A stretch of DNA of 43,912 bases from Frankia tisae. Lineage in GTDB: Bacteria; Actinomycetota; Actinomycetes; Frankiales; Frankiaceae. The stretch covers positions 1 through 43,912 of the forward strand of contig NZ_JANEZT010000006.1 of NCBI RefSeq assembly GCF_025403405.1. Direction: 5' to 3'. Positions 1 through 43,912 of this stretch are shown here, one piece after another. Each line of letters opens with the position of its first letter. Position 1 is the first letter of the stretch. The translations under genes and the position numbers were made by a program. Below the pieces are notes generated by a model. That model made no database searches. It saw only the letters and a list, made by a program, of their open reading frames with translations, and was not told the DNA's origin.

Positions 1-201
1 CAGGTCCGCAGGCCCTCGGGGCGCATCGACCGGGCCTCGGCCGACGCGGTGTTCGCGCTTCGGCGAGCCGAGGTGGAGGCGGACCCCGGCGACTGGCGGC
101 GCTGGTACCGGCTTGCCGTCTCCTACGGCGATGCCGGCGACTCCCGGCGCGGACGTGCCGCGATGCGGTACGCCATCGCCCTCGAGCGGGATCCGCGCTG
201 A
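1..201 (+). CDS. C-terminal end of a TPR-like protein (partial)
   Basis: The window opens inside a reading frame that stays open from base 1 to a TGA at 199-201 and gives 66 residues. The visible stretch has the alternation of small and aromatic residues seen in tetratricopeptide-type helices: WRRWYRLAVSYGDAGDSRRG followed by AMRYAIALERDPR. Ending on '...A..LERDP' is typical of the last helix of a TPR unit. TPR proteins are scaffolds for protein-protein contact; nothing here shows the partner or any catalytic domain. The gene starts upstream of the window. Assignment to the TPR class is inference from the helix pattern of one and a half repeats only. Confidence 0.6.
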   Translation, partial: QVRRPSGRIDRASADAVFALRRAEVEADPGDWRRWYRLAVSYGDAGDSRRGRAAMRYAIALERDPR

Positions 202-777
202 CCGGCTGGCCCGGCCCGAGCCCGAGAAATCAGCGTTGAAGTGGCCACGGGATTACCGGCTGGCTCGGTTTGCGATGCTCGGAGCGTCCACTGAGCCGGA
301 CGGCGGCTGTTTGCCTACCGAATGCGAACGGCTCGGTCGGGAGTATTGACTGCTCATGCGGTGCGATCAGCACGGCCCCCGACCGCGGATTTCCTGGTGG
401 CGGGCTGACGCGGGGGGAGGGGCGCGGTACTAACGGGTCGACGCCCTGTGTACCATGCTCGAAGGCCGTTGTAGACGGCTGTCTGGACTACTGGGGGGTA
501 GTGCTGTGGTGGTGTCATGCGGCCTTTCAGGGCCGGTCCGGTGGTGGCAGTGCTGACTACCCCGACGGACCAGCGATCACGGTGATCCCTCGATTCCGGA
601 TAATCTGAGGTCCGGGTTCCCGGCCTCTTCACCTGCCCGTGCGGCGCCGACCGAACCACTGCGTCGCACTCTCGTCTGGCTCTCGGGATGTGGTCCGTCC
701 GCGTCGCCCCCCGTCCCACCGGCGGTCGGTGGCCACTCTCCAGGGTCCTCGATGTTTCAGATCCGGGAGCACTCGAC
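202..777. other. Long intergenic region with inverted repeats, no convincing gene
   Basis: About 575 bases separate the TPR-like gene from the epimerase. Open frames here have mixed third positions unlike real genes in the window. The segment 465-565 is rich in inverted repeats: AGAC-ggct-GTCT near 472-483, GGGGTAGT (495-502) facing ACTACCCC (556-563), and inside that arm GGCC (521-524) facing GGCC (531-534). GATAAT at 599-604 could serve as a -10 element for the epimerase transcript, but I see no matching -35. A structured untranslated RNA or a terminator/promoter region would both fit; I cannot assign a known family. Confidence 0.4.
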
Positions 778-1728
778 GTGCGTGCGATAGTGACCGGCGG
801 CGCCGGTTTCCTCGGCAGTCACCTCTGTGAGCGTCTGCTCGGCGACGGCTACGAGGTCATCTGCTTCGACAACTTCCTCACCGGCCGACCGGAAAACGTG
901 GAGCACCTGCTCGTCGATCCTCGTTTCCGTCTGATCAACCGGAACGTGAACGATTTCATCTATGTTTCCGGCCCGGTTGACGCCGTGCTGCATTTCGCCT
1001 CACCGGCATCGCCGCTCGATTACTACGAGCTGCCGATCGAGACGCTGAAGGTCGGCTCGCTGGGTACGTTCCACGCCTTGGGCCTCGCTCGGGAGAAAGG
1101 CGCCCGATTCCTGCTCGCCTCCACCTCGGAGACGTACGGGGACCCGCAGGTCAATCCGCAGCCGGAGGACTACTGGGGTAACGTGAACCCGGTCGGCCCG
1201 CGCAGCGTCTACGACGAGGCAAAGCGATTCGCCGAGGCCGTGACCATGGCCTACCACCGCAAGCACGGCGTCGACACGGCGATCGTGCGGATCTTCAACA
1301 CCTACGGCCCCCGGATGCGGCTGGATGATGGGCGTGCCGTCCCCGCCTTCGTCTCCCAGGCGCTGCGCGGGGAGCCCATCACCGTCGCCGGTGACGGCTC
1401 CCAGACCCGGTCCATCTGCTACGTCGACGACCTGATCGACGGGATCGTCCGGCTTCTGCACTCGGACCTGCCCGGCCCGGTGAACATCGGCAACCCGCAC
1501 GAGATGTCCATTCTCGACACGGCGAGGCTCGTGCGCGACCTGTGCGGGTCGACGGCGCCGATCACCTTCGTCCCGCGGCCCCAGGACGATCCCTCCGTGC
1601 GCCAGCCGGACATCACCATCGCCCGCACCCGGCTTGGCTGGGAGCCGAAGATCAGCCTGGATGACGGCCTGACCCGCACGATCTCCTGGTTCGCCGGCCA
1701 GCTCACCGAGAGTCGCCAGGTCGCCTGA
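778..1728 (+). CDS. NAD-dependent epimerase/dehydratase, UDP-glucuronate decarboxylase-like
   Basis: 316 residues of the extended short-chain dehydrogenase family. The N-terminus carries the Rossmann NAD motif GGAGFLGSH right after the start; STSETYGD provides the catalytic Ser/Thr region and YDEAKRF the YxxxK pair; [11 protein letters not shown] and the segment around [15 protein letters not shown] are typical of UDP-glucuronate decarboxylases (UXS) and dTDP-glucose 4,6-dehydratases. UXS enzymes turn UDP-glucuronate into UDP-xylose in the cytoplasm, which fits the galE and UDP-glucose dehydrogenase genes next door, since the latter makes UDP-glucuronate. Start chosen at GTG 778 because GGGAG at 765-769 lies at good spacing and the Rossmann motif follows at once; an upstream extension would add about 30 unconserved residues. 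The exact sugar product cannot be told from sequence alone. Confidence 0.85.
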
Positions 1729-1752
1729 GCACGCGGTGTACTCCGTCGGTGT

Positions 1753-1772
1753 CCGGGCGGGTACCCGCCCGG
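1753..1772 (+). terminator. Perfect 20-bp palindrome, probable terminator
   Basis: CCGGGCGGGT followed directly by its reverse complement ACCCGCCCGG, 24 bases after the stop of the epimerase gene. RNA would fold into a very stable GC hairpin. There is no U tract, which is common for actinobacterial terminators. Confidence 0.5.
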
Positions 1773-2030
1773 CTCCGGCGTTTCGCGGGTGACACTCCCG
1801 AAACCGCTCGCCCACGTTGTGGTCTATCAATGGCGCAGGTTGGGTGGAGAACTGGCCGGGCTGGCTCGAGAGCTTGAATGCCCGCCGATGCCCGGTTGAT
1901 CCCGAAAGCGGGGTGGTGACTGTTCGACCCGGGGGTTGTGTTCTCCTGTTCCGGTCGTCCGCGGCCGCCTGCGCTGCGGTGCTCCGCGAGCTGTCTTTCG
2001 CGAACGTGGGTTGTCCGAGTTGACGGAACA

Positions 2031-2081
2031 GCCGGGTTGCCCGATCGGCCGGGTTGCCCGAAGAGCCGGGCTGACGAAGAG
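2031..2081. repeat. Degenerate 17-bp tandem repeat before galE
   Basis: GCCGGGTTGCCCGA occurs at 2031-2044 and again at 2048-2061; a third, degenerate unit starts GCCGGG at 2065. Period is 17. The last unit runs into the purine-rich ribosome-binding region AAGAGGAA used just upstream of galE. It looks like a replication-slippage product; no function is evident. Confidence 0.7.
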
Positions 2082-2099
2082 GAATTGGATGGTCGAGGT

Positions 2100-3167
2100 A
2101 TGACGTCGACGGACCGGACCGGGATCATCCTGGTGACCGGGGCCGCCGGATTCATCGGCTCCCACACCTGCGTCGAGCTCCTGGCGGCGGGGCACCGGGT
2201 GGTGGGTGTGGACAACTTCATCAACAGCTCGCCGCGGGTCCTGGACCGGTTGCGTGAGGTCGCCGGCCAGAGCCTCGAGTTCGTCCGGCTCGACGTGCGT
2301 GACCGGGTGGCTCTGGGCGAGGTGTTCCGTCGCTGGCCGATCGGCGCTGTGATCCACTTCGCCGCGCGCAAGGCGGTGGGCGAGTCGGTCGAGATGCCGC
2401 TGGAGTACTACGACACCAACGTCAACGCCACCCTCGGCCTCGTCAGCGTCATGGCGGAGCACGGCGTGCACCGCCTGGTCTTCTCGTCGTCCTGCTCCAT
2501 CTACGGCGCGGTCGACACGGTTCCGATCACCGAGGACACCCCGGCTCGGCCGACCAACCCCTACTCGCGCACCAAGTGGATGTGCGAGCAGATCCTCGCC
2601 GACGTCTGTGCCCGCGACCCGGCCTGGCACGTCATCTCGCTGCGGTACTTCAACCCCGCCGGGGCGCACGAGTCCGGCCTGCTCGGCGAGGACCCCCGCG
2701 GCGTGCCGAACAACGTCATGCCATATCTCGCCCAGGTGGCGGTCGGCCGGCGCGCCGAGCTGGCCGTCTTTGGCGACGACTATCCCACGCCCGACGGCAC
2801 CGGGGTGCGCGACTACATCCATGTGGTCGACCTGGCCGAGGGCCACCGTCAGGCCGTGGACCACCTTGATGACCAGGCGGGGCACCGGGTCATCAATCTG
2901 GGAACCGGCGCGGGGACGTCCGTGCGGGAGCTGCACGCGGCTTTCTCCGCCGCCTGCGGCCAGGATCTTCCCTGCCGCGTCGTGGCGCGGCGGCCCGGCG
3001 ACGTCGCCGCGCTCGTCGCCGACGCCACGCTCGCCCGCGAGGCGCTCGGCTGGACGGCCCGCCGCAGCGTCGCGGACATGTGCCGGGACGCCTGGCAGTT
3101 CCAGCGCCTCAATCCAGAGGGGTACGACGATGGAGAGGAGCCTGATGAGCACGTCGGACAGCCATGA
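2100..3167 (+). CDS. galE: UDP-glucose 4-epimerase
   Basis: 355 residues, the usual GalE size. It interconverts UDP-glucose and UDP-galactose with tightly bound NAD in the cytoplasm. Visible: Rossmann motif GAAGFIGSHTCVELL near residue 12; the serine region SSSCSIYG; catalytic YSRTK (YxxxK); LRYFNPAGAHESG; and GTGVRDYIHVVDLAEGH, all hallmark GalE blocks. I start at ATG 2100, where the protein matches the family N-terminus. A four-codon frame, MVEV, starts at ATG 2089 behind AAGAGGAA and its TGA (2101-2103) overlaps the galE ATG, so galE may be translated by coupling to that micro-ORF. The 3' end overlaps the UDP-glucose dehydrogenase gene, implying one operon. Confidence 0.93.
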   Translation: MTSTDRTGIILVTGAAGFIGSHTCVELLAAGHRVVGVDNFINSSPRVLDRLREVAGQSLEFVRLDVRDRVALGEVFRRWPIGAVIHFAARKAVGESVEMPLEYYDTNVNATLGLVSVMAEHGVHRLVFSSSCSIYGAVDTVPITEDTPARPTNPYSRTKWMCEQILADVCARDPAWHVISLRYFNPAGAHESGLLGEDPRGVPNNVMPYLAQVAVGRRAELAVFGDDYPTPDGTGVRDYIHVVDLAEGHRQAVDHLDDQAGHRVINLGTGAGTSVRELHAAFSAACGQDLPCRVVARRPGDVAALVADATLAREALGWTARRSVADMCRDAWQFQRLNPEGYDDGEEPDEHVGQP

Positions 3168-4794
3168 GGACGCGGAGGCTCCGGCCAGCGGGCCTCGACC
3201 CCGGCTGACGGTCATCGGAACCGGCTATCTCGGCGCCACGCACGCGGTCTGTATGGCCGAACTGGGCTTCGAGGTGCTGGCCGTCGACGTCGACCACTCG
3301 AAGATCTCCCGGCTCTCCGCGGGAGAGATTCCGTTCTTCGAGCCGGATCTCGCCGATCTGCTGCGAACGAACCTCGCCACCGGCCGGCTGCGCTTCACGA
3401 CCTCCTTCGAGGAGATCGCCGAGTTCGGTGACGTGCACTTCGTATGCGTCGGCACGCCGCAACGTCCCGATGGCTACGGGGCGGACCTCAGCCATCTCAA
3501 CGCGGCCATCGAGCGGCTGGCGCCCCTGCTGACCAGGCCGTGCCTGGTGGTCGGCAAGTCGACCGTCCCGGCCGGCACGGCCGCCGGAATCGCCCGGACC
3601 CTCGCCCGGCTCGCCCCGGCGAATCGTCCGGCCGGCCTGACGGGGGACTCCGCCGGTCCGAGTGCCGCCGATGCGGACGGCTCCGGCGTGACCGGTTCGA
3701 GCGTCACCGGGGCGTCCGTGACCGGCACGGTGACGGGCGCCGAGACCCATGCCGAGACCCATGCCGAGATCGTCCCCGATCTTGCCGGCGTGCAGCTCGC
3801 CTGGAACCCGGAGTTCCTGCGGGAAGGCTTCGCGGTGGCCGACACCCTGCATCCCGACCGGCTCGTGTTCGGGGTTGCCTCACCGGCCGCCGAGGGGGCG
3901 CTGCGGGCGGCCTTCGCCCCGGTGATCGCCCAGGGCGTGCCGGTGATCGTGACCGACTACGCGACCGCGGAGCTGGTCAAGACCGCGGCGAACTCCTTCC
4001 TCGCCACGAAGATCTCTTTCATCAACGCGATGGCCGAGGTGTGCGAGGCCGTCGACGCCGACGTGCTCACCCTGGCCGAGGCGCTGTCCCACGACGTCCG
4101 CATCGGCGGCAACTTCCTTCGTCCCGGCGTCGGGTTCGGCGGCGGCTGTCTGCCCAAGGACATCCGCGCCTTTCAGGCCCGGGCCGACGAGCTCGGCGTC
4201 GGCGTCGCGCTGCGGTTCCTGCGCGAGATCGACGAGATCAACAACCGGCGTCGGGACCGGGTCGTCGACCTGGTCGCCGCGGCGCTCGACGGCACGCTGT
4301 CGCATCGGCGGCTGCTCCTGCTCGGCGCCGCCTTCAAACCGAACTCGGACGACGTACGCGACTCGCCGGCGCTCGCGGTCGCGGACCTGCTGGCCCGCAC
4401 CGGCGCCGACGTGACGGTCGTCGACCCGGTCGCGACCCTCAACGCGCGGCGCGCCCTGCCCGGTGTCGCCTACAGCGAGACCGTCGAGGACGTGGCCGTG
4501 GACGCCGACGCCGTCGTGCTGCTCACCGAGTGGCGCCAGTTCGCCGAGCTCGACCCGGCTCGACTGGGCCGGCTTGTCCGCCGCAAACTGATCATCGATG
4601 GCCGGCACGCCCTCGACGGCGACCGCTGGCGCCAGGCTGGCTGGGTTTACCTGGCCCCCGGCCGGCCGACGGGAGTCATTCCCAGCCCCGTGCCGGAGCA
4701 GCGGCCGCGCTTCGGGCTACCCGCCGCGGCAGACTCGGACGGCGCTGCCGCCCGTGACGCGGAGATCGAGGCACCGGTGGGGCGCCGGTCCTGA
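3145..4794 (+). CDS. UDP-glucose 6-dehydrogenase with low-complexity insert
   Basis: 549 residues; oxidises UDP-glucose to UDP-glucuronate with two NAD+, giving the substrate for the upstream UXS-like enzyme. Seen: N-terminal NAD motif VIGTGYLGATHAVCMAELGF; VGTPQ; the substrate loop LAWNPEFLREGFA; the catalytic-cysteine motif GFGGGCLPKD; and the C-terminal UDP-binding domain with LLGAAFKPNSDDVRDSPAL. Start at ATG 3145 is supported by GGAGAGGAG just before it; ATG 3130 is an alternative. The start lies inside the end of galE (23-base overlap). The protein is longer than usual because of an insert at about 3622-3790 coding a Thr/Ser/Gly/Val/His-rich repeat (VTG... and ETHAETHAE) before the substrate loop. 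The C-terminus also carries a polar extension. Confidence 0.9.
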   Translation: MSTSDSHEDAEAPASGPRPRLTVIGTGYLGATHAVCMAELGFEVLAVDVDHSKISRLSAGEIPFFEPDLADLLRTNLATGRLRFTTSFEEIAEFGDVHFVCVGTPQRPDGYGADLSHLNAAIERLAPLLTRPCLVVGKSTVPAGTAAGIARTLARLAPANRPAGLTGDSAGPSAADADGSGVTGSSVTGASVTGTVTGAETHAETHAEIVPDLAGVQLAWNPEFLREGFAVADTLHPDRLVFGVASPAAEGALRAAFAPVIAQGVPVIVTDYATAELVKTAANSFLATKISFINAMAEVCEAVDADVLTLAEALSHDVRIGGNFLRPGVGFGGGCLPKDIRAFQARADELGVGVALRFLREIDEINNRRRDRVVDLVAAALDGTLSHRRLLLLGAAFKPNSDDVRDSPALAVADLLARTGADVTVVDPVATLNARRALPGVAYSETVEDVAVDADAVVLLTEWRQFAELDPARLGRLVRRKLIIDGRHALDGDRWRQAGWVYLAPGRPTGVIPSPVPEQRPRFGLPAAADSDGAAARDAEIEAPVGRRS

Positions 4795-4848
4795 CCGGCA
4801 CGGGTGCGTGCCCTGCCGGGACGGGGCCCGATGGGGCGCAGGCCCCGT
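4795..4848 (+). terminator. Two consecutive GC hairpins after UDP-glucose dehydrogenase
   Basis: Directly after the stop codon CCGGCA (4795-4800) plus GGG faces CCC plus TGCCGG (4811-4819) with one bulged base. A second, perfect stem follows: ACGGGGCC (4821-4828) with GGCCCCGT (4841-4848). No U tract. Best read as the terminator of the nucleotide-sugar operon. Confidence 0.6.
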
Positions 4849-4879
4849 TCCGGCGGGGCGGCCCCCGTGATCGGCGAGG

Positions 4880-4919
4880 TAGGGTGCAACGCATGCCTCG
4901 CCTCGTTCGACATCGGTGA
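4880..4919 (+). promoter_or_regulatory. Possible leaderless promoter plus micro-leader peptide upstream of hisS
   Basis: TAGGGT (4880-4885) fits an actinobacterial -10 hexamer and is followed after 7 bases by ATG 4893, which opens a complete 8-codon frame MPRLVRHR with TGA at 4917-4919. The same 7-base spacing is found at true gene starts in this window. The frame has a single His codon near its end, followed by an imperfect hairpin (GTCCCGGCG from 4925 against CGCCCGGGAC to about 4956) before the hisS ribosome-binding site. It could be a regulatory leader, or a chance frame marking only the transcription start. No clear -35 is visible. Confidence 0.35.
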
Positions 4920-5001
4920 GCCCGGTCCCGGCGTCGCGGTCGGCCGCGCCCGGGACGGCAGGTGCCCGTCCGTTCGAGATCGATGAGGAGATTTCCCGGC
5001 G

Positions 5002-6324
5002 ATGAGTGACGCGCCGATCGTCCGCCCCCTGCCCGTCAGTGGTTTCCCGGAGTGGCTGCCCGAGGTCCGGATCGTCGAGCAGCGCTGGCTCGACACGATC
5101 CGGGCGACCTTCGAGCGTTACGGCTTCTGCTCGGTGGAGACCCCGTCGGTCGAGGCTCTGGACGTGCTCACCGCGAAGGGGGAGACCTCCCAGGAGGTCT
5201 ACACGCTGCGCCGCCTGCAGGCCGACGCAGACGACGACAGCGCCCGCCTCGGCCTGCACTTCGACCTGACCGTGCCGTTCGCCCGGTACGTCGCCGCGCA
5301 CTTCAACGAGCTCGTCTTCCCGTTCAAGCGCTACCAGATGCAGCGGGTATGGCGCGGTGAGCGACCCCAGGAGGGCCGCTTCCGCGAGTTCACCCAGTGC
5401 GACATCGACGTCATCAACGTCGACCGGGTGCCCCTGCACTTCGACGCCGAGCTGCCCCGGATCGTCCACGAGGTGCTCGGCACCCTGGGCGTCCCACCCT
5501 GGACCCTCAACATCAACAACCGCAAGGTGCTGCAGGGCTTCTACGAGGGGCTGAGCATCGGCGATCCGCTCGCGGTCATCAGGATCGCCGACAAGATGGA
5601 CAAGATCGGCCCCGACGGCGTCGCGAACCTGCTCGCAGCCCAGGCCGGACTCGACGCCGACCAGGTGCGGGCCTGCCTCGATCTCGCCGCGATCCGGGCG
5701 ACGGGCCCCGGGGTCGTCGACGAGGTGCGCCGCCTGGGCGTGAAGTCGGATCTGCTCACCGAGGGCCTCGACGAGCTCGCCCAGGTCCTCGACGACCTCG
5801 CCGACCTGCCCGCGGGCAGCGTCGTCGCGGACCTGTCGATCGCCCGCGGCCTCGACTACTACACCGGCACCGTCTACGAGGCGAAGTTCGTCGACTGGCC
5901 CGACTTCGGCAGCATCTGCTCCGGCGGTCGGTACGAGAACCTGGCCGGCTCGTTCATCCGCCGAAGCCTGCCCGGTGTAGGCATCTCCATCGGCCTGACC
6001 CGCATCTTCGCCAAGCTCCTCGCCGAGGGCCTGCTGCCGACCGGCCCGGCGAGCCCGGCCGACGTGCTCGTGGTCGTCCCCGCCGCCGAGCGCCGGGCGG
6101 CGGCGCTGGCCACCGCGACGGCGCTGCGCGCCCGCGGGCTGAAGGTCGAGACCTACCACCAGCCGGACAAGCTGGCCAAGCAGATCCGGTACGCCGCCCG
6201 CAAGGGCATCGGCTTCGTCTGGTTCCCCCCCTTCGACGAGGGCCGGGAGCACGAGGTGAAGAACATGGCGACCGGTGAGCAGACCACCGCCGACCTCACC
6301 GCCTGGCACCCGACCTCGTCCTGA
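5002..6324 (+). CDS. hisS: Histidyl-tRNA synthetase (divergent type)
   Basis: 440 residues, a full-length class II synthetase that charges tRNA-His. Visible: motif 2 region RVWRGERPQ then RFREFTQCDID; the histidine-specific loop GLDYYTGTVYE; CSGGRYENL; and the C-terminal anticodon-binding domain from about residue 340 (ADVLVVVPAAERRAAAL). Start at ATG 5002 has GAGGAG at 4983-4988. The oddity is the sequence HFDLTVPFARYVA in place of the LRPEGTA block known in common bacterial HisRS; DLTVPFARY is closer to archaeal/eukaryotic-type and some other bacterial HisRS. It is followed by a terminator-like hairpin and appears monocistronic. Whether it is the only HisRS of the genome or a second copy cannot be seen here. 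Confidence 0.93.
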   Translation: MSDAPIVRPLPVSGFPEWLPEVRIVEQRWLDTIRATFERYGFCSVETPSVEALDVLTAKGETSQEVYTLRRLQADADDDSARLGLHFDLTVPFARYVAAHFNELVFPFKRYQMQRVWRGERPQEGRFREFTQCDIDVINVDRVPLHFDAELPRIVHEVLGTLGVPPWTLNINNRKVLQGFYEGLSIGDPLAVIRIADKMDKIGPDGVANLLAAQAGLDADQVRACLDLAAIRATGPGVVDEVRRLGVKSDLLTEGLDELAQVLDDLADLPAGSVVADLSIARGLDYYTGTVYEAKFVDWPDFGSICSGGRYENLAGSFIRRSLPGVGISIGLTRIFAKLLAEGLLPTGPASPADVLVVVPAAERRAAALATATALRARGLKVETYHQPDKLAKQIRYAARKGIGFVWFPPFDEGREHEVKNMATGEQTTADLTAWHPTSS

Positions 6325-6349
6325 CGGGAAAGAAGCGGATTCCGGATGC

Positions 6350-6372
6350 GCGCGGCGGGTGGACCGCCGCGC
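6350..6372 (+). terminator. Terminator hairpin after hisS
   Basis: Perfect 9-bp stem GCGCGGCGG (6350-6358), loop GTGGA, CCGCCGCGC (6364-6372), beginning 26 bases after the hisS stop. No U tract. Confidence 0.55.
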
Positions 6373-6881
6373 CATCGCGGGAGGGCTGCCCGCCGCGACG
6401 TGGCTGGGCGGCCGAGGATTGACGGGGGCGGAGACCCCCGACCGCACCAGGCCACGCCGCGCGAGCGGGCACTGCGACGCCTCGTCGTTGGGGACTGAAG
6501 AGGCGCCCACAACCGGTGTACCACGCCTGCACCGGCGTCCAATCCCCGTGCGCCGATCGCGTGACCGGACGGGTAAGTGGGTGCCGACACCGGCCGCGTT
6601 GGGCGATTGCTGGCCCGCTCTACTGATTGCGGCGCGGCTCTACTGATTGCGCAGTGGCTCGGCTGAGGAGGGCTCGGCTGAGGAGGCAGTGGCTGGCTGG
6701 CCCGCTGCGGCCGACTGCGGACGACAGTCCTGGCGCGCCCACCACAGCCGGAAGCCAGGCGGCCGGTGGCGGGTTCGCGAGGTCCGGCGCACGCCGGGCA
6801 GCTCGGAGCGTCTACCGTGGTCGAAGTCCGCGCCGGGGCAAGGGTCGTCCCGGGAGGCCGCGGTGGGCGATGGAGGTGGCA
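6373..6881. other. Intergenic region before thyX
   Basis: About 500 bases without a supportable gene between the hisS hairpin and thyX. It contains two pairs of short tandem duplications (listed separately, 6617-6685) and then purine-poor GC-rich sequence. No convincing promoter hexamers; the thyX ribosome-binding site lies at the far right end. Confidence 0.5.
6617..6685. repeat. Two adjacent short direct repeats
   Basis: GCTCTACTGATTGCG is present at 6617-6631 and 6637-6651 (period 20). Immediately downstream GGCTCGGCTGAGGAG is tandemly doubled at 6656-6670 and 6671-6685. Both are exact copies. They look like independent slippage duplications in non-coding DNA. Confidence 0.85.
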
Positions 6882-7724
6882 GTGTCGGAGCCGGCGTCCG
6901 AACCGAATTCCGGGACGGCGTCCCAGGCGGTACCCGACGCGGTGACGCCGGGGTCCGCGGTGGCGCCCGCCGGCCGGGCGACCGCCCGGATGCGGGTCCA
7001 GGTGATCGCGAGGACCGAGTTCCTCCCACCGGCGGACGTGCCGTGGAGCACCGATGCGGACGGCGGCCAGGCGTTGGCGGAGTTCGCCGGCCGGGCCTGC
7101 TACCAGAGTTGGAGCAAGCCCAACCCGGCGACCGCGACCAACGCCGGCTACCTGCGTCACATCCTCGACGTGGGGCATCTGTCGGTGCTCGAACACGGCA
7201 CCGTCTCGCTCTACCTCACCGGTGTGTCCCGCAGCCTCACCCACGAGCTGGTCCGCCACCGGCATTTCTCCTACAGCCAGCTCTCCCAGCGGTATGTCCC
7301 CGAGCACGACGCGGCGATCGTCGAGCCCGAGATCGTGGCCGGTGACCCGGAGCTGCACGCCTTGTTCGAACAGGCGGCGGCGGCGTCCCTGGAGGCGTAT
7401 GGCCGGCTGCTGGAGGGGCTGGAGAAGCGGTTCGCCGACATCTCCGCCCCCACCTCGCGGCGCAAGCAGGCCCGGCAGGCCGCCCGCTCGGTCCTGTTGA
7501 ACGCGACCGAGACCCGCATCGTCGTCACCGGGAACTATCGGGCGTGGCGGCATTTCATCGCGATGCGCGCCAGCGAGCACGCTGATGTGGAGATTCGCGG
7601 TCTCGCTGTCACGATCCTGCGCGAACTGCAGGCGGTGGCGCCCAACGTCTTCTCGGATTTCCGCATCTCCACCCTCGACGACGGCACGGAAGTCGCGTCC
7701 AGTCCGTTGGTCGGGGAGGGCTGA
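6882..7724 (+). CDS. thyX: Flavin-dependent thymidylate synthase
   Basis: 280 residues from GTG 6882. ThyX makes dTMP from dUMP using FAD/NADPH and methylene-tetrahydrofolate as carbon source. The signature RHRx7S is visible as [11 protein letters not shown] at about residues 125-135, followed by [26 protein letters not shown] and [12 protein letters not shown] are the family's substrate/FAD-binding helices. GTG 6882 was chosen because GGAGG (6872-6876) sits 5 bases upstream; the conserved domain begins only at Met 6990 ([11 protein letters not shown]), so the first 36 residues are an unconserved Ala/Ser/Pro-rich extension and ATG 6870 or ATG 6990 remain possible. In other actinobacteria thyX lies beside dapA and rnj; here about 4 kb of accessory genes separate them. 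Confidence 0.93.
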
Positions 7725-7762
7725 GGCAGCCGGCGCCAGGCCGACGGGAGGAGGAGCGGCGA

Positions 7763-8275
7763 ATGACCAGCGTCGTCGATGCAGTGCGGCCGGAGGACGA
7801 GGCCACCGGCCCGCTGTCCGCCGCGGAGCTCGAACTGCTCAACGCCTACTGGCGGGCGGCGAACTACCTGTCCGTGGGCCAGATCTACCTGCTGGACAAT
7901 CCGCTGCTTACCGAGCCGCTGCGGGCCGAGCACGTCAAGCGGCGGCTGCTGGGCCACTGGGGCACCACGCCGGGGCTGAACCTCATCTACGTCCACCTGA
8001 ACCGACTGACCTACCGCCGCCGCAATCACCAGAACCTGCACGTGCGCGGCTACATCGAGGAGGGGACGACCACCACCCCCTTCGGCATGGTCATGCTCAA
8101 CAACCTCGACCGCTTCCACCTCGTGGCCGACGTCATCGACCGGGTGCCGAGCCTGGGCGCTCGGGCGGCCCACGTTCGCCAGCGGATGGTCGATGCTCGC
8201 CTCGCCGCCCGTGCCTACACCCGCGAGCACGGCGAGGACGACCCGGAGATCCGCGACTGGACCTGGCCCTACTGA
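7763..8275 (+). pseudogene. Phosphoketolase reduced by a large in-frame internal deletion
   Basis: An intact frame of 170 residues whose two halves match opposite ends of the roughly 800-residue phosphoketolase (XFP) family. Residues 1-80 are the conserved N-terminus ([22 protein letters not shown], quoted in part; then [20 protein letters not shown]). From about residue 82 the sequence is that of the C-terminal domain: [47 protein letters not shown], and the terminal [17 protein letters not shown]. The junction is at about 7996-8015. All thiamine-diphosphate-binding and catalytic parts in between are gone, so it cannot cleave xylulose-5-phosphate. The frame, its start (ATG 7763 behind GGGAGGAGGAG-like purines) and the natural stop are preserved. 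It sits right before acetate kinase, the usual partner that turns the acetyl-phosphate product into ATP. A deletion allele, a retained small protein, or an assembly error are all possible. Confidence 0.88.
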
Positions 8276-8292
8276 CGGTGGCCGGTCTGACG

Positions 8293-9408
8293 GTGAACGT
8301 CCTGGTGGTCAACGCCGGGTCGGCCAGCCTCAAGCTGCGGCTGGTCGGCCCGGACGACAACCTGCTCGCCGACCGGGATCTCGACGCGCCCGCCGGCCAC
8401 GCCGACCCCGCCGAGCTCGACGCGGCGCTGGGCGAGCTCGCCGGCGCCGGGAACGGCGAGCCGGGTGCGGTCGGCCACCGCATCGTGCACGGCGGCACCG
8501 AGTTCACCCAGCCGGTGCTCGTCGACGAGGAGGTGGCCGACCGGCTGCGCGCGCTCACCGCGCTCGCCCCGCTGCACCAACCGGCGGCGCTCGACGCGCT
8601 CGACGCGGTGCGGGCGGCCCTTCCCGAGGCTGCCCAGGTCGCCTGCTTCGACACGGCGTTCCACAGCCGGCTGCCGGCGGCGGCGGCGACCTACGCCCTG
8701 CCGGCGGGGTGGCGGGAAAGGTACGGCATCCGCCGTTACGGCTTCCACGGGCTCTCGCATGCCCATGCCGCACGCCGCGCGGCGCGCCTCACCGGCGCTC
8801 GGCGCATCGTGACCTGCCACCTGGGCTCGGGCGCGTCGCTTGCCGCCGTCCTCGACGGGGTCGGCGTCGACACGACGATGGGCTTCACCCCGCTGGAGGG
8901 CCTGGTGATGGGCACTCGTTCGGGCAGCGTCGACCCGGGCGCCCTGCTGTGGCTGCAGACCGAAGCCGGCCTGAGCGCGGCGGAGCTCACCGAGGCGCTG
9001 TTCCGCTCAGCCGGGCTGCTCGGGCTCGCCGGCACCGCGGATCTGCGTGCGGTCGAGGCCGGCGCCGCCGGTGGCGACCCGGCCTGCGCGCTCGCGCTGG
9101 ACGTCTACCTGCACCGGCTGCGGGCGCAGATCGCCGCGATGACCGCGGCGCTCGGCGGGCTGGACGCCCTGGTGTTCACCGGCGGGGTCGGGGAGGGCTC
9201 GGCGGCGGTCCGCGCCGGTGCCGCGGCGGGACTCGGGTACCTGGGGGTGGCCGTCGACCCGGCACGTAACTCCGCACCCGCCGACGGGACGGTCGACCGC
9301 GAGATCGGCGCGCCGGGGGCCGCGGTGCGCACGCTCGTCCTCACCGCCCGGGAGGACCTGGAGATCGCTCGGGGGGTCCGGAGCGTCCTCGCCGGTGGCG
9401 CTGGGTGA
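8293..9408 (+). CDS. ackA: Acetate kinase
   Basis: 371 residues, slightly short but complete for the family. Catalyses acetyl-phosphate + ADP to acetate + ATP (reversible). Blocks seen: LVVNAGSASLKLRL at the N-terminus, GHRIVHGG, the catalytic region CFDTAFHSRLP, RRYGFHGLSHAHAARRAARL, GSGASLAAV, FTPLEGLVMGTRSGSVDPG and FTGGVGEGSAAVR. Start placed at GTG 8293, where the family fold begins; GTG 8278, three bases after the phosphoketolase stop, is in frame and also possible. It is in one operon with the truncated phosphoketolase; without that enzyme its acetyl-phosphate must come from another source. No phosphotransacetylase gene is in the window. The stop codon lies inside a 14-bp tandem duplication. 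Confidence 0.93.
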   Translation: MNVLVVNAGSASLKLRLVGPDDNLLADRDLDAPAGHADPAELDAALGELAGAGNGEPGAVGHRIVHGGTEFTQPVLVDEEVADRLRALTALAPLHQPAALDALDAVRAALPEAAQVACFDTAFHSRLPAAAATYALPAGWRERYGIRRYGFHGLSHAHAARRAARLTGARRIVTCHLGSGASLAAVLDGVGVDTTMGFTPLEGLVMGTRSGSVDPGALLWLQTEAGLSAAELTEALFRSAGLLGLAGTADLRAVEAGAAGGDPACALALDVYLHRLRAQIAAMTAALGGLDALVFTGGVGEGSAAVRAGAAAGLGYLGVAVDPARNSAPADGTVDREIGAPGAAVRTLVLTAREDLEIARGVRSVLAGGAG

Positions 9409-9436
9409 GTGGCGCTGGGTGAGCGGCGCTGGATAA
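9395..9436. repeat. 14-bp tandem duplication over the ackA stop
   Basis: GTGGCGCTGGGTGA at 9395-9408 and again at 9409-9422, followed by a third copy with three changes (9423-9436). The first copy supplies the ackA stop codon. Likely slippage. Confidence 0.85.
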
Positions 9437-9441
9437 AGCGG

Positions 9442-9497
9442 TAATCTCCTGATTCGTGCAGCCGAGGGGAGCCGTCGAGGGCGGAGGCTGGCGCTGA
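9442..9497 (+). promoter_or_regulatory. Promoter-like hexamer and upstream micro-ORF coupled to the next gene
   Basis: TAATCT (9442-9447) lies 8 bases before GTG 9456, which opens a 13-codon frame, VQPRGAVEGGGWR, ending in TGA 9495-9497. That TGA overlaps the ATG (9497) of the 550-residue protein as TGATG, the arrangement used for translational coupling. GGCGGAGG within the micro-ORF also serves as ribosome-binding site for the main gene. The -35 is not evident. Confidence 0.4.
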
Positions 9498-11149
9498 TGG
9501 CGTCCGCCGGTTCGGCTGGGGCCGGCCCCGGCCGGCTGTGGCGGTGGAGCCGGCGCGACGACGCCGAGCACGCCCCCGTCCTCGACCTCACCGACGTTGA
9601 CGAGGTCACGATGACCCTGCTCGCCCCGCCGGCGCCCTTCCAGGGACTGCGGCGGCGGGTGGTCGACCAGTTCACGATCCTCAGCGCCAACCGGTGCCGG
9701 CTGGCCCGCTCGGTCAACTGGGGTCCGCTGGACGCCGTACTCAACCAGGTCGTCCCGGTGACGGGTGCTGGCCGGGTGAACACCGTCGGCAGGCTGCCGC
9801 CCGAAGTGCTGGTACTGCTGCCGGTCTCCACGCTGTCCAAGCGGGCCCTGGTGGCCTTCGACCTCACCGGTCCGAGCGGTTCGGACGCGCACCTGATGCC
9901 TTACGGCACGTCGGTGGCTCTGCAGGGGAACCTCATCGCCGGGCTCGCCGATCCGCTCGGGGTGCCGCTGAACGGCCCGGCCCGCCGCATGGTCGACGCC
10001 ATCTCCCGGTTCCGCCCTGGCCGGCTGTCCGGCAACTACCCGCGGCTGGTCCCGGCGCGGGAACGTCCGCTGCGGCTCGACGCGATCCGGACCTACCTGG
10101 AACGCGAGGCCGAGCTCGCCGTGCCGGCGTCCCGGCTGGCCCGGTGGCAGGACCTCGTCGTCGACGCCGAGCGGGTGCTGGCCGCCGCTCTCGCCGAACC
10201 GTTCGACCCTCTCAGCAGCTCCGAGACGCTGCTGCTCGCCGTCGGGGAACTCTGGCGGGATCCGGACGTTCCCGACGGGCGCGAGCTGGACGCCGTCGAG
10301 CGGTACCTGACCGGGTTCACCGCCTGGATCGACGCGCTGGTCGGCGTCGGGGCGGCGGCCGAACCAGTGCTGACGACCGTGGCCGAGTACGGGCGGCGCT
10401 GGGAGGCTCTCGCTGCCGTCACCCTCGACCCCTACCGGCCGTTTCTGATCAAGACGAGTGAGGAGCTGCGCACCGTGCTCGTCCGCGGCCGTCCGGTGTT
10501 CGGCCGGTCCGCGCCGGTGTGGCGCCAACTGCTTCACCCGGCCGCGCTGGTCGACATCGACTCGGGCGGCACGGGCAGCTATCACGTCAGCATCGGCACC
10601 GACGACACGAGCATCGAGCTCGACACCCCGATGATGATCGACCTGTTCGGCGACCCGGTGCCGCGCACCTACATCGAGGACGTCCAGCGCAACCGGGAGG
10701 TGTACGCCTTCTACACCACCGACGCGCGCCGGCTGCCGCGGTCCCGGCTGGTCGTGGGGCTCAGCGTCTCCGCGGACGTCTCCCGCGTCACCGGCGCGAT
10801 CAGCCTGTTGATGCTGCTCACCGCGGGCCTGTGCGCCCTGCCGGTCGAGCTGGCTCCGGATGCCGTCGCCGTGATCACGCTGCCGTCCTCGTTCGCCGCG
10901 ACGGTCCTGCTCACCCGGGAGCGCAGCAGTCTGGCCGCCTGGGTCCTCGGCCCGGCGAAGACGACCCTGCTCGCCCTGCTGGTGACGCTCGCGGTCCTCG
11001 CCGGGTTGCGGGCCGCCGGTTGGCACGCCCCGCCCGATCCGCCGCCGCCCGCCCCGTCCACCGTGGCGACCGATCCGCCCGCGCGGCCCGCGGAAGACGC
11101 CGTGACCGTCCCTGACCGGCGCGGTGGCGGTACGCTGGAAGCTCTGTAG
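9497..11149 (+). CDS. Unrecognised protein with C-terminal membrane segments
   Basis: 550 residues that I do not recognise. Residues 1 to about 420 are soluble, mixed alpha/beta-looking, rich in Arg, Asp and Leu. About residues 434-500 hold two or three hydrophobic stretches (AISLLMLLTAGLCALPVEL; ITLPSSFAATVLL; TTLLALLVTLAVLAGL). The C-terminus is a Pro-rich tail (PPDPPPPAPSTVATD). There is no signal peptide and no known catalytic motif, so a large cytoplasmic domain anchored to the membrane by its C-terminus is the likely topology. GC-rich third positions and the GGAGG before ATG 9497 support that it is real. It follows ackA by 88 bases but has its own promoter-like element. Function unknown. 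Confidence 0.8.
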   Translation: MASAGSAGAGPGRLWRWSRRDDAEHAPVLDLTDVDEVTMTLLAPPAPFQGLRRRVVDQFTILSANRCRLARSVNWGPLDAVLNQVVPVTGAGRVNTVGRLPPEVLVLLPVSTLSKRALVAFDLTGPSGSDAHLMPYGTSVALQGNLIAGLADPLGVPLNGPARRMVDAISRFRPGRLSGNYPRLVPARERPLRLDAIRTYLEREAELAVPASRLARWQDLVVDAERVLAAALAEPFDPLSSSETLLLAVGELWRDPDVPDGRELDAVERYLTGFTAWIDALVGVGAAAEPVLTTVAEYGRRWEALAAVTLDPYRPFLIKTSEELRTVLVRGRPVFGRSAPVWRQLLHPAALVDIDSGGTGSYHVSIGTDDTSIELDTPMMIDLFGDPVPRTYIEDVQRNREVYAFYTTDARRLPRSRLVVGLSVSADVSRVTGAISLLMLLTAGLCALPVELAPDAVAVITLPSSFAATVLLTRERSSLAAWVLGPAKTTLLALLVTLAVLAGLRAAGWHAPPDPPPPAPSTVATDPPARPAEDAVTVPDRRGGGTLEAL

Positions 11150-11170
11150 CGGCGAACGGGACGGTGGCGG

Positions 11171-11365
11171 ATGCCGAAGAACTACGGCCCGGGTGTGGCG
11201 CTCGGCACGCTCCGTTCCGGTGGGCTGCGATCGCTGGTGCGCCTGGGCCGCCGGGACCTGTGGTTGCGGCTGGACCGCAACATGCTGGGCGCGGGCGGTC
11301 GCGGGAGCGCGCCGGGGCTGGGATTGCCCGGTCGGGCGTCCGGGGGGTCCGTTCGCGCACACTAG
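11171..11365 (+). CDS. Small basic protein, 64 residues, unrecognised
   Basis: A frame from ATG 11171 to TAG 11363-11365 with strongly GC-biased third positions, which supports real coding. It begins MPKNYGPGVALGTLRSGGLR and is Arg/Gly/Leu-rich, with the segment LVRLGRRDLWLRLDRNMLG. No transmembrane helix or known motif. It starts 21 bases after the upstream membrane protein, so the two may be cotranscribed. I cannot name a function; a non-coding reading is also possible. Confidence 0.45.
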   Translation: MPKNYGPGVALGTLRSGGLRSLVRLGRRDLWLRLDRNMLGAGGRGSAPGLGLPGRASGGSVRAH

Positions 11366-11370
11366 TCCTT

Positions 11371-11424
11371 CTCGGCTCTGTTCACCGCCTCGGCTCTGTT
11401 CACCGCCTCGGCTCTGTTCACCGC
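11371..11424. repeat. Perfect 18-bp tandem triplication
   Basis: CTCGGCTCTGTTCACCGC is present three times head to tail (11371-11388, 11389-11406, 11407-11424) without a mismatch, starting six bases after the small ORF. There are no unique spacers between units, so this is a minisatellite, not a CRISPR. Confidence 0.95.
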
Positions 11425-11960
11425 CTCTTGCCGGTTTGCCCGATGGCGGCCTGTGCAGCCGCGTCGGGCCTGGCGTCGGCGATCGTCGGCGGCGCGGAGC
11501 TTTCGACTGTTGGCCACCGCGGCCGACGGCGACGGCGGTGCCTCGAGCCGGGTGCTCATGTCCGGGGCGCCGGCCTGCTGGCGGACCGGGCCGGACGAGG
11601 CCGCGGGCGGGGCGCTCGGCGGTGGCAGCGGCCCGCCCCGCCGCGGCGGTTCCCGGCGCGGCGCCTGGGTGCCGGAGGTGGCAGGTGGGCGGACGAGGCG
11701 TGGTGGGTGCGGGGTGGCGTGAGATGTGCAGGGTGGTTGGTGATCGAGCGTGCGTAGGCGACCTGCCCGGCGGTGCGGCGGTGATGTCCGATCCGGGCGG
11801 ATCCGCCCTGCGCGGGCCGCGCCCGGCCTGGCCGGCGCGGCGGGTCGGGCGGACGATGGGTTCGCGCCGGGTGCCGCACGGTGCCTGGTAGGAGCACGGG
11901 TGGTTTGTTCGGTGGTCGGCGCTCCGCGTCGGCCGGAGAGATGATGTCGGAGGTGTGCTC
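11425..11960. other. Intergenic region before dapA
   Basis: About 535 bases. Several open frames run through on both strands but none shows consistent third-position bias, a ribosome-binding site and family resemblance together. I see no RNA gene and no strong hairpin. The right end contains the dapA promoter. Confidence 0.45.
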
Positions 11961-11966
11961 TAGCGT
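11961..11966 (+). promoter_or_regulatory. -10 element for leaderless dapA transcript
   Basis: TAGCGT placed exactly 7 bases before the dapA ATG (11974), so transcription would start at or next to the start codon. The 11-mer GCTCTAGCGTG around it is repeated at 34397-34407 upstream of the RNase Y gene. No clear -35. Confidence 0.5.
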
Positions 11967-11973
11967 GACCGGT

Positions 11974-12939
11974 ATGTCAGTGTTGCCGCCGGCGCCGTTC
12001 GGGCGCATGGTCACGGCGATGATCACGCCGTTCCTGGTGGACGGCGCTCTCGACGAAGCGGGTGCCGCGCAGCTCGCGGTCCGCCTGGTGGACGCGGGCA
12101 ACGAGGCGCTCGTCGTCAACGGCACCACCGGGGAGTCGCCGACCACGACCGATGCGGAGAAAGCCCGCCTGGTGCGCGTGGTCGTCGAGGCCGTGGCCGG
12201 GCGTGCCCGCGTCGTTGCCGGCGTCGGGACCAACGACACCGCCCACACGGTGGAGCTTGCCCGGGCGGCCGAGGCCGCGGGCGCTCAGGGGCTGCTCGTC
12301 GTCGCGCCGTATTACAGCAAGCCGCCGCAGGCCGGGCTCGCGTTGCACTTCACCACCGTCGCCGACGCGACCGGGCTGCCCGTTATGATCTATGACATTC
12401 CCGGCCGGACGGGGGTGCCGGTGGCGACCGACACCCTGATGCGGCTGGCTGAACACCCGCGTATCGTCGCGGTCAAGGACGCCAAGGACGACCTGGCCGC
12501 CTCCTCCTGGGTGATGGCGCGGACGAATCTGGCGTATTACTCCGGCACGGACGCGCTCACCCTGCCGCTTTTGTCCATCGGGGCCTGTGGGGTCGTCAGC
12601 GTTGTTTCGCACGTGGCCACCCCGGCGATCCGTGCCATGATCGAGGCCATTGGGGCCGGTGAGGTGGGTCGGGCGATCGCGCTGCATCAGGGCTTGCTGC
12701 CCGCGTATGAGGGAATCTTCCGAACGCAAGGGGTGATCTTGGCAAAGGCCGCGCTACGGCTTGCCGGGCTGCCGGCGGGTCCGGTCCGACCGCCGCTGGT
12801 CGACGCCACCCCCGCCGAGGTCGCGCGGCTACGCGCCGACCTCGCCGAGGCGACGCTGGATGTCGGCGGCCAGCGCGGAGCCGGCGCGCGGCAGGCGCCG
12901 GCCGGGCTCGCCGTCGTGGCGGCGGGTGAGGTCTCATGA
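11974..12939 (+). CDS. dapA: 4-hydroxy-tetrahydrodipicolinate synthase
   Basis: 321 residues, a TIM-barrel aldolase joining pyruvate and aspartate semialdehyde, the first step towards diaminopimelate and lysine. Visible: GTTGES (the Thr-Thr pair), APYYSKPPQ with the active-site tyrosine, MIYDIPGRTG (second Tyr and the Arg that holds the substrate), and VAVKDAKDD with the Schiff-base lysine. ATG 11974 is chosen because the conserved part (FGRMVTAMITPF) follows closely and a -10 element sits 7 bases upstream; ATG 11941/11944, behind GGAGAG, would add 11 or 10 residues. It overlaps rnj by four bases (ATGA), so the two are translationally coupled, as in mycobacteria. Confidence 0.95.
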   Translation: MSVLPPAPFGRMVTAMITPFLVDGALDEAGAAQLAVRLVDAGNEALVVNGTTGESPTTTDAEKARLVRVVVEAVAGRARVVAGVGTNDTAHTVELARAAEAAGAQGLLVVAPYYSKPPQAGLALHFTTVADATGLPVMIYDIPGRTGVPVATDTLMRLAEHPRIVAVKDAKDDLAASSWVMARTNLAYYSGTDALTLPLLSIGACGVVSVVSHVATPAIRAMIEAIGAGEVGRAIALHQGLLPAYEGIFRTQGVILAKAALRLAGLPAGPVRPPLVDATPAEVARLRADLAEATLDVGGQRGAGARQAPAGLAVVAAGEVS

Positions 12940-14621
12940 GCCGCCCGCACCCCGACTACGGTCCCCCGCCGCCGCTGCGCGCGGACGGGTTGCGCATCAT
13001 CCCGCTCGGCGGGGTCGGCGAGATCGGCCGCAACATGACCGTCTTCGAACACGCCGGCCGGCTGTTGATCGTCGACTGCGGCGTGCTGTTCCCGGAGGAC
13101 TTCCAACCCGGGGTCGACCTGATCCTGCCGGACTTCACCGCCATCCGGGACCGGCTGGCCGACATCGACGCGCTGATCCTCACCCACGCGCACGAGGATC
13201 ACATCGGTGCGGTCCCGTACCTGCTGCGGGAGCGGCGCGACATTCCGATCATCGGCACCCGCCTCACCCTGGCGCTGCTGAACGCGAAGCTCGCCGAGCA
13301 CCGGATCAAGGCGGTCACGCAGGAGATCCGCGAGGAGGAGCGACACACCTACGGGCCGTTCGAGTGCGAGTTCTTCGCGGTCAACCACTCGATTCCGGAC
13401 GCGGTGGCCGTCGCCATCCGCACCGACGCGGGCCTCGTCCTGCACACCGGCGACTTCAAGATGGACCAGCTCCCGCTCGACGGTCGGCTCACCGACCTCG
13501 GCGGCTTCGCCCGGCTCGGTCGCGAGGGCGTGGACCTGCTGCTGTCCGACTCGACCAACGCCGAGGTGCCCGGATTCGTCAGCTCGGAGCGGGAGATCGC
13601 CCCAGTGATCGACGGGATCTTCCGGGACGCGACCCGCCGAATCATCGTCGCCTGTTTCGCCAGCCACGTGCATCGGGTGCAACAGGTGCTCGACGCCGCC
13701 GAGACGCATGGCCGCTCGGTCTGCTTCGTCGGCCGCTCGATGGTGCGCAACATGGGCGTGGCGCGCGACCTCGGCCTGCTGCGGGTGCCGCCGGGTCTGA
13801 TCATCGACGCCCGGGACGTGGACTCGCTGCCCGACCGCAACATCTGCCTGATCTCCACCGGGTCGCAGGGCGAGCCGCTGTCGGCGCTGTCCCGGATGGC
13901 CAACCGTGACCATCAGATCCGCATCCAGGCCGGGGACACCGTCGTGCTGGCGTCCAGCCTCATCCCCGGCAACGAGAACGCGGTCTTCCGGGTCATCAAC
14001 GGCCTGACCCGCTACGGCGCGAAGGTCGTCCACAAGGGCGTCGCCAAGGTGCACACCTCCGGCCACGCCCCGGCGGGCGAGCTGCTCTACGTCCTCAACG
14101 CCACCCGTCCGTCCAACGTCATGCCGGTGCACGGCGAGTGGCGCCATCTGCGGGCGCACGCGAAGCTCGCCGAGGCCACGGGCGTGCCCGCCGACCATGT
14201 GGTTCTCGCCGAGGACGGCATGGTCATCGACCTGCTCGACGGTCGGGCTCGCATCACCGGCGCGGTGCCCTGCGGTTTCGTCTACGTCGACGGCGCCGCG
14301 GTCGGCGACGTCGGTGAGCCGAGCCTGAAGGATCGCCGGATCCTCGGTGAGGAGGGCTTCATCACGATCACCGTCGTGGTGGATGCCGCCGCCGGCAAGG
14401 TCGTCGTCGGCCCCGACCTGTCCGCCCGCGGCTTCACCGACTCGCCCGCCACCTTCGACTCGGTGGCCCGGCTGGTCAGCGACGGGCTGGCGGACGCGAT
14501 GCGCGGCGGGATGAACGACACCGCGGCCCTGCAGCAGCTCGTGCGGCGCACGGTCGGCCGCTGGGTCAACGAGCACTACCGTCGCCGTCCGATGATCATT
14601 CCGGTGGTCCTGGAGGTCTGA
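12936..14621 (+). CDS. rnj: Ribonuclease J
   Basis: 561 residues, the normal size. A metallo-beta-lactamase/beta-CASP nuclease with 5'-3' exonuclease and endonuclease activity in RNA maturation and decay. The zinc-binding motif HAHEDH is at about residue 86-91 (LILTHAHEDHIGAVPYLL); further metal ligands are in the VNHSIPDA and LHTGDFKMD blocks; beta-CASP motifs include LLSDSTNAEVPG, ACFASHVHRVQ and the VHGEWRHL block near residue 390. The last about 110 residues form the C-terminal domain. ATG 12936 overlaps the dapA stop by four bases. The window also has an RNase Y gene. Confidence 0.96.
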   Translation: MSRPHPDYGPPPPLRADGLRIIPLGGVGEIGRNMTVFEHAGRLLIVDCGVLFPEDFQPGVDLILPDFTAIRDRLADIDALILTHAHEDHIGAVPYLLRERRDIPIIGTRLTLALLNAKLAEHRIKAVTQEIREEERHTYGPFECEFFAVNHSIPDAVAVAIRTDAGLVLHTGDFKMDQLPLDGRLTDLGGFARLGREGVDLLLSDSTNAEVPGFVSSEREIAPVIDGIFRDATRRIIVACFASHVHRVQQVLDAAETHGRSVCFVGRSMVRNMGVARDLGLLRVPPGLIIDARDVDSLPDRNICLISTGSQGEPLSALSRMANRDHQIRIQAGDTVVLASSLIPGNENAVFRVINGLTRYGAKVVHKGVAKVHTSGHAPAGELLYVLNATRPSNVMPVHGEWRHLRAHAKLAEATGVPADHVVLAEDGMVIDLLDGRARITGAVPCGFVYVDGAAVGDVGEPSLKDRRILGEEGFITITVVVDAAAGKVVVGPDLSARGFTDSPATFDSVARLVSDGLADAMRGGMNDTAALQQLVRRTVGRWVNEHYRRRPMIIPVVLEV

Positions 14622-14644
14622 CCTGCCGGGGTGGCCCATCCTCG

Positions 14645-14662
14645 CCCACCCGTGCGGGTGGG
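14645..14662 (+). terminator. Hairpin between rnj and ftsK
   Basis: Perfect 7-bp stem CCCACCC (14645-14651), loop GTGC, GGGTGGG (14656-14662), 23 bases after the rnj stop. Reasonable terminator of the dapA-rnj operon. Confidence 0.55.
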
Positions 14663-14722
14663 TGTGCCCAGTACGGCGCGCCCGGTTCGTCGGGGTTGCA
14701 GGGACTCGGCCGCCTCTCTGTG

Positions 14723-14728
14723 TACCGT
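14723..14728 (+). promoter_or_regulatory. -10 element for leaderless ftsK transcript
   Basis: TACCGT exactly 7 bases before GTG 14736. It follows the rnj hairpin, so ftsK is likely its own transcription unit. TTGCAG at 14696-14701 could be a -35 but the 21-base spacer is long. Confidence 0.45.
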
Positions 14729-14735
14729 TTCGACG

Positions 14736-17567
14736 GTGGCCACACGTACCAGCGGCGCGCGTACGCGTGTGCAGACGGAGACGGCCACGTCCCGGCCGGG
14801 GGGCGATGGGCGTCAGACAGCAGCGCGCGGTGGCGCGGGTGGCAAGAGCCGCCCGGCCTCGGGCGGTAAGGCCCGCCCGGCCGCGGGCGGCCGCGCGGCG
14901 CGGACCGGGGGATCCACCCGGTCCGCGCCCGCCGGCCGGGCGAAAGCGCCGGACCGGCAGCGCCGGCCGCCGCTGAGCCTGATGGTCGGCCAGGCCGTCG
15001 TCCGGACCGTCTACCAGGTGTGGATGACCGCGGCGACGCTGCTTGGCACCATGCTGCGCCGCACCGGACGGGGCGCCCGCGACCTGCGCATCGATCCCGC
15101 CCACCGGCGCGACGGGCTGGGGCTTGCGGCCTTCGGCGGGGCGATCCTGGCCGCCGTCGCGGTCTGGTTCTCCGCGGGCGGCCCGGTCGGCTCCTTCGCC
15201 GCCGCCGCTCTGGAGCTGTTAGTCGGCGCCGGGGCGTGGGCGCTTCCGTTGTTCGGCCTGGGGTCTGCCTGGCGGCTCGTGCGCGCGCCCAGCGACCCCG
15301 ACAGCCGCGGCCGGGTGGTGATCGGCTGGGCCGCGTTCGGTGTCGGCCTGCTCGGCGTCGTGCACATCGCCCGCGGGCTGCCCGACTTCTCCGACGGCGT
15401 CGGCCGGGTCCGGGGGGCCGGCGGCCTCGTCGGCCTGCTTGGCGGCCTGCCGCTCGCGAGCGCCGTGACGCCCTTTGTCGCCGTCCCGCTGCTGCTGCTG
15501 ATCGCGGCGTTCGGCGTGCTAGTGATCACCGCGACGCCGATCCGGCAGGTGCCCGAGCTGCTCGCCGAGCTCGTCGACCGGCTCACCGCCGGTGTGCGCG
15601 ATCCCGCGGCGCGGGCGCGTCGCGATGACAGTTACGACTCCGACTCCGACTACGACGATCTCGACGATCCTGCGCTCGTCGACGATCCGCTCGGCGCGGA
15701 CGCCACCGGCGGCGCCGCCAGGTCGGCGGGCGACATCGAGGCCGAGCCGGGCGGCGGCCGGCCCCGGCGCCGCTCCCGGCGCGGCGTCGCCGCGGGTGCC
15801 GAGGCGGCCGACGGCGAGTCCGCGGCAGGCGACCTCACCCTCGACCTGTTCGGCGAGCTCGCCGGCCCCGAGGCCGACACCGGTTACGCCGGCGGGTCCG
15901 ACGACGAAGACCCGGCGGCCGGGCCGTCCGGTGCGGGCCCTGCCTCGGCGGCGCGCTCGGCCGCGGGGGCTGCTGCGCGGCGCGGGCGGACGCGGGCGGC
16001 GAAGGTGACTGCCGGCGCCGCCGACACGGCGAGCGGCGTGCCCGGGCCGGGGTCCCCGAGCGCCCCGGACGAGATCCAGCATCTGGTCCCGCCGGTCGAC
16101 GGCGACTACACCCTGCCGTCACCGACACTGCTGCGTTCCGGCACTCCACCGAAGGTCCGTTCGGCCGCGACCGACGGTGTGATCGCCGCGCTCACCGACG
16201 TCTTCGCGCAGTTCAAGGTCGATGCGCGGGTCACCGGTTTCACCCGCGGTCCGACGGTGACCCGATATGAGGTCGAGCTCGGTGCCGCGGTGAAGGTCGA
16301 GCGGATCACCCAGCTCGCGAAGAACATCGCCTATGCGGTCAAGAGCGCGGACGTGCGGATCATCAGCCCGATCCCGGGCAAGAGCGCGGTCGGCGTCGAG
16401 ATCCCCAACACCGACCGCGAGCTGGTGTCGCTCGGCGACGTGCTGCGCAGCGGTGAGGCGCTGGCGAACTCCCATCCGCTGGTCGTCGGCCTCGGCAAGG
16501 ACATCGAGGGCGGCTATGTGCTCGCGAACCTGGCGAAGATGCCGCACATCCTCATCGCCGGGGCGACCGGTGCCGGCAAGTCGACGTGCATCAACACGCT
16601 GATCACCTCGGTGCTGGCGCGCGCGACGCCGGACCAGGTGCGCATGGTGCTCGTCGACCCCAAAAGGGTCGAGCTGACGAACTACCAGGGCATCCCGCAC
16701 CTGATAACGCCGATCATCACGAATCCGAAGAAGGCGGCCGACGCGCTGCAGTGGGTCGTCAAGGAGATGGAGAACCGCTACGAGGACCTCGCCGCCTGCG
16801 GGGTGCGCCACGTCGACGACTTCAACCGCAAGGTCCGCAACGGGGAGATTGTCGCCCCGCCTGGTTCCGAGCGGGTGTACACGCCGTATCCGTACATCCT
16901 GACCATCGTCGACGAACTCGCCGACCTGATGATGGTCGCCCCGCGCGACGTCGAGGACGCCATCTGCCGGATCACGGCGATGGCCCGCGCGGTCGGCATC
17001 CACCTCGTGCTGGCGACCCAGCGCCCGTCGGTGGACGTGGTGACCGGTCTGATCAAGGCGAACGTGCCGTCCCGGCTCGCGTTCGCGACCGCGTCGCTCA
17101 CGGACAGCCGCACGATCCTCGACCAGGCCGGCGCCGAGAAGCTGGTCGGTCTGGGCGATGCGCTGTTTCTTCCCATGGGCGCGGGCAAACCGGCCCGTAT
17201 CCAGGGCGCCTTCGTTTCCGAGGACGAGATCGCCGCGATCGTCGACCACACCAAGGAGCAGGCGCCGCCGGCATTCCGCGAGGATGTGTTCGACGGCGGC
17301 GGTGAGGCGAAGAAGGACATCGACGAGGACATCGGCGATGATCTGCAGCTGTTCCTGCAGGCCGTCGAGCTCGTGGTGAGCACCCAGTTCGGCTCCACGT
17401 CCATGCTGCAGCGCAAGCTGCGCGTCGGGTTCGCCAAGGCGGGCCGGCTGATGGACCTGATGGAGAGCCGGGGCATCGTCGGGGCCAGCGAGGGCTCCAA
17501 GGCACGCGACGTGCTCGTCATGCCCGACGAACTCGAAGGTCTGCTCACGACCCTGCGCAACGGCTAG
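14736..17567 (+). CDS. ftsK: DNA translocase FtsK/SpoIIIE
   Basis: 943 residues. A septum-anchored ATP-driven DNA pump that clears chromosomes from the division site. A basic Gly/Ala-rich N-terminus is followed by about four membrane helices (roughly residues 130-270, e.g. [19 protein letters not shown]), a disordered acidic/Ala-rich linker, the alpha/beta motor with Walker [10 protein letters not shown] at about residue 609 and Walker [12 protein letters not shown] at about 723, [12 protein letters not shown], and the C-terminal winged-helix gamma domain (about 870-943, [18 protein letters not shown]) that reads orientation sequences. GTG 14736 was chosen for its 7-base spacing from a -10 element; no Shine-Dalgarno is visible. 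Confidence 0.95.
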
Positions 17568-17592
17568 GAAGTGCCGGTGATCGGGTCTGCGC

Positions 17593-17643
17593 TTTCGAGG
17601 CGGGGTGACGGACCGTAAACTGAGGCCGGTGCCTCCACGGTAG
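17593..17643 (+). promoter_or_regulatory. Promoter and micro-ORF upstream of the RodZ-like gene
   Basis: TTTCGA (17593-17598), a 17-base spacer, and TAAACT (17616-17621) make a fair promoter. Seven bases later GTG 17629 begins a four-codon frame VPPR closed by TAG 17641-17643. The main gene starts 29 bases further at its own GGAGG. The spacing equals that of leaderless gene starts in this window. Confidence 0.5.
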
Positions 17644-17672
17644 GCAGACATTCACGCTTGCGGAGGTCGCTC

Positions 17673-18557
17673 ATGCAATCCGTGGACGATCCGCAGCCGG
17701 CCAGCGCCGGCTCGCTGCTCGCCGCGGCCCGTCGCGAGCGCAACCTGACGATCGACGAGGTCAGCGAGCGCACGCGGGTGCGGGCGAGCCTGATCGACCA
17801 GATCGAGCGGGACGACTACTCCCGCTGCGGCGGCACGGTCTACGCCCGCGGCCACCTGCGCAGCATCGCCGCCAGCCTCGGCCTCGACCCCGGTCCCGTC
17901 CTCGCCGCCTACGACGCCTCGCATGAGGCGTTGACCGGGCCCGTGCTCGGTGTCCCGCCCGGTGAGTTCGACCCGCTGCGCGGCGGAACCCGGCGCCGGC
18001 GCGGTGGGTTCCGCTGGGGTGCCGCGATGATCGCGTCGCTGGCCGCGGTGTGCCTGATCGCGGTCATCGCGCTGCTGGTGCCCGGCTCCGGGTCGTCCGG
18101 TTCGTCGGGATCCACGCGGCAGGGCGACGCGGCGGCGCACCCGGCGACCGAGCCGGCGCCGATCGCGGCGCCGAGCACGACGCCTGTCGCCGCTCCCACC
18201 ACCTCCCCGCCGGCGGGGGTGAACGTGGTGGTGGCGGCGCGCGACGCGCAGAGCTGGCTGGAGGTGCGTGACGACGACCGGCACGTACTGCTGGCGCAGC
18301 TGCTGCACTCCGGCGACAGCCGCACTGTCACGGCGCCGGGGGCGTTGAACATCCGGATGGGCAACGCGGGCGCGGTCGACGTGTCCTGCAACGGCAGGAA
18401 CCTCGGGCCCTCCGGCGGTGCCGGCCAGGTGGTGACGATCCGGGTCAGCCTGGTCGCCTCCGGCGAGTGCGAGGTCGGTCAGGCCGGCCGCAGCCCGCTT
18501 GCCGCGGCGCCGCCGCCGTCCGCGCTCGGTACCGCGCCCATCGCGCCGGTGGACTGA
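17673..18557 (+). CDS. RodZ-like membrane protein with N-terminal helix-turn-helix
   Basis: 294 residues. Residues 12-72 form a helix-turn-helix of the HTH_25 type (LLAAARRERNLTIDEVSERT, then YARGHLRSIAASLGLDP). A basic patch RRRRGGFRW precedes one membrane helix at about 116-136 (AAMIASLAAVCLIAVIALLV). After a Ser/Thr/Pro/Ala linker, residues about 190-275 resemble the extracytoplasmic beta domain (DUF4115) of RodZ (VVVAARDAQSWLEVRDDDRH... APGALNIRMGNAGAVDV...). RodZ links MreB to the membrane in rods; in actinobacteria such proteins often lie between ftsK and rimO/pgsA and their role is not settled. Start ATG 17673 has GGAGG (17662-17666). Located 105 bases after ftsK. Confidence 0.85.
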   Translation: MQSVDDPQPASAGSLLAAARRERNLTIDEVSERTRVRASLIDQIERDDYSRCGGTVYARGHLRSIAASLGLDPGPVLAAYDASHEALTGPVLGVPPGEFDPLRGGTRRRRGGFRWGAAMIASLAAVCLIAVIALLVPGSGSSGSSGSTRQGDAAAHPATEPAPIAAPSTTPVAAPTTSPPAGVNVVVAARDAQSWLEVRDDDRHVLLAQLLHSGDSRTVTAPGALNIRMGNAGAVDVSCNGRNLGPSGGAGQVVTIRVSLVASGECEVGQAGRSPLAAAPPPSALGTAPIAPVD

Positions 18558-18637
18558 CGGCTCCCACCGGGGCGGGTCTCCCACCGGGGCGTGTCGGCCA
18601 TGTCGGGCTGATGCGGCGCCGGGCGCCGCTGCCCCGG

Positions 18638-18643
18638 TAGCCT
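18638..18643 (+). promoter_or_regulatory. -10 element for leaderless rimO transcript
   Basis: TAGCCT, 7 bases (gacctgt) before the GTG start at 18651. No Shine-Dalgarno precedes that GTG, in keeping with leaderless translation. Confidence 0.5.
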
Positions 18644-18650
18644 GACCTGT

Positions 18651-20279
18651 GTGTCCACACAGGTCCCGCGCCGGGTAGCTCTGATCACGCTCGGTTGTGC
18701 CCGGAACGAGGTGGACTCGGAGGAGCTCGCCGGCCGGCTCGCCGCGCAGGGCTGGGAGCTGGTCGCAGAGGCCGCCGACGCCGACGCCGTGCTGGTCAAC
18801 ACCTGCGGCTTCGTCGACGCGGCGAAGAAGGACTCGATCGACGCCCTGCTCGCCGCGGACGGCCTGCGCGCCGGCGACGGGGAGGCGGCCGGAGCGGGCC
18901 CGCGGGCGGTGGTGGCCGTCGGCTGCCTGGCGGAGCGCTACGGCAACGAGCTGGCGGCGAGCCTGCCTGAGGCCGACGCGGTACTGGGCTTCGACGCCTA
19001 TCCGAGCATCGGCGCGCACCTCGACGCGGTCCTCGGTGGCGCCATCGTGCCCGCGCACACCCCGCGGGACCGGCGGACCCTGCTGCCGATCACCCCGGTC
19101 GAGCGGAGCGCTTCGGCGAACATCGACGTGCACGTCCCCGGGCACGCAGGCGCCGGCAGGCCGGCGGGCGGCGCTGGGGCCGGGGGTGCGGACGAGGGTG
19201 CGGCGCGTACCCCGGGCCGCCGCCGGCTGACGGCGGGACCCGTCGCGGCGCTGAAGATCTCCAGCGGATGCGACCGGAGGTGCGCGTTCTGCGCGATCCC
19301 GTCGTTCCGCGGCTCGCACGTCTCCCGGCCCGTCGACGACATCCTCGCCGAGGCCGAGTGGCTCGCCGGCGAAGGCGCACGTGAGCTGGTGCTGGTCAGC
19401 GAGAATTCGACCTCCTACGGCAAGGACCTCGGTGACCTGCGGGCACTGGAGAAGCTGCTGCCGCAGCTCGCCGCCGTGCCGGGCATCGTGCGGGTGCGCA
19501 CCGTGTACCTACAGCCGGCGGAGCTGCGGCCGTCGCTGCTCGAGGTGCTGCTGACCACGCCGGGCCTCGCCCCCTACCTCGACCTGTCGTTCCAGCACGC
19601 GAGCCCGGCGGTGCTGCGCCGGATGCGGCGGTTCGGCGGCTCCGAGCACTTCCTCGACCTGTTGGGCCGCGGTCGCCACCTGCTTCCCGGCCTCGGCGCC
19701 CGGTCGAACGTGATCGTCGGCTTCCCCGGCGAGACCGAGGCGGACGTCGACATCCTGGCCGACTTCCTCGAGGCCGCCGAGCTCGACGCGGTCGGCGTGT
19801 TCGGCTATTCGGATGAGGAGGGCACCGAGGCGGTCGCGCTGCCGGGCAAGATCGCCGAGGAGGAGATCGAGCGACGCCGGGTGCAGATCACCGATCTCGT
19901 GGAACAGCTCACCGCCGCCCGGGCGCAGGAGCGCATCGGCAGCCGGGTGCAGGTTCTCGTCGAGGAGGTCACCGACGGGCTCGCCGCCGGGTGCGCGGGC
20001 CACCAGCAGCCCGACGCGGACGGCTCGTGCGTGGTGCGGCTGCCCGGCCCGGTCGCGGCGGGCGAGCCGTCCGACCGGCCCGGTGTGGGCGGTGTGCCCG
20101 GAGTCGAGGTGGGGGACCTGATTGAGGCCCGGGTCGTCGCGACCGAGGGGGTCGACCTGGTCGCCGAGTTCACCGCTGTGCTCGACCGCGCCCGCCCCCA
20201 GGCCGGGCGGCCCTCGTCGCCGCCCGCCGGGGCCCGGGCATCGGTCCTGGTGGGCCGGCGCGGCGCGGAAGGGACGTGA
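18651..20279 (+). CDS. rimO: Ribosomal protein S12 methylthiotransferase
   Basis: 542 residues. A radical-SAM enzyme that adds a methylthio group to an aspartate of ribosomal protein S12. The N-terminal UPF0004 domain has [14 protein letters not shown] and [16 protein letters not shown] with cluster cysteines; the radical-SAM triad CDRRCAFC is at about residue 206 in [32 protein letters not shown] and [14 protein letters not shown] follow; the C-terminal TRAM domain is around residues 420-510. The STRUCTURE is extended by a Gly/Ala-rich stretch near residues 165-195 and an Ala/Arg-rich tail. GC-rich bias throughout. The stop overlaps the pgsA GTG by four bases (GTGA), so translation is coupled. 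Confidence 0.95.
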
Positions 20280-20950
20280 CGGCCCCCGGCGCCGGCGCCC
20301 CGGGCGGTGCCGGCGGGCCGGAGGCGCTCCCGGGCGTGTCCGTGCTCAACGTCGCCAACCTGCTGACGATCATCCGGCTGATCCTGGTGCCGGTCTTCGT
20401 GGTTCTGCTGTTCGCCGGCCCCGACAGCGACGGATGGCGGTATGCGGCCTTCGTCGCCTACGCCGTCGCCGCGGTCACCGATCAGGTCGACGGGTCCATC
20501 GCCCGGCACTGGCACCTCGTCACCGACTTCGGCATCCTCGTCGACCCGATCGCCGACAAGGCGCTGACTGGCGCCGCACTGATCTCGCTGTCCGTTCTCG
20601 GGGAGCTGCCGTGGCCGGTGACGGTGGCGGTCCTGCTGCGCGAGGTCGGGGTGACCCTGCTGCGGTTGTGGGTGATCCGGTTCGGGGTGATCGCGGCCAG
20701 TCGCGGTGGCAAGGCCAAGACGCTGCTGCTGAACGTGGCGATCGGGCTCTACGTGCTGCCGCTGGCGGGGGCCGCGGCGACCAGCCGGGCGGTGATCCTC
20801 GCCGCCGGGGTGGTGGTCGCGGTCGTCACCGGCATCGACTACGTGTACCGGGCGCTCGCGCTGCGGCGTCGGGCCGCGCGCGACGCGTCCGGCGAATCCG
20901 CGGGCGGGCCCGCCATCATCGACGACGAGGGGCTGACAGATGCGCGCTGA
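20276..20950 (+). CDS. pgsA: CDP-diacylglycerol-glycerol-3-phosphate 3-phosphatidyltransferase
   Basis: 224 residues, a multi-spanning membrane enzyme making phosphatidylglycerol-phosphate from CDP-diacylglycerol and glycerol-3-phosphate. The CDP-alcohol phosphotransferase motif D-x2-DG-x2-AR-x8-G-x3-D-x3-D is complete: [18 protein letters not shown] followed by ILVDPIAD. Hydrophobic helices flank it ([38 protein letters not shown]). The gene lies where mycobacteria have pgsA3, between ftsK and clgR, so the PgsA assignment rather than another CDP-alcohol enzyme is favoured. Its start overlaps rimO by four bases and its end overlaps cinA by eleven. Confidence 0.9.
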
Positions 20951-22253
20951 GCTGCTGGCGGTGGGGGACGAGCTCCTCTACGGCGACATCGTGAACGGCA
21001 ACGCCGCGTGGCTCGGCCGCCAGCTCGCCGACGTCGGGGTGACGGTCGCGACGTCCACGGTGGTCGGTGACGACGTCGAGGTGATTGCCACGGCGATCCG
21101 GGTGGCGCTGGACCGCGCCGACGCCGTCATCATGACCGGCGGTCTCGGGCCGACCCAGGACGATCTGACCCGCGAGGGCATTGCCGCCGCGGCCGGCGTC
21201 GAGCTGCGCCGCGACGACGTCCTGGAGGCCGAGCTGCGCCGGCGGTTCCAGGCAATGGGCCGGCTCGACGGGCGCGACGTCCCGATGATGAACTACCGGC
21301 AGGCGGACCTGCCCAGGGGGGCGCAGCCGCTGCCCAACGGGCCGGGCACCGCCCCGGGCCTGCGGATGGAGATCGGCGCGGGCGTCGTGTACGCCATGCC
21401 GGGTGTGCCCTTCGAGATGAACGACATGTTCACCGCCAGCGTCCTGCCCGACATCCTGCGCCGCGCGGGCCAGCCGGCCGTGGTCGTGCACCGGGTGCTG
21501 CGCACGGCGGGGATGTGGGAGTCGGCGGTCGCCGAGGCGCTCGCGGGCGAGGTCGATCGGCTGGCGCCGATCGGCAACCCGCGGATCGCGTTCCTGGCCA
21601 GCGGCGGTCAGACCCGGGTTCGCATCACCGCCCAGGCGCGCGACCGGGCCGCGGCCGAGACGCTGATCGCCCCGGTGGAGGCGGCGGCGCGGGCGGCGCT
21701 CGGCGCCGGGGTGTACGGCGGCGACGAGGACTCCCTGGAGAGCGTGGTACTGGGGCTGCTGCGGGCCCGGTCGGCCACACTTGCCGTCGCCGAGTCGATC
21801 ACCGGTGGGCTGCTCGCCGGCCGGCTGACCGACGTACCCGGGGCGAGCGTGGTGTTTCGCGGCGGCGTGGTGTCCTACGCGACCGACGTCAAGGCTTCGG
21901 TGCTCGGCGTCGACGAGGGCCTGCTCGCCGCCGAGGGGGCGGTGTCGGCGAACACCGCCGCGGCGATGGCGGCCGGGGTGCGTGCCCGCCTCGGCGCCGA
22001 CTATGGGCTGGCCACCACGGGTGTCGCCGGTCCGGCGGAGCTGGAGGGCAAGCCGGCGGGTACGGTCCACCTGGGCCTCGCCGGCCCGGACGGCACGACT
22101 ACCCGTTCGGTTCGTCTCCCCGGGGACCGGGCGCGGGTGCGTGCCTTCGCCGCGGTGACCGCGCTGGACTTGCTGCGGCGTACCCTGGCGGGACTGCCCA
22201 GCAGCAAGATCGTTACCTTCGGTGATGACGCCACCGGCGAATCGCGGGAGTAA
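20940..22253 (+). CDS. cinA: CinA family nicotinamide-nucleotide amidohydrolase
   Basis: 437 residues with both CinA domains. The N-terminal molybdopterin-binding-like domain (about 1-170) has LLAVGDELLYGDIVNGNAAW and MTGGLGPTQDDLTREGIA. The C-terminal PncC domain (about 275-430) has LAVAESITGGLLAGRLTDVP, GGVVSYATDVKASVLGV and TTGVAGPAELEGKPAGTVHLG. Full-length CinA proteins deamidate nicotinamide mononucleotide in NAD salvage; older literature linked them to competence in other bacteria, for which nothing here speaks. The start is inside the end of pgsA. ATG 20940 follows a GAGGGG purine run. Confidence 0.93.
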   Translation: MRAELLAVGDELLYGDIVNGNAAWLGRQLADVGVTVATSTVVGDDVEVIATAIRVALDRADAVIMTGGLGPTQDDLTREGIAAAAGVELRRDDVLEAELRRRFQAMGRLDGRDVPMMNYRQADLPRGAQPLPNGPGTAPGLRMEIGAGVVYAMPGVPFEMNDMFTASVLPDILRRAGQPAVVVHRVLRTAGMWESAVAEALAGEVDRLAPIGNPRIAFLASGGQTRVRITAQARDRAAAETLIAPVEAAARAALGAGVYGGDEDSLESVVLGLLRARSATLAVAESITGGLLAGRLTDVPGASVVFRGGVVSYATDVKASVLGVDEGLLAAEGAVSANTAAAMAAGVRARLGADYGLATTGVAGPAELEGKPAGTVHLGLAGPDGTTTRSVRLPGDRARVRAFAAVTALDLLRRTLAGLPSSKIVTFGDDATGESRE

Positions 22254-22332
22254 TCGCCGGACCCGAGGTGCTTACACAGTTACAGTCCCATCAACGAGGG
22301 CCCGATGGCCGCGGTGGTGGGTATACGGTGAA

Positions 22333-22343
22333 CGCATCCCGCG
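22333..22343 (+). promoter_or_regulatory. Possible ClgR operator in its own promoter region
   Basis: CGC (22333-22335), five bases, GCG (22341-22343), 18 bases before the clgR ATG. ClgR of Streptomyces and corynebacteria recognises an inverted CGC-N5-GCG element and controls its own gene, so position and spacing fit. In GC-rich DNA this motif is common by chance, and TATACG at 22322-22327 is only a weak -10. Confidence 0.3.
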
Positions 22344-22361
22344 GACGAAGGAGGAGGCTCG

Positions 22362-22673
22362 ATGGTCCTGCTCCGACGCATGATCGGCGAGGCGTTGCGC
22401 CGCCGCCGTCAAGATCAACATCGCACGCTTCGGGAGGTGTCCTCGGCGGCCAGGGTGTCGCTGGGCTACCTGTCCGAGGTCGAGCGTGGGCAGAAGGAAG
22501 CCAGCTCCGAGCTGCTCGCAGCCATCTGCGAGGCATTGGGAGTCCGGCTCGCGGATCTGCTGCGCGAGGTGAGTGAGGACCTCGAGCTCGCCGAGTTGAC
22601 GGTGGGCGCGGGTGTCGGCGGGGCCACGGTCGTGGTACCGGCCCGCCCGACGGTTGTGAATCGGGCAGCCTGA
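22362..22673 (+). CDS. clgR: ClgR-type transcriptional activator
   Basis: 103 residues. A Cro/CI-type helix-turn-helix fills residues 9-64: [53 protein letters not shown]. The block [20 protein letters not shown] is characteristic of ClgR, which in actinobacteria activates the Clp protease genes and, in mycobacteria, the pspA operon. A Val/Ala C-terminal end follows; ClgR proteins are themselves Clp substrates through their C-terminal alanines, and this one ends NRAA. AAGGAGGAGG before ATG 22362 is one of the strongest ribosome-binding sites here. It lies between cinA and the dps/psp genes, as in mycobacteria (without dps). Confidence 0.92.
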
Positions 22674-22855
22674 GCTTCTCCCTGCCGTACCTGCTCGATG
22701 GCGCGTGTCAGCCTCGTCTGCTCCAGGTCCAACCGCGCGTGCATCACGCTCGCGCTGCGGGGCGACGGCCGGGCCGGCGCCGGAAGCTCCGCATACGGAT
22801 CCCGATCCGGGGGCACGCCAGGGAACGCAAGCAGCTCCGACCCGAGAGGACGAGC

Positions 22856-23323
22856 ATGAGTGCGATCCGCAGCCCACTGTCCGACGAAGCCCGATCCGTC
22901 ACCGGCGAAGCGTTGCAGGGGGCGTTGGTCGATCTGATCGATCTGTCCCTGTACGCGAAGCAGCTGCACTGGAACGTCATCGGCCGGACCTTCCGCAGCG
23001 TGCACCGTCAGCTCGACGAGATCGTGGAGTTGGCCCGCCGCTTCGCGGACGCTGTCGCCGAGCGGGCCGTGGCCATCGGGGTCAACCCGGACGGCCAGGC
23101 GTCGACGGTCGCTCGCGGCACCCATCTGCACGGGGTGGAGGTCGGTTACCTCGCCGACGAGAAGGTGATCCGGCTGATGACCGATGTGCTCGCCGGGGTC
23201 GTCACCCGGATGCGCACCCGGATGGACATCACCGAGCAGCCTGACCCGGTCACCCAGGACCTCATCATCGGCGTTGTACGTGAGCTGGAGGAACAGCACT
23301 GGATGTTCCAGGCGATGGTCTGA
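22856..23323 (+). CDS. dps: Dps-family ferritin-like DNA-protection protein
   Basis: 155 residues. Dps shells oxidise and store iron and may coat DNA under stress. The ferroxidase-site block KQLHWNVIGRTFRSVHRQLD (about residues 38-57) has the His and the Asp expected at the subunit interface. Further helices follow (DEIVELARRFADAVAERAVA, DLIIGVVRELEEQHWMFQAM). Start ATG 22856 has GAGAGGA at 22844-22850. The gene sits between clgR and the pspA group, separated from clgR by 182 bases, and is followed by a long hairpin, so it may be its own unit. No OxyR- or Fur-type operator is evident to me. Confidence 0.9.
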   Translation: MSAIRSPLSDEARSVTGEALQGALVDLIDLSLYAKQLHWNVIGRTFRSVHRQLDEIVELARRFADAVAERAVAIGVNPDGQASTVARGTHLHGVEVGYLADEKVIRLMTDVLAGVVTRMRTRMDITEQPDPVTQDLIIGVVRELEEQHWMFQAMV

Positions 23324-23341
23324 GCCGGGTCCGCCGTCGGG

Positions 23342-23387
23342 GCCGCCACCGGGGCCATCGGCCCGAACGGGTGACTCCGGTGGCGGC
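23342..23387 (+). terminator. Hairpin after dps
   Basis: An 11-bp perfect stem, GCCGCCACCGG (23342-23352) with CCGGTGGCGGC (23377-23387), and a 24-base loop, 18 bases after the dps stop. Probable terminator. Confidence 0.5.
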
Positions 23388-23498
23388 GGGCGGGGCGGTC
23401 TGGCACTCTCCCCGGGTAGTTTTCACGGCGCAGCTTGAGTCGGTCGTCGTCCCCCCGGGCGTGGCTCCCGGGCCTGGCCCGCAGGGAGAGAAGATCAC

Positions 23499-23693
23499 GT
23501 GAGCACCGCCTCGCGACCCGAGGAGGATGACGCAGTCCCGGCGCACCCGCCGATCCAGGTCTGCAAGGCGTGTAACGGCCTGGGCGAACAACTGGTCGTC
23601 TTCGCCACGGCGCGCGGCGGCTTCGTGCCCGCGTGCCGTTCGTGCCTGGTCTGCGAGGGACGGGGCCGTACGGCGTTGCGGCCGCCCGTCTGA
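23499..23693 (+). CDS. Small protein with two Cys-x2-Cys pairs (zinc-ribbon-like)
   Basis: 64 residues from GTG 23499 behind GGGAGAGAAG. The core reads VCKACNGLGE ... PACRSCLVCEGRGR, that is, DnaJ-like CxxCxG units: CKACNG and CLVCEG, plus CRSC. Such units bind one zinc ion and occur in DnaJ, in small chaperone-linked proteins and in metal-sensing proteins. There is no J domain. The gene lies between dps and pspA and precedes pspA by 68 bases, so a role in the same stress response is inferred from position only. Confidence 0.7.
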   Translation: MSTASRPEEDDAVPAHPPIQVCKACNGLGEQLVVFATARGGFVPACRSCLVCEGRGRTALRPPV

Positions 23694-23761
23694 CGGATGG
23701 CCGACGGGATTGGTATCCCCGCCGGGTCACCACCGGGCCCTGGTCGTGCGACGATCGTGGT

Positions 23762-24691
23762 ATGGCGAATGTCGTCCGCAAGATTGCCCGGTATCTGTCT
23801 GCGTCTGCGAACCGCAAGTTCGACGAGCGGGCCGACCCGCGGGTGCAGATAGACCAGGCCATCGAGGAGGCGCGCCGCCAGCACGAGGCGCTCGTGCAGC
23901 AGGCCGCCCTCGTCGTGGGAAACCAGCGTCAGCTTGAGATGCGGCTGGCCCGCCAGGCCGAGGAGGTCGGCGGCCTGACCGAGTCGGCCCGCTCCTCGCT
24001 GCTGCTGGCCGACAACGCGCGGGCCTCGGGCGACCCGGTCTCCGCGGCCCGCTACGAGGAAACCGCGCAGGCGTTCGCCAGCCAGCTCGTCTCCGCGGAG
24101 ACCTCCCTTGAGGACCTGAAGAACCTGCACCGCCAGGCGGTGGCGTCCGCGGCCCAGGCCCGCACGGCGGTCGAGGACAACACGACGCGGATGCAACGCC
24201 ACCTCGCCGAGCGGGCCCGGCTGCTGACCCAGATCGAGCACGCTGCCATGCAGGAGCGGATGACCCAGGCGGTGGAGGGTATGTCGTCGCTGGCTCCGCC
24301 CGGGGACACCCCGTCGCTCGCCGAGATCCGCGACAAGGTCGAGCACCGCTACGCGGTGGCGCTCGGGCGCCACGAGCTCGCCTCGCAAGGGATGGAGGAG
24401 CGGATGGTCGAGGTCCGCCGAGCGACCATGGACGCCCGGGCCCTGTCCCGGCTGGCCGAGCTGCGCGGGGATCTCGGCGGGGACGGTCCCGGCACCGCGT
24501 TGGGTGGTGGGGCGGCGCCGGCGGCGCTCGGCACCGGGACCGACCCGCAGCGGCAGTCGCTGGCCAAGGGGTCGCCCGACGGCTCGCAGTACCGGGCGCC
24601 CGAGGCTGGCGGCCGGGGCGCACCGCCGCCCGCCGCGGGTGGGCAGGGTGCCGACGGCCCCGCGACCGCCCCCGGTGGGTCGGCGGTGTGA
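23762..24691 (+). CDS. pspA: PspA/IM30 membrane-stress protein
   Basis: 309 residues, long for PspA (about 220-270) because of a Gly/Ala/Pro-rich tail after residue 235. PspA/Vipp1 proteins are ESCRT-III-like coiled coils that bind and protect stressed membranes. The sequence begins MANVVRKIARYLSASANRKF and has the typical DPRVQIDQAIEEARRQHEAL segment, then long alpha-helical stretches (QRQLEMRLARQAEEV, RYEETAQAFASQLVSAETSL, LEDLKNLHRQAVASAAQA). ATG 23762 is the only good start near the conserved N-terminus. The gene is in the clgR-pspA-pspM arrangement known from mycobacteria, where ClgR activates pspA and is held by PspA. Confidence 0.93.
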   Translation: MANVVRKIARYLSASANRKFDERADPRVQIDQAIEEARRQHEALVQQAALVVGNQRQLEMRLARQAEEVGGLTESARSSLLLADNARASGDPVSAARYEETAQAFASQLVSAETSLEDLKNLHRQAVASAAQARTAVEDNTTRMQRHLAERARLLTQIEHAAMQERMTQAVEGMSSLAPPGDTPSLAEIRDKVEHRYAVALGRHELASQGMEERMVEVRRATMDARALSRLAELRGDLGGDGPGTALGGGAAPAALGTGTDPQRQSLAKGSPDGSQYRAPEAGGRGAPPPAAGGQGADGPATAPGGSAV

Positions 24692-24710
24692 GCCGAGCGG
24701 GGAGCCCACT

Positions 24711-25574
24711 GTGACGGACTGGTCGAAGGACGACGGTCAGGCTTCCCCTACCGGTCCCACCGGTCCCACCGGCTGGAGTTGGGGTCGCTTCCACACTCTG
24801 CTCGACGGGCGCTCCGGCGCGGCTCGGGCGGCCGCGGATGCCGCGGCTGCGGTCGTGCCCGCCCTGCCGGCCTGGGTCGGGGCCGACGTCGAGCGTCGGT
24901 CGCTGCTGCGCGCCGAGCGGCGGGCCGGGCGCGGGTTGCGCTGGGCGCGGCGGCGGGAGACGGCCACCGCGTCGATCTGGACCGGGGTCGCCGCGCTGAC
25001 GCCTGTCGCCGCCGTCGCATACGACTCCTGGGGCTGGCTCGTGGCCGGCGGGGCGGCGCTCGCTCGGGCGGCCCTCGCCGGACGGGAACTGGGGCTGCTG
25101 CGGCGGGTCGATGGCGGTCTTCCTCTGCCCCGCAGCCCGGAGCCGAGCCCGTGGGAGCTGCGCCGGTCCGCGGCCGCCGAGCCGCTGCGCCGCGGGGAGG
25201 CGGCGCTTGCGGCGCTCGCGGCGATGACCCGCTCCCTCGGTCCGGGCCCGGCCCGAACGCTCCTGCAGACCACCGCGGCCGGCGCGGCGGACCTGGTCGA
25301 CGGGCTGCGCCTCGGCGCGGCGAGAGTCGTCGCCTGCGAGGCGGCCGCCCGGGCGATCTCCCACCCCGGGCGGCGGGCCGAACTCGCGCGGACCACCGAG
25401 GCGCTGGTCGCGACGATGACGACGTCGGTTGCCGTCTTCGATGACCTGCTCGCTGCGGCGGGGGAGGCGGTCGGTACCGTGTCGTCGTCGGCACCCGGTC
25501 TGATCAGACTGCGCGAGGACACCGAGATGCTGCGCGGGTACGCGGCGGCCCTCCGGGACCTCGCGGGTTCCTAG
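24711..25574 (+). CDS. PspM-like membrane protein
   Basis: 287 residues starting at GTG 24711 behind GGGGAG. Residues about 88-122 are hydrophobic (SIWTGVAALTPVAAVAYDSW, then LVAGGAALARAAL), enough for one or two membrane passes; the rest is Ala/Arg-rich helix. It is 20 bases downstream of pspA, the position of PspM (Rv2743c) in mycobacteria, which anchors the ClgR-PspA system in the membrane. Sequence motifs of PspM are poorly conserved, so the name is inference from position, length and topology. The N-terminus carries a PTGPTGPTG repeat from a 9-bp tandem DNA repeat. Confidence 0.65.
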   Translation: MTDWSKDDGQASPTGPTGPTGWSWGRFHTLLDGRSGAARAAADAAAAVVPALPAWVGADVERRSLLRAERRAGRGLRWARRRETATASIWTGVAALTPVAAVAYDSWGWLVAGGAALARAALAGRELGLLRRVDGGLPLPRSPEPSPWELRRSAAAEPLRRGEAALAALAAMTRSLGPGPARTLLQTTAAGAADLVDGLRLGAARVVACEAAARAISHPGRRAELARTTEALVATMTTSVAVFDDLLAAAGEAVGTVSSSAPGLIRLREDTEMLRGYAAALRDLAGS

Positions 25575-26089
25575 CCGCCGGGCTCCCCGCCGCGCTGTCG
25601 TGCGCGCCGCGGGACACCCATGCTCGGGCCGGTACGAACTGCGCGGCTCCGACCACGTGTCGGCTATTCGACTGGGTGGCACTTTCGGGTCGTAGATCGC
25701 CACGTTTACAGCCAGTTCACTGAATACGGTCTGTAGCGAATGGCAATTAGGCATACGGCCCGTTGGGCTGGAGAACGCCATTCTCTTGGCTTTCTCGGTG
25801 TTTTGCCACCGTTTGGTGGTGTTGCTCCGGCGTAGGAGGATCGGTTCCGGCTCCGTGGTGCGCACGGTGCGTGCATGTTGGGCGGCCGCGTCGCGTGCAC
25901 GGAGCAGTCGGGACTGGCTTGCCCAGGAGTGGATGTGTAATGTCCGGCTTGTCCAAAGTCCGCTGGTTGGCACCTAGCGGCACAGAAGACCAAGGCGCAT
26001 CGCGGTTCTGCCGGTGCTGGCGCGCACCGGGTCGGCCGTGGTCGCGCTGGGGGGTGGCGCGGTCCGAGCAAGTCAGAGGTGGACTAACC
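25575..26089. other. Relatively AT-rich intergenic region before the sigma factor gene
   Basis: About 515 bases with clearly more A/T than the rest of the window (about 25670-25830). TTTACA (25705-25710) resembles a -35 but the nearest good -10 candidates (TACGGT 25725, TGTAGC 25732) are at wrong spacings. Frames on the minus strand lack codon bias. It is probably a control region for the sigma factor gene, perhaps read by an alternative sigma factor. Confidence 0.4.
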
Positions 26090-26659
26090 GTGACATGCCC
26101 TGCCGGGGAGTTCCCCCCGGTTGAATCCGCACCTGCAGCGGCAACCGCAACCGCAACGTCCGTGGCCGAGCTGGACCGGCCCTACAGCGAGCAGCGTTGG
26201 TCGCTGATGCTGCCCCACCGGGAGCGGCTGATCCACATCGCCCGTCGTCGGCTGCCGAGCAAGGCCGACGCGGAGGACTGTGTGCACGAGGCGTTCATCC
26301 GTGCGGCGGGCTTCCGGGACCTCGACGCGAACCGAGTCGGTCAGTTCCTGACGACGACCGTGCTGCGCCTGTGCGTCGACCACCACCGGGCCCGGCAGCG
26401 AGCGGAGCGGGCGGTCGTCCGCGGGTACCTGCAGCCGTGGGAACCGGCGCCGGACGACGCCGTCTGCGACCGGGCGGAGGCCCGCTGGCTGCTGGCCCGA
26501 GCCGGTACGCTGCGCGGCCGCGAGCGCCAGGTGATCATGGCGCGGGCGGCCGGGATGAGTACTCGTGAGGCGGCGGCGGACCTGGAAATCAGCCTCAAGG
26601 CGGCCGAGGGTGCCTTCACTCGTGGCCGGGCGCGGTTGATCAGCTTTTCCCGGAACTGA
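26090..26659 (+). CDS. Small RNA polymerase sigma factor (sigma-70 family, ECF-like)
   Basis: 189 residues from GTG 26090 (AGAGGTGG at about 26075-26082). After an Ala/Thr-rich N-terminus, residues about 45-95 look like sigma region 2 (RLIHIARRRLPSKADAEDCVHEAF, quoted in part) and about 135-185 like region 4 with its helix-turn-helix (LRGRERQVIMARAAGMSTRE, then AAADLEISLKAAEGAFTRGR). Region 3 is missing, as in ECF-type factors. No anti-sigma gene is adjacent on either side: a PspM-like gene lies upstream and the nei remnant converges from downstream, so its control must act through its own promoter or a distant partner. Confidence 0.85.
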   Translation: MTCPAGEFPPVESAPAAATATATSVAELDRPYSEQRWSLMLPHRERLIHIARRRLPSKADAEDCVHEAFIRAAGFRDLDANRVGQFLTTTVLRLCVDHHRARQRAERAVVRGYLQPWEPAPDDAVCDRAEARWLLARAGTLRGRERQVIMARAAGMSTREAAADLEISLKAAEGAFTRGRARLISFSRN

Positions 26660-26693
26660 CGGTCCCGTCAGGATCGGGCGTGTACTACGCACC

Positions 26694-27182
26694 TCAGGCA
26701 CCACCTTCCCCGGCAGCAGGCCGGTGGACGCGGCCGGAGCGCGCCTCGGCGCCTCGGTCCGTATGTCCGCGACGGGTGACGGTTCCCACCGGAGCCGCCG
26801 GTCCGGCCTGGCATCGGGGGCACCAGGTGGTGCGCCGGCAGGGCCGCCCGGCCCGGCCATAGACCCAGTGCTCCTCCCCGGGTCGCAGTGACCCGGTCGT
26901 CACCTGATGCCCACCGTGGGCGCCGGCTTTGATCATCGTTTGGGCTCGTCGGACGAGTCCCGGCAGATCAGGTACGTCGCCCACGGGCGTCCAGGGTGAC
27001 ACCCCGGTGACAAAACACGCCTCGGTACGCCAGATGTTGCCGAGGCCGGCGATGATCCGCTGCCCGGACAGGTCGGCCGTGGCCAGCCGGGGCATCCGGA
27101 AATCGGTGCTCAGCAGCCGCGCACCGGCGAGTGCGGCGTCCATCCGCCGGGCCGCCCGCCACACGGTGTCGCCCTCGGGCAT
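26694..27182 (-). pseudogene. nei: Nei-type DNA glycosylase with two in-frame internal deletions
   Basis: A 162-residue frame; intact Nei/Fpg enzymes have about 260-290. The N-terminus MPEGDTVWRAARRMDAALAG is native, including the catalytic Pro and Glu. After residue 41 (RLATADLSGQ) it jumps to RIIAGLGNIWRTEACF, part of the helix-two-turn-helix domain, leaving out roughly 110 residues of the beta-sandwich domain. A second jump after GRAGRPCRR goes straight to TTWCPRCQ, losing the segment with the second zinc cysteine, so the C-terminal zinc finger cannot form as usual. Junctions lie near 27059-27065 and 26828-26834. Start is ATG 27182. A normal Nei excises oxidised pyrimidines; this form is very likely inactive. 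It follows lhr by 65 bases, the lhr-nei pairing known from mycobacteria. Confidence 0.85.
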
Positions 27183-27247
27183 CCCCGCACCCTCCCCGCA
27201 TCCGTGGCCGGTCTCTCTCGCCGGCCGCCGTGCCCCGATCTGGTCGG

Positions 27248-30200
27248 TCAAGCCCGCAGCCGTAGGCCGCGGGGCGTCGGATGGAAACCGGCGCGTTCGA
27301 GGGCGGTGCCGAGCCCACTCGCGGCGATCGGCTCCCCGTCGGCCTTCTCCACGGTCAGCCGGCCGAGTGGCCCGTCCACGACCGCACGGGCCAGCGCGCC
27401 CACTGCGATCCCGGTCAGGCGTTCGTCCGCCGTCCACGACAGCAGGGACCGCCCGCCTCGCTCCACGTAGAGGACGAGCTCGCCGTCGACAAGGACGACC
27501 AGCGCACCCGCCTTGCGGCCGGGCCGGTGCCCGGCGGCCGCGTCCGTCCCGGCCCCCGGCCGGTTCGGCCACGCCAGCGCGGCACCGAAGGGGTTGGCCG
27601 GATCCGTGGCGGCGAGGACCACGGCCGCGGGCCCCCCGCCGGCCCGGCCCCCCGCGGATCCGCGCTGGCCGGGATCCGCCTGCGCCCATGGCGTCCGGTC
27701 GTCCGCGGAGATGCCCGGGTCGGATCTACTCGGTTGCGGGGCCCAGGAGGGGGCCTGGGCCGCATCGCGTTGCGCCGTGGCGATCGCCCGTAGCCGGTCG
27801 ACCGCGCCGGGCACGGCGAACTGGGCGGCGCCCAGCGACTCGACGAAGTAGCCGCGTCGGGCCCGGCCCGCGTCCTCGAACGCGCTGAGCACCCGGTAGA
27901 CCGCGGCGAAACCGCCGGCCGGGCGCTCGCCGGTCACCGCCCCTCGGGTGACGATGCCGTGCCGATCGAGCAGGGTCTCCGCGAGCGCGTGGCCGCGGCG
28001 GGTCGGGTCCTCGTCGCGCTCGGGTAGCAGCGACCACCGGCCGGCCGCGGTGGGGGGGCCGGTCCGCCGGGGCAGCGCCGGCCGGCCGTACCGGGAGGGC
28101 CGCGGCCGCGGGGCCCGCCGCCTGGCCGCCGGTCCGGCGGTCCCACCGGTGGCGCCCAGCAGGACGCGTAGCGGCGCGAGGGTGTCGTTGGTGATCAGGC
28201 CCGCCCAGACGAGATCCCACAGGGCCGCGGTGAGGGCGGTGTCGTCGAGCGAGCCGACCCGATCCGACAGCGCCCGGAAGAACAACGCCGCGCCGTCCGC
28301 GAGGGCGTCGAGGATCGCTTCGTGCGGCTGCCCGGCGGCGGCGTCGAGGTCGGCCGCGGGCAGCAGCAGGGCGGCGGCGTCGGCGGTGACCAGGGTCAGC
28401 CAGCCGTCGCCGGCGGGCAGGCCGCCGGCGCCCGCCCAGTGGACCTCGCCGGCGGAGCACAGCTCGTCCAGCATCGCGGGGGAGTAGTCGGTGACCCGGG
28501 CCGGCAGGACGAGCTGCTCCCAGGCACTTGCCGGGATCAGTGCGCCCTGCAGTTGTTCGACGGCCCGCAGCACGCCGTCGACCCCGTGGCTCCGGCCGCT
28601 GGCCACCCCCTGCCAGGCGGGAAGGAACGCGCCGAGCGCCCGCGTCGGTACGGCCTCGACCTCCCGGCGCACCGCGGCGAGGCTGCGCCGGCGCAGCGCG
28701 CGCAGCACTCCGGCGTCGCACCACTGCATGCCCGTGCGCCCGGGGTGCAGCTCGCCGCGCACCAGCCGGCCCTCGGCGGTCAGGGTCTCGAGCACCCCGA
28801 CGACGACGACCGGGCCGAGACCGAGGCGACGGGCCGGCTCCTCGGCGTCGAACGGCCCGTGGGTGCGGGCGTACCGGGAGATCAGATCGCCCAGTGGGTC
28901 GCGCACCGGCTGGGTGAACGCCTCGGGCACCCCCACCGGCAGGGGGACCCCGAGGGCGTCGCGCAGCCGCCCCGCGTCCTCGATCGGCACCCAGCGTTCC
29001 TCCCCGGCGATGCGGACCCGCAGGATCCGGCGATCTCGCTCGAGCTCGGCAAGCCAGGCCGAGGTGGCGCCTCGGGCGAGGGCCTCCTCGGTGGTCAGGT
29101 CACCGACGATGCGCAGCAGGTCGGCGACGCCCTCGGCATCGCGGGCGTGCCGCTGCGGGGCGAGCCGGGTGAGCTCGGCGGTCACCTGGGCCAGCGCGGC
29201 GGGATCGATCAGTTCCCGCAGGTCGGCCTCGCCGAGCAGCTCGGCGAGCAGTGAGCTGTCCAGCGACAGCACCTGGGCGCGGCGTTCGGCCAGCGGTACG
29301 TCGCCGTTGTAGAGGAACGCGGCGACGTAGCCGAACAGCAGCGACGAGGCGAACGGCGACGGGGACGGCGTCTCCACCTCGACCACCCGTAGCGACCTGG
29401 TGGCCACCTCGCGCATGAGCCCGACCAGCGCCGGGGTGTCGAACACGTCCTGCAGGCATTCCCGCATCGTCTCCAGCACGATCGGGAAATCGCTGAACGT
29501 GGCGGCGACGGTGAGCAGGTGGGCGCTGCGCTGGCGCTGCTGCCACAGCGGGGTCCGCCGGCCAGGGGTGCGCCGGGGCAGCAGCAGAGCCCGCCCGGCG
29601 CATTCCCGGAAGCGGCTGGCGAACAGGGCGCTGCCGCCGATCTCGGCTCGTACGATCGCATCGATCTCGTCCGGCTCGAACAGCGCGAGGTCCGCTCCCG
29701 GTACCTCCGCCGCGTCCGGGATCCGGGCGACGATGCCGTCGTCGGTGTGCATGATCTGCACCTCGGTGCCGTATCGCTCCCGCAGCCGCGCCCCGAGCGC
29801 GAGCGCCCAGGGCGCGTTGACCGGTGCGCCGAACGGCGAGTGCACCGCGAGGCGCCAGTCGCCGAGCTCGTCACGGAACCGCTCGACGACGATCGTGCGG
29901 TCGTCCCCTAGGTGCCCGACGGCAGCCCGTTGCTCGTCGAGGTAGCGCAGCAGGTTGGCGGTGGCCCAGTCGTCGAGCCCGGCGGCCCGCACCCGCTCGG
30001 CCGCAGCCGGCGAGGTCAGCCGGCCGACCTCGCGCAGGAAGGCACCCAGCGCGCGACCGAGCTCGGCGGGGCGGCCCGGGGCGTCGCCGTGCCAGAAGGG
30101 CAGCCGGCCGGGGCGGCCCGGCGCCGGGGTGACCAGCACCCGGTCCGCGGTGATCTCCTCGATGCGCCAGCTGGACGAGCCGAGCAGCACCACGTCCCCG

Positions 30201-31996
30201 ACCCGGGACTCGTAGACCATCTCCTCGTCGAGCTCCCCGACCCGGCTGGCCTTCTCCCCGACGCCGAACACGCCGAACATCCCCCGGTCGGGGATCGTCC
30301 CGCCGCTGGTCACCGCGAGCCGCTGCGCGCCGGGTCGACCGCGCAGGATGCCGGTGGCCCGGTCCCAGGTGATGCGGGGACGCAGCTCGGCGAAGGCGTC
30401 GGAGGGATAGCGCCCGGCGAGCATGTCGAGCACGGCCTCCAGCACCGAGGCCGGCAGGGATGCGAAGGAGGCGGCGCGGCGGACCAGGACGCCGAGGTCG
30501 TCGACGGACCAGTCGTCCATCGCCGTCATCGCCACGATCTGCTGGGCGAGCACGTCCAGCGGGTTGCGCGGAGCGTGCACCTCCTCGATCGTCCCCGTCC
30601 CCGTCCGCATCCGCTCGGCGACAACGGCGCTTTCAAGCAGGTCCCCGCGATGTTGCGGCAGGACCACGCCGAGGCTCGTGGCGTCGACCTGGTGGCCGGC
30701 GCGGCCGACGCGCTGCATGCCGGCGGCGACGCTTGGCGGCGAACCGATCTGGATCACGAGGTCGACCACGCCCATGTCGATGCCCAGCTCCAGGCTGGAG
30801 GTCGCCACGACCGCAGGCAACCGCCCAGCCTTGAGATCATCCTCGATGAGCAGCCGCTGCTCGCGGCTGACACTGCCGTGGTGGGCCCGAGCGACCTCCG
30901 GCCAGCCGGCGGTGCCGCCGCCCTGGCCGGCCGCGCCCATAGTCGCGGCCGGGGCCACCCGCGCCGGGAATGCGTCGGTGCTGTCGAGACCGGCCGCGAC
31001 CGGGCTCGGCTCCGATCCCGCGGCTGCGGCTGCGGCCAGCCGGTCGGCGTAGAGCTCGTTCAGCCGGGCACACAGCCGCTCCGCGAGCCGCCGCGAGTTG
31101 GCGAACACGATCGTCGACGAGTGCGCCAGCACCAGGTCGAGCACGCGTTCCTCGACCGCCGGCCAGATTGATGCACGCGGCGGCGCGGCGGCCGCGGAAC
31201 CGTCCGGCGGGGCCTCGGCGAGCGGTTCGCCCAGCCGGGTCATGTCCTCCACGGGGACCACGACCGTGATCTCGAGGGCCTTCGCCGCCGGCGGCCGGAC
31301 CACCGTCACAGGGGCCGCCCCGCCGAGGAAGCGCGCGACTTCCTCGACCGGACGCACCGTGGCCGACAGGCCGAGCCGCTGCGCCGGCGTTTCCAACAGC
31401 GCGTCGAGGCGCTCCAGGCTGAGCGCCAGGTGGGCGCCGCGCTTGCTGCCGGCCACGGCGTGCACCTCGTCGACGATCACCGTGCGGACTCCACGCAGCG
31501 CCTCGCGGGCCGCGCTGGTCAGTATGAGGAACAGTGACTCCGGCGTGGTGATCAGAATGTCGGGCGGGTGGGTCCCGAGGCCGCGGCGCTGGGCGGCCGG
31601 GGTATCGCCCGAACGGACTCCCACGGTGATCTCGGGCTGGGGCAGGCCGAGGCGCTGCGCGGCGCCTCGGATTCCCGCCAGCGGGGCGCGCAGGTTGCGC
31701 TCCACGTCGATGCCGAGCGCCTTGAGCGGGCTGATGTAGAGCACCCGGCACCGGCGCGTCGGCTCGGGCGGCGGTTGCGAGCCGGCCAGGGTGTCGAGGG
31801 ACCACAGGAACGCGGCGAGCGTCTTCCCGGAGCCCGTCGGGGCGACGACCAGCGCGTTTCCGCCCCCGCGGATCGCCTCCCACGCCCCCCGCTGGGCGGG
31901 CGTCGCCGCGGCGAAGGCCGCGCCGAACCAGCTGCGCGTCGGCGCGGAGAACGGCGCGAGCGGATCCGGCTGGTCGGTGGGGCTGCGGCTGGGCAC
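27248..31996 (-). CDS. lhr: Lhr-type large superfamily 2 DNA helicase
   Basis: 1582 residues, full length. Lhr helicases translocate 3'-5' on single-stranded DNA and act in repair. Visible: Walker A APTGSGKT at residues 52-59; motif II DEVHAVAGSKRGAH at about 175; motif III LSATVRP; TSSLELGIDMGVVDLVIQIG and QRVGRAGH of the second RecA domain; then winged-helix and Lhr-core regions and a long C-terminal domain to about 1580 that is also present in E. coli Lhr. Start GTG 31996 gives VPSRSPTDQPDPL; no good Shine-Dalgarno, and CAGACT lies 7 bases upstream in the place where other genes here show a -10 element. The gene is divergent from DUF3046/recA and in operon with the damaged nei gene. Confidence 0.95.
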   Translation of the reverse strand: MPSRSPTDQPDPLAPFSAPTRSWFGAAFAAATPAQRGAWEAIRGGGNALVVAPTGSGKTLAAFLWSLDTLAGSQPPPEPTRRCRVLYISPLKALGIDVERNLRAPLAGIRGAAQRLGLPQPEITVGVRSGDTPAAQRRGLGTHPPDILITTPESLFLILTSAAREALRGVRTVIVDEVHAVAGSKRGAHLALSLERLDALLETPAQRLGLSATVRPVEEVARFLGGAAPVTVVRPPAAKALEITVVVPVEDMTRLGEPLAEAPPDGSAAAAPPRASIWPAVEERVLDLVLAHSSTIVFANSRRLAERLCARLNELYADRLAAAAAAGSEPSPVAAGLDSTDAFPARVAPAATMGAAGQGGGTAGWPEVARAHHGSVSREQRLLIEDDLKAGRLPAVVATSSLELGIDMGVVDLVIQIGSPPSVAAGMQRVGRAGHQVDATSLGVVLPQHRGDLLESAVVAERMRTGTGTIEEVHAPRNPLDVLAQQIVAMTAMDDWSVDDLGVLVRRAASFASLPASVLEAVLDMLAGRYPSDAFAELRPRITWDRATGILRGRPGAQRLAVTSGGTIPDRGMFGVFGVGEKASRVGELDEEMVYESRVGDVVLLGSSSWRIEEITADRVLVTPAPGRPGRLPFWHGDAPGRPAELGRALGAFLREVGRLTSPAAAERVRAAGLDDWATANLLRYLDEQRAAVGHLGDDRTIVVERFRDELGDWRLAVHSPFGAPVNAPWALALGARLRERYGTEVQIMHTDDGIVARIPDAAEVPGADLALFEPDEIDAIVRAEIGGSALFASRFRECAGRALLLPRRTPGRRTPLWQQRQRSAHLLTVAATFSDFPIVLETMRECLQDVFDTPALVGLMREVATRSLRVVEVETPSPSPFASSLLFGYVAAFLYNGDVPLAERRAQVLSLDSSLLAELLGEADLRELIDPAALAQVTAELTRLAPQRHARDAEGVADLLRIVGDLTTEEALARGATSAWLAELERDRRILRVRIAGEERWVPIEDAGRLRDALGVPLPVGVPEAFTQPVRDPLGDLISRYARTHGPFDAEEPARRLGLGPVVVVGVLETLTAEGRLVRGELHPGRTGMQWCDAGVLRALRRRSLAAVRREVEAVPTRALGAFLPAWQGVASGRSHGVDGVLRAVEQLQGALIPASAWEQLVLPARVTDYSPAMLDELCSAGEVHWAGAGGLPAGDGWLTLVTADAAALLLPAADLDAAAGQPHEAILDALADGAALFFRALSDRVGSLDDTALTAALWDLVWAGLITNDTLAPLRVLLGATGGTAGPAARRRAPRPRPSRYGRPALPRRTGPPTAAGRWSLLPERDEDPTRRGHALAETLLDRHGIVTRGAVTGERPAGGFAAVYRVLSAFEDAGRARRGYFVESLGAAQFAVPGAVDRLRAIATAQRDAAQAPSWAPQPSRSDPGISADDRTPWAQADPGQRGSAGGRAGGGPAAVVLAATDPANPFGAALAWPNRPGAGTDAAAGHRPGRKAGALVVLVDGELVLYVERGGRSLLSWTADERLTGIAVGALARAVVDGPLGRLTVEKADGEPIAASGLGTALERAGFHPTPRGLRLRA

Positions 31997-32180
31997 GTCG
32001 TCCAGTCTGCGACGCGGCACCGACAGATTTCGGCGGTCGCAGTCCGCCGGGCCGTTCAGTCTGTCTGTCTTGCTGTGGTTACAACCCATACATCTCGCTC
32101 TGGTGGAAGTCGCGGAGGTGCGGATCGGTGGGTGCGGCAGCCAATGACCAGGTCCGCTTCGGGCGGTGCACACTGGTGAG

Positions 32181-32375
32181 GTGCGGCTGACCGAGTTCTG
32201 GGCGAAGATGGACACACGGTTCGGTTCGGCCTACGCGGAGTCATTTGCCCGCGATCATGTGCTCGCCGGGCTCGGGGGCGCGACGATCGAGGCGGCCCTG
32301 TCCCGCGGTGACGACGTCAAGACCGTCTGGCGGGCCGTGTGCGACGAGTTCGGGGTGCCCGTTCGGGATCGTTGA
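32181..32375 (+). CDS. DUF3046 family protein
   Basis: 64 residues. VRLTEFWAKMDTRFGSAYAE, then SFARDHVLAGLGGATIEAAL and DVKTVWRAVCDEFGVP match the small DUF3046 family found next to recA in actinobacteria (Rv2738c in M. tuberculosis). Function unknown. GTG 32181 is chosen because the family begins at this residue; GTG 32166 would add MHTGE. Ends 168 bases before recA. Confidence 0.9.
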   Translation: MRLTEFWAKMDTRFGSAYAESFARDHVLAGLGGATIEAALSRGDDVKTVWRAVCDEFGVPVRDR

Positions 32376-32404
32376 GCGTGCCGATTCGGCGTGTCGCCGA
32401 GCCA

Positions 32405-32420
32405 TCGAACGCCTGTTCGG
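32405..32420 (+). promoter_or_regulatory. LexA (SOS) box of recA
   Basis: TCGAAC-GCCT-GTTCGG matches the actinobacterial/Bacillus-type SOS box (GAAC-N4-GTTC, consensus TCGAACN4GTTCGA) with a single change in the outermost base. It lies directly before the -10 element at 32422, so LexA binding would block transcription until DNA damage. Confidence 0.9.
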
Positions 32421-32421
32421 C

Positions 32422-32494
32422 TACAGTTATCCCCATGCGGCCACTTATCCACAGATCGCCCCCGGCCCTCGAAACTGTCGGACCCACGGCCTAA
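32422..32494 (+). promoter_or_regulatory. SOS-controlled recA promoter and leaderless upstream ORF
   Basis: TACAGT (32422-32427) follows the LexA box by one base. Seven bases later ATG 32435 opens a 19-codon frame ([19 protein letters not shown]) ending in TAA 32492-32494. With transcription starting at this ATG the damage-induced mRNA would begin with a small leaderless ORF ahead of recA. Whether the peptide is made is not known. Confidence 0.5.
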
Positions 32495-32507
32495 CGTCAC
32501 CCCCGTG
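32492..32507 (+). promoter_or_regulatory. Second possible recA promoter with in-frame leaderless GTG
   Basis: TAACGT (32492-32497) stands 7 bases before GTG 32505, which is in frame with recA and would add 13 residues ([13 protein letters not shown]) to RecA. This would be LexA-independent. The added residues are not part of the known RecA fold. Confidence 0.35.
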
Positions 32508-32543
32508 GCCAAGAACCGACGACCTCAGCATGGAGTGACTCCA

Positions 32544-33584
32544 ATGGCGGCAGGACTTGACCGTGAGAAGGCGTTGGATAACGCCTTGGCGCAGATCGAC
32601 AAGGCGTTCGGTAAGGGATCGGTCATGCGGTTGGGGGACGAGACCCGGCCGCCGATCCAGGTGATCCCCACCGGCTCGATCGCGCTGGATGTCGCGCTCG
32701 GCATCGGCGGGCTCCCGCGGGGCCGGGTCATCGAGATCTATGGCCCGGAGTCGTCCGGGAAGACGACCGTCGCCCTGCACGCGGTGGCCAACGCGCAGGC
32801 CGCCGGCGGCATCGCGGCGTTCATCGACGCCGAGCACGCCCTTGATCCAGAGTATGCGGGAAAGCTCGGCGTCGACGTCGACAACCTGCTGGTCTCCCAG
32901 CCGGACACCGGTGAGCAGGCACTCGAGATCGCGGACATGCTCGTGCGGTCCGGCGCGCTGGACATCATCGTCATCGACTCGGTGGCGGCGCTGGTGCCGC
33001 GGGCCGAGATCGAGGGTGAGATGGGAGACAGCCACGTCGGCCTCCAGGCCCGCCTGATGTCGCAGGCCCTGCGCAAGATGACGGGCGCGCTGGCGAACTC
33101 CGGCACGACCGCGATTTTCATCAACCAGCTGCGCGAGAAGATCGGCGTCATGTTCGGTTCACCGGAGACCACGACCGGTGGAAAGGCCCTGAAGTTCTAT
33201 GCGTCGGTGCGCCTCGACGTCCGCCGCATCGAGACGCTCAAGGACGGCGCGGAAGCCGTGGGTAACCGTACCCGGGTCAAGGTGGTGAAGAACAAGGTCG
33301 CCCCGCCGTTCCGGACCGCCGAATTCGACATCGTCTACGGCGGCGGAATCAGTCGCGAGGGTTCCCTCATCGACATGGGCGTCGAACACGGCATCATCCG
33401 CAAGTCCGGTGCCTGGTACACCTACGACGGTGACCAGCTCGGCCAGGGCAAGGAGAACGCCCGGTCGTTCCTGCGGGACAATCCCGACCTGGCCAACGAG
33501 ATCGAGAAGAAGATCAAGGAAAAACTCGGCCTCCTGCCCAGCGTCGAATCCGACGTTGTGGCACCGGTCCCCATCGACCTCTAA
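32544..33584 (+). CDS. recA: Recombinase RecA
   Basis: 346 residues, full length, no intein. RecA forms filaments on single-stranded DNA, drives strand exchange and activates LexA self-cleavage. Seen: [20 protein letters not shown], Walker A GPESSGKT at about 66-73, [10 protein letters not shown], Walker [13 protein letters not shown], loop L1/L2 regions ([40 protein letters not shown]) and the ATP-cap [11 protein letters not shown] near the end. Start ATG 32544 matches the family N-terminus and has GGAGTGA a few bases upstream; GTG 32505 is an alternative. Regulated by the SOS box at 32405. recX follows after 3 bases. Confidence 0.98.
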
Positions 33585-33587
33585 CCG

Positions 33588-34196
33588 ATGGTGGAAGCCG
33601 GTCGGCGCGACGCCGAACGCCGTCCGGCCACCGGCACCGACGCCTCGGGCGATCCTGGTGCCGGTCGGCCGACGGATCCGGTTGTCGTCGCACGGGAGAT
33701 CTGCCTGCGCCAGCTAGCGACGCGGGCGCGTAGCAGAGCCGAGTTGGCCACGACCTTGCGCCGCCGAGGCGTGGCCGACGACGTGGCCGCGACCGTCCTC
33801 GACCGGCTGGCCGCCGTCGGGCTCGTGGACGATGCGGCCTTCGCCGCTGCCTTCGTGTCCTCGGCGCGGTCCCAGCGTGGGTTGGGCCGGCAGGCGCTCG
33901 CCGCGGAACTGCGTCGGCGAGGGGTTCAACCAGCCATGGTCGAGGCGGCCACGGCCGTCGTCGCGGCGGAGGACGAGGAGGCCACAGCCCGGGATCTTGT
34001 CCGGCGCCGCTTGCGATCGATGGACCGGCTGCCCGAGCAGGCGCGGGCGCGGAGGCTGCTGGCCATGCTCATGCGTCGGGGCTACCCGCCCGCGCTCGCG
34101 ATCCGCGTCGTACGGGAGCAGTCCAGCGCCAATACCGACGACGGCGAGCCGCCGCCGACGACGTGGGACGGCGGGGATCTCGACCCCTCCGTGTGA
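33588..34196 (+). CDS. recX: Regulatory protein RecX
   Basis: 202 residues of tandem three-helix repeats (ICLRQLATRARSRAELATTL; GLVDDAAFAAAFVSSARSQR; GLGRQALAAELRRRGVQPAM; LLAMLMRRGYPPALAIRVVR). RecX binds RecA filaments and limits their activity. An unstructured N-terminus of about 35 residues and an acidic/Pro C-terminal tail are extra. Starting 3 bases after the recA stop, it is certainly cotranscribed and thus SOS-induced. Confidence 0.93.
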   Translation: MVEAGRRDAERRPATGTDASGDPGAGRPTDPVVVAREICLRQLATRARSRAELATTLRRRGVADDVAATVLDRLAAVGLVDDAAFAAAFVSSARSQRGLGRQALAAELRRRGVQPAMVEAATAVVAAEDEEATARDLVRRRLRSMDRLPEQARARRLLAMLMRRGYPPALAIRVVREQSSANTDDGEPPPTTWDGGDLDPSV

Positions 34197-34238
34197 GCGG
34201 TAGCGGGATTTTCGCCGGTTGTCAATGTGACGAATTTC

Positions 34239-34268
34239 TTGACCGGAGAATGCAACCCGACTTATTCT
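34239..34268 (+). promoter_or_regulatory. Strong sigma-70-type promoter upstream of RNase Y
   Basis: TTGACC (34239-34244), an 18-base spacer, and TATTCT (34263-34268). It is the best -35/-10 pair I see in the window and lies in a locally AT-rich patch 278 bases before the RNase Y start, giving a long leader. Confidence 0.6.
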
Positions 34269-34287
34269 CCCAGAAAGGTGACAGGAT

Positions 34288-34416
34288 CCTCCGCGGCGAC
34301 GCGGTGACGATAGCTCGTTCAACTTCACAAGGAGGCAGCCGCCGCGAGCGGGTGCCCGAGTCGCTATGCCGGGATGGGCCATCACCGCTGATGGTCTGCT
34401 CTAGCGTGCCGCCGTG
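34288..34416 (+). promoter_or_regulatory. Structured leader of the RNase Y gene, with second promoter-like element
   Basis: Two pairings exclude each other: CCTCC (34288-34292) with GGAGG (34331-34335), and CGCGGCG (34292-34298) with CGCCGCG (34340-34346). GGAGG is preceded by AA, an ideal ribosome-binding sequence, but no start codon lies at a usable distance; the nearest GTG (34352) opens a frame without codon bias. Further on, TAGCGT (34402-34407) lies 6 bases before GTG 34414 (five-codon frame VGSLS, TAA). This could be an RNA-level control of RNase Y, which in other bacteria self-regulates, but the function is inference. Confidence 0.35.
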
Positions 34417-34545
34417 GGCTCCTTATCGTAATGATGGAGTCCGCGTGCTGTCCCTCCACGGCTGTAGATCGCGCCGGGTCGTGGGTCCTTCGCCGCTCCG
34501 ATCCAGCCTGCCTGGGCGGATCCGACGATAGCGGTGGGAGCAGCG

Positions 34546-36651
34546 ATGGACGGCGTTCTCGTCATCCTCTTGTCAGTCGTTCTCGTCGTGCTCATCGCGC
34601 TTATCCTCGCCGTGGCGTGGCTGGCGCGCACGGGGCGGGGGGATCGGCATTACGGTACCGCGATACATGCAGCCCGGAGCTCCTCGGGTACCGCGGCCGC
34701 GGCCAACGCGCACCCGCTCGACGACGAGGACGAGGAACCCGCAGTCCGGGTGCTCCCCCCCGTCCGCTCTGCCGCCGACGGCGCTCAGCCAGCCGGCGCC
34801 GCCCCGGTGACGGCCGTCGGTGGCTCGCCGGTCGCCACGGGGGCGGGTTCCGGTTCCGCGCCCTCCGGGCGGGTGCCGAGCGATGCCGTCGTCGCACCGG
34901 ATCCCGACTCTGGCGACGGTGATGGTGGTGCGTCTGCACCGGCGACCGGATCGCCCGCCGGGCCGGGCCGGGCCGACGCTCCGCTCGTCGCCGAGGCGCC
35001 GAGGCAGGAGGTGGCGTCGCAGGAGGCGGCGCCTCGGGAGGTGGCGTCGGCGTTGCGGGCCGCCGAGCGGGAGGCCGCGCAGATTGTCGCGCGCGCCGAA
35101 CGTGAGGCGGCGGAACGGCTGGCTCGCGGCGAGCGGGAGGCTGCGGAGATCCGCCGTCGTGGCGACGACGAGGTCGCCTCGCTGCGCAAGCAGGCGGTCG
35201 CTGACGCCGCGGCCGACGCGTCCCGGGCGGAGGCGGCGGCGCGTGACGTGGCCCGGGCCGAGCTGGAGGCTGCCCGGGCCGAGATCGCCTCGGCCCGGGC
35301 CTCCTTCGAGGAGGAGCTGCGGGTCCGGCGGGCTGAACTGCGCGGCCGGGACGAGGCGCTGGCGGCCCGCGATCAGCGGGTCGAGGAGCGCACCGCCGGC
35401 CTGGACGAACACGCCAGTCGGCTCGCCGCACGTGAACAGGACCTGCTCGACCGGGAGGACGAGCTGGCCCGCAAGGCGATCGAGGCGTCCGGCGTGGAGG
35501 CCGCGCGGCAGGCGGCGCTGGAGCGGATCGCCGAGCTCACCGCGGCGCAGGCCCGCGCGGAGCTGGTCTCGACCATCGAGCACGAGGCCCGCCGCGAGGC
35601 CGCCCTGCTTGTTCGCGCGATCGAGTCGCAGGCCGAGGAGGAAGGAGAGGAACGCGCCCGCCGGATCGTGACCACGGCCATCCAGCGGGTCGCCTCGGAG
35701 CAGACCGCCGAGTCCGTCGTCACCGTGCTGCACCTGCCGGGCGATGAGATGAAGGGCCGGATCATCGGCCGCGAGGGGCGCAACATCCGCACGTTCGAGT
35801 CCGTGACCGGGGTGAACGTGCTGATCGACGACACCCCCGAGGCGGTCCTGCTGAGCTGTTTCGACCCGGTGCGCAGGGAGATCGGCCGGATAACGTTGGC
35901 GGCGCTGGTGTCCGACGGGCGCATCCACCCGCATCGCATCGAGGAGGAGTACGCGCGGGCCCAGGTGGAGGTGGAGGAGCGGTGCGTGCGCGCAGGCGAG
36001 GACGCGCTGCTCGAGACCGGGATCTCCGAGATGCACCCCGAGCTGGTCACCCTGCTCGGTCGGCTGCGTTACCGCACCAGCTACGGCCAGAACGTGCTCG
36101 CGCACCTCATCGAGAGCGCGCACCTCGCCGGGATCATGGCCGCGGAGCTGCGGATGGCGCTGCCCCTGGCGAAACGCGCCGCCCTGCTGCACGATCTCGG
36201 CAAGGCGCTCACGCACGAGGTCGAGGGTTCCCATGCGCTCATCGGTGCGGATATGGCCCGTCGTTACGGGGAGGACGAGGAGGTCGTGCACGCAATCGAG
36301 GCCCACCACAACGAGGTCGCGCCCCGCTCGTTGTGCGCCGTGCTGACCCAGGCGGCCGACCAGATTTCCGGCGGCCGGCCGGGGGCCCGCCGCAACAGTC
36401 TGGAGTCGTATGTGAAGCGGCTCGAACGGATCGAGCAGATCGCCGGTGACCGCCCGGGGGTCGACCGGGTGTTCGCGATGCAGGCCGGGCGGGAGGTGCG
36501 GGTCATGGTCATCCCCGAGGAGGTCGACGACGTCGCCGCTCACCTGCTCGCCCGCGACGTCGCCAGGCAGATCGAGGACGAGCTGACCTACCCGGGTCAG
36601 ATCCGAGTGACCGTGGTCCGCGAGACCCGGGCGGTGGGCACGGCCCGCTGA
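34546..36651 (+). CDS. rny: Ribonuclease Y
   Basis: 701 residues, longer than the roughly 520 of Firmicutes because of a disordered Ala/Pro/Glu region after the membrane helix. RNase Y is a membrane-bound endoribonuclease that starts mRNA decay. Residues 3-26 form the anchor (VLVILLSVVLVVLIALILAV); about 150-330 a long coiled coil rich in Glu/Arg/Ala; a KH domain near 400-465 (MKGRIIGREGRNIRTFESVT); and an HD domain near 515-610 with HLAGIMAAELR and LLHDLGKAL, the metal-binding His-Asp pair, followed by AIEAHHNEV. Start ATG 34546 has GGGAG (34536-34540). It ends 22 bases from the convergent gluD stop. Confidence 0.95.
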   Translation: MDGVLVILLSVVLVVLIALILAVAWLARTGRGDRHYGTAIHAARSSSGTAAAANAHPLDDEDEEPAVRVLPPVRSAADGAQPAGAAPVTAVGGSPVATGAGSGSAPSGRVPSDAVVAPDPDSGDGDGGASAPATGSPAGPGRADAPLVAEAPRQEVASQEAAPREVASALRAAEREAAQIVARAEREAAERLARGEREAAEIRRRGDDEVASLRKQAVADAAADASRAEAAARDVARAELEAARAEIASARASFEEELRVRRAELRGRDEALAARDQRVEERTAGLDEHASRLAAREQDLLDREDELARKAIEASGVEAARQAALERIAELTAAQARAELVSTIEHEARREAALLVRAIESQAEEEGEERARRIVTTAIQRVASEQTAESVVTVLHLPGDEMKGRIIGREGRNIRTFESVTGVNVLIDDTPEAVLLSCFDPVRREIGRITLAALVSDGRIHPHRIEEEYARAQVEVEERCVRAGEDALLETGISEMHPELVTLLGRLRYRTSYGQNVLAHLIESAHLAGIMAAELRMALPLAKRAALLHDLGKALTHEVEGSHALIGADMARRYGEDEEVVHAIEAHHNEVAPRSLCAVLTQAADQISGGRPGARRNSLESYVKRLERIEQIAGDRPGVDRVFAMQAGREVRVMVIPEEVDDVAAHLLARDVARQIEDELTYPGQIRVTVVRETRAVGTAR

Positions 36652-36673
36652 CCAGCCCGGCCAGCCCGGCGGT

Positions 36674-37576
36674 TCAGGTCCGGGCGCTGTCCGGCCCACT
36701 CGGCTCGGGCAGCGCAGCCGTCGCAGCCGCGGCATCCATCGGCAGCTCCGCGTGCCGCCCGCCGAGCCGGCGGCTCTGCCGGCGATCGAGCCAGCGGGCC
36801 AGCGCCGACAGCAGGCCGTTGGTCACGATGTAGATCGCGGCGATCGCCGTGTAGATCGGCAGGGCATATCGGCTGCCGAGGAACTCCACGGCGCCGCGCC
36901 CGGAGCGCAGCAGCTCGCTGTAGGCGATGACGAAACCGAGGGAGGTGTCCTTGAGCAGGGTCACGAGCTGGCTGATCAGCGTCGGGCTCATCCGCCGGAC
37001 CGCCTGCGGGAACTGGATGAGTCGGAAGATCTGCAGCGGCCGCAGCCCGAGCGCACTGGCGGCCTCGGTCTGCCCCCGGTCGATCGAGGCGATTCCCGCC
37101 CGGAAGATCTCGCTGATCACTGCCCCGTTGTAGGCGGTCAGGCCGAGGACCAGGGCCCAGAAGGCCGACAGCTGCCAACCGAGCGCCGGCAGGCCCAGGT
37201 AGGCGAACAGGATCAGCATGAGCACCGGCAAGCTACGGAACAACTCGACCACAGCGGTGGCCGGGATGCGCACGGCCCATTGCCGCGACGTTCGCGCCAA
37301 CGCCAGCGCGATGCCCAGGGCCGCGGCGAACACCATCGCCGTCAGCGCTGCGCGCAGCGTGTCGAGCAGGCCGTTCCACAGCAGGGTTCGCAGGTCGGGC
37401 TGGTCGACGAACACGCTCCACAGCTCGCCGTCGAGCTGGCCTTTGTCCGCCAGTCGCAGCAGCGCCAGCGTGACCAGGCCGGCGAGGACGACGAGCGCGA
37501 GGATGCTGGAGATCAGGATGCGCCGCCGGCCCCGGGGACCGGGCGGATCCGCCAGGACGATCGGTGTGCCGCTCAT
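36674..37576 (-). CDS. gluD: Glutamate-type ABC transporter permease GluD
   Basis: 300 residues with about five membrane helices. An amino-acid permease of the His/Glu/Gln family; the cytoplasmic loop that docks to the ATPase is visible as QTEAASALGLRPLQIFRLIQ (EAA motif). Periplasmic-side and pore helices: RAALTAMVFAAALGIALALA, VLMLILFAYLGLPALGW. The start ATG overlaps the gluC stop by four bases. It is the last gene of gluABCD, the same order as in Streptomyces and Corynebacterium, downstream of recA-recX as in Streptomyces. The C-terminal 35 residues are Ala/Pro-rich and not conserved. Confidence 0.92.
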   Translation of the reverse strand: MSGTPIVLADPPGPRGRRRILISSILALVVLAGLVTLALLRLADKGQLDGELWSVFVDQPDLRTLLWNGLLDTLRAALTAMVFAAALGIALALARTSRQWAVRIPATAVVELFRSLPVLMLILFAYLGLPALGWQLSAFWALVLGLTAYNGAVISEIFRAGIASIDRGQTEAASALGLRPLQIFRLIQFPQAVRRMSPTLISQLVTLLKDTSLGFVIAYSELLRSGRGAVEFLGSRYALPIYTAIAAIYIVTNGLLSALARWLDRRQSRRLGGRHAELPMDAAAATAALPEPSGPDSART

Positions 37577-38268
37577 CGTGCGCTCGCCACTCGTCGTTCG
37601 GTCAGGGCCAGCGCGCCCGCCAGCGCCAGGGTGAGGATCAGGTAGGCGACGACACCGCCGAGCAGCACGGCGATGACCGAGTCCGGGTTGGCCGTCGTCA
37701 GCCGCTGCACCACCCCGGTCAGCTCCTGGACGCCGAACGCCGCGGCGATCGAGGTGTTGCGGATCAGCGCGCTGATCACGCTGCCGAGGGGCTGGAGCAC
37801 GTTGCGGAACGCCTGCGGCAGCACGATCATCCGCAGCGTCTGGGTGAAGGTCAGGCCGAGTGCGCGGGCGGCCTCGGCCTGACCGAGATCGACCCCGTTG
37901 ATGCCGGAGCGGACCGCCTCGCAGACCAGTGCCCCGTGGTAGATCGACAAGGCGACCACCGCGAAGGTGAAGTAGGAGAACCTGATGTCGACCTGTGGCA
38001 GGACGAACACGACGAAGAAGAACACCACGGTCAACGGGGTGTTGCGGACGATCTCCACGTAGGCGGTGCCGAACCAGCGCAGTGGGGGCACCGGGGAGAC
38101 CCGCATCGCCGCGAGCGCGGTGCCGAGGATCAGCGCCGCGATCGCGGCGAACAGGCTCAGACCCACCGTGCGGCGGAATCCCTCGGCGAAGATGTCGAGG
38201 TTGTCGAAGACGGCGTCGATCGCGATGCTCCCTCGTGCGGTGGAACGCCCGATGCGGTGCGGCGGCAC
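37573..38268 (-). CDS. gluC: Glutamate-type ABC transporter permease GluC
   Basis: 231 residues, inner-membrane permease partner of GluD. Seen: GFRRTVGLSLFAAIAALILG, the conserved YVEIVRNTPLTVVFFFVVF, and the EAA loop QAEAARALGLTFTQTLRMIV. Start GTG 38268 is the only start in reach; the conserved part begins around VFDNLDIF, about residue 20. The 95-base gap to gluB contains GC-rich sequence without an obvious promoter; the ATGA overlap with gluD implies coupled translation. Confidence 0.92.
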   Translation of the reverse strand: MPPHRIGRSTARGSIAIDAVFDNLDIFAEGFRRTVGLSLFAAIAALILGTALAAMRVSPVPPLRWFGTAYVEIVRNTPLTVVFFFVVFVLPQVDIRFSYFTFAVVALSIYHGALVCEAVRSGINGVDLGQAEAARALGLTFTQTLRMIVLPQAFRNVLQPLGSVISALIRNTSIAAAFGVQELTGVVQRLTTANPDSVIAVLLGGVVAYLILTLALAGALALTERRVASAR

Positions 38269-38363
38269 GACGGCGGCGAGGGCCGGGACGGCGCTGGGGC
38301 TGGCCGGTGGCCGCCCCGAGCCCCCGCCGCGTCAGCGGGTGCGGACCCGCGTGCTCACGTGGA

Positions 38364-39389
38364 TCAGGAGGTGTACCGGTCGACGGGAGGCGGGGTCGGC
38401 GTGGTCGGCTCGACCTTGCCGACGGTCGAGCTGAACGCCTTCGCCCAACGGCCGTCCTTGTAGGAGGCCTCCAGCGTGTCGTTGATGAAGGTCCGGAAGG
38501 CGGTGTCGCCCTTCTTGATCCCGATGCCGTACGGCTCCTTGGTGAAGGTGCCGCCCACGAGCTTGAAGGCGTCCGGGTCCTTGTCGATGAGGCCGAGGAG
38601 GATCACGTTGTCGGTGGTGACCGCGTCCACCTGCTTGTTCTTCAACGCGTCGGCGCACTTGCTGTACACGTCGAACAGGACCAGCTGGGCGGCGGGCGCC
38701 ACCTTGCGGATGTTCTCCGCCGGGGTGGAGCCGCTGACCGAGCACACCTTCTTGCCGGCGAGGGAGTCCTTGCCGGTGATGTCGGTGTTGTTCTTCGCCA
38801 CCATGATCGACTGGCCGGCGACGTAGTACGGCCCGGCGAAGTCGACGACCTTCTTGCGCTTGTCGTTGATCGTGTATGTGGCGACGACCATGTTGACCCG
38901 GCCCTGCTGGATGAACGGCTCGCGGTTGGCCGACACCGTCTCCACGAAGTTCACCTTGTCCCGGGGGATCCCGAGCGCGTCGGTGACGATCTCCGCGATC
39001 TCGACGTCGAAGCCCTCGGGCTTGCCGCTGAGGTTCTTCAGGCCGAACAGGTTCTGGTCGAACTTGGTCCCGATGGTGATCTTTCCGGCGTCGTGGAGCT
39101 TGGCCATCGTGGTACCGGGGGCGAAGCTCGCCGCGGCGTTCGGGGTGGCCGTGTCCCCGCCGTCGTCGTCGCTGCCGCAGGCGGTCAGGCCGACGGTGGC
39201 GACCATCGCGACGCCGAGCAGCAACGCGCCGCCGCGCTGCCGCCGGGCGCGGCCGGGGCCGGGGCCGCCGAAGCGCCGGGGTGAGCCCCCGACCGGCTGC
39301 CCGGGGTCCCCGGGGTCCCCGGGGTCCCCGAGGTCCCCGGGAAGATGTTCGGCGGTTGGCCGCCGGCCCCGAATAAACGGTGTACGCAT
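38364..39389 (-). CDS. gluB: Glutamate-binding lipoprotein GluB
   Basis: 341 residues. The extracellular solute-binding protein of the gluABCD importer. A hydrophobic helix (ALLLGVAMVATVG) runs into a lipobox LTAC with Cys 71, so the mature protein is lipid-anchored, followed by the amino-acid-binding fold (TIGTKFDQNLFGLKNLSGKP, FDVEIAEIVTDALGI, VNMVVATYTINDKRK, DAVTTDNVILLGLID). The region before the hydrophobic helix is about 53 residues, far longer than a usual signal peptide n-region, and contains a GDP-GDP-GDP repeat from a 9-bp tandem DNA repeat (about 39300-39340). ATG 39389 has a GAGAGGA site; no later start exists before the lipobox. Confidence 0.92.
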   Translation of the reverse strand: MRTPFIRGRRPTAEHLPGDLGDPGDPGDPGQPVGGSPRRFGGPGPGRARRQRGGALLLGVAMVATVGLTACGSDDDGGDTATPNAAASFAPGTTMAKLHDAGKITIGTKFDQNLFGLKNLSGKPEGFDVEIAEIVTDALGIPRDKVNFVETVSANREPFIQQGRVNMVVATYTINDKRKKVVDFAGPYYVAGQSIMVAKNNTDITGKDSLAGKKVCSVSGSTPAENIRKVAPAAQLVLFDVYSKCADALKNKQVDAVTTDNVILLGLIDKDPDAFKLVGGTFTKEPYGIGIKKGDTAFRTFINDTLEASYKDGRWAKAFSSTVGKVEPTTPTPPPVDRYTS

Positions 39390-39408
39390 GACCGAATCCT
39401 CTCGCGGT

Positions 39409-39432
39409 GATCCGGACCGCGGGGTCCGGATC
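39409..39432 (-). promoter_or_regulatory. Perfect hairpin just upstream of gluB
   Basis: GATCCGGACC (39409-39418), loop of four, GGTCCGGATC (39423-39432): a perfect 10-bp stem. It lies 20 bases before the gluB start in the gluA-gluB mRNA and may stabilise the 5' end of the gluB part after processing. Confidence 0.55.
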
Positions 39433-39492
39433 GGGCTCTGATGTCGAATGCGGTGTCCCGGTGCTGCCTGCGGCATGGCTCTCGCCCGGCGC

Positions 39493-39525
39493 CCGCGCGG
39501 GTGCAAGGGGGGCGCACCCGCGCGG
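39493..39525 (-). terminator. 12-bp hairpin right after gluA
   Basis: CCGCGCGGGTGC (39493-39504) with GCACCCGCGCGG (39514-39525), 9-base loop, starting 8 bases after the gluA stop on the minus strand. No U tract. It could be a partial terminator that makes gluA and gluBCD levels differ. Confidence 0.5.
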
Positions 39526-39532
39526 TGCCCGA

Positions 39533-40267
39533 TCAGTGCTGCAGGATCCTGGCCAGGAAGTCCCTGGCCCGTTCGGATTTCGGCGCGCCGAAGAACTCGT
39601 CGGGTGGAGCGATCTCGAGAATGCGGCCGTCGGCCATGAAGGCGACGCGGTCCGCGGCGGAGCGGGCGAAGCCCATCTCATGGGTGACCACGATCATGGT
39701 CATCCCGCTCGCGGCCAGGGAGCGCATGACGTCGAGCACCTCGGAGATCATCTCGGGATCCAGGGCCGAGGTCGGCTCGTCGAAAAGCATCAGCACCGGA
39801 TCCATGGCCAGCGCCCGGGCGATGGCGGCGCGCTGCTGCTGGCCGCCGGAGAGCTGGCGGGGCAGCCGGTCGGCCTTGTCCGCGATGCCGACCCTGGCCA
39901 GCAGCTCGCGGGCGCGGGCCTCGGCGGGACCCCGCTTCTGCCCGAGCACTTTCGTCGGCCCGAGCGTCACGTTGTCGAGAATCGTGCGGTGGGCGAACAG
40001 ATTGAACGACTGGAAAACCATTCCCACCCGAGAACGCATCCGGGCGAGTTCACGTCCCTCCGCGGGCAGTGGGTTGCCCTCGAACAGGATGCGGCCCTCG
40101 TCGATCGTCTCCAACCGGTTGATGCAACGGCACAGCGTCGACTTTCCGGACCCGGAGGGGCCGATGACGACCACGACCTCCCCTGCCTCGACGGTCAGGT
40201 CGACGTCGCTCAGTACTCGGTTGTCGCCGAAGGATTTCCCGACGCGTTCCAGGGTCACCAGGGGCAC
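39533..40267 (-). CDS. gluA: Glutamate-type ABC transporter ATPase GluA
   Basis: 244 residues, complete ATP-binding subunit. Walker [10 protein letters not shown] at about 36-44; Q-loop in [11 protein letters not shown]; signature LSGGQQQR near 139; Walker [13 protein letters not shown] near 160; H-loop VVTHEMGFA. Start GTG 40267 ([14 protein letters not shown]) has GGGAGG a few bases upstream. First gene of gluABCD, divergent from miaB across about 460 bases. Confidence 0.94.
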
Positions 40268-40717
40268 ATCGACCTCCCGACACAATGGCAGAACGGTGTG
40301 GTGTTGGGCCGAGCATCCCGGCAGGTCCCGGATGGGCGGGCCAGGCGCGCGGATCAGTCGTCGGTCTGACAGGTGGACGGCCGCCGCGCTCCGTTTCCGG
40401 ACCGTTAGGGCGGCATCCGCGGATGATACGCGACCGGGATCGGGAGTCCGCGAATCTGTATATTTCTTGACATTTTCCGGGCGGGTACCCCTGCCGGTGC
40501 CCCGGTGGGTGCCGGTGGCCGGCGCAGCGGGGCGTCGCCCGGGCGCCCACCCCCGCCCGTCCGCACACGCACTGCTCGGCCGCCGGCCGCCGTCTCGCCG
40601 GCTGTGACCTCTGTGTGTCCGCGTCTCGACCATCGTCTTCCCTGGTCACGGCCCCGATCGGGAGCCGTGTATCGGTCGCGGCCGGCGGTCGCCGGATGGG
40701 CCGCGACCGACGCGCCG
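40268..40717. promoter_or_regulatory. Divergent control region between gluA and miaB
   Basis: Contains CATCCGCGGATG (40414-40425), a perfect 12-bp palindrome that could be an operator for gluA, 147 bases upstream of its start. A short AT-rich patch (40453-40476) holds TTGACA on the plus strand (40467-40472) and TATACA on the minus strand (complement of 40457-40462), but neither has a partner element at the right spacing. The right part up to 40717 is GC-rich and I see nothing else in it. Confidence 0.35.
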
Positions 40718-40723
40718 TAGGCT
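40718..40723 (+). promoter_or_regulatory. -10 element for leaderless miaB transcript
   Basis: TAGGCT exactly 7 bases (ggtcgat) before the miaB GTG at 40731. There is no Shine-Dalgarno sequence before this GTG. Confidence 0.5.
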
Positions 40724-40730
40724 GGTCGAT

Positions 40731-42257
40731 GTGAAGGGCCGCAGCTACGAGGTACGCACGTTCGGATGCCAGATGAACGTCCACGACTCCGAACGGCTCT
40801 CCGGACTGCTCGAGTCCGCCGGCTACGTCCCCGCCGCCCCCGGCAGCGAGGCCGATGTCGTGGTGTTCAACACCTGTGCGGTGCGGGAAAACGCCGACAA
40901 CCGGCTGTACGGCAATCTCGGCCAGCTCGTCCCGGTGAAGAAGGGCCATCCGGGGATGCAGATCGCCGTCGGCGGCTGCCTGGCGCAAAAGGATCGCGCG
41001 ACGATCCTCGATCGCGCTCCCTGGGTCGACGTCGTGTTCGGCACCAACAATCTGCATCGCCTGCCGGTGCTGCTGGAACGGGCCCGGCACAACGCCTCGG
41101 CCCAGCTGGAGATCGCCGAGGCGCTCGAGGTGTTCCCGAGCTCGCTGCCGACGCGGCGGGCCAGCCACCACTCGGCCTGGGTCAGCATCAGCGTGGGCTG
41201 CGACAACACCTGCACCTTCTGCATCGTGCCCAGCCTGCGCGGCCGCGAGCGCGACCGCCGACCCGGTGACGTGCTCGCCGAGGTCGAGGCGCTCGTCGGC
41301 GAGGGGGCGTTGGAGATCACCCTGCTGGGGCAGAACGTGAATTCCTACGGCCGTTCGCTGGGGGATCCGGGCGCGTTCGCCAAACTGCTCGTCGCCTGCG
41401 GCCGAGTCGACGGCCTGGAGCGGGTGCGCTTCACCTCGCCCCATCCGCGGGACTTCACCGACGACGTCATTGAGGCGATGGCCGCCACCGCCAACGTCTG
41501 CCATCAGTTGCACATGCCCCTGCAGTCCGGTTCGGACGAGGTGCTGCGCCGGATGCGCCGCTCCTACCGCCGGGACCGGTACCTCGGCATCGTCGAACGG
41601 GTGCGGGCGGCGATGCCCGACGCGGCCATCACCACCGACATCATCGTCGGATTCCCCGGTGAGACCGAGGCGGACTTCGCCGACACCCTCGACGTCGTGC
41701 GCCAGGCTCGCTTCTCGGGGGCGTTCACCTTCCAGTACTCCCCGCGCCCGGGTACTCCGGCGGCGACGATGGACGGCCAGATCGACCGGGCCACGGTGGC
41801 CGAGCGGTACGCCCGGCTGGTCGCGCTGCAGGACGAGGTCTCCTGGGCGCAGAACCGGGAACTGGTCGGTCGGCGGGTCGAGCTCCTCGTCGCCGAGGGC
41901 GAGGGTCGCAAGGACGGCGCCACCGGTCGGTTGTCCGGCCGGGCGCGGGACGGGCGTCTCGTGCACTTCCGCGTGGATTCGGGTGTCCAGCCCGCACCTG
42001 GCGGCGATCCGGCCGGTTCGGGGCCCGCGGTGCGGCCCGGCGACGTGGTCGAGACTGTGGTGACGCGGGCGGCGCCGCACCACCTCACCGCCGACGGCCC
42101 GCTGCTGTCCTACCGCCGTACCCGCGCGGGTGACGCCTGGGAGCTCGGTCGAGCCGCCCCCGTCGCCCCCGCCGGCAACGACGCGCCTGCGGCCCGGCAG
42201 GCCGTCACCCTCGGCATGCCGTCGGTGGGCCCGGCGGCGGGCCCGAGTCGCCGGTGA
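40731..42257 (+). CDS. miaB: tRNA-2-methylthio-N6-dimethylallyladenosine synthase
   Basis: 508 residues. A radical-SAM methylthiotransferase that modifies A37 in tRNAs reading codons that begin with U. N-terminal UPF0004 domain: [20 protein letters not shown] and [18 protein letters not shown] with cluster cysteines; radical-SAM triad CDNTCTFC at about residue 155 in [56 protein letters not shown]-terminal TRAM domain ([20 protein letters not shown]). About 60 residues of Ala/Pro-rich tail follow. The GTGA overlap with the next gene implies one operon. Confidence 0.95.
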
Positions 42258-43027
42258 CCTTCGTCGCCGCGGCCGTCTGCCCGCACCCGCCGCTGCTGGT
42301 CCCCGAGGTCGGCCGCGGCGAGCAGGTCCAGGCCCGCGCCGCGGCGGTGGATGCGGTGCGGCGGCTGTGCGCCACGCAGCCGGACCGCATCGTGGTGGTC
42401 GGGGATGCGCCGGCCGAGACGCGCTACGGGCCCGAGTCGGCGGGGTCCCTTGCCGGCTTCGGGGTGGACCTGCGCGTGCCGCTCGGGCCGTCGGCCGCTG
42501 GGTCTGCCGCCGCCGTGGGGCCAGCGTTGCCCCTGTCGCTCACCGTAGGTGCCTGGCTGCTGGCGAGCGCCGGCTGGTCCGGAGACCGCTCGGCGCTCGG
42601 GGTGCCGGCCGGCCACTCCCCGCGGGCGGCGGCCGGACTCGGTGAGCGCCTTCTCGCGCAGGTGGGGCGGGGCGAGCGGCTCGCTCTGCTGGTCATGGGC
42701 GACGGGTCGGCGCGGCGCACGCTGAAGGCGCCGGGCGGGCTCGACGAGCGCGCCGCGGCATTCGACGCCGCCGCCGCGGCGGCCCTGGCCGGACCCGATC
42801 CGGCCGCCCTGCTCGACCTTGATCCGGCGCTGGCGACCGAGCTGCTGGCCGCCGGCCGGGCCCCGTGGCAGGTGCTCGCCGGTGCGCTACTCGCCGCGAC
42901 TCGGGACGACACGCCAGCCGAAGTCTGGTCCAGCGAGCTCACCTATGACGACGCGCCCTACGGTGTCGGGTATCTGGTTGCCGTATGGAATCGGGGGGGC
43001 GCGCAACGTGGTTGGGAGTCCGGCTGA
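42254..43027 (+). CDS. LigB-like class III extradiol dioxygenase family protein
   Basis: 257 residues. The N-terminus [20 protein letters not shown] has the CPHPPLL motif of the conserved actinobacterial LigB-like family that follows miaB (Rv2728c region in mycobacteria); [33 protein letters not shown] and [14 protein letters not shown] are further blocks. The family fold binds iron in true dioxygenases; substrate and activity of this branch are unknown and I do not see a full iron-ligand set. Starts at GTG 42254 inside the end of miaB. Confidence 0.8.
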
Positions 43028-43892
43028 GTTGCCGGTAGGTGTGTGGCGGACCGATCTCGGCGGCCTCGCCGCGTTGCGCTGCGGGCCGGAGGTCGCCCCG
43101 GCGGTCCTCCTGCTGCCCGGGTATGCGGCAAGCAAGGAGGACTTCCTGCCGATCCTGCCGGCGCTGGCCGCTGCGGGATTCGCCGTGACCGCGCTTGACC
43201 TGCGGGGCCAGCACGAGTCGCCCGGCCCCGACGAGATCGCCGCGTACAGCATGGAGGCGTTTGCCGACGACGTTCATCGCGTGATCGACGCGCTCGGAGC
43301 CGGGCCCGCACATCTGGTCGGGCACAGCTTCGGCGGCCTCGTCGCCCGCGCGGCGGTCATCGCAGACCCGGGCCGGATGCGCTCGTTGACCCTGCTGTCC
43401 TCCGGACCCGCCGGCATCGTCGGGCGCCGTCAGGCGGCGTTGCGCACGATCCGGCTGGTCCTGGAGCGGGGCGGGTCGGCCGCGGTGTGGGCGGCGCTGC
43501 ACGCGGTGGAGCGGCCCCGTCCGGCGCCGACGGCCGATTTCCTGCGCCAGCGGTTCTTCGCGCACAACCAGGCTTGCCTGGTGGCGATCGCCCAGCATCT
43601 GCTCGACACCCCCGACCGGGTCGCGGAGCTGGCGGCGGTTGCCCGCGGCGCGAGCCTGCCGGTCCTGGTCACGCATGGTGACGGTGACGACGGTTGGCCG
43701 GCAGCCGTGCAGGCCGACATGGCCCGCCGGCTCGCGGCCCGCTACGAGGTGCTGCCGGGCGCCCGGCACGACCCGGCGGCCGATGCCCCGGACGCGCTGG
43801 TCGCCGCGCTGGTGGAGTTCTGGCGGACGCCGGGCGCGCCGGCACGGCGCCCGGCGTCCGCCGTCGCCGAGGCCAGCTCCGGGGCCGGCTGA
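43008..43892 (+). CDS. Alpha/beta hydrolase
   Basis: 294 residues. Alpha/beta-hydrolase fold with oxyanion region LLLPGYAASKEDFLPILPAL, strand-helix ALDLRGQHES, the nucleophile elbow GHSFGG (Ser) at about 105 in LVGHSFGGLVARAA, and the likely catalytic His in GARHDPAADAP near the end; the acid residue is probably in VTHGDGDDGWP. Substrate not evident. GTG 43008 gives a 20-base overlap with the LigB-like gene and is preceded by a G run; GTG 43041 is an alternative closer to the first strand. Only 20 bases follow its stop in this window. Confidence 0.85.
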   Translation: MVGSPAELPVGVWRTDLGGLAALRCGPEVAPAVLLLPGYAASKEDFLPILPALAAAGFAVTALDLRGQHESPGPDEIAAYSMEAFADDVHRVIDALGAGPAHLVGHSFGGLVARAAVIADPGRMRSLTLLSSGPAGIVGRRQAALRTIRLVLERGGSAAVWAALHAVERPRPAPTADFLRQRFFAHNQACLVAIAQHLLDTPDRVAELAAVARGASLPVLVTHGDGDDGWPAAVQADMARRLAARYEVLPGARHDPAADAPDALVAALVEFWRTPGAPARRPASAVAEASSGAG

Positions 43893-43912
43893 GTGCCTGA
43901 GTGCCTGAGCGG

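Follow-up and report, generated by a model that had tools for sequence, protein, structure and literature searches.

The window analysed here, a stretch of 43,912 nucleotides from Frankia tisae (genome G000), carries a plus-strand cluster in which hisS (5002..6324), the conserved upstream anchor of the locus, and thyX (6978..7724) are followed by a 170-aa open reading frame at 7763..8275. Profile matches, structure alignments and relatives identify this frame as the relic of a phosphoketolase gene, xfp1, whose two ends are fused. It is preceded by a strong Shine-Dalgarno (SD)-like site, GGGAGGAGGAG (7746..7756, plus strand; anti-SD duplex -11.9 kcal/mol), and followed on the same strand by ackA (8278..9408), an acetate kinase gene that is intact, as the original prediction held, and that starts at GTG 8278 (alternatively GTG 8293) with no clear SD site of its own. 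Past ackA lie an unnamed open reading frame and then dapA and an RNase J gene (NCBIfam names). Upstream of dapA, at 11371-11427, there is a perfect 18-bp tandem repeat in 3.2 copies, CTCGGCTCTGTTCACCGC. A promoter and terminator scan of 7600-9700, of a kind that suits Frankia poorly, found nothing.

The N-terminal piece of the relic (7763..8009, plus strand) comprises codons 1 to about 82 and ends in the junction repeat, as placed by alignment to the genes of three other Frankia genomes, G002, G003 and G012. The C-terminal piece (8001..8275, plus strand) begins in the same repeat and comprises the last ~91 codons of the ancestral gene and its stop. In Pfam terms, XFP_N covers relic residues 19-95 (profile positions 3-78 of 364, E = 4.2e-26) and XFP_C residues 79-168 (profile positions 113-202 of 202, E = 3.6e-32), and a solved phosphoketolase of 796 aa (8io8) aligns to the relic in two pieces, 12-82 and 705-796. 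Two separate stretches per solved full-length phosphoketolase were matched in all 10 rows of the structure alignment. The profile matches and the two-piece alignment to 8io8 confirm the fusion of phosphoketolase ends first proposed from the window alone, for which the size, coordinates, start and natural stop of the frame had also been given correctly. At 170 aa and with only partial XFP_N and XFP_C matches, the product falls short of the three-domain, ~800-aa architecture of the enzyme.

The original prediction pointed to the same locus in related genomes as a check. There, xfp1 is intact, at 809 aa, in the close relative G002, within the same thyX-xfp-ackA locus, and G003 and G012 likewise have the gene intact and of the same length, flanked by thyX and ackA. 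Against each of the three the window is shorter at the junction by 1,911 bp, which is divisible by three. In G002 both ends of the lost stretch carry the 9-bp sequence ACCGGCTGA; in G003 and G012 the two ends have only its first 7 bp in common. The window retains a single copy of the repeat (8001..8009, plus strand) with one base changed. The comparison bears out the proposed clean deletion, in frame and at short homology, of roughly 1.9 kb: 1,911 bp between 9-bp repeat copies. Since close relatives have intact orthologues at this locus and one copy is left of a short direct repeat at the deletion ends, the frame fits the class of in-frame deletion pseudogenes. Relative to the G002 gene, the N-terminal part of the relic has two synonymous and two non-synonymous changes and the C-terminal part four synonymous and one non-synonymous; so few changes are not enough to show that the stub itself is decaying.

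Where would the acetate kinase then obtain its acetyl-phosphate? The original prediction regarded the pathway as cut at one step, and also suggested looking for a second full phosphoketolase gene. Such a gene is present: contig C87 of G000 carries xfp2, complete at 811 aa and above the NCBIfam NF003619 cut-off. Because the genome carries an intact xfp2, the pathway is probably not cut, and AckA's acetyl-phosphate probably comes from xfp2. A protein search of G000 found one ackA, that in the window, and a search of the genome for phosphotransacetylase (PF01515) had no hit. Between G000 (C87, 19-2454; L136, also L152 and L153) and G011, the dS of xfp2 is 0.081, below the 0.12-0.21 of hisS, thyX, rnj and ackA for the same pair; the low value is a hint that xfp2 may have been exchanged recently within Frankia. 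In G003 and G012, genes from the downstream side of xfp2 are present and xfp2 is absent.

Across the 13 Frankia genomes searched, nine have xfp2 and no intact xfp1, and four (G002, G003, G010, G012) have an intact xfp1 and no xfp2, raw counts that ignore kinship. The xfp2 genes of the nine are 81-100% identical to that of G000. Of the four genomes with an intact xfp1, G003 and G010 each consist of a single contig; the assemblies of G002 and G012 are drafts, and in G002 a contig begins beside the expected place of xfp2. G012 has, on C648, an extra xfp1-like phosphoketolase gene (79% and 70% identical to the relic's two ends, 57% to xfp2) beside its intact xfp1, so in that genome redundancy was not by itself enough to remove xfp1. 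Judged by sequence, the mutual exclusion breaks down outside the genus: in a treeless tally by identity of 22 other genomes of the family, both types occur in 10 and the xfp1 type only in 11, and the remaining genome, G047, has an xfp2-type gene and an xfp1 relic.

The nine xfp2 genomes also differ in what is left at the thyX locus. Stubs stand before ackA in G000 (170 aa), G011 (43 aa) and G006 (44 aa). In G009 and G005 xfp1 is gone and ackA is retained, with its VLVVN codons 46 and 90 nt past thyX. In G001, G004, G007 and G008 neither xfp1 nor ackA was found within 1.5 kb after thyX, and the next open reading frame of the operon (9497-11149 in the window) directly follows thyX. G001 (L133), G004 (L134) and G007 (L135) carry, at a distance from thyX, an ackA that is more diverged; in G001 and G007 it directly adjoins xfp2 on the opposite strand. 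No ackA was found in G008 by protein search. Short phosphoketolase fragments outside the operon were seen at G009:C38:34787, G049:C208:34219 and G048:C4:9717.

The net xfp1 deletions amount to 2,298 bp in G011 and 2,292 bp in G006, both multiples of three. More of the gene start is left in G006 and more of the gene end in G011, so that neither stub is derived from the other. In a tree of hisS, thyX and rnj, G000 groups with G002 at a support of 1.00 and G011 with G012 at 0.94, and both of these partners have an intact xfp1. On this sequence comparison the G011 and G006 deletions are independent, larger than that of the window and in frame. Set against G002, G003 and G012, the G011 junction has an exact repeat of at most 5 bp and the G006 junction none of at least 4 bp, and the two deletions may have formed otherwise than by exact repeats. 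Just before the 44-aa stub of G006 (L130), after thyX, there are about three tandem CGGCGCTGTGACAGCC-like units, recognised by eye. A further in-frame xfp1 relic is found in another genus, in G047 (L195, 4148-4441), where residues 261-304 of the G002 gene are joined to 757-809; ECF-sigma-like frames (labelled by eye) replace the 5' part of xfp1, and ackA lies ~115 nt downstream of the relic.

Why should a start, a frame and a stop survive in front of ackA? An ackA-frame GTG lies 2 nt past the xfp stop in G000, G002, G003, G011 and G006. Against a baseline of 2,000 random window positions (median -3.1, 5% quantile -7.4 kcal/mol), the site of the relic stands out at -11.9 kcal/mol, compared with -3.5 and -5.1 near the ackA starts of the window. 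The stubs of G011 and G006 have sites of -12.2 and -12.0 kcal/mol; over the three genomes the near starts of ackA range from -3.1 to -5.1 (G013 was left out of this comparison). The acetate kinase is under purifying selection as judged from dN/dS (0.27 in the pair G000-G002 and 0.25 in the pair G006-G011; the five other measured pairs of the cluster are a little lower, at 0.16-0.20). An SD-bearing upstream frame with a nearby SD-less downstream start is the arrangement of a coupled leader and, because the site of the relic is strong, ackA lacks one and the gap is 2 nt, it is plausible that ribosomes reach ackA by way of the relic. In a wider survey the end of xfp could be placed in 48 of the 80 loci, with a same-strand ackA match at most 1.5 kb downstream in 29 of the 48; several of these 29 have strong ackA SD sites, and coupling is therefore not a general rule across phyla.

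It is possible, though on balance doubtful, that the stubs were selected as translational relays, that is, that only deletions keeping start, frame and stop survived since ackA needs handed-over ribosomes. All three Frankia stubs do keep SD site, start, frame and natural stop, with the difference in SD strength described above. The stub is missing wherever ackA has left the locus (four of four: G001, G004, G007, G008), and the short stub of G006 has drifted (pN/pS 0.43-0.71, on small counts) with its frame intact. Furthermore, the two other frames of the window, followed from a point 75 nt short of the xfp stop, run 968 and 1,107 nt beyond the VLVVN codons of ackA, one of them being the ackA frame itself, and G006 is alike; one other frame in G011 stops before ackA, so the argument from reading into ackA is not general. 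However, G009 and G005 keep ackA without any stub, with a weak SD site (-6.9 kcal/mol) and none (+0.9), and G012, with xfp1 intact, has a strong ackA site (-12.2). Moreover, the window case was noticed through being in frame, and the independent cases that count are two or three.

The kept frame itself weighs less than it may seem. As a null, exact direct-repeat pairs able to delete at least 1.5 kb were collected from the intact xfp1 of G002, G003 and G012. For G002, the fraction in frame is 0.58 with k of at least 5 (748 pairs), 0.70 for k of at least 7 (76 pairs) and 9/9 for k of at least 9; over the three genes, with k from 5 to 10, it ranges from 0.57 to 1.00, so that much of what such repeats could delete is already in frame. 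Repeat pairs at least 300 nt apart in five Frankia genes are in frame at 0.61-0.69 (6-mers) and 0.75-0.91 (9-mers). Codon-shuffled genes give about the same bias, which argues against the relay, and base-shuffled genes about one third (0.28-0.39). At k = 6, three AT-richer cyanobacterial xfp genes give 0.49-0.52 against 0.62; with 9-mers the same genes give 0.56, 0.67 and 0.85 on 9-15 pairs, which is not clearly lower. The bias is not a matter of GC only, and in-frame deletions are to be expected because of codon periodicity.

The stubs are in frame in three of three Frankia cases, one of them picked as in frame, and in four of four with G047, against a null of 0.57-1.00 for each. An initial reading of three out of three as selection, at (1/3)^3, was withdrawn after the direct-repeat control. 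Three in-frame stubs are unsurprising without selection, because the repeat null is high and one stub was seen for being in frame. Retention of the frame is no proof of selection; for G011 and G006, with junction repeats of at most 5 bp and none, the control has less force. The suggestion in the original prediction that the frame was kept to hold up ackA translation has evidence on both sides: the coupling anatomy and the two other in-frame deletions speak for it, and the mostly in-frame direct-repeat null against it. A general trap lies here, in that frame retention in GC-rich coding DNA is weak evidence for selection, because intragenic direct repeats are already mostly in the same frame.

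Could the 170-aa product itself be of use, as had also been proposed? The active-site model of a bifidobacterial phosphoketolase lists 13 residues numbered 64 to 553 (PMC10547157). Among those listed, only the equivalent of His64 lies in the kept part, as placed by structure alignments, and the other 12, numbered 97-553, fall in the lost part; judged by these ThDP and substrate-site residues, the relic would lack nearly all of the active site. An AlphaFold2 model, from an alignment of 37 full-length homologues (36 of the 62 full-length loci among 80, and G002), has a mean pLDDT of 56.8 and a pTM of 0.44; for residues 61-110 the block means fall to 26-35. That the stub is an enzyme, or folds as a whole, is very unlikely. 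A mini-protein with a function of its own, such as a regulator or partner of the full-length phosphoketolase, would fit the open frame with its good SD site, the predicted C-terminal helical part (residues 111-170, block pLDDT 67-91) and the single non-synonymous change of the C-terminal part relative to G002. Even so, it is highly improbable: the junction region has no confident predicted structure, the other two Frankia stubs, of 43-44 aa, lack most of the protein, and the event is too recent for substitution counts to speak. The poor predicted fold and the listed residues numbered inside the lost stretch likewise count against the earlier proposal.

The draft state of the assembly (882 contigs, 92.59% complete) could suggest a full gene collapsed onto itself, but there is very little chance of this, because the missing middle was found in the G000 contigs searched only as the 70% identical paralogue on C87, its one full-length match beside three matches of merely 27-55 bp, with similar deletions in G011 and in the single-contig genome G006. 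Assembler k-mers, moreover, are far longer than a 9-bp repeat.

The frame is most likely an ordinary pseudogene relic left after replacement of the gene by a paralogue. In its full form this reading, in which we have considerable confidence, is that xfp1 was dispensable beside xfp2 and recently lost 1,911 bp between 9-bp repeats. The deletion, repeats, intact orthologues, second phosphoketolase and SD anatomy observed directly would be connected as follows. The operon copy would have become dispensable once an intact xfp2 was carried, and recombination or slippage between the two 9-bp direct repeats would have removed the 1,911 bp. Start, frame and stop would have survived because both repeats lie in the same codon frame. 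The 170-aa product would no longer be an enzyme, and the stub would still be translated from its own strong ribosome-binding site. Ribosomes finishing at its stop may then continue into ackA, where no clear site is present, the stub serving as leader frame in a role that was formerly the full gene's.

Together with its relatives the locus amounts to a small natural experiment, in which an operon gene was lost independently in several Frankia and the downstream gene was kept. A tentative generalisation is that different Frankia lineages may each have whittled a redundant metabolic gene down to a minimal in-frame stub, left with no task but to carry ribosomes to the following gene, the codon periodicity of GC-rich genes making harmless in-frame deletions usual. 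Searches on Frankia phosphoketolase and gene loss, coupling and in-frame deletion found no literature report of the relic, which is not proof of absence.

Compared with known phosphoketolases (NCBIfam NF003619; XFP_N, XFP_C), the relic has in common both ends, the start, the natural stop and the operon place before ackA; it differs in lacking 637 of the 809 codons of the G002 gene and 12 of the 13 listed active-site residues. In-frame deletion pseudogenes between short direct repeats are a general class, with which it shares the end repeats, the single copy left and the lost interval; nothing essential is different, except that here the event is recurrent in one gene of several species. Leader frames with translational coupling in operons are likewise a general class. 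The relic resembles them in being an SD-bearing frame that ends 2 nt before a start without a clear SD site, and differs from them in that the putative leader is the remnant of a former enzyme gene.
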